Of a DNA stretch of 64,000 nt, positions 1 through 64,000 are shown piece after piece; within the stretch, counting starts at the first letter, position 1, and each line of letters begins with the position of its first letter. This DNA is from an uncultured Caldilineaceae bacterium (lineage in GTDB: Bacteria; Chloroflexota; Anaerolineae; Caldilineales; Caldilineaceae), in assembly GCA_958295915.1 (NCBI GenBank), contig OY282381.1:4832001-4896000 (forward strand), given 5' to 3'. Made by a program: the position numbers and the translations under genes. The notes below the pieces were generated by a model. That model was not told the origin of the DNA and searched no databases. It saw only the letters and a program-made list of their open reading frames with translations.

Positions 1-21
1 GAGTGGTTCGTTTTCTAGCCA

Positions 22-456
22 CTATTCACTAGACCATTGATTGTATGCAGCGCTGTGGAGCCTTGTCAGAAATGCGCGCAGCGGCGCAAGACTTTCTTCC
101 CGCACAAAGTAGTAAATCCAAGTGCCCCGCTGCTCGCTGTCCACCAATCCAGCCTTACGTAGCGCCCGTAGGTGATGCGAAATCGTGGGCTGAGACAGGT
201 TGAACCGGGATTCGATATCACAGACGCATACCTGGCCTGCCTGCCGCCTTAGAATGTCCAGAATCTGCAAGCGCACTGGGTTGCCGATGGCTTTGAACGC
301 GGCCGCTAATGCCGCCGCGCGGCTGCCATCGATGAACTCTGCCTCCAGTTCTCCACAGCAACCAACTGTAGTCACGGGTTCCCCGGCCTGTTCAAGCGAG
401 ACGACTTCGATCCGCTCAGTTTTCAATTGACGAACCGCTTCTGGTTTTTCTGCCAT
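22..456 (-). CDS. ArsR-family winged-helix transcriptional repressor
   Basis: Metal- or metalloid-responsive DNA-binding repressor of the ArsR/SmtB family, 144 residues. The winged-helix core runs from about residue 48 to 125: AFKAIGNPVRLQILDIL, then CVCDIE (77-82, the ArsR-type metalloid-binding helix with two cysteines), then the recognition helix LSQPTISHHLRALRKAGLV. A further cysteine pair (VGCCGE, 33-34) lies in an N-terminal extension. The reading frame is open further upstream to 543, but that extension matches a dispersed repeat also found near 50490, so the ATG at 456 is preferred. It is divergent from xseA, and the AT-rich palindromes between them are the likely operator. No arsenic resistance gene is seen in the window; targets could lie to the left of it. 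Family assignment is firm, the inducer is not. Confidence 0.85.
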   Translation of the reverse strand: MAEKPEAVRQLKTERIEVVSLEQAGEPVTTVGCCGELEAEFIDGSRAAALAAAFKAIGNPVRLQILDILRRQAGQVCVCDIESRFNLSQPTISHHLRALRKAGLVDSEQRGTWIYYFVREESLAPLRAFLTRLHSAAYNQWSSE

Positions 457-570
457 GGCCTTATCGTCAGTGGCTAGTCGGGTCGATGTCTTGTGCCTGC
501 CCCGCGCAACCACAAGGGTTGCCCCTGCTAGTCGCGCCGCCACCGCAGGTAAACGATAGTCTAACCCATA

Positions 571-606
571 TATCGATATCTGTCAATATTGAATTTTATC
601 AATATA
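571..606. promoter_or_regulatory. candidate ArsR operator
   Basis: AT-rich block in the intergenic region upstream of the ArsR gene. It contains the 10-base perfect palindrome TCAATATTGA at 583-592, a second half-like TCAATATA at 599-606, and ATATCGATAT at 570-579. Closely spaced ATA/TAT dyads of this kind are typical of ArsR-family operators. Autoregulation is inferred. Confidence 0.4.
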
Positions 607-679
607 CCGCAGTTCTCATGCCTCACGCTGGGGAACGCACGCAGTTATCTGCGTCCCTCTCTCCTCCGTCTGTGGTACA

Positions 680-1921
680 ATGCCTGCTATGAATCCTGTA
701 ACAATTTCGACGTTGACAGCCCACATCGTCGCTCTCTTCGAGGAAGATGATCTGCTGCGCGATATCTGGGTGCTGGCAGAGGTCAGCAGTTGGAAGAAGG
801 CCGCCAGCGGGCATATCTATTTCAGTTTGAAGGACAGCGGCGCGGTCATCTCCGCTGTGATGTGGCGGGGCAACGCCTACCGCCACACCTGGCTGCCAGG
901 TATCGGGCATCAGATTCTGGCTCACGGCTATGTGGGCATCTATCCGGAGCGAGGCAGTTATCAGTTTTATGCGGATGAGATCCAGCCAGCCGGACGCGGG
1001 CAACTGTACGCGCAGTTCGAAGTTCTGAAGGAAAAGCTGGCCGCTGAAGGTCTCTTCGACGAAACGCGCAAACGCCCCATTCCTGCAATGCCTCGTCGCC
1101 TCGGCATCGTCACCAGCCCAGGCGCGGCGGCTTTGCAGGACGTGCTGCAAGTCCTCAGCCAGCGTTGGCCTCTGGCTGAGGTGGTTCTGTTCCCAACGCT
1201 TGTGCAAGGGGCGGAAGCGCCAGCGCAAATTGTGGCAGCCCTGACCGCAGCCAACCGCTTTGGCAGAGACCGATCCCTTTTGGATGGCGATCCCGTGAAC
1301 ACGATTCTGCTGGTGCGAGGAGGCGGATCAATTGAAGATCTATGGGCCTTCAACGAAGAGCGGGTCGCCTACGCGATTGCCGCCAGCGAGACGCCGGTAA
1401 TCGCCGCTGTCGGCCACGAAACCGACTTCACGATCGCCGATTTCGTCGCCGACCTACGGGCTCCCACGCCGACAGCGGCCGCCGTCGCCGCCGCGCCGGA
1501 CCGTTGGGAGCTTCTCGGGCAGATCAGGCAGACGTACTCACAGCTGCACCGACAGGCGCAGGATTCAGTGGCGAAGCGTCATGAACAGTTGGCAGAAGCC
1601 CGACGCCGACTGCAGCGGGCCGCGCCGCTGCGACAGATCGACATCGCCCGCCAGCGCCTGGACGACGCGCAGGAGCGTTTGCCGCGCGCGCTGATACAGA
1701 TCCTTCGCCAGCGAAAAGAGCGGCTGGCATTCAGCGCAGCGCGCCTGGAAAGCCTCAATCCATCCAGTGTGCTATCCCGGGGCTACAGCATCGTACAGCG
1801 GGCTGATGGCGCAGTGGTCACCGCGCCGCAACAGGCATCCCCCGACGAGCGGCTGCTCGTCCGTGCCGCGGGCGGAAAGTACGCTGTCCGCCGCGAGAGA
1901 GGAGTGAAGATAGAAAAGTGA
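680..1921 (+). CDS. xseA: exodeoxyribonuclease VII large subunit
   Basis: Large subunit of exonuclease VII, which degrades single-stranded DNA to oligonucleotides in both directions and works with XseB in repair. It has 413 residues, the usual length. An N-terminal OB-fold nucleic-acid-binding domain (about residues 7-105) is followed by the catalytic domain with the family motifs GIVTSPGAAALQD, LLVRGGGSIEDLWAFNEE and AAVGHETDFTIADFVAD, and a C-terminal arginine-rich helical part. An in-frame ATG at 689 is an equally good start because neither has a clear ribosome site. No xseB follows; the next gene is convergent. Confidence 0.95.
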   Translation: MPAMNPVTISTLTAHIVALFEEDDLLRDIWVLAEVSSWKKAASGHIYFSLKDSGAVISAVMWRGNAYRHTWLPGIGHQILAHGYVGIYPERGSYQFYADEIQPAGRGQLYAQFEVLKEKLAAEGLFDETRKRPIPAMPRRLGIVTSPGAAALQDVLQVLSQRWPLAEVVLFPTLVQGAEAPAQIVAALTAANRFGRDRSLLDGDPVNTILLVRGGGSIEDLWAFNEERVAYAIAASETPVIAAVGHETDFTIADFVADLRAPTPTAAAVAAAPDRWELLGQIRQTYSQLHRQAQDSVAKRHEQLAEARRRLQRAAPLRQIDIARQRLDDAQERLPRALIQILRQRKERLAFSAARLESLNPSSVLSRGYSIVQRADGAVVTAPQQASPDERLLVRAAGGKYAVRRERGVKIEK

Positions 1922-1930
1922 GAAAAATCC

Positions 1931-1975
1931 AGGAGTGCGAGAACAAAAATGAGGAGAGAACCCCCTCTCACTCCT
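1931..1975. terminator. possible bidirectional terminator between convergent genes
   Basis: Arms AGGAGTGCGAG (1931-1941) and CTCTCACTCCT (1965-1975) pair with one mismatch between xseA and the convergent PLP-enzyme gene, overlapping the 3' end of the latter. No strong T-run follows on either side, so this is tentative. Confidence 0.3.
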
Positions 1976-3536
1976 CTGCCCTCTTTTCTCGCGCTGTCAA
2001 GAGGGTGGTTTCAAGGGATCCCCGGATCTCGACGATGGCAGGATCGATGTCCTCGATTTTGCCAGACTCTTCATCCCAAAAAACCTGGCTGGCCATCCGC
2101 GCGATCTCTTCCTGACGATAGCCGAACCGGGTCCACAGCTCCTGTTTCATCTTCTGGAGCCGTTCGTGCCGCCCCGCCTGCTTCAGATCGATGATTTCGC
2201 CCAATGATGCGCCCAAAAAGACGGCCTTCGCCCACAACTCCAATGTATCCTGATCCGGCCTGACGCCGTGGCGTTGGTAGAGGGCCTCGCTCACCGACGG
2301 ATAGCGATCGTAGCTGTCGGTGGCGATGGTCACGATGTTGTCCCGCGCTCCCAATCCCAGGAACTTCGCCGTCTTGATCGCGCCAATGATGTTGCAGATG
2401 CAGCTGGGCCCGAACTTTCCATGCAGCGCATGCGCCTCAGCCTGCCCGACGCCAAGACGGTCCACCAGCGCGTCTGCGCCCGACTGAATCACTTCCATCC
2501 CTTGCACTGTCTCCTCGTCGTTGATCAACATCAGCAGATCGGTGTTGTAGATGTTGTGGATCAACGTCACCATCTTGTCGCCGATGCCTTCGATCCTGTG
2601 CTGTCCCTGGCCGCCGTTGAAAAGCGTCGCGCATTGGCGGGGCTCCAGAGCCACAGTTTTGGCGTCAGGAAAGATGGACTTCACAGTATCTCCCGCGGCG
2701 AGGGTGCCAGCGCTGCCCGGCGCGCTGACAAACGCTGCCACCTGGCCATTGCCCACATCCGCGGCTGCCTGTATAACTGCATCGCCGGTGACATAGCGGT
2801 GAAAACGGTAGTTGGGCAGCAGTTCGAACTGGGCCAGGACGACATATCGATCCGCTTTGCGCGCATATTCGTTGTGGGTGCGCTCCAATGTCAGAATGAC
2901 GTCCGATTCCGTGCCGGGGGTCAGGTCCAGTTCACCGCCATATTTGCGGATACGCGCGTACCGTTCCCGGCTCATCGTATCAGGCATCACCACCACCGCG
3001 CGGTAGCCTTTCAGCGCGCTCACATAGGCTGTGCCAATGCCAAAATTGCCCGTGCTGGGGCCGATAACGCTCCTATCGCCCGGCCGCAAACCGTCCAGCG
3101 CCTCGGCCTCGGCCAAAGTCGTGTAGGCAGGTCCGACCTTCATAGAGCCACTGGGAAAGTTGCGTCCACTCAAGACAATGATGTTGGCCTGAACGCCCGT
3201 CAACGCCTTCGGCAGGATGATGCGCTCTACGGCTGTGCCCGTATTTTTCCAGTTGATGTTGAAAAGATTGATGGGCGCCAATTCGTCCGCGGCAAGGGCT
3301 GCAGTCGCGCCTAAGCGAACGGCGGCTGGCAGCAGTGTGGGATCGCGCATTTCCGCGTACGTAGGGCCGGGTACGATCGATGCTGAGTACAGCCGTTTCG
3401 CGATCGGTTTCACAGCATATTCTCCAGTTACACAAGATTCGGGACACTGCATAAGGCCGCCTTCAGGTTTAGACTGCTTGGGATAGAGTTTGGTCAGGTG
3501 AGAGACGGTGTAGACGATGGCGCTTGCCTTCTTCAT
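1968..3536 (-). CDS. PLP-dependent fold-type II enzyme (cysteine synthase / threonine synthase-like)
   Basis: 522-residue pyridoxal-phosphate enzyme of the tryptophan-synthase-beta/cysteine-synthase superfamily. The probable PLP lysine is K133 in SGSMKVG, and PSTGNFGIG (160-168) corresponds to the substrate/phosphate loop SGNTG of cysteine synthases. SAPGSAGTLAAGD about residues 267-279 is the glycine-rich PLP-phosphate loop. It is longer than true cysteine synthases (about 310) and has an extra N-terminal segment with CPESC (31-35). Its ATG overlaps the stop of the upstream membrane-protein gene by four bases (ATGA), so the two are translationally coupled. The substrate cannot be told from sequence alone; it resembles the family often named PLP-dependent protein subunit beta. 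Confidence 0.8.
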   Translation of the reverse strand: MKKASAIVYTVSHLTKLYPKQSKPEGGLMQCPESCVTGEYAVKPIAKRLYSASIVPGPTYAEMRDPTLLPAAVRLGATAALAADELAPINLFNINWKNTGTAVERIILPKALTGVQANIIVLSGRNFPSGSMKVGPAYTTLAEAEALDGLRPGDRSVIGPSTGNFGIGTAYVSALKGYRAVVVMPDTMSRERYARIRKYGGELDLTPGTESDVILTLERTHNEYARKADRYVVLAQFELLPNYRFHRYVTGDAVIQAAADVGNGQVAAFVSAPGSAGTLAAGDTVKSIFPDAKTVALEPRQCATLFNGGQGQHRIEGIGDKMVTLIHNIYNTDLLMLINDEETVQGMEVIQSGADALVDRLGVGQAEAHALHGKFGPSCICNIIGAIKTAKFLGLGARDNIVTIATDSYDRYPSVSEALYQRHGVRPDQDTLELWAKAVFLGASLGEIIDLKQAGRHERLQKMKQELWTRFGYRQEEIARMASQVFWDEESGKIEDIDPAIVEIRGSLETTLLTAREKRAEE

Positions 3537-6226
3537 GGCGTTACAGTCAAAGGTATGCGAGCGCTATCTTCGCCATTGGGAAGCATGAGCCGCTGACCAT
3601 CCCCAGAACGATAGACCCCGAGCCGTACCTGATATGCGCCCGCAGGGAGTTCAGGCGGCAGATACAGTCCCATCCGTGTATGTTGAAGTTGTTCTGAGCC
3701 ATCATCCGCGGCTGGGGCATCAACCTGCGCCAATAGTGTCCCCTGCCCATCTACCAGGTGCACGAAAAAATTGAGTAAATTATCCTGTGAATCCTGAGTA
3801 TGCTTGCGCCAGATCAGCTCTATAGGAACGATCTGTCCTGCAGGTTGTGGCCGGGTGATAGCGCGCCACTCGCTGACAGCAATCCGCTCATCAAACATGA
3901 GATCTCTGTGTACAACCTGCATGCCATCGACGGAGGGGAGGGCATGCGCAATCCGCTGTTTGCAAGCCAACCATTGTGAACGAGCTACATAATAAGTTTT
4001 CTGGATGCGTGCGTAGATCATATCGTTCCACGGGGCATCTAAGGAGTAGTCAAGCAAGAACCAGACAGGGGAGGAGCTTCCATCAATAAGGCTCAGTTGA
4101 TTTTCTAACTGCCATTGTCTGAGTATGGGTATGCCTGCTTGCTCGGGCGTGACCGTGAAAAGACGCTGCGCATGTGACTCGCGTTGCAACCAGTCTACGA
4201 GCGCATGGGTGCTGGCAGCGATGGCATGGTTCGCTGGAATCTCTGCCAGCAAAGCAGTCAGGTCGTGATACGGCTCCAGCGGCCATGGAGGAGGATCGGC
4301 GTATTCTGGTTCGTCGCGGTTGGGACAAGAGAGAGTGTAGATGGCGCCATCCTCAGCTTCATGCGCAAGCGCAAAAAACGCGGTGTTCACGGGCGGCGCC
4401 GAGGAGAGATACTTGATGTAAACGGGTTGTGCGCCTGGAATGCGCGCCTCAATCGAACAGAGAGAGTTTGCATCGTACAGATTGACATCCGGGAGACAAT
4501 GCCAGGCATTCTCTGGGACTGGCATATAGATGTAGTCATCATAGCGCGGCATACGTACATAGGACAGACGTTGGGCATAATTCACTTCCATTAAACGATA
4601 CCAGGAGTCCTGCGTAGCGGGATCTTGCTCATAGAAAACCAAGGCCTTAAGCGGTGTATTCCGGGCAATCCAGCGTGATGTGGATGAAATCGTCGGCCTC
4701 TCTATAGCGAAACGATAATAAAGCTCAGCGCCAGCTGTCACAACAGACAAAACAAGCTGTATCGCCACAAGCGCCGTCACATAGCGGCGCTTCTGATCTT
4801 CCCACTGGGTCAACACATAACAGCCGATTATGACAGCGGCAAACTGAGCCGGCAAGATGCCGCGCATGGCAATGTCATTGGCGATGGGCGTCCTGGCTAT
4901 AAAGGGAATCAGCAGCCCGATGCTTGTGAAGATCCAGAATCGGAGCGGACGGATATGCAGGTGGGAACGCATCATCAACCACAGAAGCAGCGGCAACAGG
5001 ATACCGATTTCAAGCAATAGGTAAACAAAACCAGTAATGGGATACCTGAGCCAGGGGATGCCTGGGATGTCGAGAAATGCAAAGGAACGCAGCTCGAATT
5101 CCAGATAGGATTGCTTGCTCAGGATATCGATAAGGTCCGGGAAGACCAGAACAAGAGCGACCAGAGCCGTGCTCCCGAGATAAGAGAGTTGGCGTATGCG
5201 CTCCTTGGCTGTCAGCAGTTCATAGAGATGCCAGAGCGCCAAACCGGGCACGGCGCCGAGGAAAATGAAGACGCTGGTGTTGAACAAAGCCACCAGCAGC
5301 AAAGCAATGGCCACCGCGTGCGGGAATCCCTTCGATCTCGTTGTCGTGATATAGAAGATCAGCCCAACCACAGCGATCCCCAGCAGATGTTGGGGTGACC
5401 AGATATACAGGGTGATCGGCATAGTTATCTGAATAAATCCATCGAACCAACCGAGGTCAACCGGCCAGCCATCCAGGTGCGGTTGACCCCATCCTATCTC
5501 GTTCTGCCGCCTCTGCAGCCAGGGTAGGAAGAGAACATCCAGTCCGGTGGCTGTGTGAAGGGCAATCAGTCCAAACAGGCGCGTCTTGCGAGTATCGGCG
5601 TACATATAGATCAAGCGCGTCAGGAAGAGCGAGACCGCAAAGGTCTGGATGCCGATGTGAACCACCCATGCCTGCGCAATGCCAACCGCGCCCTCTGTAT
5701 ATCGAACCCAGAGCGCGGGCGCAATGTAGTCAAGATCATAGTAGGTGAACGGATATAGCGGCTGCCGCGCGTAGCGAGATGGCAATCCCGTTGTCGCAAT
5801 GGAAGTCAGTTTTGTCAGGTGAAAATTGTCATCGTCGATCTGGGCGATATACCCCTGGAAGATGCCAAATCGCAGGGCTACGACAATGGCTGTCAGGAGA
5901 GCTGCGAACAGTAGCGCAGCTTTGTCTGTTTTGGGAAGCCCGCCGAAGTCGGGCAGGCGTCTTTTGGCGCCCGGCCACAGTCGGACGCCAATCAGGGCGA
6001 GCGCCCAGAACGAGACATACCCGGCCAAGAGCAAGCTGTCCTGCCCTGGAAAGACCCGACTCAGCAAGGTAAAGGTCAGAGGCGCAAACAACAGCGAGAG
6101 CAGAACGGCGAGCGCGCCAGTATCAAATGGCTTCTTCGTGTCGCCAGCTGAGTTCGATACGAGTACGGCTCCGGGCAGAAAGTAGAACAGGAAAAACAGA
6201 ACAAGAACGCTGCTGAGAACCAACAT
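3533..6226 (-). CDS. large polytopic membrane protein, GT-C-like, copy A
   Basis: 897-residue integral membrane protein. The N-terminal ~560 residues hold about a dozen hydrophobic segments; a first extracytoplasmic loop carries an acidic cluster DDDNF (131-135), as in GT-C type lipid-linked-sugar glycosyltransferases, which is the reason for the tentative call. The C-terminal ~330 residues are soluble and end in a beta-rich domain (FFVHLVDGQGTLLAQVD ... GAYQVRLGVYR) of the type attached to many Chloroflexota membrane glycosyltransferases. It is a tandem duplicate of the next gene upstream. The stop overlaps the start of the PLP-enzyme gene (ATGA). No enzymatic motif proves the function. Confidence 0.75.
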   Translation of the reverse strand: MLVLSSVLVLFFLFYFLPGAVLVSNSAGDTKKPFDTGALAVLLSLLFAPLTFTLLSRVFPGQDSLLLAGYVSFWALALIGVRLWPGAKRRLPDFGGLPKTDKAALLFAALLTAIVVALRFGIFQGYIAQIDDDNFHLTKLTSIATTGLPSRYARQPLYPFTYYDLDYIAPALWVRYTEGAVGIAQAWVVHIGIQTFAVSLFLTRLIYMYADTRKTRLFGLIALHTATGLDVLFLPWLQRRQNEIGWGQPHLDGWPVDLGWFDGFIQITMPITLYIWSPQHLLGIAVVGLIFYITTTRSKGFPHAVAIALLLVALFNTSVFIFLGAVPGLALWHLYELLTAKERIRQLSYLGSTALVALVLVFPDLIDILSKQSYLEFELRSFAFLDIPGIPWLRYPITGFVYLLLEIGILLPLLLWLMMRSHLHIRPLRFWIFTSIGLLIPFIARTPIANDIAMRGILPAQFAAVIIGCYVLTQWEDQKRRYVTALVAIQLVLSVVTAGAELYYRFAIERPTISSTSRWIARNTPLKALVFYEQDPATQDSWYRLMEVNYAQRLSYVRMPRYDDYIYMPVPENAWHCLPDVNLYDANSLCSIEARIPGAQPVYIKYLSSAPPVNTAFFALAHEAEDGAIYTLSCPNRDEPEYADPPPWPLEPYHDLTALLAEIPANHAIAASTHALVDWLQRESHAQRLFTVTPEQAGIPILRQWQLENQLSLIDGSSSPVWFLLDYSLDAPWNDMIYARIQKTYYVARSQWLACKQRIAHALPSVDGMQVVHRDLMFDERIAVSEWRAITRPQPAGQIVPIELIWRKHTQDSQDNLLNFFVHLVDGQGTLLAQVDAPAADDGSEQLQHTRMGLYLPPELPAGAYQVRLGVYRSGDGQRLMLPNGEDSARIPLTVTP

Positions 6227-6320
6227 CTGCGGATGCCTGTTGTTGTAAATCGGCCGTTTGGTTATCTGTTCTGAGTATAGCCCTGGTCTTGGGTTACGCC
6301 AAGAGTTCTGGGGCTGCTGC
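3537..6320. repeat. 2.8-kb direct repeat, unit A
   Basis: First unit of a tandem duplication that covers the whole membrane-protein gene plus about 95 bases upstream. Shared ends are GGCGTTACAGTCAAAGGTAT on the left and AAGAGTTCTGGGGCTGCTGC on the right. The two units are separated by about 40 bases (6321-6359). Confidence 0.9.
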
Positions 6321-6343
6321 GAAGGCGCCTGGAAACGACTCCC

Positions 6344-9115
6344 TTATCTCTCCTCGAAAGGCGTTACAGTCAAAGGTATGTGGGCGCTATCTTCGCCATT
6401 GGGGAGCACGAGCCGCTGACTATCCTCAGGACGATACACACCGAGCCGTATCTGATATGCGCCCGCAGGGAGTTCAGGCGGCAGATAAAGCCCTATCCGT
6501 GTATGTTGCAGTTGCTCGGCGCCGTCATCCGCGGCGGAGGGATCAACCTGCGCCAATAGTGTCCCCTGACCATCTAGCAGGTGCACGAAAAAATTGAGCC
6601 TTTCACTTGGGATATGCTTGCGCCAGATCAGATCCATAGGAACGATCTGCCCTGCAGGTTGCGGTCGGGTGATAGCGCGCCACTCGCTGACAGCAATCCG
6701 CTCATCAAACATGAGATCTCTGTGTACAACCTGCATGTCCTCGGCGGAGGGGAGGGCAAGCACAACCCGCTGGTTGCAAGGCAGCCATTGTGAACGAGCT
6801 ACATTGGGATGGGCCACATAATAAGTTTTCTGGATGCGTGCGTAGATCATATCGTTCCACGGGGCATCTAAGGAGTAGTCAAGCAAGAACCAGACAGGGG
6901 AGGAGCGTCCATCAATAAGGCTCAGTTGATTTTCTAACTGCCATTGTCTGAGTATGACGGGTATGACTTCTTGCTCGGGCGTGACCGTGAAAAGACGCTG
7001 CGCATGTGACTCGCGTTGCAACCAGTCCACGAGCGCATGGGTGCTGGCAGCGATGGCATGGTTCGCTGGAATCTCTGCCAGCGGAGCAGTCAGGTTGTGA
7101 TACGGCCCCCGCATCCATGGAGGAGGATCGGTGTATTCTGGTTCGTCGCGGTTGGGGCAAGAGAGAGTGTAGATAGCGCCATCCTCATCTTCATGCGCAA
7201 GCGCAAAAAACGCGGTATTCACGGGCGGCGCCGAGGAGAGATACTTGATGTAAACGGGTTGTGCGCCTGGAATGCGCGCCTCAATCGAACAGAGAGAGTT
7301 TGCATCGTACAGATTGACATCCGGGAGACAACGCCAGGCATTCTCTGAGACTGGCGTATAGAGGTAATCATCAGAGAGGGATATAGGTACATAGGACAGA
7401 CGTTGGGCATAATTCACTTCCGTTAAACGATACCAGAATTCCTGCGTAGCGGGATCTTGCTCATAGAAAACCAAGGCCTTAAGCGGTGTATTCCGGGCAA
7501 TCCAGCGCGATGTGGATGGAATCGTCGGCCTCTCTTCAGTGAAGCGATAATAAAGCTCAGCGCCAGCTGTCACAACAGACAAAACAAACTGTATCGCCAC
7601 AAGCGCCGTCACATAGCGGCGCTTCTGATCTTCCCACTGGGTCAACACATAACAGCCGATCATGACAGCGGCAAACTGAGCCGGCAAGATGCCGCGCATG
7701 GCAATGTCATTGAAGAGAGGGGTCCTGGCTATAAAGGGAATCAGCAGCCCGATGCTTGTGAAGATCCAGAATCGGAGCGGACGGATATGCAGGGGGGGAC
7801 GCATCATCAACCACAGAAGCAGCGGCAACAGGATACCGATTTCAAGCAATAGGTAAACAAAACCAGTAATGGGATACCTGAGCCAGGGGATGCCTGGGAT
7901 GTCGAGAAATGCAAAGGAACGCAGCTCGAATTCCAGATAGGATTGCTTGCTCAGGATATCGATAAGGTCCGGGAAGACCAGAACAAGAGCGACCAGAGCC
8001 GTGCTCCCGAGATAAGAGAGTTGGCGTATACGCTCCTTGGCTGTCAGCAGTTCATAGAGATGCCAGAGCGCCAAACCGGGCACAGCGCCGAGGAAAATGA
8101 AGACGCTGGTATTGAACAAAGCCACCAGCAGCAGGGCAACGGCCACCGCGTGCGGGAATCCCTTTTGCATAAGGCCGGGCCATGTCCGATGGGTGGAGGG
8201 CCCGGCCTTTGCATAGGGCCTTGTTGTCGTGATATAGAAGATCAGCCCAACCACAGCGATCCCCAGCAGATGTTGGGGTACCCAGACATACAGGGTGATC
8301 GGCATAGATATCTGCATAAATCCATCGAACCAGCTGAGGTCAATCGGCCAGCCATCCAGATGCGGTTGACCCCATCCTGTCTCGTTCTGCCATCTCTGCA
8401 GCTGCAGCCAGGGCAGGAAGAGAACATCCAGTCCGGTGGCTGTGTGAAGGGCAATCAGTCCAAACAGGCGCGTCTTGCGAGTATCGGCGTACATATAGAT
8501 CAAGCGCGTCAGGAAGAGCGAGACCGCAAAGGTCTGGATGCCGATGTGAACCACCCATGCCTGCGCAATGCCAACCGCGCCCTCTGTATATCGAACCCAG
8601 AGCGCGGGCGCAATAAAGTCGAGATCATAGTAGGTGAACGGATATAGCGGCTGCCGCGCGTAGAGAGATGGCAATCCCGTTGTCGCAATGGAAGTCAGTT
8701 TTGTCAGCTGAAAGTGGTCATCGTCGATCTGGGAGATATGCCCCTGGAAGATGCCAAATCGCAGGGCTACGACAATGGCTGTCAGGAGAGCTGCGAACAG
8801 CACTGCAGCTTTGTCTGTTTTGGGAAGTCCGCCGAAGTCGGGCAACCATCCTGTGACGCCCGGCCACAGTCGGATGCCAATCAGGGCGAGCGCCCAGAAC
8901 GAGATATACCCGGCCAAGAGCAAGCTGTCCTGCCCTGGAAAGACCCGACTCAGCAAGGTAAAGGTCAGAGGCGCAAACAACAGCGAGAGCAGAACGGCGA
9001 GCGCGCCAGTATCAAATGGCTTCTTCGTGTCGCCAGCTGAGTTCGATACGAGTACGGCTCCGGGCAGAAAGTAGAACAGGAAAAACAGAACAAGAACGCT
9101 GCTGAGAACCAACAT
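6344..9115 (-). CDS. large polytopic membrane protein, GT-C-like, copy B
   Basis: 923-residue paralogue of the preceding gene, nearly identical over long stretches, with the same multispan N-terminal half (DDDHF in the acidic loop) and beta-rich soluble C-terminus. Differences are concentrated in the soluble half. It carries an extra 18-residue segment after ITTTR (about residues 300-320) encoded by a hairpin-forming insert at 8166-8219, and ends in FEER because the duplication endpoint replaced the stop found in copy A. Whether the two copies differ in acceptor or donor is unknown. Confidence 0.75.
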   Translation of the reverse strand: MLVLSSVLVLFFLFYFLPGAVLVSNSAGDTKKPFDTGALAVLLSLLFAPLTFTLLSRVFPGQDSLLLAGYISFWALALIGIRLWPGVTGWLPDFGGLPKTDKAAVLFAALLTAIVVALRFGIFQGHISQIDDDHFQLTKLTSIATTGLPSLYARQPLYPFTYYDLDFIAPALWVRYTEGAVGIAQAWVVHIGIQTFAVSLFLTRLIYMYADTRKTRLFGLIALHTATGLDVLFLPWLQLQRWQNETGWGQPHLDGWPIDLSWFDGFMQISMPITLYVWVPQHLLGIAVVGLIFYITTTRPYAKAGPSTHRTWPGLMQKGFPHAVAVALLLVALFNTSVFIFLGAVPGLALWHLYELLTAKERIRQLSYLGSTALVALVLVFPDLIDILSKQSYLEFELRSFAFLDIPGIPWLRYPITGFVYLLLEIGILLPLLLWLMMRPPLHIRPLRFWIFTSIGLLIPFIARTPLFNDIAMRGILPAQFAAVMIGCYVLTQWEDQKRRYVTALVAIQFVLSVVTAGAELYYRFTEERPTIPSTSRWIARNTPLKALVFYEQDPATQEFWYRLTEVNYAQRLSYVPISLSDDYLYTPVSENAWRCLPDVNLYDANSLCSIEARIPGAQPVYIKYLSSAPPVNTAFFALAHEDEDGAIYTLSCPNRDEPEYTDPPPWMRGPYHNLTAPLAEIPANHAIAASTHALVDWLQRESHAQRLFTVTPEQEVIPVILRQWQLENQLSLIDGRSSPVWFLLDYSLDAPWNDMIYARIQKTYYVAHPNVARSQWLPCNQRVVLALPSAEDMQVVHRDLMFDERIAVSEWRAITRPQPAGQIVPMDLIWRKHIPSERLNFFVHLLDGQGTLLAQVDPSAADDGAEQLQHTRIGLYLPPELPAGAYQIRLGVYRPEDSQRLVLPNGEDSAHIPLTVTPFEER

Positions 9116-9208
9116 CTGCGGATGCCTGTTGTTGTGAATCGGCCGTTTGGTTATCTGTTCTGAGTATAATTCTGGTTTGGGGATATGCCAAGAGTTCTGG
9201 GGCTGCTG
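6360..9208. repeat. 2.8-kb direct repeat, unit B
   Basis: Second unit of the tandem duplication described for 3537-6320. It is longer because of the 54-base hairpin insert near 8166-8219 and a few small in-frame differences. Confidence 0.9.
8166..8219. repeat. 54-base palindromic insert in coding sequence
   Basis: Present only in copy B of the duplicated gene. It has perfect 11-base arms AAGGCCGGGCC and GGCCCGGCCTT around a 17-base loop, with TGCATA on both outer sides as a short direct repeat. The length is a multiple of three, so the frame is kept and 18 residues are added. Confidence 0.85.
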
Positions 9209-9526
9209 CTAGAAATATTCCTGATCGCTGTAGCGGCATGGCGTCCCTGCCCTTTCGAAATGGCGAGAATATCCTTACGATATGGTATAGTTAGGAGTCA
9301 TGGACCTGTTTTGCAAGTCCAATCGTAACCGTGCCACAGACAACGAGAACGCTCTTGGGCGCGAATTCTGCGGAAACGGAGTGGCAACGATTTTCACCTC
9401 CAAACGTATTCTATAGTGGATGCGCCAACATATTTTTACTCCCTATGGGGAATCTGTTTGGGAAGGGTCTGATCACCATCTGCCGGCCACGGCAGATCTT
9501 TTCGATAAGGGATGGGTGCGTTTGCT
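9209..9526. other. 318-base intergenic region
   Basis: Lies between the divergent membrane-protein and glycosyltransferase genes and must hold both promoters. The composition is AT-richer than its neighbours. No recognisable RNA, repeat or small gene with a convincing ribosome site was found. Confidence 0.4.
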
Positions 9527-10663
9527 ATGCGGATAGCCCTCTTTAGCGACATTTACAAACCCCACGTTAACGGTGTTGTCAATCACGTAGTTTTGCTGAA
9601 GGAACATTTCGATCGCTGGGGTGAACAGGTCTACTTATTCGTTCCAGAACAGAACAAAGGGTACGACGAAGAAAGCAATGTCATCCGTCTACCCAGTATT
9701 CCTCTCGCCGATACTGGGTATCGTCTTTCGGTTCGGTTAGACGCCCGCAGCCGAGATATTCTGAAACGGATGGATATCATTCACGTTCATCATCCGTTTA
9801 TCAGCGGCAGCTTTGGTCTCACCTTTTCTCGCCGCTACGATATCCCATTGGTCTTTACCAACCACACTCGCTACGATCTATACGTACAGCAGTATCTTCC
9901 CCTCCTGCCGGAAACCCTCTCCGAGACGGCGCTCCAGGCGTTTTTCCAGCGCTTTAGCCAGCGTTGCGGCGCAATTATCGCTCCCAGCGAAGGCGCCGCC
10001 GCGATCATGCAGACATGGGGCATACAGGGACGCGTAGTCATCATCCCCAACGGTATTGAGTTGGGGCAGTTTCGCGCGCCAGAAAATGTAGCGACACGGG
10101 CCGAATTTGGCATTCCTCAGAAAGCGGTTGTGGGCATTTATGTGGGGCGGATAAGTTGGGAAAAGGCTGTAGACCGTCTGCTGCGAGTTTTCGCTGTGCT
10201 GAAGGATGAAAGCCCCTCCTTGCATCTCCTATTGGTGGGCGGCGGCCCGATTCTGGAAGAATGCCGTCAATTGGCGCAGACCCTGGATCTACATGGCCGG
10301 GTGACGTTCACAGGCCCCATAGCATACGAGCGTGTTGGCGGCATTTTGAGCTTGGCTGATTTTTTTGTGTCCGCCAGTATAAGCGAAGTGCATCCGCTGA
10401 CTTTTATCGAAGCCGCGGCCGCTGGGCTACCGTCCATCGGTATCGACTCACCCGGCGTCGCCGACATGATTGTAGATGGGCAAACTGGATTTCTGACCGC
10501 AGACAACGATCTCAGCTTTGGACTTCGCATATTGCGCATGGCGCAGAACGCGGAGTTGCGCAGGCAAATGGGATGTGCAGCCAGCCAATACAGCCAGCGC
10601 TACTCTGCTCACCACAACGCGCGCGAAGTGCTGGGGCTGTACCAGTCCCTGCGAGAAAAATAA
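9527..10663 (+). CDS. GT4-family glycosyltransferase
   Basis: Retaining GT-B glycosyltransferase of family 4, 378 residues from the ATG at 9527; an ATG five codons earlier (9512) is possible, but MRIALFSDIYKPHVNGV is the canonical N-terminus. The N-terminal acceptor domain has the glycine-poor loop HVNGVVNH and FTNHTRYDLYV. The C-terminal donor domain has VGRISWEKAVDRLL, LLLVGGGP and the EX7E motif EVHPLTFIE followed by AAAAGLPSIG. Such enzymes act at the inner face of the membrane on diacylglycerol, phosphatidylinositol or polysaccharide precursors. The closest named group by pattern is the diacylglycerol glucosyltransferase/PimB-like set, but the acceptor is not determinable. Confidence 0.85.
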   Translation: MRIALFSDIYKPHVNGVVNHVVLLKEHFDRWGEQVYLFVPEQNKGYDEESNVIRLPSIPLADTGYRLSVRLDARSRDILKRMDIIHVHHPFISGSFGLTFSRRYDIPLVFTNHTRYDLYVQQYLPLLPETLSETALQAFFQRFSQRCGAIIAPSEGAAAIMQTWGIQGRVVIIPNGIELGQFRAPENVATRAEFGIPQKAVVGIYVGRISWEKAVDRLLRVFAVLKDESPSLHLLLVGGGPILEECRQLAQTLDLHGRVTFTGPIAYERVGGILSLADFFVSASISEVHPLTFIEAAAAGLPSIGIDSPGVADMIVDGQTGFLTADNDLSFGLRILRMAQNAELRRQMGCAASQYSQRYSAHHNAREVLGLYQSLREK

Positions 10664-10775
10664 CCAGGGTTCAGGGCGCGCTCATGGCTATATCTTCTCC
10701 GAACATGCCGGTTTCATTGCGCGCGTTTGAGGAGATGAGCGAATAAGCAGCCCAACAGGAAATCTCAAGTCAAGA

Positions 10776-10804
10776 TTGCGCTCCTGATTCATATGCTGTA
10801 TTAT
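10776..10804 (+). promoter_or_regulatory. candidate sigma-70 promoter of the PIN-TRAM gene
   Basis: TTGCGC (10776-10781), a 17-base spacer, and TATTAT (10799-10804), about 48 bases before the start codon. A ribosome site AGGAG lies just before the ATG at 10852. Confidence 0.4.
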
Positions 10805-10851
10805 ATTTTCATCATCTTATTATTCATGATTTTATTCAGGAGTACCGGATT

Positions 10852-11973
10852 ATGCGTTGGGCACTGCTTCTGCGGGGGCTGGTCACCCTCGTTTTTGCCC
10901 TGCTGGGGTGGGAATTAGGCAGGCAGTTTGCGGGAGTCGATACCCTTGAAAACCTGACCATCTCTTCTGCCCGGATCATCGTGCCGGCCATCCTCGCTGG
11001 CGCACTGGTAGGCATGGTTATTGCCCCCTGGCTGACTGTGCGGCCAGCCTATGCTCTGCGTTCCAGCTTGCGGCACATTCCCACAGTTCAACTTATGGCT
11101 GCCACAGCAGGGTTGGCAATTGGGCTGATGATTGCCGCGCTTTTGGCCTATCCCCTGTCGTTGCTTCCCAATCCATTTGGGACGATTCTACCCTTTGTCG
11201 GCGTCATTGTGATGGGCTATCTCGGTGTAACGACGATGGTGATGCGGCATCGGGAGATCTTCTCTCTCTTTCGCATTCAGACCGGCGGTCAGCCAGACGT
11301 GCCGAAATTGCCAGTCTTTGCCAACGGCAGCCGCGCCCCGTATTCGGAAATGATGTTATTGGATACCAGTGTAATCATTGACGGTCGCATCGCAGACGTG
11401 GCAGAGACCGGCTTTCTGTTGGCTATGCTGGGGGTGCCGCGTTTTGTCCTCAATGAACTTCAATATATCGCGGACTCGGCAGAGGTGCTGCGGCGTAACC
11501 GCGGGCGACGAGGGATTGATATCCTCGATCGCTTGCAGCATGTCGAAAACGTGGAAATCGTCTTTCTCGATCAGGACCCTTCGGAAGCCCAGCAGGTGGA
11601 TGAGAAGCTGATCTACCTGGGTATGGAATTGGACGCTGCGATCGTGACGAATGATTACAATCTGAACCGAGTTGCCAAATTGCAGGGCGTTCGCGTGCTG
11701 AATATCAACGAATTGGCCAACGCGGTCAAGTCTGTCGTCCTCCCCGGAGAAGAGATGAATATCCACGTGATCCAGGAAGGCAAAGAGATTAACCAGGGTG
11801 TCGGTTATCTGGATGATGGTACAATGGTGGTCGTCGAGCAGGGACAGCGTTTCATGGACGCTCGGATTCCCGTTCGGGTTACGAAGGTTCTCCAGACGAA
11901 CGCTGGCCGGCTGATCTTTGCCATGCCCGAAGAGACCCACGACCGCCGCCAGGTATATGACGCGCCCCGATAG
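10852..11973 (+). CDS. PIN-TRAM domain integral membrane protein (YacL-like)
   Basis: 373-residue protein of the widely conserved YacL type: four N-terminal membrane segments (roughly residues 5-20, 45-65, 80-102, 108-128), then a PIN nuclease domain starting at [15 protein letters not shown] with acidic residues in DTS, NELQ, and [10 protein letters not shown], then a TRAM RNA-binding domain (about 310-365, [14 protein letters not shown]). Family members are predicted single-strand RNA nucleases at the membrane. The next gene, cysS, starts 46 bases downstream, matching a common arrangement near translation genes. Confidence 0.88.
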
Positions 11974-12019
11974 AGATTGCTTATCCGACCGAGCTTTGCA
12001 GCCAGCGACAGGGAAACCG

Positions 12020-13432
12020 ATGACGCTTCACATCTATAATACTCTGACACGTCAGCGAGAGCCGTTTGAAACCGTCGAAGAGAGACGGGCACGCATGTAC
12101 GTCTGTGGCCCGACCGTATATGCCGATGCGCACATCGGTCACGCGATGAGCGCTATCGTATTCGATATGATACGGCGCTATCTTGAATTCATCGGCTATG
12201 ATGTGACATATGTCACAAATTTTACCGATGTGGACGACAAGATCATCGTCCGAGCGAATGAAACCGGCCAGGACCCGTTCCAACTTGCGCAGTTCTACAC
12301 GGATAAGTACCTGAAGCATCTGAGCGATCTCAACATTCTGGCCGCAGACGCGTATCCGCGTGTGACCAATGAGATCATGAATATCATTCGCGTCATTCAG
12401 AATTTGGGGGAGGCTGACTACGCCTACGAAATGGATGGCAGCGTCTATTTTCGTGTAGAGAAAAATGAAGAGTACGGTAAACTCAGCCGGCGTAAGCAAG
12501 AGAAGGCAATGGCCGGTACCCGGGTCGACTCGGACGAACGCAAAGAAAATGTGGCTGATTTTGCTCTGTGGAAAGCGGCTAAACCCGGTGAACCGTCTTG
12601 GAACAGCCCATGGGGTCCAGGTAGGCCGGGGTGGCACATCGAATGTTCTGTAATGTGTCTGCATCACCTGGGGGAGACGATCGATATACACGGCGGCGGC
12701 AATGATCTGATCTTTCCCCACCACGAAAATGAGATCGCGCAAAGCGAAAGCCTGACCAGCAAGCCCTTCGCCCGCTATTGGATGCATAACGGCATGCTGC
12801 AACTGTCCGGCGAGAAGATGAGCAAGTCACTAGGGAATCTCATTACAATCGACGATTTTCTGGAACAACACTCGGCAGACGCTTTGCGGATGCTGATTTT
12901 CACAGGCCACTATCGCAAGCCGGTCGCGTATACCGCTGAATCTATCACTGCAGCGGAACGGAGCGTTGCCCGGCTACAGAGGGGGCTGCGCGCGGGCGCC
13001 GGAACTGTCTCGGTTGGCGAAGAAGTAAACACCCTGCGGGAAGCAACCGAAGCCGCCCGCGGTGGATTCCGCCAGGCGATGGACGATGATTTCAATACCA
13101 GCGCGGCTTTGGCGCACCTGTTTGAACTGGTGCGATCTATCAATACCGCCCGCGCTGCCGGGGTCTCGGGCCCATTCTTCCAGGCTGCCCAAGAGACGTT
13201 GCGCGAGCTGGCTGGCGTCTTGGGCCTTTCCCTGATGGATGCGAGCGGGGCTGAAGGCAACGCACTGGCAGCCAAAGCGTTTATCGATCTGCTTGTATCT
13301 GTGCGCAGCGATTTGCGTCAAGAAAAGCAGTGGGCGATGGCGGACAAAGTCCGGGATCGACTGGCCGCGCTGTCCGTGCTCTTGGAAGATACCCCAGACG
13401 GAACAACCTGGCGAATAGAGGACCCTTCATGA
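12020..13432 (+). CDS. cysS: cysteinyl-tRNA synthetase
   Basis: Class I aminoacyl-tRNA synthetase charging tRNA-Cys, 470 residues, the family's normal size. The signature [17 protein letters not shown] contains zinc ligand C29 and the HIGH-type motif; the second zinc cluster is in [14 protein letters not shown], and KMSKS sits near 266-270. The C-terminal anticodon-binding helices follow. The frame is open upstream to 11918, but the ATG at 12020 has AGGGAAA before it and gives the conserved N-terminus [10 protein letters not shown]. Its TGA overlaps the ATG of rlmB. Confidence 0.96.
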
Positions 13433-14199
13433 GCGAACTGCTCGTGGGACGCCACGCCGTGCTGGAAGCATTGCGCGCCGGGCGGCGTCATTTCTACCGC
13501 CTCTGGCTGGAGGGCGATGCCGATGCCGCGCCCAAAGGGAGCGTCGCCGAGATCGTGCAGATGGTCGAAGCCCGCAAAATCCCCCTGCGTCATGTTGTCG
13601 GCGGCATTTTCGATCGATTGCGCAATGCTCAGCTGAATCCGCAGGGCGTAGCGCTGGAGACCGGCCCTTACCCCTACACGGACCTGGACGATCTGCTTGC
13701 CATACAGGCGCGAAAGCCGGACGTTCTTTTTTTGCTGCTCGATCATCTGGAGGATCCGCGTAATTTGGGTACGCTTTTCCGCAGCGGCGAGGCGTTCGGA
13801 GTGGATGGGGTCGTCCTGCCGGAGCGACGGGCAGCGGGCATTACACCTGCGGTCAGCAATTCTTCGGCCGGCGCTGTCGAATATCTGCCTATTGCCCAGG
13901 TCAAGAACCTGAACCGCACGATCGAACTCTTAAAAAAATCCAATATCTGGACCGTCGGATTGGATGTCGCCCCTGGGTCTATATGTCTTTCAGAAGCGAA
14001 CTTAAGCGGCCCGCTGGCCTTGGTTGTTGGCAACGAAAGCAAGGGCCTCAGTCGTCTTGCGCGCCAGAAATGCGACTTCTGCGTTACCATCCCAATGACA
14101 GGTTCAGTGGACAGCCTGAACGCTGCCATCGCCGGCAGTATCGTTCTCTACCATGCCTTCCTGGCCAGAATACCGACCGGGCCAACTCGCGCTAGCTGA
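13429..14199 (+). CDS. rlmB: 23S rRNA 2'-O-methyltransferase, TrmH/RlmB family
   Basis: SPOUT-fold RNA ribose methyltransferase, 256 residues. An N-terminal substrate-binding domain ([17 protein letters not shown]) precedes the knotted catalytic domain with the three family motifs: [31 protein letters not shown] and [18 protein letters not shown]. RlmB of E. coli modifies G2251 of 23S rRNA; the target here is inferred by homology. The ATG overlaps the cysS stop (ATGA). This cysS-rlmB order is common in bacteria and implies co-expression. Confidence 0.92.
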
Positions 14200-14295
14200 A
14201 TGCCCGCCGGCAAAAAGGAGAGCAGCCGCCCGACGCGCAAGAGCCTGATCGCGATTCTGAGGCCCTATCAAACCGCAAAAACTGATCGTCCGCCC

Positions 14296-14640
14296 TCAGG
14301 CACGCAACCAGTCCTTTGGTGGCGCGTCGAATGTCGCTGTCTTTCCCGTGGGCCAGTGCAGTATCTCCTCGATTCGTAGCGCGAGTTCCAAGTCCTTTTC
14401 CGTAATGCCCCCGGCATCATGCGTTGTCAGATAGACCTCTACTGACCGATAGTTGAGGATCAATTGCGGGTGGTGATAGGCCGCTTCGGCCAGGAAGCCG
14501 ATCGCATTGGCCGTCATCAGCGTCACACGCCAATTGGCCGTTCGATAGTGGCGATACAGCTGCCCCGACCGCCATTCCCATGCGCGCAAGTTGGCATCGA
14601 GCCATTGGCAGGTTTCCTCTTCGCCATATCTTCTGATCAT
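14296..14640 (-). CDS. phhB: 4a-hydroxytetrahydrobiopterin dehydratase (pterin carbinolamine dehydratase)
   Basis: Small enzyme of 114 residues that dehydrates 4a-hydroxytetrahydropterin to recycle the cofactor of aromatic amino-acid hydroxylases. The family's active-site signature is clear: AYHHPQLILNYRSVEVYLTT then HDAGGITEKDLELA. The N-terminal WEWRSGQLYRHYRTANWRVTL corresponds to the usual strand-helix opening. No phenylalanine hydroxylase is seen nearby, and in many bacteria these proteins act in molybdopterin or general pterin metabolism instead. It is convergent with rlmB. Confidence 0.88.
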   Translation of the reverse strand: MIRRYGEEETCQWLDANLRAWEWRSGQLYRHYRTANWRVTLMTANAIGFLAEAAYHHPQLILNYRSVEVYLTTHDAGGITEKDLELALRIEEILHWPTGKTATFDAPPKDWLRA

Positions 14641-14895
14641 GTGATCCGCCTTTTGTTCGTTTTTCCGCAGGAATCTGCCTGCGCTTGAAGCCGTGTTTCT
14701 CCAGTGAGCCTTACCTGTTCAACGCCCTCTTCAGCGCCTCCTATGGAGTATAATATCCTTATATCCTGACGCAAGCCTTGTTCCAATGCGGTGTTGAGCG
14801 CCTTGCTGTTATATAATTGCGCTAATGACAGACATCGGCTAAAACAATACCCACAGAAGCGAATTCAACAGCTCAACTCTTGATGGAGACAGTGA

Positions 14896-15435
14896 ATGGT
14901 ACGTCGCAAGTCTTATCTGTGCGCACTTGTCAGTTTGATTTTCGCCATTGTTCTGTTCAGTGCCTGCGCGCCGAACCCCCGGATGCAGCTAATCTCTCCC
15001 AATATGGTGGTTATCGGCGAGGGTGAAACATTCGTGCCGCCTACGCCCACGCCGCGGCCGCGTATCGCCGATCTCAGCCCGGAGGAAATTTATGTCGGGT
15101 TGCCGGATTCGATTGCTGATTTGCTGCCGGGTGACCCTGCCAATGGCCAAAGTCTGACGGTGCCATATAATTGTATAAGCTGCCATCAGCTTGATCTCAG
15201 CCTGGTGGATGTTGCGCCCACGTGGGCTGAAGTTGCCGACACCGCTGTCGGGCGGGCACAGAATCTGGGCTCTCCCGGTCCGGCAGAATATCTCTATATC
15301 AGTATCGTCAACCCCAACGCATTTATTGTAGATGGGTATAGTTCCGACATCATGCCCGCGACCTACGTTGATGATCTGAGCGAACAGGATCTGGCCGACA
15401 TTTTAACCTATCTATTGACACTGCGAAGCGAGTAG
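14896..15435 (+). CDS. mono-heme cytochrome c lipoprotein
   Basis: 179-residue exported electron carrier. An N-terminal signal peptide ends in the lipobox LFSAC (acylated C24), followed by a proline-rich linker with PTPTPRPR. The heme-binding motif CISCH is at 93-97, and the likely distal ligand is the methionine in DIMPATY near residue 153, giving a class I cytochrome c fold of minimum size. The position upstream of a convergent methyltransferase says nothing about its partner; it could donate electrons to a membrane oxidase. Confidence 0.88.
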   Translation: MVRRKSYLCALVSLIFAIVLFSACAPNPRMQLISPNMVVIGEGETFVPPTPTPRPRIADLSPEEIYVGLPDSIADLLPGDPANGQSLTVPYNCISCHQLDLSLVDVAPTWAEVADTAVGRAQNLGSPGPAEYLYISIVNPNAFIVDGYSSDIMPATYVDDLSEQDLADILTYLLTLRSE

Positions 15436-15497
15436 CCCCTGGGAAAGGTTGGGGGGCGTCTCAAGATGGGATGAGTTTCTGACTAATCTCTGGGCAG

Positions 15498-16298
15498 CTA
15501 CACTGGATTCGGTCTCTCTGATACCCCGCGCCCTGCTTCCGCCAGCCTTGCGTTTGCCAGTTCGACAAAATTCTTGTCCTTCTCAATCCCAATAAAATGT
15601 CTGCCGAGTCTTCGACACACAACAGGACATGTTCCGACACCGGCAAATGGATCGAGAACAAGATCATTCTCGACAGAACTGGCTTTCACGAGCCTTTCTA
15701 TAAGTTTCTCTGGTTTCTGAATTGTGTTGAGAGCGTCTCTACTAACCAGTTCCGCTGATTTATAGGTCAATTGCTTGATATCGCCCCATACATCCCCAGG
15801 GTTCTTGCCTTTATCATTAAACTTTGTCTTGTTAAATTTTCCGTTCGTGACAGAAGGGACCCGTTCACAGCGAAGTCTGTGTTCTAACTCGACAAGTTGA
15901 GGAACTCGAATTGCATCAAGATTAAATGTCTTAGATTTTTTCCCCTTGACGAAGTAGCAAATAATATCGTAGTTGTTCGTGTACCTTGTTCTTCCCTGAG
16001 CCAAACGGCTTGGCTGGAACCAGACGATTTTGGAGCGGAGTTCAAGGAACAGTCGATAGTCGATAAAGTCAATACAATTCGGTTTTCCGAACAGATAGAG
16101 GGCTCCCCCCTCTTTCAGCTTGGTGGAGAAAATACGAATCAAATTCAGGTTAAATTCTTGAATGTTGTTGGTTCTATCCCACTCGTTCGTAGTGACCCCA
16201 TAGGGACCATCGCAAATGATGAGATCAACGGATCCATCGTCAATGCGCGAAAATATTTCAAAGGCGTCCGCGTGGTATATTTGGTCAACAGTAAGCAC
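15498..16298 (-). CDS. orphan site-specific DNA methyltransferase (beta-class, N4-C or N6-A)
   Basis: 266-residue DNA methyltransferase. Motif IV is DGPY (30-33) instead of the usual DPPY or SPPY, and the AdoMet motif DPFAGVGT (216-223) comes after it, so the order IV...I marks a beta-class amino-methyltransferase. The recognition region lies between (about 95-190). The start is GTG with AAAGAG/AAGGAG upstream. Its base composition is clearly AT-richer than the neighbours (many AAA, TTT, ATT codons), suggesting recent acquisition. No restriction endonuclease gene adjoins it; the nearest R-M enzyme is at 28.5 kb. Confidence 0.85.
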   Translation of the reverse strand: MLTVDQIYHADAFEIFSRIDDGSVDLIICDGPYGVTTNEWDRTNNIQEFNLNLIRIFSTKLKEGGALYLFGKPNCIDFIDYRLFLELRSKIVWFQPSRLAQGRTRYTNNYDIICYFVKGKKSKTFNLDAIRVPQLVELEHRLRCERVPSVTNGKFNKTKFNDKGKNPGDVWGDIKQLTYKSAELVSRDALNTIQKPEKLIERLVKASSVENDLVLDPFAGVGTCPVVCRRLGRHFIGIEKDKNFVELANARLAEAGRGVSERPNPV

Positions 16299-16393
16299 CT
16301 CTTTGTTATCTCCTTGATTCGTTCCTTATAGGGCAAGACCTTGCCAGATATGCCCGCCGCTAGGGCGGTCATTCGCTCCACCGCACAGCCCTT

Positions 16394-17395
16394 TTAATCT
16401 TTGCGCGATCCTGCATGATCAAGGAGAAGCGAGCGCATCTCTTGAATATCCAGCGGCGATGTGCGGCAACAACCACCGATGAGTCGCGCGCCGGCCGCTC
16501 TCCATATCTCCGCCTGCGCTGTGAATTCTCTTGGTTCATCATCGGCCACCCAGCAGCGAGCCGTACTGTCCCAGCGTTCGCCGCTGTTGGGATAGCAGAC
16601 CAGCGGTTTGTCGGTGACAGTCTGCGCGCTGCGCAACAACGGGGCGACGTATTGGGGGACGGTGCAATTCAGCCCCACCGCGACAACTGAAGAGCAGGTG
16701 TCGGCCAATGCAACGCATGTGGCAAACGGTTCACCGTGGCAGACGCGCGCCGCATCGCGGCAACTGAAGCTCAGCCAAGCGGGTACCTGCCCATATTCGC
16801 CCAGCAACTCGACCAAGGCCTCCCCTTCGCGCAAACAAGGTATCGTTTCACAGGCCAACAGATCGGGAGCCGCGGCCAATAGCGCCTCCAAACGCGGGCG
16901 GTGCCATTCTTTCAGCGCCAGCTCTGAAAGGCCGTAATCGCCCCGATACTCGGAGCCGTCCGCAAGGAACGCCCCGTAGCTGCCGATGGATGCGGCCACC
17001 AGCGGGCGCAATCGTCCGGCCCGCTGGGTTCTGGGGTGTAGCCCGCCATCGTTGCGCGTCTGCATCGCGTGTTCCCAGAACAGATCGCGCGCTTCCTGGG
17101 CCAACTGCACACTGCGTTGCATCAACGCCGCGCTCTCCGTGCGGCCGAGTCCTCGGCGAGCGAAGCCTTCAAAGCTGGCCTGATAGCTGACGCCGATCGC
17201 CACGTCCGCGCCAGCCGCGAAGTAGTCGAAGTGCAACCTGCGGATAGATGCCGGATCTTCAATAAGCAGCTTTGCCGACCACAGTTCGTCGCGCAGATCA
17301 GCGCCCCGTTTTTCCAGTTCCGTTGCCAGGGCGCCGTCCAGGATGACGACACCTTGCTCCGTTAAGAACCGGTGGAGGGGGTTGGCTGCGTTCAT
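16394..17395 (-). CDS. mmuM: homocysteine S-methyltransferase
   Basis: Zinc-dependent methyltransferase making methionine from homocysteine, generally with S-methylmethionine as donor; 333 residues. The three zinc cysteines are in VGLNCTVPQ and IGGCCRTSP, as in MmuM and betaine-homocysteine methyltransferase. The N-terminus VVILDGALATELEKRGADL is also characteristic. The start codon overlaps the stop of the aminopeptidase gene by four bases (ATGA), so the two form an operon that may link peptide breakdown with methionine recovery. Confidence 0.9.
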   Translation of the reverse strand: MNAANPLHRFLTEQGVVILDGALATELEKRGADLRDELWSAKLLIEDPASIRRLHFDYFAAGADVAIGVSYQASFEGFARRGLGRTESAALMQRSVQLAQEARDLFWEHAMQTRNDGGLHPRTQRAGRLRPLVAASIGSYGAFLADGSEYRGDYGLSELALKEWHRPRLEALLAAAPDLLACETIPCLREGEALVELLGEYGQVPAWLSFSCRDAARVCHGEPFATCVALADTCSSVVAVGLNCTVPQYVAPLLRSAQTVTDKPLVCYPNSGERWDSTARCWVADDEPREFTAQAEIWRAAGARLIGGCCRTSPLDIQEMRSLLLDHAGSRKD

Positions 17396-18708
17396 GTCAG
17401 GATGTCGGGCGTGTAGCGGCCCTGACGCATGATAGCGAGTTCTGTGCCATCGCTCAGATAACCGGTGACATCCAGAGTCGCCGTACCGATCATCACGTCC
17501 AAGTGGAGGGCGGATTTGTTCACGCCGGCCTCTGTCAGCTCCGCCAGCGACAGATCCGCGCCGCCGGCCAGCCCGATAGGATATGCCTGGCCAAAGGCGA
17601 CATGACAGGCCGCATTTTCGTCAAAGAGGGTACTGTAGAAGACAAGGCCGCTGCGGTAGATCGGCGAGGAGATATCGACCAGCGCCACTTCACCCAAATA
17701 CCGAGTGCCTTCGACCGCGAAGAACTGTTCGTACACCTCCTGGCCTTCGCCAGCAGAGAAGTCCACCAGCCGCCCCTCCGCAAAGTGAAATGTCGCCTGG
17801 CGCACCTCTCGCTGAAAGGGAAAGCTGGGCCGGGAGATGCGCATCCAGCCGTCGACGCGCAGTCGATGGGGTGTCGTAAACAGCTCCTCAGTGGGGATAT
17901 TGGGAACAAAAACCGGCGTTGTGGCAGGTTCTGCTTGCCCTTCTGAGGCCGTTGCGGCGCCCTCTAATGACCTTAGGCCGCTGACGCCTCCTACCCAATT
18001 GGGCTGATCGGTCAGTCCAATTGTCAAGTCAGTCGAAGGCTTCCCATCCGGGGCCGGCGCCGGGTCGAAGAAGTGAAGGGTATGGACCTGTTTGGCCTGC
18101 AATGTTGAGCGAGCTGACCCCAGGTTCGCCAGATGCGCCTTCCAGGCCGCGACCGGGTCATCGGCATCAAGACGGATGATGGAGCGGATCTCCTGCCAGA
18201 AGCGCGGCAAAGCTTCCTCTGCCGGCAGGTTCGGGAACACCTTATGCGCCCAAGCCGGCGTGGGCAGGGCAGCGACGTTCCACTGCTGTTTCATTTCCAT
18301 CATCGATGAGCGCCAAGGCAGGAGCGCCTGGTACTCCGTTGTCTGGAGTATACGCAACCGTTCTGGGTCAAGTTGGGCGGGCAGAGATGGATCCTCTTCC
18401 CCTACCAGGTTGATGGCGGCCCAGCCGTCGTCCCGCCGTTCGCTCGCCATCTTTTCGATATAGCCGGGGAGGTGCGCCAGCGCCTCTTCCGCGCTCTTGC
18501 GGATGCGAACGCTGCGCAGGCGCATGTCGCTATATTCTATCGCCACAAATTTTGCCCCAGCGTCGTAGGCCACCGCGGCCAGCAAAAGGGCAAACTCGCG
18601 GTGAATCGGTTCCGTGCGGATCGCCAAAGATTGCCCTGGCTGTAGATTCACGCCTAGATGAATGAGAAGATGGGCGTACTGTTTCAGATCTTTGCTGGGA
18701 ACTGTCAT
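17392..18708 (-). CDS. M29-family metallo-aminopeptidase (AmpS/thermophilic aminopeptidase)
   Basis: 438-residue cytosolic aminopeptidase of family M29, which uses two divalent metals and acts on free N-termini. Diagnostic segments are FVPNIPTEELFTTPHRLRVDGW (metal ligands in IPTEE), DENAACHVAFGQAYP, and the final ALHLDVMIGT. Typical members have about 410 residues; an extra low-complexity stretch before the NIPTEE motif (LRSLEGAATASEGQAEPATT) accounts for the difference. It is translationally coupled to mmuM. Confidence 0.88.
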   Translation of the reverse strand: MTVPSKDLKQYAHLLIHLGVNLQPGQSLAIRTEPIHREFALLLAAVAYDAGAKFVAIEYSDMRLRSVRIRKSAEEALAHLPGYIEKMASERRDDGWAAINLVGEEDPSLPAQLDPERLRILQTTEYQALLPWRSSMMEMKQQWNVAALPTPAWAHKVFPNLPAEEALPRFWQEIRSIIRLDADDPVAAWKAHLANLGSARSTLQAKQVHTLHFFDPAPAPDGKPSTDLTIGLTDQPNWVGGVSGLRSLEGAATASEGQAEPATTPVFVPNIPTEELFTTPHRLRVDGWMRISRPSFPFQREVRQATFHFAEGRLVDFSAGEGQEVYEQFFAVEGTRYLGEVALVDISSPIYRSGLVFYSTLFDENAACHVAFGQAYPIGLAGGADLSLAELTEAGVNKSALHLDVMIGTATLDVTGYLSDGTELAIMRQGRYTPDILT

Positions 18709-18772
18709 GGCAGGTGGTTCTCCTGTGAACGTGGCGGAGTGATTCTGTTCTCCTAACGAAACGCCTCAGAAT

Positions 18773-18801
18773 TTGACAAGTCTGAACCAGGTTACTACAA
18801 T
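18773..18801 (+). promoter_or_regulatory. sigma-70 promoter of tRNA-Lys
   Basis: Perfect TTGACA at 18773-18778, a 17-base spacer, and TACAAT at 18796-18801, with initiation expected about 8 bases before the mature tRNA. This is the strongest consensus promoter seen in the window. Confidence 0.75.
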
Positions 18802-18815
18802 GTAGTTTGCTTTGT

Positions 18816-18888
18816 GGCCCACTAGCTCAACTGGCAGAGCAGCGGACTCTTAATCCGCGGGTTCGGGGTTCGAATCCCTGGTGGGTCA
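18816..18888 (+). tRNA. tRNA-Lys (anticodon CUU)
   Basis: A full cloverleaf can be folded: acceptor GGCCCAC with GTGGGTC (one G-U), D-stem GCTC/GAGC, anticodon stem GCGGA/TCCGC with loop CTCTTAA giving anticodon CTT, five-base variable loop, T-arm CGGGG TTCGAAT CCCTG, and discriminator A. It has 73 bases and no encoded CCA. It reads AAG lysine codons. Confidence 0.97.
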
Positions 18889-18965
18889 TATACATGCGGG
18901 CGGATTTTTCAGTGTCGCCTGCATTTTTTATTGGAAACTCCATAGCGCGTGACATAGAAATCAGA

Positions 18966-19000
18966 AACCCGCCGCCAGCGAAAGCAACAGGCGGCGGGTT
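18966..19000 (-). terminator. strong hairpin, probable terminator downstream of rpmG
   Basis: Perfect 11-base arms AACCCGCCGCC and GGCGGCGGGTT around a 13-base loop. Read on the minus strand, the stem is followed by TTCTGATTTCT, a loosely U-rich tract, which fits termination of rpmG rather than of the tRNA. Confidence 0.55.
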
Positions 19001-19113
19001 CCGAAACGCTCTCAGTCGGATAGTAAGAAGGTCCGTCCCAGCCATCGCCACCCCGAACTTTCGCGCGACGACTGAACGGGCCACATTCCCGCGGGCTGAA
19101 CCTTCTGGGGCTG

Positions 19114-19275
19114 TTATCTTGTCTCCCGGTACACAACATGTTTGCGTACAATGGGATCGTACTTACGCAACTCCAGCCGTTTGTCGTTGTTGCGCCGGTT
19201 CTTCGTCGTTAGATACATGTGGTGACTTTCGCTGCTGCGCATCTTCACAAGCTGACGAGGACCTTTTTTCGCCAT
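19114..19275 (-). CDS. rpmG: 50S ribosomal protein L33
   Basis: 53-residue ribosomal protein beginning [17 protein letters not shown] and ending HVVYRETR. The core [19 protein letters not shown] is that of L33, and the sequence has no cysteines, so it is the zinc-independent form. The ATG at 19275 is preceded by GGGAG. It is not followed by secE/nusG, the usual neighbours in many bacteria. Confidence 0.95.
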
Positions 19276-19341
19276 AATGAACTCCCAATACATTTTTGTT
19301 GAGTAAACGTAAGTCTCAACAACGCACGATAACAAGTACAT

Positions 19342-20049
19342 GTTGGGTACCGTTTCGAGGCGAAATGTCTACCCGTTATCGCGAGGGATATCTCCCAAAG
19401 CACAATTAAAATTTAACTGTGCGCTTCCAATATACTCTTGTCGCCTTGTTGTCTTTCCGAAAAGGAAACTTGACTCGGGGTCTGCTTCACGGTCTGTCGT
19501 CTCATATCTCAAGCATAGATTGAGAATGCGGTCCGCCCGTCATTTAACCTATTTCGGCCGTCCTATGGCTTACTCGACCCACAATAGCTTGGTTCTCGCC
19601 TGTGTCCTTTCAGTACGACGCCACAGAACTCTTTTGTTCTGATTCAACTACACCTCCTCCCGAATAAATGCACCACCAGAATACTCAGGATTACGCAACT
19701 TTAACGCCTGCCGCAGGTAGCCCTCACCTCCCTACGTATGATCATTGAGTCGTCAATCCGAGCTAGACAGATGAATCTCTGCAACTCATTCAGCGCTATT
19801 GCTGAGCACTCGCCAAGATAGTTGGCCCGAGTCGATAGGTTTGCCAGCCTACTATTTCCAGTCCAACCATCTACCTCTGGGATTATAGACGTCTCCGGTG
19901 ATGAAAGCAAATCGCCATTCGATAACCGACGCAAGCGATGCGCCGCCGGGAATATGATGCGTTGCCCGATTGCGGATTTCCGATACAATACAAGGTGATG
20001 GGAAAATCTGTCCGAATACGCCACAAGGAATCGATATGAAGGAGCCAAG
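19342..20049. other. 708-base region without a recognisable gene
   Basis: Between rpmG (minus) and the Gfo/Idh oxidoreductase (plus). Composition is lower in GC and all frames are broken or non-protein-like. A small hairpin CAGAAC-TCTTTT-GTTCTG is at 19624-19641. Some minus-strand stretches around 19690-19830 read like a decayed C-terminal coding end in two frames, but no family could be named. It must also hold the promoters of both flanking genes. Confidence 0.35.
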
Positions 20050-21228
20050 ATGACAGGACCGGTACGCGTCGCCCTCCTCGGTCTGGGGCAACGGGGGCTG
20101 CAACACCTGCGCGCGCTGTGGACCTTACAGGAACAGGGCGCGGTACGTCTCACAGCCCTGGCGGATGCCTTCGCCTCCAATTTGGATGCGGACAAACTGC
20201 GACAGTATGCGCCCGACTTGCGGCCTGAAGAAATACTGCGCACTACCGATTTTGATGAACTGCTTGCCCAAGAACAGGATGCCCTGTACATCTGTATTCC
20301 GCCGAACCTCCACCAGGGTCAGGTCGTGCGGGCAGGCCGGGCCGGGTTGCATCTGTTCGTCGAGAAGCCGATGAGCCTCTTTCTGGATGAGGCCCTGGAA
20401 ATGGAAGCCGCTATTCGGGAAGCGGGCGTTCTCTCCACAGCCGGCTTTCAGCAGCGCTTCGATGGCCGCTACGAAGCGATCCACACATTGCTGCTTCAGG
20501 GTCGACGCCCGCTGATGGCCTGCTACACCTTCCATGGCGCGCTGGAAGGGCACAATGTGAAGCATCACCAAACGGAAGTCCACGGCGGTCCCCGCAACCG
20601 GGTTTGGACTGCCAACCGGGCCTGGAGCGGCATGACCGTCGTGGAAGGGGGCATCCACCCCCTGGACCTGTGGCGCTACTGGTTCGGTGATGTGGCGTGG
20701 GTGCAGGCCCACTATCAGCACCGTCCTCCGGCAGAGGTGTTCGACGACGCCGACAATCCCTACGCCTACAGTGTCCTGTTTGGCTTTGCCGGCGGCGCCA
20801 TCGGCTCCATGACTCTCTCTCGCTTGCGGAAGGTGTACACGAGTTATGCAGACCATCAGGTGTTATGGACAGATGGCCGGGCGATACTGGGCAGCGAAGA
20901 CGTAACCGTCTACCACTACGATGGCCCCTATCCTCCACCGCAACCACCCCTGGACGAGTCCGTCTCGCGGGTGCTTTACAGAGGACGAGGCGGAGATGAT
21001 ACATTTGCGATCAATCAAGCGTTTATCCAAGCGATTGCGGAGAACCGACCGGAGCTGATCCGCTCCCCGTTTCGCGATGCAATGAACAGCCTCGCCGCCG
21101 TGATCGCCGCCAACGTGTCCGATGAGTTGGGTGGCAAACGGGTGGACGTGCAGCAACTGCTGACTGCAGAGAGCTATGCCTGTTTTCGGCAGAAACCGCA
21201 ACAACCAGTTGCCAATACTGGCCACTGA
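20050..21228 (+). CDS. Gfo/Idh/MocA-family oxidoreductase
   Basis: 392-residue NAD(P)-dependent dehydrogenase of the glucose-fructose oxidoreductase/inositol dehydrogenase family. The Rossmann motif VALLGLGQRGLQHL is at the N-terminus, the catalytic EKP motif is in LFVEKPMSLFLDEA, and the C-terminal half is the alpha/beta substrate domain, with a histidine in GGIHPLDLWRYW at the usual active-site position. The ATG follows AGGAGCCAAG. It is 29 bases from the 2-hydroxyacid dehydrogenase, implying a common catabolic task on a sugar or sugar acid; the substrate is unknown. Confidence 0.88.
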   Translation: MTGPVRVALLGLGQRGLQHLRALWTLQEQGAVRLTALADAFASNLDADKLRQYAPDLRPEEILRTTDFDELLAQEQDALYICIPPNLHQGQVVRAGRAGLHLFVEKPMSLFLDEALEMEAAIREAGVLSTAGFQQRFDGRYEAIHTLLLQGRRPLMACYTFHGALEGHNVKHHQTEVHGGPRNRVWTANRAWSGMTVVEGGIHPLDLWRYWFGDVAWVQAHYQHRPPAEVFDDADNPYAYSVLFGFAGGAIGSMTLSRLRKVYTSYADHQVLWTDGRAILGSEDVTVYHYDGPYPPPQPPLDESVSRVLYRGRGGDDTFAINQAFIQAIAENRPELIRSPFRDAMNSLAAVIAANVSDELGGKRVDVQQLLTAESYACFRQKPQQPVANTGH

Positions 21229-21257
21229 CTACTGCAGTATAAAGAGGAGCAATCCCA

Positions 21258-22208
21258 ATGAACTTCCTCATCTACCCACCTCTGACGCCGGCTGAACTGG
21301 CCCAGGTGCAGGCGGTTTCCCCAGAACTGGAGATCGTCAACGCGCTGACAGAGGAGGATGCTCTGGCCGCCATCCCCCAAGCCGTGGGGATGTATGGCAA
21401 TCTGACGCCGGCATTGCTGGAACGGGCCGAGAATCTGCGTTGGCTGCAGACGCCCATCGCCGGCCTGGAGCGCTATATGTTTCCCGACCTGGCCGCAAGC
21501 GATATCATCGTCAGCAATATGGCAAAAATCTACAGCGATATGATCGCAGATCATGCCTTCTGTTTCATCCTGATGTTCGCCCGGGGCATTCATCTGTATA
21601 TGCGCCGCCAGATACAGGGTGTATGGCGGCAGGGAACACCCGTGCATCACCTGGGGGATTGCACGCTTGGCATCATCGGGTTGGGGGGCATCGGTACGGA
21701 GCTGGCCCGGCGAGGCAAAGCCCACGACATGCGGGTTATCGCCGTCGATGCGCGTCCCGACGAGACGCCAAGCCGATTCCTGGATCTTGAAGCGTTGTGG
21801 TCAACGGACCGTCTGCACAATCTTCTGGCCGCGTCGGATTTCGTCGTCAGTTGTGTGCCACAGACGCCGGAAACTGTCGGGCTGATCGGCGCCAGCGAAC
21901 TTGCGAAGATGCGGCCGACAGCATATCTCATCAATATCAGCCGAGGCGTCGTCGTCAAGTTGGACGCGCTCGTGGACGCGCTGGAATCAGGACGCATCGC
22001 AGGCGCCGCGCTGGACGTTTACGAGCGCGAGCCGCTGGCGGCCGAACATCCCCTATGGCAGATGGAGAACGTAATTCTCACGCCCCATGTGGCCGCAGAC
22101 AATCCGCATGTGCCCCAACGCCGCATCGATACATTGAAGGACAACCTGCGTCGCTATCTGAATGCAGAACCGTTGCGCAATGTGGTGGACAAACGGCGGC
22201 TGTTCTAG
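21258..22208 (+). CDS. D-isomer-specific 2-hydroxyacid dehydrogenase
   Basis: 316-residue NAD-dependent dehydrogenase. The dinucleotide motif GIIGLGGIGTELARRG is central, and the catalytic arginine, glutamate and histidine are visible in NISRGVVVK, DVYEREPL and ILTPHVAAD. The N-terminal flavodoxin-like substrate domain is short. The ribosome site is AGAGGAGC before the ATG. It is in a probable two-gene operon with the Gfo/Idh oxidoreductase and may reduce a 2-keto acid from the same pathway. It converges on livF, with only seven bases between. Confidence 0.9.
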   Translation: MNFLIYPPLTPAELAQVQAVSPELEIVNALTEEDALAAIPQAVGMYGNLTPALLERAENLRWLQTPIAGLERYMFPDLAASDIIVSNMAKIYSDMIADHAFCFILMFARGIHLYMRRQIQGVWRQGTPVHHLGDCTLGIIGLGGIGTELARRGKAHDMRVIAVDARPDETPSRFLDLEALWSTDRLHNLLAASDFVVSCVPQTPETVGLIGASELAKMRPTAYLINISRGVVVKLDALVDALESGRIAGAALDVYEREPLAAEHPLWQMENVILTPHVAADNPHVPQRRIDTLKDNLRRYLNAEPLRNVVDKRRLF

Positions 22209-22215
22209 CGATTCA

Positions 22216-23046
22216 TCAGATCCCCAAATAAGCCTCCGCCACCTGAGGATCGGCCAGCAGTGACTGCGAATCCCCGCTGAGGACGATGCGGCCAGTTTCC
22301 AGGACGTAGCCCCGGTGGGCCACCTGAAGCGCTGCTTGGGCGTTCTGCTCCACCAGCAGAATGGTCGTCCCCTGCGCGTTGATCTCGCGGATGATCTGAA
22401 AGATCTGCTGCGCCAGAATCGGCGCCAGGCCCATTGACGGCTCGTCCAAGAGCAGTATGCGCGGACGACTCATGAGCGAGCGTCCGATCGCCAGCATCTG
22501 TTGCTCACCGCCAGAAAGAGTGCCGCCGGGCTGACTGAGGCGTTCGGAAAGCCGGGGAAACAGCTCGAGTACCCGTGCGAAATCCCGCCGGATGCCGGCG
22601 GTGTCCGTGCGGGCAAATGCGCCCATCTCCAGGTTTTCCCGCACGGAAAGGCGGGAGAAGATCTTGCGGCCTTCCGGCGATTGGGAAACGCCCAACTTTG
22701 CGATCGCATGGGCCGGCAGCTGATCCAGTCGGACAGCGCAACCTCCCATCCGCCGGGCATCGTTGCGCTGTTCGATTCGGACGCTCTCGCCCCGGACATC
22801 ACCGGGGCGACGAGACCCTGGGGACGCGGGCGTCTCGCCCGCAAAGATTTCGTTTCCTTGACTGTGCAGATAGATGGCCCCAGCGCGCGCAGAGAGGACG
22901 CCGCTAATTGTGTTCAGAGTCGTCGTTTTGCCCGCGCCATTGGAGCCAATGAGCGTGACGATTTCGCCTTCGTTCACCGTCAAGGATACGCCCTTCAGCG
23001 CGTGAATATGATCGTAGAATGTGTGGATGGTTTCCAGTGTCAGCAT
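22216..23046 (-). CDS. livF: branched-chain amino acid ABC transporter ATPase LivF, with hairpin-derived insertion
   Basis: Nucleotide-binding subunit of a HAAT-family importer. Walker A is GSNGAGKTTT, the signature LSGGEQQMLAIG and Walker B ILLLDEPSMGL. At 276 residues it is about 40 longer than normal LivF: between GAIYL and the conserved SPEGRKIFSRLSVRENL lies a non-family segment encoded by 22745-22855 that contains two hairpin repeats (GCGGGCG-TCT-CGCCCGC and CGCCCCGG-ACATCA-CCGGGGCG). The frame stays open. Because the insertion is before the Q-loop region, activity may or may not survive. It is the last gene of livKHMGF. Confidence 0.88.
   Translation of the reverse strand: MLTLETIHTFYDHIHALKGVSLTVNEGEIVTLIGSNGAGKTTTLNTISGVLSARAGAIYLHSQGNEIFAGETPASPGSRRPGDVRGESVRIEQRNDARRMGGCAVRLDQLPAHAIAKLGVSQSPEGRKIFSRLSVRENLEMGAFARTDTAGIRRDFARVLELFPRLSERLSQPGGTLSGGEQQMLAIGRSLMSRPRILLLDEPSMGLAPILAQQIFQIIREINAQGTTILLVEQNAQAALQVAHRGYVLETGRIVLSGDSQSLLADPQVAEAYLGI
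22778..22845. repeat. two adjacent hairpin repeats inside livF
   Basis: CGCCCCGG/CCGGGGCG with a 6-base loop at about 22790-22811 and GCGGGCG/CGCCCGC with a TCT loop at 22828-22844. The latter 17-base core recurs at 41230-41244 and 50773-50790 outside genes. Confidence 0.75.
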
Positions 23047-23073
23047 CCCACTATCCCTCCATCACAACTTACA

Positions 23074-23883
23074 TCAGGTTATATCCTGCATCTCCCTGTC
23101 AATCCGTAAATCCTGATCGACTTCCGGCCCCAAGTAGGCCTCGATGACTCTGGGATTCGAGCGCACTGCCTCGGGCGCGCCAGCGGCGATCTTTTTGCCG
23201 TAGTCCAGAACCGTCACCTCTTCAGAGATGCTCATTACCACCTTCATATTGTGTTCGATCAGGAAGACGGTAACCCCTCTTTCATTGCGCAGTCTGTGGA
23301 CCAGCTCCATCATCCGCTCTGTCTCCCTGGGGTTCATGCCCGCGGCCGGCTCATCCAGGAGCAGCAGACGGGGACGGCTGCCCAGCGCCCGGGCGACCTC
23401 CAGCAGCCGCTGCTCCCCATAGGGCAGATTTGTCGAAATGATCTCCTCCTGGCCGCCAAGGCCGACGAAATCCAGCAACGCCCGGCCGATCTCGCGGGCG
23501 GCCCGCTCTTCCGCCTGCTGGCGGGCTGTGCGCAGGACCGCCGCCCAGTGAGAGGCCCGCAGCCGCAAATGCTGACCGACCAGTACGTTTTCCAACGCCG
23601 TCATCCTCCCGAAGAGCCGGATGTTCTGATAGGTGCGGGCAATGCCCCGGGCGGTGATCTCGTCCGAGCGCAGGCCGACCAGGGAACGACCAGCGAACAC
23701 AATCTCGCCTGTGTCCGGTCGATGCAGTCCGGTCAGACAGTTGAAAAGCGTCGTCTTGCCGGCTCCATTGGGGCCGATAAGACTTGTGATCGACCGTTCG
23801 ACGATCTCCAAGTCCACGTTATCGACAGCGGTCAGCCCGCCAAACATCTTTGTAACGCCCTGGACGGCCAAAAGGGTTGTCAT
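23074..23883 (-). CDS. livG: branched-chain amino acid ABC transporter ATPase LivG
   Basis: Second nucleotide-binding subunit of the importer, 269 residues. Walker A is GPNGAGKTTLFNCLTG, the signature is the LivG-type LPYGEQRLLEVARAL, and Walker B is LLLLDEPAAGMNPRE. The C-terminal AGAPEAVRSNPRVIEAYLG is typical. The frame is open to 23916, but those eleven codons come from a simple repeat (TGTGATTATCCA twice), so the ATG at 23883 is chosen. Full family length, no insertions. Confidence 0.93.
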   Translation of the reverse strand: MTTLLAVQGVTKMFGGLTAVDNVDLEIVERSITSLIGPNGAGKTTLFNCLTGLHRPDTGEIVFAGRSLVGLRSDEITARGIARTYQNIRLFGRMTALENVLVGQHLRLRASHWAAVLRTARQQAEERAAREIGRALLDFVGLGGQEEIISTNLPYGEQRLLEVARALGSRPRLLLLDEPAAGMNPRETERMMELVHRLRNERGVTVFLIEHNMKVVMSISEEVTVLDYGKKIAAGAPEAVRSNPRVIEAYLGPEVDQDLRIDREMQDIT

Positions 23884-23888
23884 GTGGC

Positions 23889-23936
23889 GCCTGTGATTTG
23901 TGTGATTATCCACCATGATTCATGTGATTATCCAGA
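23889..23936. repeat. short direct repeats in the livM-livG junction
   Basis: GTGATTATCCA occurs twice (near 23899 and 23922) along with GTGATTTGTGTGATT. The same simple-sequence type, TTTGATTTGTGTGATGACC, recurs near 55678. Confidence 0.6.
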
Positions 23937-25634
23937 ATTGACCACGATTTCATCCTCTCCATCATCCAAATCAGAAGAATCACGCTCAAATCGACGGCGG
24001 GCAGACGGCAAAATACCGGCCGGTCGCACGATCATCATAATTACCAAGAGAGCGGCGAAGGTGACAATCCGGTACTCGTCCACGCCTCGCAGCACTTCTG
24101 GTAGCCCTTTCAGCGCCAGTGCGCCCAACACAATACCAGGAGCGCTGCCTATCCCACCGACGATGATCAGCGCCAGAGCGTCAATTGAGACGAAGAGCGA
24201 GAAATTCTCGGGAAAGATATTGATCTGACGGGCAGCGTAGAGCTGGCCAGCCAGCCCGGCAAAGGTGGCGCCGATGGCAAAAGCAAGTAGCTTTGTGCGT
24301 ACAAGGTGGACACCAGTAGCCTGGGCTACGTCTTCGTCTTCCTGCATGGCGATCCAGGCGCGCCCCAGCCGGGAGTCATTCAAACGTATAGCAATAAATG
24401 CAATCAGCGCCGAGCTGAGCAGAGCCAGCAGGAAAATCCAGCCCTGGGAGCTGAGTTGGCCGCTGGAGAACGCATCCGGGGCGAGCCCAAACAGGCCGGG
24501 CTGAGAAATTTGCAGAATCCCTCGCGGCCCATTCGTGAGTTCCCCCAGATTCAGCATAAAGAGACGGATGATCTCGCCAAAGCCGAGGGTGACGATCGCC
24601 AGATAGTCGCCTCGCAGGCGCAAGACAGGGATGCCGAGCAGGATCCCACCAATGGTGGCAGTGATCATCGCCAGGGGCAAGGCCATCCAATAGCCTAGCA
24701 GGGGGCTATCCGCTGAGACGCCCAAATCCAGGAGCAGGCTGCGGATGAACGGCGATGAAAATGGGGCCGAGACAAACGCATATGTGTAGGCGCCAATCGC
24801 GAAAAAAGCCACATAGCCCAAATCCAGTAGCCCCGCATAGCCGACGACGATATTCAGCCCAAGCCCCATCATCACGTATATAAAAACGATGCCCATTACA
24901 GAATTCTGGAACTGATCCAGCGCAAAGGGCATGGATAGCACACCGAGGCCGAGCAGTGTTGCCACCGCCATCCGTTCCCGTCCCGGCCGCGTCAGGCGTA
25001 GGGCGAAAAGGCCGCTACCCGTCGTGACAAGTGTGAGCAGCAGACGGACAGTGCCTCGGTTCGTGCTGAACAGCTTGACGTTTGGCAAACCAAGATAGAT
25101 GACGATCGCCAGCAAGACAAACGGCAGGGCAATGACCAGCCAGCGACCAGCGGAAACCATGGCCGGGCGGGAGAAATATGTCCGTAGGGACGCCCCTACT
25201 GCCGCGACCGCCAACGCGCCGAGAAGACCGCTACCAGTGAAATAGACCACCTGCAAGAGGTAACGAAGAAGCGGAACCTGCGCCTGTGCGATGGCGCCGG
25301 GCCGAACGCCGAGTAACGCGGCGATATTCTGCGGGACGATCTTGTCGAAGACTGGCTGTATCGATACGCCGTTGCCTAACAATGTGGCAAAAAGGCCGCT
25401 TTCCATGGCTATGAGCAGGCCAGCGGTCGCGCCGGCCTGCAGGCCGGCGCGCAAAACGTGGACGGAATCGCCTTTTCGTCCTACTTCCCGGCGCAAGTTG
25501 AGCCAGAAGAACAGCCCGGCGACAACGGCCAGAATGGGCAGCGCGTTTTCTCCTATACGACCAGGGACGCCGATAAAAATCAGATAGCTTAAGAATGCAA
25601 AGGCGATGAGACCGGTACGGATTGTTTTGGGCAT
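23928..25634 (-). CDS. livM: branched-chain amino acid ABC transporter permease LivM (extended)
   Basis: Membrane subunit of 568 residues from the ATG at 25634; an upstream start at 25685 would add 17 residues derived from a dispersed CAGTGG-type repeat and is rejected. The C-terminal ~310 residues are a normal LivM: NIVVGYAGLLDLGYVAFFAIGAY and the permease loop with LGFGEIIRLFMLNLGELTNGPRG. The N-terminal ~250 residues add about seven hydrophobic segments not found in standard LivM, although extended forms occur in Chloroflexota. A perfect 24-base palindrome lies in frame in this part (25428-25451). Confidence 0.88.
   Translation of the reverse strand: MPKTIRTGLIAFAFLSYLIFIGVPGRIGENALPILAVVAGLFFWLNLRREVGRKGDSVHVLRAGLQAGATAGLLIAMESGLFATLLGNGVSIQPVFDKIVPQNIAALLGVRPGAIAQAQVPLLRYLLQVVYFTGSGLLGALAVAAVGASLRTYFSRPAMVSAGRWLVIALPFVLLAIVIYLGLPNVKLFSTNRGTVRLLLTLVTTGSGLFALRLTRPGRERMAVATLLGLGVLSMPFALDQFQNSVMGIVFIYVMMGLGLNIVVGYAGLLDLGYVAFFAIGAYTYAFVSAPFSSPFIRSLLLDLGVSADSPLLGYWMALPLAMITATIGGILLGIPVLRLRGDYLAIVTLGFGEIIRLFMLNLGELTNGPRGILQISQPGLFGLAPDAFSSGQLSSQGWIFLLALLSSALIAFIAIRLNDSRLGRAWIAMQEDEDVAQATGVHLVRTKLLAFAIGATFAGLAGQLYAARQINIFPENFSLFVSIDALALIIVGGIGSAPGIVLGALALKGLPEVLRGVDEYRIVTFAALLVIMMIVRPAGILPSARRRFERDSSDLDDGEDEIVVNSG
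25428..25451. repeat. 24-base perfect palindrome inside livM
   Basis: Halves CGCGCCGGCCTG and CAGGCCGGCGCG with no loop, in the extra N-terminal region of livM. The encoded residues are RAGLQAGA. Confidence 0.7.
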
Positions 25635-25688
25635 AACTGCAGTGGCTAGTGGCTTAGTGGTCAGTGGCCAATGCCCACTAACCACTTC

Positions 25689-26750
25689 TTACGCCTTCTT
25701 TTCGCTCAGCACTTCGCCGAACAGGCCGGAGGGCCGGAAAATCAGAATCAGTACGAGGAGCGTAAAGGCGATAACATCTTTGTATTCGGTCGGAATGCCC
25801 AGGGCGCTGGGCCCAATTGCTTCGATCAGACCGAGAACCAGCGCGCCGAACATGGCTCCGGGAATGTTGCCGATGCCGCCCAATACCGCTGCGGTGAATG
25901 CTTTCAGACCTGGCATAAAGCCGCTGTTGAATTTGACGACCGTGTTGTGAAATCCAAGCATTACGCCAGCCGCGCCAGCCAGGGCCGACCCCAGCATGAA
26001 TGTGACGACAATCACCGCATCAACATCAACCCCCATCAGGGCCGCGGTGGAGCGGTCCTCAGCTACGGCCCGCATGGCCCGGCCCAATTTCGTCCGCTGA
26101 ATGATGAAATACAAGGCCAGCATCAGCAGAACGGACGTGATGAAGATAATCGCGCCGGTGTACGGAATGAACACATTGCCCAGACGCAGACCTCCGGAGA
26201 TCAGAGCCGGTTTGCGATAGCTATGGGGGCTGACGCCGAAGATCAACAGAACAGAGTATTGCAGGAAAAGAGATGCGCCGATGGCGCTGATCAACGGCAC
26301 CAAGCGAGGCGCCTGACGTAGGGGGCGGTAGGCCAGTCGTTCCAAAGTCATGCCGATCAGAACCGATGTGACCATACCAATGAGCATGATAAACAGCAGC
26401 GCTACAACAACCACTAGCCAAGGCCCTTCCATCCAGCCCTGGCCTTGGGCGAACTGCAGGGCGAAAAAGCCGGCGATGCCGCCGAGCATCATTACCTCGC
26501 CGTGAGCAAAATTGATCATGAACAGGATGCCGTAGACGAGAGTGTAGCCCAGAGCAACCAGCGCATACACCCCGCCCAGGACCATTCCGTTCAGTGCCTG
26601 AGAAATCCAGAAGGAAGTCGGATAGCCTTCCGCCAGCCCGACAGTGATCACCCGCCAGATGATGAGAGCCAGGATAGCTATGCCGATGTATCTTGTGGCG
26701 GCCTGCTCGTCAATGCGCAGTTTTTGTGCTGTTTCCGCATGCCTTGCCAT
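25689..26750 (-). CDS. livH: branched-chain amino acid ABC transporter permease LivH
   Basis: 353-residue inner-membrane permease with eight or more membrane segments. The core GMVLGGVYALVALGYTLVYGILFMINFAHGEVMMLGG is diagnostic for LivH, and the cytoplasmic coupling loop contains LGRAMRAVAEDRSTAALMGVD. The N-terminal ~35 residues before the first segment are longer than usual (charged, then a membrane helix). It is separated from livK by a hairpin-containing gap. Confidence 0.93.
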   Translation of the reverse strand: MARHAETAQKLRIDEQAATRYIGIAILALIIWRVITVGLAEGYPTSFWISQALNGMVLGGVYALVALGYTLVYGILFMINFAHGEVMMLGGIAGFFALQFAQGQGWMEGPWLVVVVALLFIMLIGMVTSVLIGMTLERLAYRPLRQAPRLVPLISAIGASLFLQYSVLLIFGVSPHSYRKPALISGGLRLGNVFIPYTGAIIFITSVLLMLALYFIIQRTKLGRAMRAVAEDRSTAALMGVDVDAVIVVTFMLGSALAGAAGVMLGFHNTVVKFNSGFMPGLKAFTAAVLGGIGNIPGAMFGALVLGLIEAIGPSALGIPTEYKDVIAFTLLVLILIFRPSGLFGEVLSEKKA

Positions 26751-26772
26751 AAAGTTCCTGTTTTCGAAAAAA

Positions 26773-26833
26773 GGAGAGAGAACTGCAGTGGTCAGTGCAG
26801 TTCCTGGTCACTAGCCACTGGTTTTCTCTCTCC
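26773..26833 (-). terminator. attenuator-like hairpin between livK and livH
   Basis: Perfect arms GGAGAGAGAA (26773-26782) and TTCTCTCTCC (26824-26833) with inner CAGTGG/CCACTG pairing, located between the binding-protein gene and the permease genes. On the minus strand TCGAAAACAGG follows. It may attenuate read-through so that the binding protein is made in excess. Confidence 0.5.
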
Positions 26834-26862
26834 TCGCATTCAGGGCGCTCATGCCTCAGTCA

Positions 26863-28107
26863 TTACTCCCTACCGAAGCCGGCAATCTGATTGAACGCGC
26901 CCCCCTCGACCTGGAAGATCTGCACACCGCCGGCCCCACACTCACCCACTTCATCGCACTTGATCATGCCGGTCAGTCCGTCAAATCCCTCCACTGCGCG
27001 AATGGCAGAAATCAACTCTTCCCTGTCGATCACCAGGTTTCCGCCGCTATCTACCAGCGCAACCTCCTTGATGGCGGCCGCGATTAGCTTTACAGAGTCG
27101 TAACTCTGGCCGTGAAACGGACCAAGATCGTCCGGGCTGACGCCGTATTTGTCCAGATATTTGGCGTCGAAATCGGCGTTCATGGCCTCGGCGTCAGCGC
27201 CGGCGACGAAGGATACATATGTGCCTTCCGCGGCTTCGCCGGCAGCGTCGAGATACTGCCGGGTGTAGGCGCCGTCATCGCTCATAAACAGGGTGTTCTC
27301 GAGACCAGGCGCTTCTGTCATCTGCTGGGCGATGAGACCCGCCTCGGTGGAGTAGCCGCCGAAGAAGATAAATTCCGGCCCATTGGCGCCAACCTTCGCC
27401 AGCAAGGCGCGGAAATCAGTATCGCCCACTTGGACGCCTTCAAAGTTTGTAACTTCCCCGCCCAATGCCAGGATGTGGTTTTGGAAGATCTCGGCCAGCC
27501 CCTTGCCATAGTCTGAATTGTCGTGAACAACGGCAACTTTCGTGACGCCCAGGTCGCTGAAAGCGAAATCGGCATCGACAACGCCCTGCAAAGCATCGCT
27601 CAGGGCTACCCGATTGCAGACATCACAGTCCGAAGATGTAATGTCCGGATTCGTGGCACTGGGACTGACGAAGGGAATGCGCGCCTCCAGCAGAATCGGA
27701 ATCAGGCCGAATGTCTCGCCGGAGCAGGTGCCTCCAGTCACCGCAACGATGGTTTCGTCCGCGGCAAACTTGTTGCCCACGTTCGTGCCTTGGGTGCCGT
27801 CGCAAGCGCCGTCTTCGGCCACTAGATCGAACATGAAGCCTTCCAGGCCACCGGCTGCATTGAGATCGTCGATCGCGATCTCTGCGCCTTGGCGAATGTC
27901 CTTACCGGGGTCGGGGATTGGACCGGTCAGGGCAAAGGAACCGCCAATGCGGATCTTTTCACCCGAAGCGATGACAACCTTGCCACTCATATCGACGGCC
28001 GCTTCTTCTGCCGGCGGCTCAGAAGCGACTGGGGCCATTCCAACACAACCGGCAAGCGCCAACGCTGCTACCAAGAGCAGCCCGAGAGTTGTGAATCGAG
28101 TTTGCAT
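26863..28107 (-). CDS. livK: branched-chain amino acid ABC transporter substrate-binding lipoprotein
   Basis: 414-residue solute-binding protein of the Leu/Ile/Val type. The signal peptide MQTRFTTLGLLLVAALALAGC ends in a lipobox, so it is membrane-anchored, as expected for a monoderm-like envelope. KIRIGGSFALTGPIPDPGKDIRQGAE and VTGGTCSGETFG are the family's ligand-domain strands. An ATG at 28107 with AAAGGAG eight bases upstream decides the start; the open frame to 28230 is spurious. First gene of the five-gene liv operon. Confidence 0.94.
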   Translation of the reverse strand: MQTRFTTLGLLLVAALALAGCVGMAPVASEPPAEEAAVDMSGKVVIASGEKIRIGGSFALTGPIPDPGKDIRQGAEIAIDDLNAAGGLEGFMFDLVAEDGACDGTQGTNVGNKFAADETIVAVTGGTCSGETFGLIPILLEARIPFVSPSATNPDITSSDCDVCNRVALSDALQGVVDADFAFSDLGVTKVAVVHDNSDYGKGLAEIFQNHILALGGEVTNFEGVQVGDTDFRALLAKVGANGPEFIFFGGYSTEAGLIAQQMTEAPGLENTLFMSDDGAYTRQYLDAAGEAAEGTYVSFVAGADAEAMNADFDAKYLDKYGVSPDDLGPFHGQSYDSVKLIAAAIKEVALVDSGGNLVIDREELISAIRAVEGFDGLTGMIKCDEVGECGAGGVQIFQVEGGAFNQIAGFGRE

Positions 28108-28289
28108 GGGAATCTCCTTTGGACAGTTCAAGAGTTGGGAAAGGTATGGCGATCGCTTCGTCTCCCAAAGCGCAATGGATTTTAAGGCCACGGTCAAAGA
28201 AACGAACGCTGCGAGAAAATCACAAATCAATTATAGATGAGGAAAGCGCAATCTGGCAAGAGCGGATTCGGCGGTTGAGTGTGTCCCAG

Positions 28290-28455
28290 ATTTTTGGGAG
28301 AGGAACAGATTGTCTGAATCAGGATTATCGGGATATAGATTTTCAGCGAACAGTGTGGGCGGGAATGAGACAACAACGCAAAGGCGCGCAGGCGCAGGGA
28401 CGCAAGGAATTTTCTGGTTTTTCTTTGCGCCTTTGCGTCCTGGCGACATTGCATT
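28290..28455. repeat. two simple dispersed repeats in the livK-R/M gap
   Basis: 28302-28346 holds GGAACAGATTGTCTGAATCA and GGATTATCGGGATATAG, an inverted copy of sequences at 31777-31830 and 38149-38199. 28375-28452 has arms CAACGCAAAGGCGCGCAGG ... CTTTGCGCCTTTGCGTCC, a type that recurs at 55648-55771. Confidence 0.75.
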
Positions 28456-28461
28456 GTTTTT

Positions 28462-31400
28462 TCAAATCGTTCCCAACGTCGGCAGGCCGTCTACAATCTC
28501 CACCGTCTCCAGGCTCGTGCTGATGACCTTTCCGATCAGATTGACGATGTAGCGCGGGTCGTCGGCGCGGTTGGGGTCGTTGACGATGCCGCTGCGTTTG
28601 TCTGTCTTGACCCGGTACTGGTCGCTGATCCACTCCAGGGCCGAGCGGTTGCCCAGCCGATAGTGTAACGCTTTTGCTGGAATCCCGCCCAGTGTCAGAA
28701 AGTCATTGTAGCGAATCTGTGTTTTGTCTTTGGACAGCTTCATCTTCTCGACGCGCCAATCGAGCGGCAGATCCGGGTTTTCGCTGACTGTCAGGGGATA
28801 GGCGGACATCTCCTCATAGCCGATGTGGATTTCCGCCAGGCGCGCGCCGGCTTGGGCAAAGGCCCGGAAATCCGGCGCAAAGGGCAGGCGCGGCAGATCG
28901 CGTTTGAGGTTGGCCTGGTAGCGCGTGCGATAGTCCGGGTGGTGCAGCAGACCGTAGACATAATGGAAGATATCCCATTTCCCGATAGAATCGTCGCTGT
29001 ACTGCCTGCGGAACTGCGCCAAGGCCCAATCGGTGATGTTCTCCTGCCGGTTGCTGCCATCCTCGTCGTAGACGTAGAAGGGGAAGCATTGGGAACCACC
29101 TTGCGGCAACCCATCGGGAATTCTGTTGCCCATCAGCGCAAACATCGGCCATTCTTGCCCGATCTTGAGCCATATCACCCGATTTTCCGTTTCGGTCTGC
29201 GCTGTGGGGAAGATAGACGGAAAAATAAAAACTCGGTGGGTTAGAATTCTATCAAAGAACAGATTCGTTTTCGTGAAAGGACGATAGAGGGACTGTCGGA
29301 TTTTTGCTTCGGTAAATTCTGCGATTTGCCCGCCCTTGAGTTTCTGTTTTAAGCCTGAACTCCACTTGATTTTCTTATCATCATAGACCACAAAATCATC
29401 GACGTTTGCACCCTGATTTGGCTGCCCTTTCCACCTGAACACCTGTTCATTGTAGGTGTCAATTGTCCGCTTCATGTTCTCTGTGAGCGCGTCGCGGTTG
29501 AAGTTGTACGCCCAGGCATCACGGGCCGTATTGATACCGAGACTATACACCTTAAAAATTACATCCACCGCCTCGCCTTTTGACGCCTTCGCGTCCTTGC
29601 CTCCCAGCGGGATGAAGCTCTCAAATTCGGCGTGGAGTCCCTCTGTCAGCCAGGTGTGTCGCCTGTCCGGCCTGATCTCTCGCCACTCGATATTGCCTGC
29701 GTGTTGGCGTTCATGCAGAAAGTCGAATTTCTGCTTTTTGTCCCACAGGTCGTCGGTTCGATAGTAGAAGATACGGGATAGCTGGCCTTGTGGTTGCCCG
29801 CCCCTACGTTTCACAAACAGGTTGATGCTTACCCCCACCCGAATGCCGAATACATTGGCATCCGATACCTTCAAGCCCTTGCGCGCGTTCCCGCCCAAAT
29901 CGAGACTGTACAGGGTATCGAAATCGTCTGCCAGATGTTTTCTCATGCCATCAAAGGCCACAGCGTCGAGAAAGCTGTTGTTGGTGATAAAGGCGACAAC
30001 CCCTTCCTCGCCAATGCGGTCCGCTGCCCAGCGAATCGCTTTGACATACGAGTCAGCGAGCGCGTTTTTATTGGTCGCCTTGGAATCGTGCGCGTAGGTC
30101 TCCGCCACTCGCTTGTCCAGCGTCTTGTAGGTCCGATTCTTGTTGTTGTCGTTCTCGTTGACCTGGCCGACGTTGTAGGGCGGATTGCCGATGACCACAT
30201 ACATTGGCGTCTGTTTCTGCGTCTCCAGGCGCTGTGTGTTCGCAGGCGCGAACAGCGGCAGCTGGCGGTCTTCCATCAGGTCGAAGGTATCTACCAGGCA
30301 GATGCCCCCAAAGGGCTGATACCTGCCGGTCGCCTCATAGAACTCATGCTCGATGTTCAGGCTGGCGATGTAGTAGGGCAGCAGCATCACCTCGTTGCAG
30401 TGCAGCTCCGACCTGTATTTGTCCTCCAGAGCGGTCCGGCGTATCTCCCGCATCAGGCGCACGATGAAGTTGCCCGTGCCCACGAACGGGTCGATAATGT
30501 GAACCCCAGGGTCAGATAGCGAGCGCCCAAACTCGCTCTGCAGGATGTGGGCAACGCTTTGCGCCATGAAATCGACGATCGGCTGCGGCGTGTAGACGAT
30601 GCCATGCGTATCGGCCACCCTGACTGAAAAGCCCTGGAAAAACTGCTCGTAGACGGTGTTGAGAAAATGCTGCTTCTGCGAAAAATCGTTGATGGTTGCG
30701 GCCACGCGCTCGATGACCACGTAGAAACGATCCAGACTGTGGAGAAAATCAGGCCGCCTGAACGACTGCGATGTGAGCGCGTCGATCACGTTCTCGATCT
30801 CATTGGCGATGACATTGCGCCGCGTGAAGTCGGGGTTGCTGAACACTGTGCGGAACAGACGCTCGGTCAACAGATGCTGTATCAGCATCTCCTCGACCGC
30901 GGCTTCCGAGAGGTTGGGGTTGATCGATTGGCGACATGTCTCCAGAAAATCGCCAAAGGCCGTGGCAAAGCGGCGGTTGCTCTGCCGCTCCTTGTGGATC
31001 AAGCGCGCCAGGCCGCGCCCGATATCCGGCACTCTGTCTTTGCACTGCGCCACCGCCTCCTCCCAGGCGGCGTACTCCTGCGGACGATAGCCGAAGAAGG
31101 CTTCCAGTACCCCGATCAGTTGCGCCGGGCCGCTCAGGTCGGCGTCGAGAACCTGACGCCCGTTCTGCCACAGGATGGCGCGTTGCGGCGTCTGGAAGAG
31201 GATGTTGTCATGCGGATAGCCGGCCTCGAACTTGCGCCGCGCTTCGGTCAGCAGGTCGTCATGGATGTCCTTCGCCTCCCAGATGCCATGCGTCAACTGG
31301 AAATCGTCGATCAGGGCGCCGTCAACTATGATGCGCTTGTTGCCGCGCGCAGTGTTCAATGCGTCTCTACTCGCAAGAGGCGCGATGATCGCCTGTTCGG

Positions 31401-31563
31401 GTACCAGCGTCCACGCGCACTGCCGCGCGCAGGCTTCGAGCAGGGCTTGAAAGGCGGCTGGCGCCGCGCTTTCATGGCTGACGCCAAGCCGGTCGAAGCG
31501 CTCAAGCGCGGCGTAGTATTCTCTGATGAGCTTGTGCGTGGGTTTGAGGTTGAGTGTCGGCAT
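28462..31563 (-). CDS. single-polypeptide restriction-modification enzyme (type ISP/IIG-like, no helicase)
   Basis: 1033-residue fused endonuclease-methyltransferase. The N-terminus has a PD-(D/E)XK nuclease pattern with D86/D87 and WEAKD (E96, K98). A helical linker leads to a gamma-type N6-adenine methyltransferase with motif I DPFVGTGNF (358-366) and motif IV NPPYN (460-464). The C-terminal ~450 residues resemble the target-recognition part of type ISP enzymes. Unlike LlaBIII-type ISP enzymes there is no SF2 helicase between nuclease and methylase. A short GRRGGQPQGQ-like segment near residues 582-592 (RRGGQPQGQLS) may come from a dispersed repeat (29786-29808). It appears intact; no separate specificity gene is present. 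Confidence 0.85.
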   Translation of the reverse strand: MPTLNLKPTHKLIREYYAALERFDRLGVSHESAAPAAFQALLEACARQCAWTLVPEQAIIAPLASRDALNTARGNKRIIVDGALIDDFQLTHGIWEAKDIHDDLLTEARRKFEAGYPHDNILFQTPQRAILWQNGRQVLDADLSGPAQLIGVLEAFFGYRPQEYAAWEEAVAQCKDRVPDIGRGLARLIHKERQSNRRFATAFGDFLETCRQSINPNLSEAAVEEMLIQHLLTERLFRTVFSNPDFTRRNVIANEIENVIDALTSQSFRRPDFLHSLDRFYVVIERVAATINDFSQKQHFLNTVYEQFFQGFSVRVADTHGIVYTPQPIVDFMAQSVAHILQSEFGRSLSDPGVHIIDPFVGTGNFIVRLMREIRRTALEDKYRSELHCNEVMLLPYYIASLNIEHEFYEATGRYQPFGGICLVDTFDLMEDRQLPLFAPANTQRLETQKQTPMYVVIGNPPYNVGQVNENDNNKNRTYKTLDKRVAETYAHDSKATNKNALADSYVKAIRWAADRIGEEGVVAFITNNSFLDAVAFDGMRKHLADDFDTLYSLDLGGNARKGLKVSDANVFGIRVGVSINLFVKRRGGQPQGQLSRIFYYRTDDLWDKKQKFDFLHERQHAGNIEWREIRPDRRHTWLTEGLHAEFESFIPLGGKDAKASKGEAVDVIFKVYSLGINTARDAWAYNFNRDALTENMKRTIDTYNEQVFRWKGQPNQGANVDDFVVYDDKKIKWSSGLKQKLKGGQIAEFTEAKIRQSLYRPFTKTNLFFDRILTHRVFIFPSIFPTAQTETENRVIWLKIGQEWPMFALMGNRIPDGLPQGGSQCFPFYVYDEDGSNRQENITDWALAQFRRQYSDDSIGKWDIFHYVYGLLHHPDYRTRYQANLKRDLPRLPFAPDFRAFAQAGARLAEIHIGYEEMSAYPLTVSENPDLPLDWRVEKMKLSKDKTQIRYNDFLTLGGIPAKALHYRLGNRSALEWISDQYRVKTDKRSGIVNDPNRADDPRYIVNLIGKVISTSLETVEIVDGLPTLGTI

Positions 31564-31865
31564 GTGCGCTATCCTACCGCTGCGGCGCAGGTGGAAAATT
31601 CAGGTGGGCGCCTCCCAAGATTCAGATGGCCGCACTGTCATTGTCGCCCTTCTTATTGCCAACTGCAAACCCGCATAGCGTCTCCACAACCACTTGCGCG
31701 CAGTCCGTTGAACAGCGCAAAGGCGCCGACCGCCAGCCACGAAAACAGCGCTGGGCCCCAACGCGCCGTTTACTATCCTGTGTATCCTTCCATCCTGCGA
31801 ATCCTGATGCAGACAATCTATTCCTCTCTCCAAAAATCTGAGACGCGCCCCGCTGGCCCGCCGAA
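31564..31865. other. intergenic region with dispersed repeat
   Basis: Between the divergent R-M and ABC-F genes. It holds one copy of a simple repeat (CTTCCATCCTGCGAATCCTG and CAGACAATCTATTCCTC, 31777-31830) shared with 28302-28346 and 38149-38199, and a CAGCGCAAAGGCG fragment near 31716. No gene was seen. Confidence 0.5.
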
Positions 31866-31894
31866 TCGCCAAAGGACAGCGGCTGTGGTATAAT
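31866..31894 (+). promoter_or_regulatory. candidate promoter of the ABC-F gene
   Basis: A perfect TATAAT (31889-31894) with a weak -35 TCGCCA 17 bases upstream. The predicted leader to the ATG at 32009 is about 107 bases long, which fits a regulated ABC-F leader, but no clear stem or leader peptide was recognised. Confidence 0.4.
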
Positions 31895-32008
31895 TCTTCC
31901 CTGTGACCAAACTGCTGCCCGGTCTGACCAGCTATGTACAGGGATCGAAAGACGGGTGACGGTTTGGTGTTTTTGTGTAACGCGTAGACAGTGGGCCGGG
32001 CATATCGT

Positions 32009-34144
32009 ATGAGTCTTCTGGTAGCCAATCATATCTCGAAAAACTACGGCGATCTCGACGTCCTCGAGAATGTGAACGTCCGCATCGAGTTGGGAGACCG
32101 CATCGGACTGGTGGGGCCGAACGGAGCGGGCAAAACCAGCCTTCTTAGGGCCCTCGGGCGGCTCGACCCCAGCATCAGGGGCGACCTGTTCATTGCCCAG
32201 GATACCCGCATCGGCTACCTGCCCCAGGATCCCCCTCCAGCCGGCGAACGCACTCTCTACGACGATTTGAAATCGGTTTTCGCCGACTTGTTGGCGCAAG
32301 GAGAACTGTTGCAGCGGCTGGAAGCCTGTATGATCGACGATGCGCAAAGCGAAGAAGAGCTGGCGGCGCTGCTGACGAAGTACGGATATCAACAGGAGGC
32401 GTTTGAACAGGCTGGCGGCTATGCCATCGATCAGCGGATACAGTTTGTTCTGACCGGGCTCGGTTTTGCCGAGTCTGTTTGGCGCGAACCTCTGGCCCAT
32501 CTTAGCGGCGGCCAGCGTACTCGCGCCAGTCTGGGCCGTCTGTTGTTGGAGGAGCCGGATCTGCTGCTGCTGGACGAACCGACGAATCACCTGGATGTGC
32601 GCTCGATGGCGTGGCTGGAAGGAGTTCTGACAGGGTGGAAAGGCGCGCTGATAGTCGTTTCCCACGACCGTTATTTTCTCGATGCCGTCGCTACCCGTAT
32701 TTGGGATCTGTCCCATCGGCGGGTCGAGACCTACCGGGGCAATTACAGCCACTACCGACAGCAGCGCAAAGAGCGCTATGCTCTCTGGCGCAAAGAGTAT
32801 GACCGTCAGCAAAAGTTCATCAGCGAGACCCAGGCATTTATTCGCCGCTATAAAGCCGGCCAACGCACGAAAGAGGCCCAGGGACGGGAGACATGGCTGA
32901 AGAGATTTCTGGAAAACGAAGCCCTGCCTCCGCCGCCGACAGAGCAGTACATCCGCCTGCCGCTGCGTACAGACACCCGCAGCGGCGATCTGGTGTTGCG
33001 CACGCGCAAGCTGGTGGCGGGCTACAAGAGCGAAACGTCGATTGCAACAAAATCCGATGATCGCTATGCCGCCGCCAAGATGGAGCGTGGTCACACAATC
33101 GATCTGAGCGAGCGCTCATCCCCGCCGGTTGGACCGGCGAAGGTGGCCAGATCAAACCATTTCGACGCTAGAGCAGCCCTGCATGGCCGGTTGCGGCCTA
33201 TGCGCAGTCTCTCGTCTTCCGATACTCCGATTCTGGATGTGCCGGATCTGGACCTGTACCGAGGACAGGTGGTTGCGCTCATCGGCCCCAACGGCGCCGG
33301 CAAGACGACCTTTGTGCGCACGATTCTGGAGGAGCTGGAACCACTTGCCGGCCGCGTGGAGTTGGGCGCCTCCGTTAAAATTGGCTACTTAGCCCAGCGA
33401 CATATGGGCAGCGGCTTTGGTCTGATGAAGAGCCACCAGACGGTCCTCGATACACTTCTGGAGGTAAAGCGCCTGCCCACTGAGCGGGCCCGTACGTATC
33501 TGGGTCAGTTTCTGTTCAAAGGCGACGACGTATACCAGACCATCAATAGTCTGTCCGGTGGACAGCGCAGCCGCATCGCCCTGGCGCGTTTGACCCTGCA
33601 AGGCGCCAATTTCCTGCTGCTGGACGAACCGACGAATCATCTGGATCTGGATAGTCAGGAGATACTTCAGGATGCATTGCGGCAGTTCAACGGAACCATT
33701 CTGCTTGTCACGCACGATCGGGCGCTGGTCGATGCTTTGGCCACACAGATCTGGCAGGTGGATTCGGGAGCAGAGGGAAAGCCCGCTACGCTGGAACTGT
33801 TCAAGGGCGCCTGGCGGCAATGGCAACTTGAACGGGCGCACGCTGAACAGGAAAAAGCTGCAACCACATCCGAAACGGCGCCGAGCGCTTCACATGCGGA
33901 GTGGGAACGTCAACGATCGGCCCGACGTCAGCGACGGCAGGCGGAACGCCAGGAGCAGGCTGTCGCCGAGACTGAAAAGCGTATCGCTCGGCTGGAGAAC
34001 CAATTGACTGAATTGGAGCGCAGTATGGCCCAGGCGAGCGCGATGCAGGAACTGAAACGGCTGCGCGCGTTGCAGGAGCAACATCGGGCTGTTTCCCAGC
34101 GGCTAGAAAATCTGATGGAAGAGTGGGCGGACTTGGCAGCTTGA
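32009..34144 (+). CDS. ABC-F family ATPase (ribosome-associated)
   Basis: 711-residue soluble tandem ATPase. Two nucleotide-binding domains have Walker A GPNGAGKTSLLRAL (about 36) and GPNGAGKTTFVRTI (about 426), signatures LSGGQRTRASL and LSGGQRSRIAL, and twin Walker B LLLLDEPTNHLD. There are no membrane segments. The C-terminal ~80 residues form a charged coiled coil as in Uup. The interdomain linker is extended by about 60 residues (33040-33230) and contains a palindrome CGCCGGT-TGG-ACCGGCG. ABC-F proteins act at the ribosomal E-site in translation or antibiotic protection. The ATG at 32009 is preferred to an upstream GTG at 31991. Confidence 0.9.
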   Translation: MSLLVANHISKNYGDLDVLENVNVRIELGDRIGLVGPNGAGKTSLLRALGRLDPSIRGDLFIAQDTRIGYLPQDPPPAGERTLYDDLKSVFADLLAQGELLQRLEACMIDDAQSEEELAALLTKYGYQQEAFEQAGGYAIDQRIQFVLTGLGFAESVWREPLAHLSGGQRTRASLGRLLLEEPDLLLLDEPTNHLDVRSMAWLEGVLTGWKGALIVVSHDRYFLDAVATRIWDLSHRRVETYRGNYSHYRQQRKERYALWRKEYDRQQKFISETQAFIRRYKAGQRTKEAQGRETWLKRFLENEALPPPPTEQYIRLPLRTDTRSGDLVLRTRKLVAGYKSETSIATKSDDRYAAAKMERGHTIDLSERSSPPVGPAKVARSNHFDARAALHGRLRPMRSLSSSDTPILDVPDLDLYRGQVVALIGPNGAGKTTFVRTILEELEPLAGRVELGASVKIGYLAQRHMGSGFGLMKSHQTVLDTLLEVKRLPTERARTYLGQFLFKGDDVYQTINSLSGGQRSRIALARLTLQGANFLLLDEPTNHLDLDSQEILQDALRQFNGTILLVTHDRALVDALATQIWQVDSGAEGKPATLELFKGAWRQWQLERAHAEQEKAATTSETAPSASHAEWERQRSARRQRRQAERQEQAVAETEKRIARLENQLTELERSMAQASAMQELKRLRALQEQHRAVSQRLENLMEEWADLAA

Positions 34145-34213
34145 AAGGCTTGCCAGCAGTTCAGATCATCAGCTAGAATAAAGCACACTGCGAATCAAGA
34201 AGGATCGAAATGT

Positions 34214-34846
34214 ATGGCGCGTAAATCGCTGGTCATTGGGCTAACTGGAAACATCGCTACGGGAAAGAGCACGATTTTGCAGTATCTGATCGAAAAATGC
34301 GCCGCCATCATCGATGCCGACAAACTGGGCCACCGGGTCATCGAGCCTGGCGGCCCGGCCTATGAAGCAGTGGTGCGATCCTTTGGTAGAGAAATCTTGC
34401 GCGAAGATGGCACGATCGATCGCAAGAAACTGGGCAAGATCGTCTTCTCCAATCCATTGGATTTGGGACGTCTGGAAAAGATCGTCCACCCGAAGATATT
34501 CGAATTGGGGAAGGAGGAGATTGCCGACACCGAATCCCCCGTGATTATTTTGGAAGCGATCAAACTCCTGGAAGCTGGATTGATGTTTACACTGTGTGAT
34601 GAGATCTGGGTGGTCACCTCCAGCTTTACCACGCAACTCTGTCGTCTACTGGAGTTTCGCAAAATGGATGAAAACGAAGCCCGGTACATTATCAATCTGC
34701 AAACACCTCAGGCTGCGAAGATGAACCAAGCTGATCGGGTTATCGACAACAACGGTACATTGGTCGAGTTGCATGCCCAACTCGACGCCATCTGGGAGGA
34801 CTTAACGCGACGCTATCCGCGCAGAATGACGGCACTGGCAAGGTAA
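34214..34846 (+). CDS. coaE: dephospho-CoA kinase
   Basis: Last enzyme of coenzyme A synthesis, phosphorylating the 3'-hydroxyl of dephospho-CoA; 210 residues, normal length. The P-loop is LTGNIATGKSTI, followed by DADKLGHRVIEPGGPAY and the lid/substrate segment IVHPKIFEL. Most CoaE have GGIGSGKS; the ATGKS variant is found in Chloroflexota-type relatives. It is followed 13 bases later by a small membrane protein and dnaJ. Confidence 0.93.
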   Translation: MARKSLVIGLTGNIATGKSTILQYLIEKCAAIIDADKLGHRVIEPGGPAYEAVVRSFGREILREDGTIDRKKLGKIVFSNPLDLGRLEKIVHPKIFELGKEEIADTESPVIILEAIKLLEAGLMFTLCDEIWVVTSSFTTQLCRLLEFRKMDENEARYIINLQTPQAAKMNQADRVIDNNGTLVELHAQLDAIWEDLTRRYPRRMTALAR

Positions 34847-34859
34847 GGAAATAGAAAAG

Positions 34860-35051
34860 ATGGATGTGCTGAAACGATTCTGGAACGAACACGTTGCACT
34901 GTCCAACTGGCTCATTCTTGCCATCGGTTTTGTCATTATATTGGTCTTTAGCGCCCGGGATGTAGGCTTTACCAGCGGACAATGGGTCGCGCTCATCGGC
35001 GTGACCGTCGGATTGGCAGGTCTGTGCGCCTGGATCATCAGTTGGGAATAA
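34860..35051 (+). CDS. small membrane protein (two membrane segments)
   Basis: 63-residue protein of unknown function between coaE and dnaJ. Two hydrophobic helices (about residues 16-30, NWLILAIGFVIILVFS, and 40-60) flank a short polar turn. GGAAATAG precedes the ATG and dnaJ starts five bases after its stop, which supports a real translated gene in the coaE-dnaJ cluster. No family recognised. Confidence 0.7.
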   Translation: MDVLKRFWNEHVALSNWLILAIGFVIILVFSARDVGFTSGQWVALIGVTVGLAGLCAWIISWE

Positions 35052-35056
35052 TATTT

Positions 35057-36181
35057 ATGAGCGAAAAGCGTGACTATTATGAAGTGCTTGGCGTAGAGCG
35101 CAGTGTGGATGAACGCACTCTCAAGCGGGCCTTCCGCAAGCTCGCCCAGCAATACCATCCGGACGTCAATCGCGACGCGGAAGCCGAAAACAGATTTAAG
35201 GAAATCAATGAAGCCTATCAGGTCTTGAGCGACCCACAAAAGCGCTCCCTCTACGACCGCTTTGGGCACGCAGGCTTGGGAGGAGCCGGGGGCTTTAGCG
35301 ATTTCAATCAGGGCTTCGGCGATCTGGGCAGCATCTTCGAGGAGTTTTTCACCGGCTTCGGCGGCGTCGGGCGCAGCGCCCGACGTGCCCCCCGCCGTGG
35401 CGCTGATCTGCGGGTCGATATCTCGCTGAGCTTCGAAGATGCCGCTTTCGGCGCCCAACGGGAGATCGACGTGCCGCGCATGGAGGCCTGTGATCGCTGT
35501 AACGGCAGCGGCGCCGAGCCGGGTACCTCTCCGGAACGATGTCCCACCTGCGGCGGCAGCGGTGAAGTGCAGCGCCGCCAGCAAAGCCCTCTTTTTGGCG
35601 CAATTGTCACCGCTACCACCTGCCCTACCTGCCACGGCGAGGGTGAAGTCGTCTCTTCCGCTTGTATCCAGTGCAGCGGCCGCAAGCAGATGCAGGTGAC
35701 CCGCAAAATCAAAGTCAATGTGCCCGCCGGCGTCAATGAGGGTACCCGCATCAGGCTGGCCGGAGAAGGGGAAGCTGGCGCATTGGGTGGCCCCAGGGGA
35801 AACCTCTACGTGGTCATCAGTGTCGAAGAACATCCGCTCTTTGTGCGCGATGAGTTTGACATCCACCTGGAGTTGCCGATTAGCATAACCCAGGCCACGC
35901 TCGGCGCATCGGTGGATATCCCGACATTGGAGGGAGAGACCGAAAGGTTGGACATTCCTGCAGGAACCCAGACTGGCAAGAGCTTCCGTAAACTAGGGAT
36001 GGGGATTCCGCGTTTGCAACGCAGCGGACGGGGGGACCTGATCGTCACTGTGCGCCTGCTGACACCGACAAACTTGACCGATGAGCAGGAGATACTATTC
36101 CGGCAACTGGCTGCAAGTTTGGGCGATGAGGTTCACGAGCCGCGGCGGGGGTTCTTTGACCGGATTCTGCGCCCGGATTAA
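35057..36181 (+). CDS. dnaJ: chaperone protein DnaJ
   Basis: Hsp40 co-chaperone stimulating DnaK, 374 residues. J-domain with HPD at 34-36, glycine/phenylalanine region (FGHAGLGGAGGFSDFNQGFG), then four CxxCxGxG-type zinc motifs beginning near residues 145, 162, 188 and 203 (CDRCNGSG, CPTCGGSG, CPTCHGEG and the altered CIQCSGRK), and the client-binding C-terminal domains. The fourth motif lacks the last glycine but keeps both cysteines. The start is ATG at 35057. No dnaK or grpE in the window. Confidence 0.96.
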   Translation: MSEKRDYYEVLGVERSVDERTLKRAFRKLAQQYHPDVNRDAEAENRFKEINEAYQVLSDPQKRSLYDRFGHAGLGGAGGFSDFNQGFGDLGSIFEEFFTGFGGVGRSARRAPRRGADLRVDISLSFEDAAFGAQREIDVPRMEACDRCNGSGAEPGTSPERCPTCGGSGEVQRRQQSPLFGAIVTATTCPTCHGEGEVVSSACIQCSGRKQMQVTRKIKVNVPAGVNEGTRIRLAGEGEAGALGGPRGNLYVVISVEEHPLFVRDEFDIHLELPISITQATLGASVDIPTLEGETERLDIPAGTQTGKSFRKLGMGIPRLQRSGRGDLIVTVRLLTPTNLTDEQEILFRQLAASLGDEVHEPRRGFFDRILRPD

Positions 36182-36311
36182 AGAAAACGAAAAGTACCGA
36201 TAGCAGGTGGTAGGGGGCAGGGCAGCCAGCAGATGCGCGTTGCGCTTTGGCGGCGTAGATAGCGCAACGCAAGGCGCGCTGAGAAATGCAGAAGGTCGCA
36301 ACCAACTCCCC

Positions 36312-37313
36312 ATGAATGCTGATGAGCTGATCGAGATTGCCGTGGAGGTCGACGGCGAGGCAGCCGAGGCGGTCGGTGAACTGTTCAACCGCTACAACGG
36401 CGGCGACTGGATCGAAGACAGCGCTGCCGGCGAAGCGTCCGGTGGTGGGGCCGTGCTGGAGTCTACCGGGTATGATGATTGCGGCAATCCCATCGACGGC
36501 GCCTACCGACTGGTGGTTAAAACGTACTTGAAGCCCGGCCCCCGCGGCCGCCGCATCCAGCGGCAGATCGAAGAGGGGCTGTGGCGTCTGCGCCTGCTCT
36601 ATCCTATCCCTGAATCGACAGTGCGCACGATTCAGGAGGAGGACTGGGCGCACGCCTGGAAAAGATACTACAAACCCCTGCGCATCGGCAAGCGGGTGTT
36701 GTTGGCGCCGGCCTGGGAGGAGTCGGATGCCCGGCCCAATGATGTGGTGGTACGCCTGGATCCAGGGATGGCCTTCGGCACAGGCATGCACCCCACTACC
36801 CGCCTGTGTGTGGCCGCGCTGGAAGACTATGTGCATCCTGGTGAGCCGCTGCTGGACATCGGCACAGGTAGCGGCGTCCTGTCGCTTGTGGCTGCCAAAT
36901 TGGGCGCGCGGCCGGTCTGGGCGACGGATATCGACCCGTTGGCTATCAGAGCCACCCAGGAAAACGCCCAGCGCAACGGCATCGCCCTGGCCCCGAACGC
37001 GCTGTACGTCCAGAAAGGGAGCGTGCCCGCCGACCAGTCCGGCCGTTTTCCGCTGATCGTCGCCAACATCCTGGCCGAGGTCCTGGTTGGGCTGTTTGAC
37101 GCGGCATACGACAACGTGCCTCTGGTCGAGCCGCTGGCCCCCGGCGGTCATCTGATTCTTGCGGGCATTCTGGAGAAGAAGATTGGGCTGGTGCTGGCGG
37201 CGGCGGCCCGCCACAGCCTGCGGGAAGTCGAACGCAAACAGGAGGAGGATTGGGTGGCTGTGATCATGCAGAGCGAAAGAGAGGGAGGAACGGAAGCCGC
37301 GGTGGCGGGCTAA
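36312..37313 (+). CDS. prmA: ribosomal protein L11 methyltransferase
   Basis: AdoMet-dependent enzyme trimethylating L11, 333 residues (slightly longer than the usual ~295). Motif I is LDIGTGSGVLSLVAAKLGA (about 181-199), the acidic loop ATDIDPLAI and post-motif ANILAEVLVGL, the PrmA form of NPP. GMAFGTGMHPTTRLC is a diagnostic PrmA segment. The ATG at 36312 gives the expected N-terminus; the frame is open upstream to 36207 without a ribosome site. It follows dnaJ, an arrangement shared by many bacteria. Confidence 0.93.
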   Translation: MNADELIEIAVEVDGEAAEAVGELFNRYNGGDWIEDSAAGEASGGGAVLESTGYDDCGNPIDGAYRLVVKTYLKPGPRGRRIQRQIEEGLWRLRLLYPIPESTVRTIQEEDWAHAWKRYYKPLRIGKRVLLAPAWEESDARPNDVVVRLDPGMAFGTGMHPTTRLCVAALEDYVHPGEPLLDIGTGSGVLSLVAAKLGARPVWATDIDPLAIRATQENAQRNGIALAPNALYVQKGSVPADQSGRFPLIVANILAEVLVGLFDAAYDNVPLVEPLAPGGHLILAGILEKKIGLVLAAAARHSLREVERKQEEDWVAVIMQSEREGGTEAAVAG

Positions 37314-37559
37314 TGATTACTCACGCCCTTTCATCTATAAGTATCTGAGGCCGTATTTCTTCAAGTTCTTGCTCCTTTCTTTCAAGAATCGTTAGAGGAG
37401 TAGAAGACTCTGTGATGGACTGAATTCCACACATCCTTCTATGTTTTTACCCAGGAAGGGGGTACGTGGACCCTGCCTGGCTCCTGGCGCGACAACATCC
37501 AAAAGCCGCCTGGCGAAGGTAGGCTTTGCGCTCCTGAAAACGCTGAGCTTGCGCCATCT

Positions 37560-37724
37560 TCAACCTGTGACCGCTGCCATGGCGCCAGCCATCACCATAA
37601 AGCCTAGCACTGCCAGAATAGTCATCATGATAATGACGCCATAGCTCCGTCGTGTCGCTGCACGTACAGAAGCCAATTCAGACTCCAATTCTATACGCGT
37701 CATCTTTTTAATATCTCTGGCCAT
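37560..37724 (-). CDS. 54-residue single-span membrane protein
   Basis: Small gene with an excellent ribosome site: AGGAGGG six bases before the ATG at 37724. The protein begins MARDIKKMTRIELESELASV, a charged amphipathic stretch, then one hydrophobic segment from about residue 29 to 53 (YGVIIMMTILAVLGFMVMAG). No family recognised; topology would be N-in. It is preceded on its strand by a consensus-like promoter (37760-37788) and an array of palindromic repeats, so it looks like a regulated gene rather than chance. Confidence 0.6.
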   Translation of the reverse strand: MARDIKKMTRIELESELASVRAATRRSYGVIIMMTILAVLGFMVMAGAMAAVTG

Positions 37725-37759
37725 GGTATTTCCCTCCTATTTAACTTATTTTCTTCTTC

Positions 37760-37788
37760 AGATTACTCCCTTCCTGAGCGTTTGTAAA
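37760..37788 (-). promoter_or_regulatory. promoter of the 54-residue protein gene
   Basis: Read on the minus strand: TTTACA (37788-37783), 17 bases, TAATCT (37765-37760). The same hexamers with the same spacing occur in the inverted copy at 50648-50676, with the bases between largely conserved, which supports function. Confidence 0.6.
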
Positions 37789-37789
37789 G

Positions 37790-37900
37790 GTACTCCAGTA
37801 CTCTTTTGATAGGTATTCCAATACCCTATTGGAGTAGGTATTCCAATACTCTATTTGATAGGTACTCCAATACTCTATTGGAGTAGGTACTCCAGTATTT
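37790..37900. repeat. tandem 23-25 base operator-like repeats
   Basis: Four consecutive units start GTAYTCC at 37790, 37813, 37838 and 37862, with a partial fifth at 37887. Units two and four are palindromes with arms TACTCCAATA and TATTGGAGTA (TATT in unit two) around a 3-base centre; units one and three have the left arm and a degenerate right half ending TTTGATAG. The array abuts the -35 of the small-protein promoter. Confidence 0.85.
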
Positions 37901-38051
37901 CTGGACAAGAAAGAAGCGCCCCAATGCCGCTGGGCGCCTCCAAATGAATGTGGGAATCATATAAGGGCGAGTACTTAGCGGGAGTGGAACCAGCGTTGGC
38001 TGCGAAGAGTAGAGCGCAAAGCGAGGACGGCTTGCGCGTCGTGGCAAAGAT

Positions 38052-38200
38052 CAGGCGCCAGTAGTCAGTTTCCAGTAGCCAGTGCCGTTACTGGCTGGCG
38101 CCAGCCACTGGGACTGGCCACTGCAGTTGGCGTGTGGAGGTGTATCATCCTGTCTATCCATCCATCCTGAAAATCCTGATTCAGACAATCTGTTCCTCTT
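38052..38200. repeat. dispersed simple repeats upstream region
   Basis: 38055-38126 is rich in CAGTAGTCAGT/CCAGTAGCCAGTG/CCACTGGGACTGGCCACTG type heptameric repeats. 38149-38199 carries CTGTCTATCCATCCATCCTG followed by AAAATCCTGATTCAGACAAT and CTGTTCCTC, shared with 28302-28346 and 31777-31830. Confidence 0.8.
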
Positions 38201-38230
38201 GGAATCGTTGCGTGCGGTTTGGGGGCAATC

Positions 38231-38884
38231 TCAGCTGTGAGAGAATCCGCGTTCTATGGCCCACACAATGGCTTCGGTATGGGAGTGAACGCCCAGCTTC
38301 TCATAGATGTGACTGGCATAATTGCGTACAGTCTGATGCGCGAGGTGAAGAGAGGCGGCGATCTCAGCATTGCTGAGACCGCCTGCCATCAAGGTCAGAA
38401 CCTGACGTTCGCGTTCGGTCAAATGGATCTCCTCTTGCCGATCCTGGCGTGAATTCGACAGTGGCGCTGTCGTCAAGGCGCTGATGAGATGGCGACTGAT
38501 CCAGACATCGCCTTTGGCGACTACATCGATGGCGCGTAATATGGTCTCCACATCTTCGTCCTTATGCACGTATCCATCAGCGCCGGCGATGAGTAGAGCT
38601 TGCACTCGTTCTGGCAGTTCATTGTTGCTGAAGATCAATAGTTTTGTGGCTGCGTTCTGCGCGCGTAGCGTGGCGATGATGTCCCGCAACGGCATAAGGT
38701 GAGGAAAAGGTTCTATCAATACGATGATGTCTGGCGTGTTGTTTTGGCTGAACTGAAGTGTAGCCGCATAGTCTGCTGTCTCTGATACAATCGTTCCCTC
38801 CGCTCTCAGTTTTTCCAGCAGAGCAGTATGTTCCAGTGGTCGTCCTCCCGTCACCAGAATCTGAAGCCCCTGTTCTATCGTCAT
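38231..38884 (-). CDS. NarL/LuxR-type regulator with degenerate receiver domain
   Basis: 217-residue DNA-binding protein. The C-terminal HTH is canonical: LTERERQVLTLMAGGLSNAEIAASLHLAHQTVRNYASHIYEKLGVHSH. The N-terminal ~125 residues have a receiver fold, but the phosphorylation chemistry is missing: the paired acidic residues of the VVDD strand are GG (ILVTGGRP), and the phospho-acceptor aspartate is replaced in PDIIVLIEPFPH (I where D is expected). The lysine in GYVHKDED is kept. Phosphorylation-independent control is therefore likely. ATG at 38884 with GAGGAGA upstream. No kinase adjoins it. Confidence 0.88.
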   Translation of the reverse strand: MTIEQGLQILVTGGRPLEHTALLEKLRAEGTIVSETADYAATLQFSQNNTPDIIVLIEPFPHLMPLRDIIATLRAQNAATKLLIFSNNELPERVQALLIAGADGYVHKDEDVETILRAIDVVAKGDVWISRHLISALTTAPLSNSRQDRQEEIHLTERERQVLTLMAGGLSNAEIAASLHLAHQTVRNYASHIYEKLGVHSHTEAIVWAIERGFSHS

Positions 38885-39042
38885 TTTCTCCTCATCAGTA
38901 TTCCGCTGATGTCCAATGCTATAGTATAAAGTATACAACGATTGTGCCAATAGCAGAATTTCTCTATCCTTCACAAGTGGAAAAAGCGCGCATGATTCTA
39001 CCGCTATTCTACAGCAGTCGCCAACGCTCTTAAAATAGAGCT

Positions 39043-39786
39043 ATGCAAGCGCATCGGTTTTTTCTGCCACAAGTGCCTGCGCGCCTGAATTGCGCCGTGG
39101 ACCTCACAGCGCTCGCCCACCAGCTTCGCAACGTCCTGCGACTGGGGCCGGGGGATGTGATCACGCTGTTAGACGGCAGCGGCGATGCCTTCCCCACGCA
39201 GATTGTGGCCCTGAACAGTCAGCAGGCGACGGGGCGGGTGCTGGCGCGTCAGTTGGTGCCTAGCGAGCCGGCCGCCGACCTGACGCTCTATCAGTGCGCG
39301 CTGAAGAGGGAGCGGTTCGAGTGGGTGCTGCAGAAGGGCGCTGAACTGGGGGTGCGTCGGTTCGTGCCGGTGGTCAGCAGCCGCACGGTCGTGCGCCCGG
39401 CCGAGAAACTGCTGCGCAAGTACGACCGCTGGCGGGCTATCATCCGCGAGGCCGCGGAGCAGAGCGGACGCGGCCGGCTGCCGACCCTGGCCCATCCCCT
39501 GAGCTGGGACAAGGCCGTGCAGCACGCCGTAGGGCTGCGGCTCCTCCCCTGGGAGGAAGAGAAGCATACCTCCCCTGGCATCGCCGAAGCGCTAACGGAT
39601 TGGGCGCCCTCTGGGGCAGTTGCCCTGCTCATCGGGCCGGAAGGGGGCATTGGCCCGCACGAAGCGGCCAGCGCGCTGGCATGCGGCTGGCAGAGCGTCT
39701 CCCTCGGCCCCCGCATCCTACGCGCGGAGACAGCGGCCGTCGTGGCCCTGGCCCTGGTCTTACACCAAGCGGGGGCGCTGGGATGA
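39043..39786 (+). CDS. rsmE: 16S rRNA m3U1498 methyltransferase
   Basis: SPOUT-class methyltransferase modifying U1498 of 16S rRNA; 247 residues. The N-terminal PUA-like domain includes HQLRNVLRLGPGDVITLLDGSG. The knotted C-terminal domain has VLQKGAELGVRRFVPV, LLIGPEGGIGPHEA and SLGPRILRAETAAVVALAL, which form the AdoMet site. It is divergent from the LuxR-type gene. GC is higher than its neighbours. Confidence 0.94.
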   Translation: MQAHRFFLPQVPARLNCAVDLTALAHQLRNVLRLGPGDVITLLDGSGDAFPTQIVALNSQQATGRVLARQLVPSEPAADLTLYQCALKRERFEWVLQKGAELGVRRFVPVVSSRTVVRPAEKLLRKYDRWRAIIREAAEQSGRGRLPTLAHPLSWDKAVQHAVGLRLLPWEEEKHTSPGIAEALTDWAPSGAVALLIGPEGGIGPHEAASALACGWQSVSLGPRILRAETAAVVALALVLHQAGALG

Positions 39787-39895
39787 GCCGAGCCAGTGGG
39801 CGCCTGGAAAGCGCCGGTGACTTTGCCGCAACGCATTTTTGCTATAAACTATGTAAACTGATAGTCTCCTGTACCAGAACACAAAAGCAATTTTT

Positions 39896-40003
39896 AGTTG
39901 TCAGTTTCCAGTAGTCAGTGAACTGCAGTTACTCGAAACCAAAAACTAAAAACCAGAAACTGCAGTTTCTGTCGCGCGCTACAGTGGCGCGCCAATACAA
40001 CCT
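39896..40003. repeat. heptamer-type repeat followed by a CGCGCC hairpin repeat
   Basis: 39896-39930 has TTGTCAGTTTCCAGTAGTCA type sequence; 39971-40003 is a copy of the hairpin repeat family (GTCGCGCGCTACAGTGGCGC then GCCAATACAACC). Both lie in the leader of the sugar-binding-protein gene. Confidence 0.85.
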
Positions 40004-40025
40004 TTCGCAACCAAGGAGAGAAAAG

Positions 40026-41129
40026 ATGAAGAGGAGTCGGTTTGTATTCGAGATATGCGTGATGGCGTTTCTTGGCCTCCTGTTGGCGGCCTGTCAGACC
40101 CAGACCACTGTTGTTGAAGTGACGCGGGTCGTTGATGTCACGCCTACGCCCAGAATACTCACTTTCCACGATGCGGAGGCGGTTACGTCCATGACCGCGC
40201 CGCATCAGTGTAAGCCATTAGCCAGTCTCCCCACCGAATTTTCCCAGCCATGGCGGTTGGGATTCATCAATCCCAACCTGGCGCATCCATTCTTCGGCGA
40301 ATGGTCAGGCGCAATGAAAGATGCCGCGGCATTCTATGGCGTGGAATTCTTCGAATCTGACGCTGCCGGAGAATACTCTACCGAGCCAGACCTGTTGGAG
40401 ACTCTGCTGCTCAATGATTTGAGCATCGTCGGCGCCCACGGCCCCAATGTCTACGAAGGTCTGGCATTGCGCGCCCTGGATGAAGGCATCCAGTTTATCG
40501 GGATCGACAATGGCCCCAGCGAGTACACGCCAATCGTCTACGGTATCCCTGATGGCATCGCCGGTGACCGCGGCGCTGAACTGTTGATTGAAGGCGTCAG
40601 GAAGCGACAACAGGAAGATTGGGCTGGTCGCGAGCTGTTCTTTATCGAACTGACCCATGGCGGCATTCCTGCCTGTGTCACCCGCACCGGATCGGCGGCC
40701 TCTACCTTCCAAGAGGCAATGGAACTGGATGATGACCATGTTCTTATGGCCGATCTGACTACAGGCCGCTCCGCGGAAGATATGGTGAACGACACCATTA
40801 CAGCGCATCCTGATGGAGTCTTCGCAATGATTCCCTGTTGGGATGGACTCGGTATTGGCCCCTACAATGCCGTGACAGAAGCGGGCAATGAGGCGGATAT
40901 CATGCTCGTGACGTTGGGTGGCGATGAGCCGCCAGCCAAGTTCCTGAAGACCAGGCCGCAAGGCTATTATGGCTTTATCGAATTCCAGCCATATTGTGAA
41001 GGCTGGGGTTGGGTCGAGGTCGCGCTCGCAACGCTGGAAGGACTTCCGTTTGAAACCTATCAGGTGCGCAAGGCGATCACGCAAGAGACCATTGACCAGC
41101 GCTATGCAGAGCTGTACGAGTCACAATAG
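40026..41129 (+). CDS. periplasmic-binding-protein-like sugar ABC transporter lipoprotein
   Basis: 367-residue solute-binding lipoprotein: signal peptide with lipobox LLLAAC at about residues 18-23, then a type I periplasmic-binding fold (WRLGFINPNLAHPFFGEWSGAMKDAAAFYGVEFFESDA) as in RbsB-type sugar binders. The ATG at 40026 with AGGAGAGAAAAG upstream is the start; the open frame before it is made of dispersed repeats. A hairpin follows the stop, then two permeases and an ATPase of the ribose/galactose type, so it is the receptor of that importer. Ligand unknown. Confidence 0.88.
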   Translation: MKRSRFVFEICVMAFLGLLLAACQTQTTVVEVTRVVDVTPTPRILTFHDAEAVTSMTAPHQCKPLASLPTEFSQPWRLGFINPNLAHPFFGEWSGAMKDAAAFYGVEFFESDAAGEYSTEPDLLETLLLNDLSIVGAHGPNVYEGLALRALDEGIQFIGIDNGPSEYTPIVYGIPDGIAGDRGAELLIEGVRKRQQEDWAGRELFFIELTHGGIPACVTRTGSAASTFQEAMELDDDHVLMADLTTGRSAEDMVNDTITAHPDGVFAMIPCWDGLGIGPYNAVTEAGNEADIMLVTLGGDEPPAKFLKTRPQGYYGFIEFQPYCEGWGWVEVALATLEGLPFETYQVRKAITQETIDQRYAELYESQ

Positions 41130-41144
41130 AGGTTTGCCAGCGAT

Positions 41145-41179
41145 GGAGAGAGTGAGGCGAATCCAGCCTCGCTCTCTCC
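41145..41179 (+). terminator. attenuator-like hairpin after the sugar-binding protein
   Basis: Arms GGAGAGAGTGAGGC and GCCTCGCTCTCTCC pair over 14 positions with a single G-T, around a 7-base loop, 16 bases after the stop. No T-run follows. Partial termination or transcript stabilisation between the binding-protein and permease genes is inferred. Confidence 0.6.
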
Positions 41180-41185
41180 GCATCA

Positions 41186-41287
41186 GTCGCGCCTCATAGT
41201 GGCGCGCTGATCTAACCTGCATCATGCAGGCGAGACGCCCGCCTTTCTCGGCTAAGTCGCGCCCCACAGTGGCGCGTGAATATAAAC
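41186..41287. repeat. two copies of the CGCGCC hairpin repeat and a GCGAGACGC hairpin
   Basis: Copies at 41186-41217 (GTCGCGCCTCATAGTGGCGC) and 41256-41287 (GTCGCGCCCCACAGTGGCGC). Between them, at 41229-41244, GGCGAGACGCCCGCC matches the hairpin core inserted in livF. Confidence 0.9.
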
Positions 41288-41318
41288 AGTTTCATAGGAG
41301 GTAGAAAAGTAAGCGCGT

Positions 41319-42335
41319 ATGGCTTCTGGAGTGCCACCGCAGCAGCCCGCTTCGCAGTTGGGCGCCAGCAATCGCAAGCTTGCGTCGGCGCAGGTTGTGC
41401 AGTTTCTGCTCGACAATGGCTTGTTCATAGCCTTTGTCCTTGAAGTCGCCTTGTTTGCCTTCGCGGCCCCCAATCTGTTTCTCAAATCAAGAACCGTTGA
41501 GGCTATCCTGCGTCTGAGTGGGCCGGCAGGGATTGTGCTCGCTTCGTACACAATTACGCTGATCTCTGGCCAGATTGATCTGTCCACAGCTCAGGTCGGC
41601 GGCATGGCTTCTCTGATGTTTGCCGCCGTCTTTCAACTGCTGGAATGGCCACTTGGCATTGCGCTGGCTCTCACCGTGGTTCTGACGATTGCGGTTGGTC
41701 TGCTAAGTAGTTGGCTGATCCAGCAGGGAATCCCATCATTTGTTTCGACGCTGGCGGTTGGGGTTGTCTCTGGGGGCATTGGCTTTCTCATTATCAACCT
41801 GACCAACCAACCCGGCATGATCCGGTTGGTGCGTCCACCTCTGCGCGACATCGCCAATTTCGAAGTAATTGGCGTCCCCTTTGTCATTCCCCTGATGTTT
41901 CTCGCCTATATCGTGGGCTGGGTACTTCTCAACCATACGAAGTTCGGCGCCCACATCTATGCCTTGGGCGGGAACCCCAGCGCGGCCGCCCTGAATGGCA
42001 TCAACGCCGTGCGCATTGCCCGTATTGTGTTGGTAACAAACGCTGTCATTACCGGTCTGGCCGGTATTCTTATCGCCGGTCGCCAGTTGGCCGCTCAGCC
42101 AGGGGTTGAAGGATTGGGCCAGTCCCTGACCGCCGCCCTGTTCGCTGGCGTTGCCCTATCTGGCGGGAGCGGTAAGATAGAGCGCACATTGATCGGTCTC
42201 TTGTTTCTATCGACTCTGACCATTGGATTGGGAATCCTCAATGTATCGGCCCCGCTGCGGCAACTGATCAACGGGCTTGCCTTTGTTTTCGCCATATTGC
42301 TGGATAGTATTCGCCAGCAATTGGCATCGCGTTAA
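41319..42335 (+). CDS. sugar ABC transporter permease (RbsC-like), first
   Basis: 338-residue inner-membrane permease of the BPD_transp_2 family used by ribose/galactose importers, with about nine membrane segments. ASYTITLISGQIDLSTAQVGGMASLMFAAV is the characteristic core, and GLGQSLTAALFAGVALSGGSGKIERTLIGLLFL is the conserved C-terminal part. It precedes a second, similar permease by 11 bases; together they would form a heterodimeric channel with the binding protein upstream and the ATPase downstream. Confidence 0.9.
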   Translation: MASGVPPQQPASQLGASNRKLASAQVVQFLLDNGLFIAFVLEVALFAFAAPNLFLKSRTVEAILRLSGPAGIVLASYTITLISGQIDLSTAQVGGMASLMFAAVFQLLEWPLGIALALTVVLTIAVGLLSSWLIQQGIPSFVSTLAVGVVSGGIGFLIINLTNQPGMIRLVRPPLRDIANFEVIGVPFVIPLMFLAYIVGWVLLNHTKFGAHIYALGGNPSAAALNGINAVRIARIVLVTNAVITGLAGILIAGRQLAAQPGVEGLGQSLTAALFAGVALSGGSGKIERTLIGLLFLSTLTIGLGILNVSAPLRQLINGLAFVFAILLDSIRQQLASR

Positions 42336-42346
42336 GGATCGATCAC

Positions 42347-43342
42347 GTGTTGGAACGGATAACGCAAGGAGAGGTGGCTCTATCCGGTCGCAGGCGCGCG
42401 CAACTACTGTTCCTGATGGACAACGGCATCTATGTCGTTACAATCCTGCTCTTTGTCTTATTTGCCTTCCTTGCTCCTCATTTCTTTACCCCTCGCAATC
42501 TGGTGAATATTCTCATCAGTGCATCGCTGGCCGGTATCGTTACCGCTGGATACACGGTCGCCATCCTGGCCGGGCAGATCGACACCTCCACGCAAGGGGT
42601 GCTTGCTATCGCGACAGTGGCAACCGCTCTTCTGTTCCAGGAGGCAGGATTTTCCTTGCCTCTGACAGTCATTTTGGCGCTAACGGCCGGCATAGCCGCC
42701 GGCCTGTTTAACGGCGTCATCGTTGTCAATGGAAAGATCGTTGCTTTTGTGGCCACGTTGGCCACCCAGGGCGTGATGCTGGCCATCGCTCTCTTTCTCA
42801 GCGGAGGTCAGACGATTACGATTACCCGTGCGGGGCTGCAGGAAGCTGTCTTTGTCCGCATGTTTGGCATCCCCTCATCGGTTTGGATTATGTTCTTCTG
42901 CTATCTTCTCGGCTGGATAATGCTTACACAGACCAAGCTGGGCGCCCATATCTACGCGACCGGCGCAGATTATCGCGCCGCCCGTCTCAGTGGCGTGCCG
43001 GTGGACCGGGTGATCCGCATTGCTTTGGTCATATCCGCCTTGACCGCGGCCCTGACCGCGATTCTGGTGACAGCCAGGTCCAAACAGTCGGCCCTGTTCG
43101 GTCTTGCCATCGCCGGCAGCGTTGATTTCGTCACTGCACTCACAGCTGTCCTGCTGGGAGGATTCAGCCTTTTCGGTGGCGTCGGCCGTATCGAGCGCAA
43201 CCTCGTGGCCGTCCTCTTTCTGACCATACTTGGGAACGGCCTGCAGCTCATGAATGTGCCCACAGGAATCGTGCTGGTGGTCAGGGGTTTCGCCCTGGTC
43301 AGCGCTGTCATCCTCAGTGTGCTGCGGGCGCGCGTGGCCTAA
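42347..43342 (+). CDS. sugar ABC transporter permease (RbsC-like), second
   Basis: 331-residue permease of the same family as its upstream neighbour. GTG start at 42347. Core TAGYTVAILAGQIDTSTQGVLAIATVATALL and conserved end FVTALTAVLLGGFSLFGGVGRIERNLVAVLFL; about nine membrane segments. It belongs to the binding protein-permease-permease-ATPase operon. Confidence 0.9.
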   Translation: MLERITQGEVALSGRRRAQLLFLMDNGIYVVTILLFVLFAFLAPHFFTPRNLVNILISASLAGIVTAGYTVAILAGQIDTSTQGVLAIATVATALLFQEAGFSLPLTVILALTAGIAAGLFNGVIVVNGKIVAFVATLATQGVMLAIALFLSGGQTITITRAGLQEAVFVRMFGIPSSVWIMFFCYLLGWIMLTQTKLGAHIYATGADYRAARLSGVPVDRVIRIALVISALTAALTAILVTARSKQSALFGLAIAGSVDFVTALTAVLLGGFSLFGGVGRIERNLVAVLFLTILGNGLQLMNVPTGIVLVVRGFALVSAVILSVLRARVA

Positions 43343-43389
43343 GATCCTGGAACGCGGGCAAGCGCCCGCAAACGATAACGGAGTGTTGC

Positions 43390-44139
43390 ATGGCAAGCGA
43401 CCAGGTCATTCTCGAGACTATTAATCTGGATAAGTCGTTTGGCGCCATTCATGCAGTCAGAACTGTCAGTTGGAAAGTCTACCAGGGTCGAGTCAATGCC
43501 CTTGTCGGTGACAACGGCGCCGGCAAGTCGACCTTGATCAAGCTGATCAGCGGCGCACTGGCTCCGAATGCAGGGAGCTTCCGGGTTCACGGCCAGGAGA
43601 CGACAATTGGCGGACCGGCCGGCGCCTTCAATCTGGGCATTGCCGCTGTCTATCAGGATCTGGCTCTGGTGGAGAGTCGGGACGTAGTCATGAATATGTT
43701 CCTGGGCAGCGAGATGACCCGCGGCGTTGGCGCAATTTTTCTGGACCATAAGGGTATGTTGCGCCAGGCTCATGACGTGCTCAATGATATCCATGCCCGG
43801 ATTCCCAATGTGCGTGAGATGGTGCGCAATCTTTCCGGTGGACAGCGTCAGGCTGTTGCGGTTGGCCGGGCGCTGATCCGCGGGGGTGAGATTATCATTA
43901 TGGACGAGCCAACCGCCGCCTTGGGCGTTGAACAGACGCAGGAAGTCTTACAGTTAATCGACACGTTGCGGAAGCAGGGCAAGACAATTATCCTGATTAG
44001 CCATAACATTCAGCAGGTTTTCGAAATCGCCGATTACATCTCCGTCATGTTTCATGGTGAACTCTTGGGCACGCGGCGCAGAGAAGAAGCGACAGAGGCC
44101 GAGATCGTAGCCATGATCATGGGCAGGCGCGCGCCATAG
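43390..44139 (+). CDS. sugar ABC transporter ATPase (single domain)
   Basis: 249-residue ATP-binding subunit. Walker A is GDNGAGKSTLIKLISGAL, the signature LSGGQRQAVAVGRAL and Walker B IIIMDEPTAALGVEQTQ, the form found in RbsA/FrcA-type sugar transporters. Only one nucleotide-binding domain is present, unlike tandem RbsA, so it would act as a homodimer. GATAACGGAG precedes the ATG. It follows the permeases by 47 bases, and that gap contains a small GCGGGCAAGCGCCCGC palindrome. Confidence 0.92.
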   Translation: MASDQVILETINLDKSFGAIHAVRTVSWKVYQGRVNALVGDNGAGKSTLIKLISGALAPNAGSFRVHGQETTIGGPAGAFNLGIAAVYQDLALVESRDVVMNMFLGSEMTRGVGAIFLDHKGMLRQAHDVLNDIHARIPNVREMVRNLSGGQRQAVAVGRALIRGGEIIIMDEPTAALGVEQTQEVLQLIDTLRKQGKTIILISHNIQQVFEIADYISVMFHGELLGTRRREEATEAEIVAMIMGRRAP

Positions 44140-44159
44140 AAAATGATAGGGATTTTCCT

Positions 44160-47135
44160 ATGAAGGGCGCGCATGCCTCACTGATCCCCTTCCTGCTCGC
44201 TGCCAGGCGTCTGAAAGCCGAAGCCTGGCTGGCCATAGCCATAACCCTGGGTTTGCTGGCAGCTGTAGCGTTTACGACCAGTGTGCCCACCTACAGCAAT
44301 GCCGTTTACGTCCGTCTCTTGCGCAAGGAACTGCATGAAAAGACAAAGAATTACCCGCCCTTTGCCTTTATGTTCCACTATCTGGGCGCCAAGCATGGAC
44401 TTGTCGAATGGGAAGCGATTCAGCCTGTCGATGCTTTCCTATCCAGACAGGCCGCAGCTGACCTGGGGCTGCCTCAGACGATAGCCGTACGGTTTTTGCA
44501 GACGGTTCCTTTCTCGATATTCCTCCACAACGCCGCCACAAACGCAATCGGTCATGCGCCCACAGCTGAACTGAGATTCGCTTTCCAGAGCGACCTTGAG
44601 AGGCACATTACCTTGCTCGAAGGAAGGCTTCCAAGTGGCGCGCGCCGGTCGTCAAATCGTTCCCAACCTATCGAGGTGCTGATCAATGACGTGCTCGCGC
44701 AGAAGATGGGGTGGCAGGTCGGAGAAACCTTCATCGCCTTGTCCCAAACGCGCGCGGGCTCTTCAGAGCCCGCAAGCCAGATTCCCTTTGTTGTCGCAGG
44801 AGTCTGGCAGATCACAGATCGGCATGACGAATATTGGTTCTACAACCCGTTTTCTCTGATCAGAAATCTGCTGTTGGTCTCGGAAGATGCCTTTGCCAAC
44901 CAGATCAGCCCATCGCTGCGGGGTGATATAGCCGTGGGAGCCTGGTACACAGTTCTGGACGGCGCCTCATTTGACGTCAGAGACGCCGATGCCTTCCTGG
45001 AGCGTCTGCAGCGGGTCGACCAGCGCGCCGGCGCTTTGCTGCCCGGCACAGGGTTGCTTGTCGCTCCGAGCGACTCAGCGCTGCGGCGCTATCAGCGTTC
45101 AGCCCAGTCGTTGACGCTCTCTCTCTACGCCATTACTCTGCCAATCTTTGGCGCAATTGTAGCGTATCTGTGGCTCGTTGCCGGCGTTTACGTAAACAGA
45201 CGCCGCGCCGAGATTTCGCTCTTGCGCAGCCGCGGCGCATCAATAGGCCAGATAGTAACGATGGTCGTGCTGGAAGGCGGCGCGCTGGGCGCAGTTGCCT
45301 GGATAGGCGGTCTCCCAGTCGGCAGTAGACTTGCGCAGATCATCGACAGAACCCAAGGATTCCTGGATTTCAGTGGGCCAGCTGCCTTCCCGATGACCAT
45401 AACCGCGTCAGTCGGCCGTATCGCTATGCTGGTCGTCGGGCTGGCCGTACTGGCTTTCATGTTGCCCACATTTGCTGCCGCTCGTCACACTTTGGCTTCC
45501 TATCGGCGCGACCGCGCCCGCCGCCAGGAAACTTGGTGGCATGGAATTTGGCTGGACTCGCTCGTCCTCTTGTTGGCCACGCTTGGCATGTTTCGATTGC
45601 GCAGTCAGGGTGGATTTGTTCCGCTGACGGCTTCCGGGTTGTGTTGCGCGCCACTGGGGGGCGCAACAGAAAGTCAAGCCGCTCCCTTGCTCGATCCTCT
45701 GCTTTTCATAACACCGGTTCTCTGGCTCCTCGCCTTTGCCCTGTTGAGCCTGCGAGCGCTCACTCCGTTGACAAGTGCCGCCTCATGGGCAGCTCGGCTC
45801 GTAGCCGATCTCGGATTTCTCTTGGCCGTTCGTCGTCTCGCCCGCTCCCCGAAAACCTATATGATTCCGCTCCTGTTGCTCATCCTGACCCTCAGTTTGG
45901 CCGTATTCACGGCATCGCTGGCCCAGACGATGAAACAGCAAATCGCTGAAGAACTCTTGTACCGCTTCGGGGCCGATATGAGTTTGACAGAGTTGGGAGA
46001 GAGCCTAGAGATAGACCCGTGGCAAAGGGCTTCGTCTTCAGATACGACAACTGAGGCAACCACTGTCTCAAATCCGCAGGAGACTTCGCCATCCGCAGGA
46101 TATACGCCCTGGTCCTTTTTGCCCGTCGCAGAACATAGAAGCGCAGCCGGCGTGCAGGCAGTCGCCCGCGTCGGCAAATACAAGGCTTTGGCTCAAGTTC
46201 ACCAACGAGACCGGGAGGGTCTGTTCATTGGAATCGATCGGACCGACTTCCCCCATGTCGGCTTTTGGCGACGGGATTTCGCGCAAAATAGCCTGGGATC
46301 TCTGATGAATGCCCTGGCCCTGACGCCAAACGGCGCCTTGGCGCCGAGCAGTTTCTTGAGCCGCTCCTCCTTAACGCCAGGTGATACGGTGCGGGTGTCT
46401 GTTTCGATACCTGAACAACGCAAAGAACTGACGTGGTGGGTCGTGCCGATCGATTTCCAAATCGTCGGTAGCTTCAACCGATTTCCAACCTGGGAACCGA
46501 CGGAAGGGCCTCTCATTGTTGGCAATCTCGAGTACGTCTTCGACCGCGCTGGAGGACAATTCCCCTTCGATGTCTGGCTGCGCACGGAACCGAACCCAAA
46601 CTATGGTCAGATCGAACAGGAACTGCGCGCAAAGGGTTTTCGCATCTTAAGTTGGGAAGCGCCGGGGCCAAAGGTGGCGCAAGCCCTGCAGCAACCAGAA
46701 TACCAAGGCGTTGTAGGGGCGCTTTCACTGGGTTTCATTGCCTGTGCCCTACTGACCATATTGGGCTTTATCCTGTACACGCTCTCATCATTTCGAGAAC
46801 GTTCGATAGAAACCGGCGTGCTACGCGCTATCGGCTTCACGCGGCGAGAGGTCTTGTCCTTCATGGGGTGGGAACTTATCGTCCTTCTCCTGTTTGGCCT
46901 GGGCGTTGGCACAGGGATTGGCATCTGGTTGAGTCGCTTATTCATTCCCTATTTGCAGACGGGAATCGATCCAATGCCCTTACTTCTCCCCTTGACGCCT
47001 CAGATCGCATGGCCCCGGGTCTATCAGATCTATCTCATCCTGGGGATATTGTACGTGGGCGCGACATCTCTGTTGACAGCGGCGCTCATGCGAGGTCAGG
47101 TTACACAGGCCATAAAGCTGGGAGAGACGATCTGA
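44160..47135 (+). CDS. FtsX-like/MacB-type ABC permease
   Basis: 991-residue membrane protein with an N-terminal anchor (LAIAITLGLLAAVAFTTSVPTYSNA), a long extracytoplasmic domain, a first FtsX-type four-helix block near residues 320-440, a second membrane block around 500-590, another extracytoplasmic domain, and a C-terminal FtsX block (ALLTILGFILYTLSSFRERSIETGVLRAIGFTRREVLSFMGWEL). Such permeases act with a MacB/LolD-type ATPase in export or lipoprotein handling; none adjoins, and the sugar-type ATPase 20 bases upstream is of another family. A hairpin repeat copy is in frame (45638-45668), encoding SGLCCAPLGGATE between membrane blocks. Confidence 0.8.
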   Translation: MKGAHASLIPFLLAARRLKAEAWLAIAITLGLLAAVAFTTSVPTYSNAVYVRLLRKELHEKTKNYPPFAFMFHYLGAKHGLVEWEAIQPVDAFLSRQAAADLGLPQTIAVRFLQTVPFSIFLHNAATNAIGHAPTAELRFAFQSDLERHITLLEGRLPSGARRSSNRSQPIEVLINDVLAQKMGWQVGETFIALSQTRAGSSEPASQIPFVVAGVWQITDRHDEYWFYNPFSLIRNLLLVSEDAFANQISPSLRGDIAVGAWYTVLDGASFDVRDADAFLERLQRVDQRAGALLPGTGLLVAPSDSALRRYQRSAQSLTLSLYAITLPIFGAIVAYLWLVAGVYVNRRRAEISLLRSRGASIGQIVTMVVLEGGALGAVAWIGGLPVGSRLAQIIDRTQGFLDFSGPAAFPMTITASVGRIAMLVVGLAVLAFMLPTFAAARHTLASYRRDRARRQETWWHGIWLDSLVLLLATLGMFRLRSQGGFVPLTASGLCCAPLGGATESQAAPLLDPLLFITPVLWLLAFALLSLRALTPLTSAASWAARLVADLGFLLAVRRLARSPKTYMIPLLLLILTLSLAVFTASLAQTMKQQIAEELLYRFGADMSLTELGESLEIDPWQRASSSDTTTEATTVSNPQETSPSAGYTPWSFLPVAEHRSAAGVQAVARVGKYKALAQVHQRDREGLFIGIDRTDFPHVGFWRRDFAQNSLGSLMNALALTPNGALAPSSFLSRSSLTPGDTVRVSVSIPEQRKELTWWVVPIDFQIVGSFNRFPTWEPTEGPLIVGNLEYVFDRAGGQFPFDVWLRTEPNPNYGQIEQELRAKGFRILSWEAPGPKVAQALQQPEYQGVVGALSLGFIACALLTILGFILYTLSSFRERSIETGVLRAIGFTRREVLSFMGWELIVLLLFGLGVGTGIGIWLSRLFIPYLQTGIDPMPLLLPLTPQIAWPRVYQIYLILGILYVGATSLLTAALMRGQVTQAIKLGETI
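45638..45668 (-). repeat. CGCGCC hairpin repeat in frame in the FtsX-like gene
   Basis: GGTTGTGTTGCGCGCCACTG followed by GGGGGCGCAAC matches the reverse complement of the tandem copies at 48171-48268 except for one base in the loop region. It is the only copy found in this orientation. Confidence 0.8.
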
Positions 47136-47174
47136 GGAGAGAGAAAAATCCAGTGGCTAGTGTCGGCGGCGCAG

Positions 47175-47948
47175 TTATGACAGTCCAGTTCCCCAGTTGG
47201 GTTGGGAAGGGCTTGAAACATGCTCGTAGCCATCCATCAGATGCTCTGCGATCGTTCGGATTCCGCGCGGACCCGTCACAAGCGCCCGGTGATGAAGGAT
47301 GAACAGCCGCAAATCCTCGCCTACAGGCATCCTGGAACTTGACGACGGCACGATCATCGAATCCAGCGGCGTCCACATGGATGTGAACCGGATTCTGGCC
47401 AGGCCCCCAACATCTGCGCTCAAATCCTGGAGGAAGCGGCTATGCGGTCGCAACTGTATTGCGATAGGGTGACGGCTGGCGAAAGCCGTCCAAGTGCCGT
47501 GATGAGGCGTACCCACAGACAAGAACCGACCGGTACGCGCCAGCCCTCCCAGACGCTGAATATAGTAACGCGCCACAATCCCACCCATACTGAAACCAAC
47601 GAAATCCAGCTGCTGATCCACCGCGAAGTTGCTATCGACATACCTCTGCAACTGTTGGGCCAGCGTCTCCAAAGGTACCCGACCGTCACTCGGCGCCAGC
47701 GTCACCGCGTGGGTTGTCCGCCCTACCCCTGACAGATACCTTACGAGAGGTTGGAAGATCCTGGCGTCATCACCGTAGCCATGCACGAGCACAGCCGGCC
47801 GCTGATGCCCCTGCCACGCCCCGGATTCGCGAGGCCAGCGCAACAAGTCCCTTGCCATGCGCCACGCCGCGGCACAAGTCCAATCCGATCTCTGGATTCG
47901 CTGGTATAGCGCCCCAAGGCAGTCGCGCATCATGAACATAACTCGCAT
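47175..47948 (-). CDS. lipase-like alpha/beta hydrolase
   Basis: 257-residue serine hydrolase. The oxyanion region is AVLVHGYGDD (about 52-61), the nucleophile elbow GFSMGG has S120, and the later SVGTPHHGTWTAFA, LDSMIVP (acid) and FILHHRALV (histidine) supply the rest of a triacylglycerol-lipase-type triad. There is no clear signal peptide, so it is probably cytoplasmic. The start ATG at 47948 has GAGGGGC upstream. It converges on the FtsX-like gene. The ester substrate is unknown. Confidence 0.85.
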   Translation of the reverse strand: MRVMFMMRDCLGALYQRIQRSDWTCAAAWRMARDLLRWPRESGAWQGHQRPAVLVHGYGDDARIFQPLVRYLSGVGRTTHAVTLAPSDGRVPLETLAQQLQRYVDSNFAVDQQLDFVGFSMGGIVARYYIQRLGGLARTGRFLSVGTPHHGTWTAFASRHPIAIQLRPHSRFLQDLSADVGGLARIRFTSMWTPLDSMIVPSSSSRMPVGEDLRLFILHHRALVTGPRGIRTIAEHLMDGYEHVSSPSQPNWGTGLS

Positions 47949-48170
47949 TGCCCCTCGGAAATCAGATTACCCTGCTCCGCCTGACCTACTCTAACATAGA
48001 TGGGAAGCAATCGCTGAATTCGACTTCGATATGTCCCGACAGAGGCTCGCCCATCTTTAGCGATTCTTCCCAATTCGGGTAAAATACTCTTTATCCGATT
48101 GGACGGGAATGGCGCCCAACATAGCAGCCAAAGGAACCCATACCACAGTCGGTGTTGAATGCAACCTGAT

Positions 48171-48268
48171 CGCGCCCTACAGTGGCGCGCAACACAACCT
48201 GGCCGCGCCCCACAGTGGCGCGCAACACAACCTGATCGCGCCCCACAGTGGCGCGCAACACAACCTGT
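48171..48268. repeat. three tandem copies of the CGCGCC hairpin repeat
   Basis: Units start at 48171, 48204 and 48237 with an exact 33-base period. Each has CGCGCC(C/T)(T/C)ACAGTGGCGCG followed by CAACACAACCTG. A trailing fragment GCAACCTGAT precedes the first at 48161. They sit 47 bases upstream of the peroxiredoxin start. Confidence 0.95.
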
Positions 48269-48314
48269 TCAATCCCTGGACCGACCTACATGTCGCCCAA
48301 CTTTAGGAGAAAAA

Positions 48315-48779
48315 ATGAGAAATGAACTCACCGCGGGCGCTCCCGCCCCCACGTTCGAAGCCATGACAGATACCGGCGAGACCATCAATCTGGCCGATTA
48401 CCGCGGACAGAAGGTGATTCTGTACTTCTACCCCAAAGACGACACCCCCGGTTGCACGACCCAATCCTGTGGATTTCGGGATGTGCATGCGGAGATTACG
48501 GAGAAGAACGCCGTCGTCTTCGGCATAAGCCCTGACGGGAAGGAGAGCCACCAGAAGTTCCGCGCCAAATTCGATTTGCCCTTCACGCTGCTGGTGGATG
48601 CGGATCACGCCATCGCCGAGGCCTACGGCGTTTGGGGCGAGCGCGCCATGTCTGGACGCACATTTATGGGTATCCACCGCAGTCATTTCGTTATCGACGA
48701 GAAGGGCGATCTATTGGAAGCGGATTACAATGTGGCGCCGGCCGACAGCCCCGCCAGGGCCCTGACGGCGGTGTCGTAG
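48315..48779 (+). CDS. bcp: thioredoxin-dependent peroxiredoxin, BCP/PrxQ type
   Basis: 154-residue thiol peroxidase reducing hydrogen peroxide and alkyl hydroperoxides with thioredoxin. The peroxidatic cysteine is C47 in FYPKDDTPGCTTQSC, with the resolving C52 five residues on, the arrangement of atypical two-cysteine PrxQ. ISPDGKESHQKFRAKFDLPF is family-typical. TAGGAGA precedes the ATG at 48315; the open frame upstream consists of hairpin repeats. Confidence 0.94.
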   Translation: MRNELTAGAPAPTFEAMTDTGETINLADYRGQKVILYFYPKDDTPGCTTQSCGFRDVHAEITEKNAVVFGISPDGKESHQKFRAKFDLPFTLLVDADHAIAEAYGVWGERAMSGRTFMGIHRSHFVIDEKGDLLEADYNVAPADSPARALTAVS

Positions 48780-48819
48780 GGCCAATACGAAACGCCAATG
48801 ACGTCTTGTGTAATCTTGA

Positions 48820-49008
48820 TCAGTTCGGGCTGTAAAGATACGTCCACACGCCATAGAGTAGATAGATGGCGACGACGATAACCAGCAGGCTGAGAATTGT
48901 ATTCCACTGGCCGCGGAACCGCTGAAACTCCGACCAGACAGTCTTCGGCTTGAGGAGGAACAGCAGACCGAGTAGAAGGAATATCAAGAGTAGGCGTTGA
49001 ATCTTCAC
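48820..49008 (-). CDS. small membrane protein (two membrane segments)
   Basis: 62-residue protein beginning MKIQRLLLIFLLLGLLFLL, with a second hydrophobic segment ILSLLVIVVAIYLLYGVWTYL. It has a GTG start at 49008 and lies divergent to the next membrane protein, 28 bases away. Composition and hydrophobic pattern are gene-like; no family recognised. Confidence 0.6.
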   Translation of the reverse strand: MKIQRLLLIFLLLGLLFLLKPKTVWSEFQRFRGQWNTILSLLVIVVAIYLLYGVWTYLYSPN

Positions 49009-49036
49009 GGATGTTGCTTTTTGCTAAAATCCTCGT

Positions 49037-49744
49037 ATGGATGGCTCATGGCTATGGGAACAACTGACCCTGTCTCCACTGCGCGCCGGCTTTTGGCTCG
49101 TGCTGAGTTTCTTGCTTGCCGGCGTAACGACGGGCGTGACTCGGCTGATTGCGCCGGAGTTGGAACGCATTGCGCGTTTGGTCCGCTGGGTGCAGCTGCC
49201 ATACATAGGGCTGATTCTGGGTGGACTTTCCCCCCGCTTGATGGGGTTGACAGAACTCGATTGGGCGGTAGGGTTCAGCATCGGCGTAGTTTTGCTGTTT
49301 GCTATGCTGATCCTGCTTGCGCTGATGCGCATATGGCTGCATACAGACCAAGAGCTACCGCCCAGTCGCGCAACGCGCACGGGCACGCCCCACAGTGGCG
49401 CGCCAATCCAAAGTGCATCATCCGGTCTGCTGCTGTTTGAGAGTAGCGCCCAAGAGTTTCATTGGTGTTTTCTGCGGGGCGCTGTATGGGATCTGCTCCT
49501 CTCCTTACCATCAGCGCCAGAATCACCCCAGTACTGGGCTGTCTGGATCGGAGCCGCTCTGGCCTTGCCCGGCATCAGCATCCAGCGCAAGCCGATCTCC
49601 GACCGGCTGAGTACGGCCCTGATCCTGATGACTACTTCCAGTCTGTTTCTCTACACACGTAACTTCTGGCTGTGCTGGCTGCTTCACCTGTGTATACGCA
49701 TCATTCTGCAATGGCGACAGCCGACCCGACAGCGGACCATATAG
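49037..49744 (+). CDS. membrane protein of unknown function with hairpin-repeat insertion
   Basis: 235 residues with about six hydrophobic segments (for example GFWLVLSFLLAGVTTGVTRL, AVGFSIGVVLLFAMLILLAL, WAVWIGAALALPGI). A polar stretch near residues 114-130, encoding TPHSGAPIQ, is a copy of the dispersed hairpin repeat (49385-49411) kept in frame in a cytoplasmic or external loop. No family recognised. Confidence 0.65.
   Translation: MDGSWLWEQLTLSPLRAGFWLVLSFLLAGVTTGVTRLIAPELERIARLVRWVQLPYIGLILGGLSPRLMGLTELDWAVGFSIGVVLLFAMLILLALMRIWLHTDQELPPSRATRTGTPHSGAPIQSASSGLLLFESSAQEFHWCFLRGAVWDLLLSLPSAPESPQYWAVWIGAALALPGISIQRKPISDRLSTALILMTTSSLFLYTRNFWLCWLLHLCIRIILQWRQPTRQRTI
49385..49411 (+). repeat. 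CGCGCC hairpin repeat in frame in a membrane protein gene
   Basis: ACGCCCCACAGTGGCGCG then CCAATCCAA. The left arm is degenerate and the right arm and tail are conserved. Confidence 0.85.
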
Positions 49745-49774
49745 CGTAATGATAGCGCCAGCGCTCTGCTATCG

Positions 49775-50104
49775 CTACAAAAAGAATCCCAGCGCCAACA
49801 TCAATCCAAAGAGCGCGACCGAGACGATCAGCAGCTGTTTCAGATCGGAGAAGACCTTGCTGTATTCGGTCTTCCAGTTGACCTGATTCGGACTGTGCAG
49901 CGCGCCAATCCGAACTGATTCGGGCGTCTGATCTGAAGCCGCCGACTGTTGTTGAGACTGCGACGCTCTGTCGCGCCCCACATTGGCGCGCTGATACAAT
50001 TTGTTCTCGGGCGGTTCATGCTGCGTTCGGGTGTGCAGTCCGCTATAACTGCGCGGATTGGCTTTGCTGGCGCTGGAACGGCGGCGGCGACTGCGTCGGG
50101 CCAT
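49775..50104 (-). CDS. small C-terminally anchored membrane protein
   Basis: 109 residues from ATG 50104 (AGAGGA upstream); a GTG at 50122 is possible. Basic N-terminus MARRSRRRRSSASKANPRS, low-complexity middle, and a single C-terminal hydrophobic segment QLLIVSVALFGLMLALGFFL. The middle contains LYQRANVGRDRA, translated from a hairpin repeat copy at 49970-50003. The tail resembles a tail-anchored protein; function unknown. Confidence 0.55.
   Translation of the reverse strand: MARRSRRRRSSASKANPRSYSGLHTRTQHEPPENKLYQRANVGRDRASQSQQQSAASDQTPESVRIGALHSPNQVNWKTEYSKVFSDLKQLLIVSVALFGLMLALGFFL
49970..50003 (+). repeat. CGCGCC hairpin repeat in a minus-strand gene
   Basis: GTCGCGCCCCACATTGGCGC followed by GCTGATACAATT. 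One loop base differs from the consensus. Confidence 0.85.
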
Positions 50105-50224
50105 TCTTACACGTCCTCTCACGGTTTAGGTTTGGCGCATTAGAACTATACTGGCCTTCATTATACTGTCATCCTCCGTCCCACTGCAAAGAGAATTCTG
50201 ACGCGATTCGGTCAGGCGAACAGA

Positions 50225-50400
50225 AGCGGTAGATGATCCTCTTTATTTCCTTTCTGGTCGCCAACGCGCCGACGAAACCGGCCAGCAGGGCCAACCGCTG
50301 GAGATGCCCTCGTCAGGCAGTTCATCAAGGGGGGTGATCCAGGTTTAGCGACAGCTTCTTTGCGCGTCCAGATCTGGAAGAACATGCGCGCCCGCTCTGT
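50225..50400 (-). pseudogene. remnant of a 4'-phosphopantetheinyl transferase
   Basis: On the minus strand ERARMFFQIWTRKEAVAK is the conserved F-x-x-W-T-x-K-E-A segment of Sfp-type phosphopantetheinyl transferases, including the magnesium-binding glutamate. It continues in another frame as TPLDELPDEGISSG after a G-run at 50330-50335, indicating a frameshift. The upstream two-thirds of the gene are gone; in their place are a CGCGCC hairpin repeat (50409-50440) and a GTAGGGGCAATT/GACGGGTCTTG type repeat. It is therefore a decayed fragment. Confidence 0.5.
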
Positions 50401-50408
50401 TGCCGCTA

Positions 50409-50545
50409 GTCGCGCCCCACAGTGGCGCGCCAATTCAACCTGCCCGTGACCTTCACAGGGCCGCGTGGCGGCCTTTCCAAAGAGTAGGGACGGGTCTTGT
50501 GCCCGCCCAATAGGGCAACCACAAAAATTGCCCCTACCTACAGCT
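50409..50545. repeat. CGCGCC hairpin repeat plus TAGGG-type repeat
   Basis: 50409-50440: GTCGCGCCCCACAGTGGCGC then GCCAATTCAACC, a consensus copy. 50484-50540: GTAGGGACGGGTCTTGTGCC, then GGGCAACCACAAAAATTGCC and CCTAC, an imperfect palindrome whose middle also occurs at 487-530. Confidence 0.85.
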
Positions 50546-50623
50546 TTCGGGCAGGTCTGGTTCAGTAGAGTATGCCCCGGCAGCATCAGATTCGAAAATT
50601 CCACGCCGTAAAAAGCAGAGTAC

Positions 50624-50676
50624 CTGTTAAAAGAGTATTGGAGTACCTTTACAAACGATCAGAAGAAGAGTAATCT
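50624..50676 (+). promoter_or_regulatory. promoter with operator unit upstream of squalene/phytoene synthase
   Basis: TTTACA (50648-50653), 17 bases, TAATCT (50671-50676), preceded by one operator-like unit at 50624-50646 (CTGTTAAAAGAGTATTGGAG then TAC). About 70 bases are an inverted near-copy of 37745-37818. The leader to the synthase start at 50871 would be about 190 bases long. Confidence 0.55.
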
Positions 50677-50762
50677 GAAAAAGAAAATAATTCAGAATGA
50701 AAGGAAGTGAAAAAGGAAGAAAATGTGGCGTTTACGGCTGCGACCTTTTTGCCCGCATCGGT

Positions 50763-50848
50763 AAGCCCTGGGATCGCGGGCGAGACGCCCGCATCGCCCG
50801 CATACACAGGACTGTCTGCAACCCAGCGACCACTGACCACTAACCACT
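50763..50848. repeat. GCGGGCGAGACGCCCGC hairpin and heptamer repeat
   Basis: 50773-50790 contains GCGGGCGAGACGCCCGC preceded by CCCTGGGATC, the same hairpin core that is inserted in livF next to CCCTGGGGAC. 50822-50848 is CCAGCGACCACTGACCACTA then ACCACTG. Confidence 0.8.
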
Positions 50849-50870
50849 GTTGTAAACAGGAATATTTCAG

Positions 50871-51842
50871 ATGGCCCTTACAACCCGCGAGTGGGAGCGG
50901 CCCTTGCTCGCACTCGCCTATGAGGCCTGGCAAGCAGATACGTCTCCGCCACAGGTGCAAGTCGAAAACAAAGATGTATTGGCCCAAGCCTATGACTACT
51001 GCGAATCGATAACCGCCATACACAGCCACTCCTTTCATATGGCCTCCCGATTCCTTCCCCGGGCCAAACGTCGCGCTGTGAGGGCCTTGTACGCCTTCTG
51101 TCGCAAAACCGACGATATTGTGGACAAGCCTCCCGCTGGCAAAGAGGGACCCGATGCTGCGCAGGCCGCGCTTGAGTCCTGGCGGGCACGTTCATTGACG
51201 CCAATCGCTGATGCAAGCGCCCCGATCGTTCTGGCGTGGACTGATGCGCGCTGTCATTTTCGTATTCCCCAGCGCTACGCGGAGCAACTCATCGATGGCG
51301 TCGCCCAGGACATCGCCTGCCCGCGCTACGAGACATTCGCCGCCCTGACGACCTACTGCTACGGCGTCGCCGCGACAGTTGGGCTGATGAGTATGCGCAT
51401 CATCGGCTTTTCCAGCGCAGAGGCGATTCCCTATGCCCTGAAATTGAGTGTGGCCCTGCAACTGACGAATATCCTGAGAGATGTGGGCGAGGACTGGCGA
51501 GCCGGTCGCCTCTACCTGCCCTTAGAAGAGTTGCGCCTTTTTGGCTTGGGCGAGGGGGACGTTGAGGCCGCTATCGTCGATGACCGCTGGCGAAAGTTTA
51601 TGCGATTTCAGATAGAACGCAACCGCCAACTCTACGAAGAGGCCTTGCCAGGAATCGCACTCCTGCACGCCGATGGGCGCCTTTCAATCGCTGTCGCCGC
51701 CGAGATGTATCGCGCAATTCTGGCGGACATCGAAGCCCACGACTACGATGTGTTTTCCCGGCGCGCCTACGTCAGCGCGTGGAAAAAGCTGAAACGTCTG
51801 CCTGCCATCTGGCGGCGCAGCAAGACCGTGCGCCCTCTGTAG
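50871..51842 (+). CDS. squalene/phytoene synthase family protein
   Basis: 323-residue head-to-head prenyl synthase condensing two isoprenyl diphosphates. The two aspartate-rich motifs binding magnesium-diphosphate are visible: RKTDDIVD (78-85) and [32 protein letters not shown] at about 52-63 corresponds to the conserved opening. It may make phytoene for carotenoids or (dehydro)squalene for hopanoids; no desaturase or cyclase lies in the window. The N-terminal ~40 residues before the conserved part are longer than usual, so an internal start is possible. Confidence 0.88.
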
Positions 51843-51862
51843 CATGGCGGTTTCATCTCACC

Positions 51863-52028
51863 GTCGCGCCTCACAGTAGCGCGCCAATCTAAAAATACAA
51901 GCCCAAGCCCCGAGAATTGACAAAAAGGTCGCTGGAAGCTACAATGTCTCCAACTTCGGGTAGAGTCGCGCCTGTCACGCTGCGCAACAAGCGCTCTATA
52001 TCGCGCCCCACAGTGGCGCGCCAATTCA
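51863..52028. repeat. CGCGCC hairpin repeats in a 324-base gap
   Basis: Copies at 51863-51892 (GTCGCGCCTCACAGTAGCGC) and 51990-52028 (TCGCGCCCCACAGTGGCGCG then CCAATTCAAC), with a degenerate one at 51965-51989. The rest of 51843-52166 shows no gene; the promoter of the peptide-transporter ATPase must be here. Confidence 0.85.
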
Positions 52029-52166
52029 ACACTCCCCCCTATGCTGAATTGGTTCTCGTAAACAGTTCCCTATTCGGTATTCCCGCCAGTCCAACAGCTG
52101 GAGGGCGCTTATGCCTCACTCACTTGTCTCCCACAGACCTACGGGTCGGTAGGAAATTGTCAGTCT

Positions 52167-53207
52167 ATGGCTGTGAATCAGCAGACCTCCGCGAGCGCTG
52201 AAGCCGAACCATACGCGGATGATCCCATCCTTGAACTGAGGGATTTGAAGACCTATTTCTTCCTGGAACGGGGAGTTGTCAAGGCCGTTGACGGTGTAAA
52301 TGTCGCGCTTGGGCGCAAGAAGACCTTGGGTGTCGTCGGCGAAAGCGGCTGCGGAAAAAGTGTGACCTTTCGCTCGGTCATGCGGCTGGTTCAATCGCCG
52401 CCGGGAAAAATCGTCGCGGGCGAAATTCTGCTGAACCGCAAAAATGACGCCACCGTGGATATTGTAAAGCTCGACCCGCGCGGCCGCCAATTGCGTGACA
52501 TTCGTGGCGCCGAGATCGCAATGATCTTTCAGGAGCCGATGACCTCCCTGAACCCACTCCATCCGGTCGGACGGCAGATCTCGGAGTCGGTTCTTCTGCA
52601 TCAGAACCTATCCAGGCGCGCAGCCCTGGAACGGGCCGAGGAAATGCTGCATAAAGTCCACATTGCCGACCCGAACCGCCGCCTAAACGAGTATCCCCAT
52701 CAACTGAGCGGCGGGATGCGCCAGCGGGTTATGATTGCCCTCGCCCTGAGCTGCAATCCATCTATCCTGATCGCCGATGAGCCAACCACCGCCCTGGATG
52801 TGACAGTGCAGGCCCAGATCCTGGATCTGATGCGGGAACTACAAGACGATTTTGATTCCTCCATCGTCCTGATTACCCACAATCTGGGCGTCGTCTCACA
52901 GATGGCGGATCACGTAGCCGTAATGTATTTGGGGCGAGTAGTCGAATACGCGCCGGTATACGACATCTTTCATAACCCCAAACATCCCTATACAGTAGGG
53001 CTTCTCAACTCTGTGCCGGTGCTGGGGCGGAAAGACGACAAGATGCTGGTTCCCATCAAAGGCATGGTGCCCAGCCCGATGGAAGAGATTCGGGGCTGCG
53101 CCTTTGCCGACCGCTGTCCGCAGACAATGGAGATCTGTAGAGAGCAAACGCCGATTTTCAAGGAGAGCGAGTCGGGTCATGCGGTCGCCTGCTGGTTGCA
53201 TGAGTGA
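52167..53207 (+). CDS. oppD: oligopeptide/dipeptide ABC transporter ATPase, OppD/DppD type
   Basis: 346-residue ATP-binding subunit. Walker A GESGCGKSVTFRSVM, signature LSGGMRQRVMIALAL, Walker B ILIADEPTTALD, and the C-terminal oligopeptide_HPY part with HNPKHPYTVGLLNSVP and the cysteine cluster GCAFADRCPQTMEIC...VACW, which in this family binds an iron-sulfur cluster. It precedes the binding-protein gene by 170 bases and pairs with the second ATPase at 62.5 kb. Confidence 0.92.
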   Translation: MAVNQQTSASAEAEPYADDPILELRDLKTYFFLERGVVKAVDGVNVALGRKKTLGVVGESGCGKSVTFRSVMRLVQSPPGKIVAGEILLNRKNDATVDIVKLDPRGRQLRDIRGAEIAMIFQEPMTSLNPLHPVGRQISESVLLHQNLSRRAALERAEEMLHKVHIADPNRRLNEYPHQLSGGMRQRVMIALALSCNPSILIADEPTTALDVTVQAQILDLMRELQDDFDSSIVLITHNLGVVSQMADHVAVMYLGRVVEYAPVYDIFHNPKHPYTVGLLNSVPVLGRKDDKMLVPIKGMVPSPMEEIRGCAFADRCPQTMEICREQTPIFKESESGHAVACWLHE

Positions 53208-53315
53208 TGCGGAGAAGGCGGCATTTGGTAGATTTCCCCACGACGCCACATGCCGCGAAATGAATTTTAGTCAGCGTACCAGTACGGGGTAAACATGTCC
53301 CCACTGCAATTCTAT

Positions 53316-53346
53316 GGCGCCCCACAGTGGCGCGCCAATCCAACCC
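53316..53346 (+). repeat. CGCGCC hairpin repeat in the leader of the peptide-binding gene
   Basis: GGCGCCCCACAGTGGCGCG then CCAATCCAACC, immediately upstream of the ribosome site of the next gene. Confidence 0.9.
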
Positions 53347-53376
53347 TTTTCACCAAAGTTTCAAGGAGAAATGTAC

Positions 53377-55575
53377 ATGTCGCGTAAACGAACGACCGCC
53401 CGCTCAACACAGGCGGGCACAACAAACACTTTCCTGACCCTGTCCTTGCTGATCGTGCTGTCCATGATCATCAATGCCTGCGGCCCGGGCGGCGATGAGC
53501 CGGCAGCCAGCGACACCCAGGAAGAGGCGGCCGCGGCCGCAGAGTCCACCGACTCGGAAAGCGGTGGCGAAGAAGCGGCGATGGAGGTGGATCTGTCCCC
53601 CAGTATCTATCCGGAACCCCAGTTGATTATGGGGAGCCGGGCAGTGCAGAAACTGTCCCTGGATCAGATTCTGACCTACAAAGCGCTCGATTCCTACAAT
53701 GAACCGGATTGGGTAAGCGATCTGGTGGCCGATGGACTATTGCCTCCGGTCGAAGAACGCCTGCCAGTCGAGCCTCGCGTTGTCCTCGAGAGCGGCATGG
53801 CCGATGGCATAGGCGTATACGGCGGTGTCTGGCGAGACTTCTCCGCCTGCCCGACGGAAGGCTTTAACCGAGGCGCGGGCCAGAGTGCCGGCTGGTTCGG
53901 CATCGAAGCGGCCGCCTTCGCTTCCCTGCTCAAGTCTGGCCCGATCTACCGCCGCTCCGATTCCCTGGAGCCGCTGCCCTACCTGGCCAAGAGTTGGGAG
54001 TGGAGCGAGGACGGCTTCGAGCTGACCATGCATCTGCTCGAAGGCGCCAAGTGGTCCGACGGCCATCCCTTCACCACCGAAGATGTGCTCTTCACCTGGG
54101 AAGATATGATCGTGGATAAGAATGTGCAGTCACCCAAAGGGGCCAGCGCCTGGATGTTCAACGATGAAATGACCCAACTTGAGGTGATCGATGACTTCAC
54201 ATTCAAGTTCGTCTTCCCGGTTGCCTTCCCGGTTCAGGCTCTCTTCCAGATGGATGAAAGCGATTTCCACATCTCCCCAGCTCACATCCTGAAGCCCCTC
54301 CATCCGAAGCACAATGACGCCATGGATTATGTGGACTTCGAGGCGTCCATGCCGCCTAATAAGGTTCCCGTTGTGCTGGGTCCTTTCGTGCCCGTCGAGT
54401 ACATCACCGACGAGCTGATGATCCTGCGCCGCAACCCCTACTTCTGGGGCGTGGATGAGGCCGGCAATCAGCTTCCCTATCTGGATGAGGTCGTCTTCGA
54501 GAAGGGGCCATCCGGCGTAGGCCGTACACTGAGCACCCTGGCCGGCTCGGCGGATCACTCCAATCTGGAGAATCCCAGCACCTTCGTCGAGACACTGAAA
54601 CGGGCCGAAGAGGACGACGCCCACTTCTACGTCGAATGGGGTCCGGAAGTCCTGGGCTTCAGCATTAAGATGAATCTTTCCACATCCCTGGGTGTGAAGG
54701 ATGATCGGGATGCCGCGGTGCGCGAGCTGTTCCGAGACGTGCGCTTCCGCAAGGCAGTCAGCTTTGCCCTGGATCGGGAAGGCATCGCCCAGTCGATTCT
54801 GCGTGGCCCGTTCCTGCGTGGCTGGGCCGGTGGTCTGTTCCCCGGTTCCTCCTACTTCGATCGCGACACCGTTGCCTACTTCAACAACAATCCTGAAGCC
54901 GCGGCAGCCCTGCTGGCAGAGTTGGGATTCGAGGATACCGACGGTGACAGCATTCTGAACTGGCCGACGGAGCGCCTGGCCAGCGGTGAAAACCTGGTTT
55001 TGGCGCTGGTCACCAGTGAAGATGCCGAAGAAACCCAGACCGTCGGCGACGCAGCTGTAACCTTGCTCGGCGACCTGGGTGTGCAGATCAATGTCCGCCC
55101 GCTGAACAGCGCAGCCCGCCGTGAAATGACAGAAGCAGGGGAGTGGGAGATGAAGGTCGACCGCGATGGCCAGGTGTATGCCGTTCCCTTCACCCGCTGC
55201 ACCGACCTGGGGCCAGTGACGAAGGAATACCACTTCCACCGGGAGGGTTCGGAACCCCGTGAACTGCTGGACTTCGAGCAGGATCTGATCGATATTATCG
55301 AGGCCTTCTGCGTGGAGCCGGACACAGATGCGCGCAAGGAGTTGATGGCTGAATACAACCGCCTCACCACAGAGAACGTTTACTTTGTGGGCGTCTTCAT
55401 CGGTCGGTACGGCCTGGCGGCCGCCAAGCGCTTCAAGAACGTGCCAGCCGGTATGCCCGTGTTCATGTACCAATGGACCTGGGATAACGTTATGTCCGAG
55501 CAGGTTTGGGTTGGTCCGGCAGAGCAGATCGACCAGTTGCGACCAGGCGTGATTCCGACCTACGATAGCGAATAG
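53377..55575 (+). CDS. peptide ABC transporter substrate-binding lipoprotein (family 5)
   Basis: 732-residue extracellular solute-binding protein of the OppA/DppA family, longer than the usual 500-600. Signal sequence FLTLSLLIVLSMIINAC gives a lipobox cysteine near residue 34, followed by an acidic linker. Family hallmarks are DGFELTMHLLEGAKWSDGHPFTTEDVLFTWE and, near 517-530, [14 protein letters not shown]. The ATG at 53377 lies 8 bases after AAGGAG; an ATG six bases earlier is too close. Parts of this protein recur in the toxin-like gene at 56.9 kb. A hairpin follows the stop. Confidence 0.92.
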   Translation: MSRKRTTARSTQAGTTNTFLTLSLLIVLSMIINACGPGGDEPAASDTQEEAAAAAESTDSESGGEEAAMEVDLSPSIYPEPQLIMGSRAVQKLSLDQILTYKALDSYNEPDWVSDLVADGLLPPVEERLPVEPRVVLESGMADGIGVYGGVWRDFSACPTEGFNRGAGQSAGWFGIEAAAFASLLKSGPIYRRSDSLEPLPYLAKSWEWSEDGFELTMHLLEGAKWSDGHPFTTEDVLFTWEDMIVDKNVQSPKGASAWMFNDEMTQLEVIDDFTFKFVFPVAFPVQALFQMDESDFHISPAHILKPLHPKHNDAMDYVDFEASMPPNKVPVVLGPFVPVEYITDELMILRRNPYFWGVDEAGNQLPYLDEVVFEKGPSGVGRTLSTLAGSADHSNLENPSTFVETLKRAEEDDAHFYVEWGPEVLGFSIKMNLSTSLGVKDDRDAAVRELFRDVRFRKAVSFALDREGIAQSILRGPFLRGWAGGLFPGSSYFDRDTVAYFNNNPEAAAALLAELGFEDTDGDSILNWPTERLASGENLVLALVTSEDAEETQTVGDAAVTLLGDLGVQINVRPLNSAARREMTEAGEWEMKVDRDGQVYAVPFTRCTDLGPVTKEYHFHREGSEPRELLDFEQDLIDIIEAFCVEPDTDARKELMAEYNRLTTENVYFVGVFIGRYGLAAAKRFKNVPAGMPVFMYQWTWDNVMSEQVWVGPAEQIDQLRPGVIPTYDSE

Positions 55576-55599
55576 CCTACCAACTTGGCAAGATGAAAA

Positions 55600-55637
55600 G
55601 GTGACAAGGTGGACCGTATTCATATCCCCTTGTCACC
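55600..55637 (+). terminator. attenuator-like hairpin after the peptide-binding protein
   Basis: Perfect 10-base arms GGTGACAAGG and CCTTGTCACC around an 18-base loop, 25 bases after the stop, before the permease genes. Confidence 0.6.
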
Positions 55638-55647
55638 GCTTCCATGA

Positions 55648-55771
55648 ATTCAACGCAAAGACGCAACTGTAGATTTTTTTGATTTGTGTGATGACCAGGA
55701 TGAAATCGACGTTCACATCATAGTCGGTTTTCCCTTGCGTCTCCGCGTCTTGGCGACATTGCGTTTCTTTT
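55648..55771. repeat. CAACGCAAAGACGC type dispersed repeat
   Basis: Outer arms CAACGCAAAGACGCAA and TTGCGTCTCCGCGTCTTGGC, then GACATTGCGTTTC, with TTTGATTTGTGTGATGACC between. It is the same type as 28375-28452, which also ends GGCGACATTGC. Confidence 0.8.
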
Positions 55772-55828
55772 CGACTTGTAACGCCGCCCACCATACAAGC
55801 AAGCGAAGAAATTGGCGCAGGTTTCTCT

Positions 55829-56857
55829 ATGATCGGTTTCATCGTTCGCCGCTTTATCGTCTCTGCTGCCGTTGTTCTGGGCATCGCCCTGGTCAGCTTT
55901 ATCGTGATCCAGTTGCCGCCGGGCGACTATGCCGATGGGTATGAGGCCTTCCTGGTCGAGCAGGGAGGCGCCACTGAAGCGGAAGCTGAAGCCCAGTCCG
56001 ATCTTTTCCGCCAGCGCTACGGCCTGGACAAGCCCTTGCCCATCCAGTTCTATGTCTGGATACGAGACATGATCACGAAGGGGAGTTTCGGCTTTTCCTT
56101 TGCCTATAAGCGGGACGTGGGAGAGCTGATCGCAGAACGGCTGCCGCGTACGTTGCTGCTGGCGGTCCTGGCCCATCTCACCTCGACTGCCGTTGGCATC
56201 ATTGCCGGCATTTTCGTCGCCCCGCGCCAGTATTCCCTGATAGACAACCTGGCCGCGTTTCTGGCCTTTATTCTGTCCGCGCTTCCCCGCTTCTGGATTG
56301 CGCTGGCGATTATGTTTTTTCTGGTCTTTACCCTCAATCAGGAGCATGTAACCGCCTTCCACTCGCCGCAGTACGCTGTGACGCCGTGGGCATTTGGCAG
56401 CCTGCAAGAGATGCGTGACAGTTGGGCCAAACTGCTGGACCTGCTCCAGCATATCTGGCCTGTAGTGGTCATCGCCGGTCTGGGCGGCGTGGCCCGCAAT
56501 ATGCGGGTTATGCGGGGCAATATGCTGGACGAATTGAACGCCCAGTACGTGACCACAGCCCGCTCTAAGGGCTTGACAGAGGGCCAGGTCATGCGTCGTC
56601 ATGCAGTGCCCAATGCGCTGCACCCGATCATTATGTACCAGGGAACGGTTCTACCCTATATGCTGCAAGGCGAGCTGCAGGCGTCGATTGTGCTCGGCTT
56701 GCCGACGATCGGCACCTTACTGCTGACATCCTTACGCAATGAGGACATCTATATCGCCGCCAGTTGTCTGCTGATCTACGGTGTGCTGCTGGTCGCCGGG
56801 AATCTGATCGCCGATATCTCTCTGGCTGTGCTGGATCCACGGGTGCGTTACTCATAA
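55829..56857 (+). CDS. peptide ABC transporter permease, DppB/OppB type
   Basis: 342-residue inner-membrane permease: N-terminal helix ([29 protein letters not shown]), a long external loop, and the conserved cytoplasmic loop [28 protein letters not shown] that contacts the ATPases. Five further membrane segments. Partner of the second permease at 59.6 kb, from which it is separated by the toxin-immunity genes. Confidence 0.93.
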
Positions 56858-56883
56858 GAGGCCAGATCAGAAGGAGGATCATT

Positions 56884-58875
56884 GTGTGGATCAAACTTTC
56901 CCTGACGTTGTCACTGCTACTTGTGATTTTCATGATTGTCAACAGCGGCGCCACCCCCGCCGTCTCGACCGCGGAGGAAGCGGAGGCCAGTGAGTGTCCG
57001 GATTCTCTGTTGATAAAGGGTAAGGAATTCTTGGAGCAGATGGATGTCATCGACGCGACGAGCTCCAATACTCTATACACTGAGTGGCGCGTCACGCCCG
57101 GCAATATCTGGGCTGTCGGCAGCGCTGAAGAGTTGAATGCCTTCATTCAATACCTGGCAGACCTTGGCATCAGCCCCACGACAGCCGCGGTTGGGGCTGC
57201 TGCTGAGACCGTGACGGGCGCGACTGGGGCTGCTGCTGAGACCGTGATGGGCACGGTTGGGGCTGCTGCTGAGACCGTGACGGGCGCGACTGGGGCTGCT
57301 GCTGAGACCGTGATGGACGCGACTGGGGCTGCTGCTGAGACCGTGATGGACGCGACTGGGGCTGCGGTTGAGACAGTAACGGGCGCGACTGGGGCTGCTG
57401 CTGAGACCGTGATGGACGCGACTGGGGCTGCGGTTGAGACAGTAACGGGCGCGACTGGGGCTGCTGCTGAGACCGTGATGGACGCGACTGGGGCTGCGGT
57501 TGAGACAGTAACGGGCGCGACTGGGGCTGCGGTTGAGACCGTGACGGGCGCGACTGGGGCTGCGGTTGAGACAGTAACGGGCGCGGCTGGGACTGCTGCT
57601 GAGACCGTGACGGGCGCGACTGGGGCTGCTGCTGAGACCGTGATGGACGCGGCTGGGGCTGCTGCTGAGACCGTAACGGGCGCGACTGGGGCTGCGGTTG
57701 AGACAGTAACGGGCGCGGCTGGGGCTGCTGCTGAGACCGTAACGGGCGCGACTGGGGCTGCGGTTGAGACAGTAACGGGCGCGGCTGGGACTGCTGCTGA
57801 GACCGTAACGGGCGCGGCTGGGGCTGCTGCTGAGACAGTAACGGGCGCGGCTGGGGCTGCTGCTGAGACAGTAACGGGCGCGGCTGGGGCTGCGGTTGAG
57901 ACAGTAACGGGCGCGGCTGGGGCTGCTGCTGAGACCGTGACGGGCGCGGCTGGGGCTGTGGCTGAATCCCTGTTGATTATGGGCAGTAGCCAGGAAGTAC
58001 AGGAAGCCTTAAAGCGCGTGGACGTCCTGCTGGCGGCGCAAGGGTTCGAGGATACGGACGGTGACGGCCTTCTGAACTTTCCGCCAGACAGCCCATTCAT
58101 CGGTGGTGAAAACCTGGATCTGGTGCTGATTACCACCGAGACTTCAGGCGTTGTTATGGGTTTTGTACCAATTGCTGGCGAAATTGTTGATGGCACTGCA
58201 ATCGTAATTGGTAAGGATCCGATTACCGGTGAGTGCCTGACACAGACCGATCAAATCCTTCTCGCTTTAGGCATCATACTGTTGCTTCCCATTTCTGGAA
58301 AAGGTCTGAAAGTAATCTGGAAACAAATAGATAAAATCCCGCTTCCCCAAGCTGGCCCGAAATTCGAGTTTAACCCGTTGCTATCGAATAAGCACTCCAC
58401 CTGGATATCAGAGTTTAAGGAGGGTGTTCGCCGGGCAATTCGACGTGTCACGGGACTCAACAGAGTCGCCCCTGCCTTCAAGCATATGCGACGCGTTGTA
58501 GGTGAGGGAGCCGTTTCTACGACCGAATTGGCTGCTGCGTTAGGTTTCAAAGACTTTACGAAGTCCAACTACCGCCAGGCCTTACTGAAATTCACCGGAG
58601 TCACCAAAAAGGAAGCTCAAGAATTTGAGGCGCATCATATTCTGCCTCAGACATTTGAAGAAACTTTCAACAATGCTGGCATTAATAATATCCATGATCC
58701 AAGATTCCTTGTCTGGGTTAAGAATGGACCACATCAGGAATGGAGCTCTGACTACAATGATGCTTGGCGGACATTCTTTGATCAGAATTTAAATCCAACC
58801 GTTTCTGATATACTGGAAGAAGCGCGCAGACTTGCACAGGACTATAAATATGACGTTCTCTTTGAAACTCCTTGA
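56884..58875 (+). CDS. polymorphic-toxin-like protein: binding-protein-derived N-part, 23 x 11-residue repeats, nuclease-like C-terminus
   Basis: 663 residues from GTG 56884, which has an ideal AGAAGGAGG site. Residues 1-30 are a signal/anchor ([18 protein letters not shown]) closely resembling that of the peptide-binding lipoprotein (LTLSLLIVLSMIINAC) but without the lipobox cysteine. Residues 104-356 are 23 units of GAA(A/V)ETV(T/M)(G/D)A(T/A). Residues about 380-415 ([19 protein letters not shown] ... [10 protein letters not shown]) match the binding protein near its residue 517. A hydrophobic segment near 457-472 follows. The last ~120 residues have the HHI centre [10 protein letters not shown] (580-589), [12 protein letters not shown], and [16 protein letters not shown], resembling HNH-type toxin nucleases of the AHH/GHH2 class. 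An immunity-like gene overlaps its end. Toxin activity is inferred from domain form and context. Confidence 0.72.
57193..57951 (+). repeat. 33-base tandem repeat, 23 units
   Basis: Exact 33-base period, beginning GGGGCTGCTGCTGAGACC and continuing GT(G/A)(A/T)(C/G)GG(G/A)CGCG(A/G)CT. Variants GCTGCTGCT/GCTGCGGTT and GAGACCGTG/GAGACAGTAACGGGC are shuffled among units, as expected from unequal crossing-over. Encodes 11 residues per unit. Confidence 0.97.
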
Positions 58876-59485
58876 TTATGGCAAGCTCTATAGATTCTCA
58901 GATGTATTCGCAACTCGTCCCTTTCGACTTAGAAGCCGACTTCCTAGTGGGACATTATCCGGACCGCAACTCCATTTGCTGGCGCAAGGCAAATATGCAA
59001 TCTCTGAACCCATACAATTCGATGCTGTCGAGGGAGATCAGGCAGCCGATGTCCTGTGGACGCAACTGGTGGGACTGTTTTGCGTTTCCGGGCGACTCAT
59101 TCGTTTACTGGAAGAGAACGAAATCACGGGTTGGTCAACCTATCCAATCGAAGTCTATGACCGGCAAGGAAACTTTCTGCCTGATTACCATGGCTTTGCT
59201 GTGACTGGCAGCAAGTGTGACCCAGAGTATAGCCGCAGTGCTGTCATTGACAAACCACCGCCAGATCCAAGAGGGAGAGGGTATCAAGTATATAAAGGGC
59301 TCTACTTTGATGAAAGTCAATGGGACGGTAGCGATATGTTCACAGTAGGGGTGGGAGAAGCGGTGGGAACACGCGTTGTCGTGGACAAGGTGCATAGGCT
59401 TTTCAAAAAGTACAAAATTAGGAATGTGCGTTTCACACCGTTAAGTGAGTACGAAATACGTGTCAGACATGCGCGGGCCCGATAG
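58850..59485 (+). CDS. immunity-like protein (Imm11/DUF1629 type)
   Basis: 211 residues; ATG 58850 with AGGA upstream, overlapping the toxin-like gene by 26 bases in another frame, so translation is probably coupled. [49 protein letters not shown] and [20 protein letters not shown] follow the pattern of the Imm11/DUF1629 family found beside polymorphic toxins. No signal peptide, so cytoplasmic. It would neutralise the nuclease domain of its neighbour. Family call is from pattern memory; the pairing logic is strong. Confidence 0.72.
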
Positions 59486-59565
59486 CGCCATTATCCCCAC
59501 GCCATCGGAAGGTTATTACGATTCGACATCTGTCTCAGAATATCAACCGAACCGAGTAGAATGCT

Positions 59566-60711
59566 ATGACAACTGCCGGTAAAAAGGCGGAGATTCCAGT
59601 TGTGCAACTGCAACCGGACCACGAAGACGAGAAGCACGAGTCCTACTTTCAGTTGGTCTGGCAGCGCTTCAAAAAGAGCCGGCCGGCGATTGTCGGCGGG
59701 CTGATGGTGCTTTCACTGATCATTCTGGCCATATTCGCCGAATTCTTCTCGCCCGTTGACCCCACGGACGCCAACCTGCAAGACAGTTTCATTCCCCCCA
59801 CCCGCATTCGACTGATCGATGGCGAGGGCAACTTCCACTGGCGACCCTTTGTCTACAACCAGGTCGTGACGATCGATGCCAAAACGTTTGAACCCCTCTG
59901 GGAGGAAGATCATGCCCAGCGTTTTGAAATCAAGTTTTTCGTCAATAGTTGGGAATGGAAAATACTGGGACTGATCCCGACGCAGCGGCACCTGTTCGGT
60001 GTCGAGGAGGGAGGCAAGATTCACCTGCTGGGCACGGAGAAGCAAGGAAGAGACCTGTGGGGGCGGGCCTGTTCCGCCGGGCGCATTTCCCTCTCCCTAA
60101 GCCTGTTCGCCACCTTCGTCAGCATTGTGGTCGGCGCGGTCGTCGGCATTATCTCCGGTTACTATGGCGGTGTGACCGACAATATTATCCAGCGCTTCGT
60201 CGAATTTGTGGCATCCTTTCCGCAGCTTCCCCTCTGGTTGGCTCTGGCCGCCATTATTCCCCGCACCTGGGACTCTCTGCAGGTATTTATCGTCATGGTT
60301 ATTATCTTTTCGCTCCTCTCCTGGACACTCCTGGCGCGGGAAGTGCGGGGCAAAGTGCTGGCCTTTCGCGAAACAGACTTCATTATGGCCGCCAAGGAGA
60401 TGGGCGCCTCTGACATGCGCATCATCTTCCTGCACCTCTTCCCCAATTCCATCAGCCATATTATCGTCGTGCTGACCCTCACGATTCCACAGATTATTCT
60501 GGCTGAGGCATTTCTCAGCTTTCTGGGCATCGGCATTCAGGAACCACTGGTCAGTTGGGGATTTCTGATGAGGGATGCCCAGAATTTGCAGACACTCGGC
60601 ACCCATACATGGATTATGATGCCGGTGATCTTTATTATCGTTGCCGTACTGGGATTCAACTTTCTGGGCGACGGTCTGCGGGACGCAGCCGACCCCTACT
60701 CGATCGTCTGA
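59566..60711 (+). CDS. peptide ABC transporter permease, DppC/OppC type
   Basis: 381-residue permease. It has a cytoplasmic N-terminus and a first helix ([22 protein letters not shown]), an enlarged external domain of about 110 residues, then [47 protein letters not shown], which is the OppC core, and the ATPase-contact loop [25 protein letters not shown]. The enlarged loop is usual in Chloroflexota-type members. It completes the channel with the permease at 55.8 kb. Confidence 0.93.
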
Positions 60712-60750
60712 GAATGCAATTACGAATTGTTCAATATGCCCAGGATTGTC

Positions 60751-62544
60751 ATGGCACGCCCGTTCTACCTGTTTTTTCTCTTGCTGTTGATCGTCGTTGT
60801 CTGCGCAGTGGTCACCGTCTTTGCCTGGCCCCGTCCCGCCACCGCTGCCGTCAGTGGCACGGTCACGGACGCCGACGGCCCGGTCGCCGGCGCTTTGGTG
60901 CGCGTGCAGACAACCGGCAACCATACCTACACTGCCGATGATGGCCGATTCACAATCGATGGCCTCTCCATCGCCGAGAGCGTCACCCTGGTCGCCTGGG
61001 CGGACGGTTACGTGTTCGGCTGGACAGAGGTCAGGGGGGGCGACTTCGATGTCAACATTGCTCTGGAACCCCACAACCGGGTCGATCATTCCGTCTACGA
61101 CTGGGAACCGTCGGCCAATTGTGGCGAGTGCCACCCGTCCTACGCAGAGTGGCAGCGAGATGCCCACAGCCAGTCAGCCGTGAATGATCGCTTTCTGACC
61201 ATGTACAACGGTACCGACATCGAGGGCAACCGCAGCCGCAACAGCAACTATGATACCGGCTTGCCCCGCACACGCGATCCGGATCGTCCCTATTTCGGCC
61301 CCGGTTTCAAAGTCGACTTCCCGAAACGGGATGGCAACTGCGCGGCCTGCCACACGCCCATGGCATCCACGCTGGAAGCGGACAACAGTTGCGGCTGGAA
61401 TGGCTGCCATATGTACGAGACGAGCGCAGCCAGCGACGAACTACCGCAGAGCGTCAGCCCCAATGCGGCCATCGGCGTTGCGGCCGAGGGGATCGCCTGT
61501 GATTTCTGCCACAAGATCGGCGCTGTCAAATTCTATACCGATACACTCCTGCCGGATCCAGAGATGCCAGGCATACTTTCCCTGACGCTGTACCGGCCCG
61601 CGTCGGGAGAGGATTTCCTGATGGGGACAGTTGACGACGTCGCCCGCCCAATGGACAGTTTCAATCGCCTCCACGGGGAAAGCGCCTTTTGCGCCGCCTG
61701 CCATTACGGCGTCAACGACACCACCATCATCTACAACTCCTATGGCGAGTGGCTGGACAGCCCATACAGCGATCCGAAAACCGGCGCCACCTGCCAGGAT
61801 TGCCACATGCCATCGGCGCCGCGGCTCGAGTCGCGTATGGAGGCGCTTGTGCAGACACTTGCCTGGCTGGAGGATGTCAGCGGAGACACCCTGCCCGCCT
61901 CCCTTGGCAAGTTGGCGGAACAGGCGGAGCGCAGCTATTTTGTCTATCCGCAGAAGGGAGGCCTCTATCGGGAACTGGACCAGATCCACCTGCACCAGAT
62001 GCCCGGCGCCACGGATGAACTGTTCCTGCAGCGCGCCATTGCCCTGGATGTATCTGCCGAGATTGTCGACTCTACGCTGCTCGTGAACGCGCGCGTCACC
62101 AATAGCGGCGCCGGACATCACTTCCCCACAGGCTCCCCCCTTCGCCAGATGCTACTCGTTGTGCGGGCAACCGATGCCCAGGGTACCGCCCTGCCCTTGG
62201 TTGACGGTACCGTTCTGCCCGATTGGGCCGGGGATGTAGCGGGAGAGGCCGGCCAGGGCTTTGTCAAAATTCTGCGGGATACGCTTACCGACGAAGAGCC
62301 GACCTTTTCCCACTGGCGGATGGTGACGCTTGTCCAGGACACGCGCATCCCGGCGCAGACAACACAGAGCAGTTCGTATGTCTTTGCCGTGGCGGACAAT
62401 TCACGTAGGGGCGCCCCTCGCGCCCGCCCCCTTCAAGTTGAGGCGCAACTGATCTACCGCCGGGCATTCCAGCAGTTGCAGGAGTGGAAAGGCTGGAACG
62501 ACCCGGATATCCTATTGGCCTCAGAAACAATAGAAATCGAATAA
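60751..62544 (+). CDS. six-heme cytochrome c with carboxypeptidase-like regulatory domain
   Basis: 597-residue exported multiheme protein. A hydrophobic N-terminus (YLFFLLLLIVVVCAVVTVFAW) anchors or exports it; residues about 30-105 are a CarboxypepD_reg-like beta domain (VSGTVTDADGPVAGALVRVQTTGNHTYTADDGRFTI). Heme motifs are CGECH (124), CAACH (197), CGWNGCH with an extra residue (213), CDFCH (249), CAACH (313) and CQDCH (347). The C-terminal ~200 residues are beta-rich (GHHFPTGSPLRQMLLVVRATD). GAPRARP near the end comes from a TAGGGGCGC-type repeat (62404-62432). It resembles the cytochrome c554 group, but the redox partner is unknown. Start 60751 is chosen for AGGA before it; 60736 is possible. 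Confidence 0.85.
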   Translation: MARPFYLFFLLLLIVVVCAVVTVFAWPRPATAAVSGTVTDADGPVAGALVRVQTTGNHTYTADDGRFTIDGLSIAESVTLVAWADGYVFGWTEVRGGDFDVNIALEPHNRVDHSVYDWEPSANCGECHPSYAEWQRDAHSQSAVNDRFLTMYNGTDIEGNRSRNSNYDTGLPRTRDPDRPYFGPGFKVDFPKRDGNCAACHTPMASTLEADNSCGWNGCHMYETSAASDELPQSVSPNAAIGVAAEGIACDFCHKIGAVKFYTDTLLPDPEMPGILSLTLYRPASGEDFLMGTVDDVARPMDSFNRLHGESAFCAACHYGVNDTTIIYNSYGEWLDSPYSDPKTGATCQDCHMPSAPRLESRMEALVQTLAWLEDVSGDTLPASLGKLAEQAERSYFVYPQKGGLYRELDQIHLHQMPGATDELFLQRAIALDVSAEIVDSTLLVNARVTNSGAGHHFPTGSPLRQMLLVVRATDAQGTALPLVDGTVLPDWAGDVAGEAGQGFVKILRDTLTDEEPTFSHWRMVTLVQDTRIPAQTTQSSSYVFAVADNSRRGAPRARPLQVEAQLIYRRAFQQLQEWKGWNDPDILLASETIEIE

Positions 62545-63603
62545 ATGGAAGATACACTTCTTGAAGTCAATGATCTGAAACAGTGGTTTCCAATCCGTCA
62601 GGGATTCTTGCAGCGCACCGTCGGGCACGTCAAAGCCGTTGACGGCGTCAGTTTTGTCATCCGCCGCAATGAAGCCTTGGGCCTGGTGGGCGAGAGCGGT
62701 TCCGGCAAGACAACGGTCGGGCGCGCATTGCTGCGGCTCTATGACCCGACTGCGGGTGAAATCTGGTACACGACCGCCGATGGCAAGCGTATCGACATCG
62801 CCCATATCGCCCAAGCGGAGATGAAACCCCTGCGCAAAGAGATGCGCATGATCTTTCAGGATCCGTTCAGTTCGCTCAACCCGCGACTGACTGTGAAAGA
62901 CCTGATCGGTGAACCGCTCATCATCCACAAGGTAGCCTCCGGTCGGGTGTTGGAAGACAGAGTTGCGAAGCTGATGCAGTCGGTTGGACTGGATCCGAAC
63001 TACATGCGCCGCTATCCACACGAATTCTCCGGTGGCCAAAGGCAACGCATCGGCCTCGCGCGCACGCTGGCGCTCAGCCCCCGACTGCTTATCGCCGATG
63101 AACCGGTTTCAGCCCTGGATGTGTCGATCCAGGCCCAGGTGCTGAATCTGCTCCAGCAGTTGAAGGACGAACTGGGGCTGACCTATCTGTTCATCGCCCA
63201 CGATCTGTCCGTTGTCGAACACATGTGTGATCGCATCGCCGTGATGTATGTGGGGCGGCTGGTGGAGATCGCTGGGTCGGATACATTGTTGCAACGACCG
63301 CTGCATCCATACACAGAAGCGCTGGTGTCTGCCATTCCGCCGGCTGATCCGGAGATCAGATTGGATCGGATTATCCTCGAGGGCGACATCCCCAGTCCGG
63401 CCAATCCACCCTCCGGCTGTGTCTTTCACCCCCGTTGCCTCTACGCCCAGGATGTATGCACGCGGGAGGAACCGCAGTTGGAAGAGATCGAGCCGGGCCA
63501 TTTTGCCAGTTGCCACTTCGCCCAGGAGCTGAACCTGCAAGGTATCGGAGGATTGGATGGCGCAACCCCCCATCTGACGGGCATCGTTGCGCCATCCAAC
63601 TAG
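62545..63603 (+). CDS. oppF: oligopeptide/dipeptide ABC transporter ATPase, OppF/DppF type
   Basis: 352-residue ATP-binding subunit. Walker A is [15 protein letters not shown], signature [15 protein letters not shown], Walker [13 protein letters not shown]. The C-terminal part has [16 protein letters not shown] and the cysteine cluster [20 protein letters not shown]...SCHF. The ATG directly follows the cytochrome stop, indicating one transcript. With the ATPase at 52.2 kb it forms the heterodimeric motor. Confidence 0.93.
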
Positions 63604-63605
63604 AA

Positions 63606-63998
63606 ATGACACAGAACGCCTCTGACGGGCGGCAACTCAACATCGACGCCGCCCTGCTCGCCTATCTGATTCCCGTGCTTGGGCCAGTATACATTCTTGC
63701 GCTGCGAAAAGACGATGCCTTTTCTCGTTTTCATGCGCTTCAATCTCTGTTGATCGTGTTGGCGCTCATCTTGGCGCCCGTGGCGTGGTTCTTATTTTCG
63801 TGGCTGGTTGTCTTTTTGCCCTTTGGCGGCGTCATCGCCGCCTACATCTTCGCCTTGGTCATTGCTGTCTATCTTGCCGTAGTCGTCGCCTGGCTGGCCG
63901 GCATCGTCAATGCCCTGCGCGCCAAACGCGCGCCAGTCCCATTCTTCGGGCGAATGCTGGGGAATTACACAAATTATATGAATCATAGTCGATCATAG
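63606..63998 (+). CDS. small integral membrane protein, DUF4870-like
   Basis: 130-residue protein with ATG at 63606, two bases after the oppF stop. The N-terminus NIDAALLAYLIPVLGPVYILAL is followed by DDAFSRFHALQSLLIVLALILAPV, the form of the DUF4870 family (hydrophobic segments around a conserved FHALQSL-type motif), and two more membrane segments. Function unknown. It appears complete, ending two bases before the window end. Confidence 0.75.
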   Translation: MTQNASDGRQLNIDAALLAYLIPVLGPVYILALRKDDAFSRFHALQSLLIVLALILAPVAWFLFSWLVVFLPFGGVIAAYIFALVIAVYLAVVVAWLAGIVNALRAKRAPVPFFGRMLGNYTNYMNHSRS

Positions 63999-64000
63999 TC

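Follow-up and report, generated by a model that had tools for sequence, protein, structure and literature searches.

A derived in-frame hairpin insertion in one of two tandem membrane-protein genes of a Caldilineaceae bacterium and its probable relation to a high-copy 48-bp palindromic repeat

Protein-coding palindromes are best known from Rickettsia. Rickettsia palindromic elements (RPE), as described in those passages of PMC10969869 that cite Ogata et al. 2000 and 2002, are dispersed elements of roughly 150 bp that lie in-frame in unrelated conserved protein genes, where the encoded peptide is apparently tolerated. REP elements have mostly short loops, a terminal GTAG/CGTC tag and RAYT partners, and are mostly intergenic, with some reported inside genes (PMC3733652). 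Bacterial MITEs are small non-coding inverted-repeat elements that are mobilised in trans and are sometimes fused in-frame to genes (PMC10969869). Here we describe a hairpin in one of two tandem genes, copies A and B, within a stretch of 64,000 nucleotides from the genome of an uncultured Caldilineaceae bacterium (the window), together with a 48-bp palindrome, TYGGAYGGYGCAACCTCCCAKCNNNYGGGCATCGTTGCRCCRTYCRAT, of which this genome holds about 100 copies. In the literature searched, such repeats have not been reported from Caldilineaceae. The reading that we favour, with a probability of about 0.55, is that the hairpin is a derived in-frame insertion in copy B and most likely a divergent member of the RPE-like 48-bp repeat, amplified to about 100 copies.

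The proteins encoded by copies A and B are 91% identical. A sequence-only reading of the window had described a hairpin confined to one of these copies, with perfect 11-base arms and TGCATA at both outer sides, and direct reading of the sequence together with alignment of the two copies confirmed each of these points (TGCATA at 8166-8171 and 8210-8215). The size given there, 54 bases or 18 residues, has to be corrected to a net difference of 51 bp or 17 residues (TTTRSKGFPHAV versus TTTRPYAKAGPSTHRTWPGLMQKGFPHAV). This is by far the largest of the in-frame indels between the two copies (+6, +51, +3, +15 and -9), which also differ at the C-terminus, and it lies in a loop between two hydrophobic segments (membrane helices), where loops vary. 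The arrangement AAGGCCGGGCC-N17-GGCCCGGCCTT was expected 0 times in shuffled sequence and is unique in both the window and the genome; single-strand folding gave a z-score of about -4 on both strands. Arms of at least 10 bp are not rare by themselves (10 expected in 400 kb by Markov simulation), and what counts is the coincidence of the hairpin with the indel. Rfam models run over the window matched a tRNA only.

Coordinates of the tandem genes, the hairpin and its flanks, and copies of the 48-bp repeat within genes (window positions unless a locus is named).
Feature	Position	Strand	Remarks
Copy B, 923-aa multi-pass membrane protein	6344-9115	-	carries the insert; no Pfam match
Copy A, tandem paralogue, 897 aa	3533-6226	-	without the insert; one codon below orthologue length at the site
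Hairpin	8171-8209	-	11-bp perfect arms, 17-nt loop; minus strand AAGGCCGGGCC CTCCACCCATCGGACAT GGCCCGGCCTT
Left direct repeat CCTTTTGCATA	8161-8171	+	direct reading
Right direct repeat CCTTTGCATA	8206-8215	+	overlaps the right arm; direct reading
LivF-type ABC ATPase	22216-23046	-	variable linker longer by about 26 residues, from the 48-bp palindrome and two further palindromic stretches
48-bp family copy, in-frame in livF, opposite orientation	22729-22776	+	74.9-75.5 bits; insertion missing in orthologues
Second palindrome in the livF insertion, CGCGGGCGTCTCGCCCGC	22825-22842	+	similar sites at 41226 and 50776
48-bp family copy, C-terminal tail of an OppF/DppF-type ABC ATPase (62545-63603, +)	63553-63600	+	
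CMP kinase ORF, 300 aa	L145:1355-2254	-	two 48-bp palindromes
Dihydrolipoyl acyltransferase	L143:717-2705	-	two in-frame palindromes

The direction of change was read from orthologues of the copy A/B protein (about 48-62% identity) in three genomes of the same genus within the Caldilineaceae, namely G010, G011 and G012, the last with three tandem copies and one elsewhere. Tandem duplication of this membrane-protein gene thus recurs in the genus (G012:C5:41761-50533 for the three tandem copies). The insert is missing in six of six orthologous genes (four in G012, and those of G010 and G011), which identifies the hairpin segment as a derived, in-frame insertion in copy B rather than an old gene segment lost from copy A. 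Such a deletion had been named as the alternative in the sequence-only reading, to be recognised by orthologues that all carry the segment; the comparison gave the opposite outcome, no support for a deletion was found, and it can hardly have occurred. Several orthologues read R-P-Y-R-G or R-P-L-K-G, matching the left side of the copy B insert (TTTRPY...). The ancestral sequence can thus be placed at about TTTRPYKGF, to which copy B has added about 48 bp; at this site copy B is 51 bp longer than copy A and 48 bp longer than the orthologues.

At the insert point, copy A (TTTRSKGF) falls one codon short of all the orthologues and has therefore undergone a change of its own. The two genes had been called a natural occupied/empty pair; copy B is indeed occupied and copy A is without the insert, but copy A is no clean empty site, having neither TGCATA nor the ancestral spacing. 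Likewise, of the proposed recent, frame-preserving insertion after the duplication, the in-frame insertion stands on the orthologues that are without it, and its timing after the duplication is likely only, given the codon missing from copy A. The same missing codon would be accounted for if the insertion were older than the tandem duplication and had then been lost imprecisely from copy A, a matter of timing that fits any origin of the insert; this sequence of events needs one more step, copy A bears no trace of the arms or of TGCATA, and we consider it unlikely.

The direct repeat that flanks the hairpin extends past TGCATA (the left and right repeats of the table, 11 and 10 bp long, differ by one base). 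The exact 6-bp TGCATA repeat defines a 44-bp unit that is out of frame; since 44 is not a multiple of three, TGCATA alone cannot be the target duplication of a 44-bp insertion, and the insertion would need an imperfect repeat of greater length or some other route. Inverted arms enclosed by direct repeats would also be expected where a different transposon had left a footprint or a remnant after deletion, with AAGGCCGGGCC as terminal inverted repeats and a target duplication of roughly 10 bp. This origin is distinctly improbable: this genome and 45 others of the Caldilineaceae yielded no multi-copy element with these arms, and the other GGCCGGGCC hairpins are single sites, the one inspected resembling an intrinsic terminator. 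The genome-wide search for arm-N17-arm that had been proposed was carried out, with exact and relaxed searches for arms and loop, and recovered the hairpin as a single copy by sequence. No donor longer than about 15 bp was found elsewhere in the genome, and the element blasted within the genus gave short chance matches only.

The 48-bp palindrome has the layout TYGGAYGGYGCAAC CT CCC AKCNNNY GGG CATC GTTGCRCCRTYCRAT, and its two copies in the window, at 22729 and 63553, share the arms GCGCAAC/GTTGCGC around a 19-nt loop. Genome-wide searches plus sampled stretches gave 49 sites by pattern search and 109 covariance-model matches, the latter including both strands of some copies. Each other member of the genus had 1-3 weaker matches, and 149 other genomes sampled across the class had none at E<=1e-6; by unbiased sampling, 400 kb of this genome contained 4 sites and 400 kb of G011 no convincing one. 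The weak matches in relatives were considered as an expansion and rejected, several of them being one and the same hairpin, located between the genes for a solute-binding protein and a permease. In several relatives (L115, L117, L119, L121, L125, L128, L129 near 1500) this intergenic position is occupied by a conserved hairpin such as GGGCGGCGCAACAGCCCGGCGACCGGGCATCGTCGCGCCGCCC, which resembles the 48-bp family and may be its ancestral source.

In the folded family hairpin, an outer stem of about 14 bp is separated by an asymmetric internal loop (2/4 nt) from an inner stem of 3 bp, which is closed by an apical loop of 7 nt. Across 58 copies, 94% of cells pair and 14 of the 17 pairs show compensatory changes on both sides; covariation was seen in 95 cells versus 23 in shuffles, with a score of 0.382 versus 0.178 when shuffled that collapsed when partners were slid. 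Inner stems vary widely (for example GCAAC, CTCTGC, CCTCGAC, ATTGAC, GGCAAAT) yet remain paired, and the apex is nearly constant. All six frames are free of stops in 30 of the 58 copies, compared with 19% of shuffled hairpins.

Family copies are found in-frame within conserved genes. LivF is about 26 residues longer than 15 same-genus orthologues. The livF insertion is composite, made up of the 48-bp family, GCGGGCGAGACGCCCGC and CTCGTCGCCCCGG...CCGGGGCGAGAG, and is absent as a whole from these 15 genes. The CMP (cytidylate) kinase carries two in-frame copies in opposite orientations (residues 98-113 and 217-232), both of which fall in gaps of the alignment to the solved homologue 2h92, and in a Cpn60-family chaperonin most of an in-frame copy at 445-462 stands opposite a gap when aligned to 8wuc. 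One of the two in-frame copies in the dihydrolipoyl acyltransferase directly follows a truncated match to the E3-binding domain. Further in-frame copies lie in a penicillin amidase, a DUF2298 membrane protein and an ABC-2 permease. Classified by crude codon usage, which is indicative only, 15 of 77 family copies lie clearly inside genes and 6 at C-terminal ends, the rest being ambiguous.

Five family copies sit at the same point inside a dispersed repeat, between GGGCAACCACAAGG and ATTGCCCCTAC, which also occurs uninterrupted. Occupied and empty forms differ by 48 bp with no obvious target duplication, and the five may descend from one insertion. Of this second dispersed repeat, likewise palindromic (GGGCAACCACAAGGGTTGCCCCTAC), the stretches read hold more than 30 sites, and in five of these (L074, L075, L085, L100 and L101, around GGGCAACCACAAG) the 48-bp palindrome interrupts it at one point. 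The window also holds A+T-rich hairpins at 37814-37885 and 39891-39971; the one near 39.9 kb has the motif AACTGCAGTT, which recurs genome-wide with CAGTGGTCAGT and probably represents a further repeat family.

The hairpin of copy B was then compared with the 48-bp family. In the family covariance model R2 it aligned ungapped over positions 7-45 with 20.4 bits (E 0.0024 on the window) and was the best non-family match in the window, where known members score 67-76 bits; a score of 19.9 bits was also obtained for one unrelated stretch within 100 kb, so that the model E-values are optimistic. The hairpin keeps the architecture of the family, that is the long outer stem, the 2/4-nt internal loop, the 3-bp inner stem and the 7-nt apex. 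From the family apical sequence C-CTCCC-A-C...GGGCAT-G it retains CTCC, GG, CAT and the closing C-G, with a total score below that of all members. In a separate, purpose-built scoring scheme, set up like the whole comparison after the resemblance had been noticed, the hairpin was measured against members, background hairpins and architecture-matched nulls, the latter with sliding and on both strands. It scored 20.8, as compared to 2.0 for the best of 142 real background hairpins and 38.4 for the lowest of 58 members. An equally high score was reached by 0 of 20,000 random or fully shuffled nulls, by 4 of 20,000 in which the loop alone was shuffled and by 3.3% of those in which only the stem was, indicating that the stem adds little and that the loop carries the family signal. 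Simple alignment of the loop to the family gave a p of only about 0.01, and the covariance model and the architecture-matched nulls were stronger. The sequence-only searches blastn and nhmmer found no link between the hairpin and the family. The outer family motif TYGGAYGG...CCRTYCRA, common though not strictly invariant among members, is absent from the hairpin, whose stem is GGCCGGGCC as opposed to GGYGCAAC, and it would be surprising for a decayed family copy to combine a perfect stem with the lack of any close match. On balance the hairpin is probably a divergent family member, although this is unproven.

The main rival is a local origin, in which the hairpin arose on the spot through a replication error, by template switching or slippage at a quasi-palindromic sequence (CCCTATGCAAAGGG), with no mobile repeat involved, and the product was kept as the frame was intact. 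It would agree with an insert that is single copy and has no donor, with a site that contains imperfect direct repeats and short GGCC-rich segments, with the several other in-frame indels between the copies, and with the excess of singleton hairpins in this genome (57 versus 10 expected in 400 kb). However, it offers no local template for the 17-nt loop, the very part that resembles the family apical loop as measured by the loop shuffles. We give it an appreciable but minor chance of being right.

The repeat might spread as follows. It would be present transiently as a single-stranded hairpin, would be moved in trans by a recombinase or transposase, and would land between genes, at gene ends and within genes. 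Insertions in surface or linker loops would add a harmless peptide and survive selection, because 48 nt amount to 16 codons and often hold no stop in six frames; selection would retain only frame-neutral insertions in tolerant loops. A search of this genome (G000) for the Y1/RAYT transposase (PF01797) gave no match, the same search being positive in 5 of 14 control genomes, and with no Y1_Tnp protein in the genome a RAYT was rejected as the mobiliser. A more far-reaching reading, to which we assign slightly less than even odds, is that an active or recently active selfish 48-nt palindrome in a Chloroflexota lineage has been tuned to be harmless in coding sequence and has inserted in-frame in CMP kinase, chaperonin, dihydrolipoyl acyltransferase and other genes, the hairpin being a diverged stem variant. 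Selfish DNA of the RPE-like, protein-coding kind would then have arisen a second time, independently. A compact family of about 100 copies, with strong covariation in the stem and with members in-frame in widely conserved genes of an unrelated phylum, would allow tests of how DNA of this kind moves, of what preserves the reading frame and of whether palindromes give rise to new protein segments, and the A/B pair and livF provide ready occupied/empty comparisons.

Among known systems, intrinsic terminators share the 9-bp GGCCGGGCC arms of the hairpin, which recur at 3261590 in this genome and, nearly identical, in G006. The GGCCGGGCC terminators differ in having stems extended by TTC/GAA and short loops, and the one inspected is intergenic and next to an A tract; as a terminator the hairpin was rejected, given its 17-nt loop, the missing T run and its mid-gene position in coding frame. 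MITEs are comparable to the 48-bp family as small inverted-repeat DNA that may be fused in-frame to genes; the family differs in that neither a clear target duplication nor the terminal inverted repeats of any known IS are present, and it adds 48 bp in the occupied/empty comparison. As in REP elements, the palindromes of the family are short and present in many copies, and they combine constant features with compensatory changes in the stem. REPs, however, carry the GTAG/CGTC tag and mostly short loops, and the family was not classed among them because its genome is without a Y1_Tnp protein. With RPE, the family and the insert share palindromic DNA that is in-frame in conserved genes, absent from orthologues and apparently tolerated as peptide. 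The family differs from RPE in its length (about 48 versus roughly 150 bp), its phylum, and its constant apex with a covarying stem; it is read in several frames and both orientations, whereas RPE give one conserved peptide. The 48-bp family thus appears to work like RPE and is likened to them by behaviour, not by sequence homology, without being classed as RPE.
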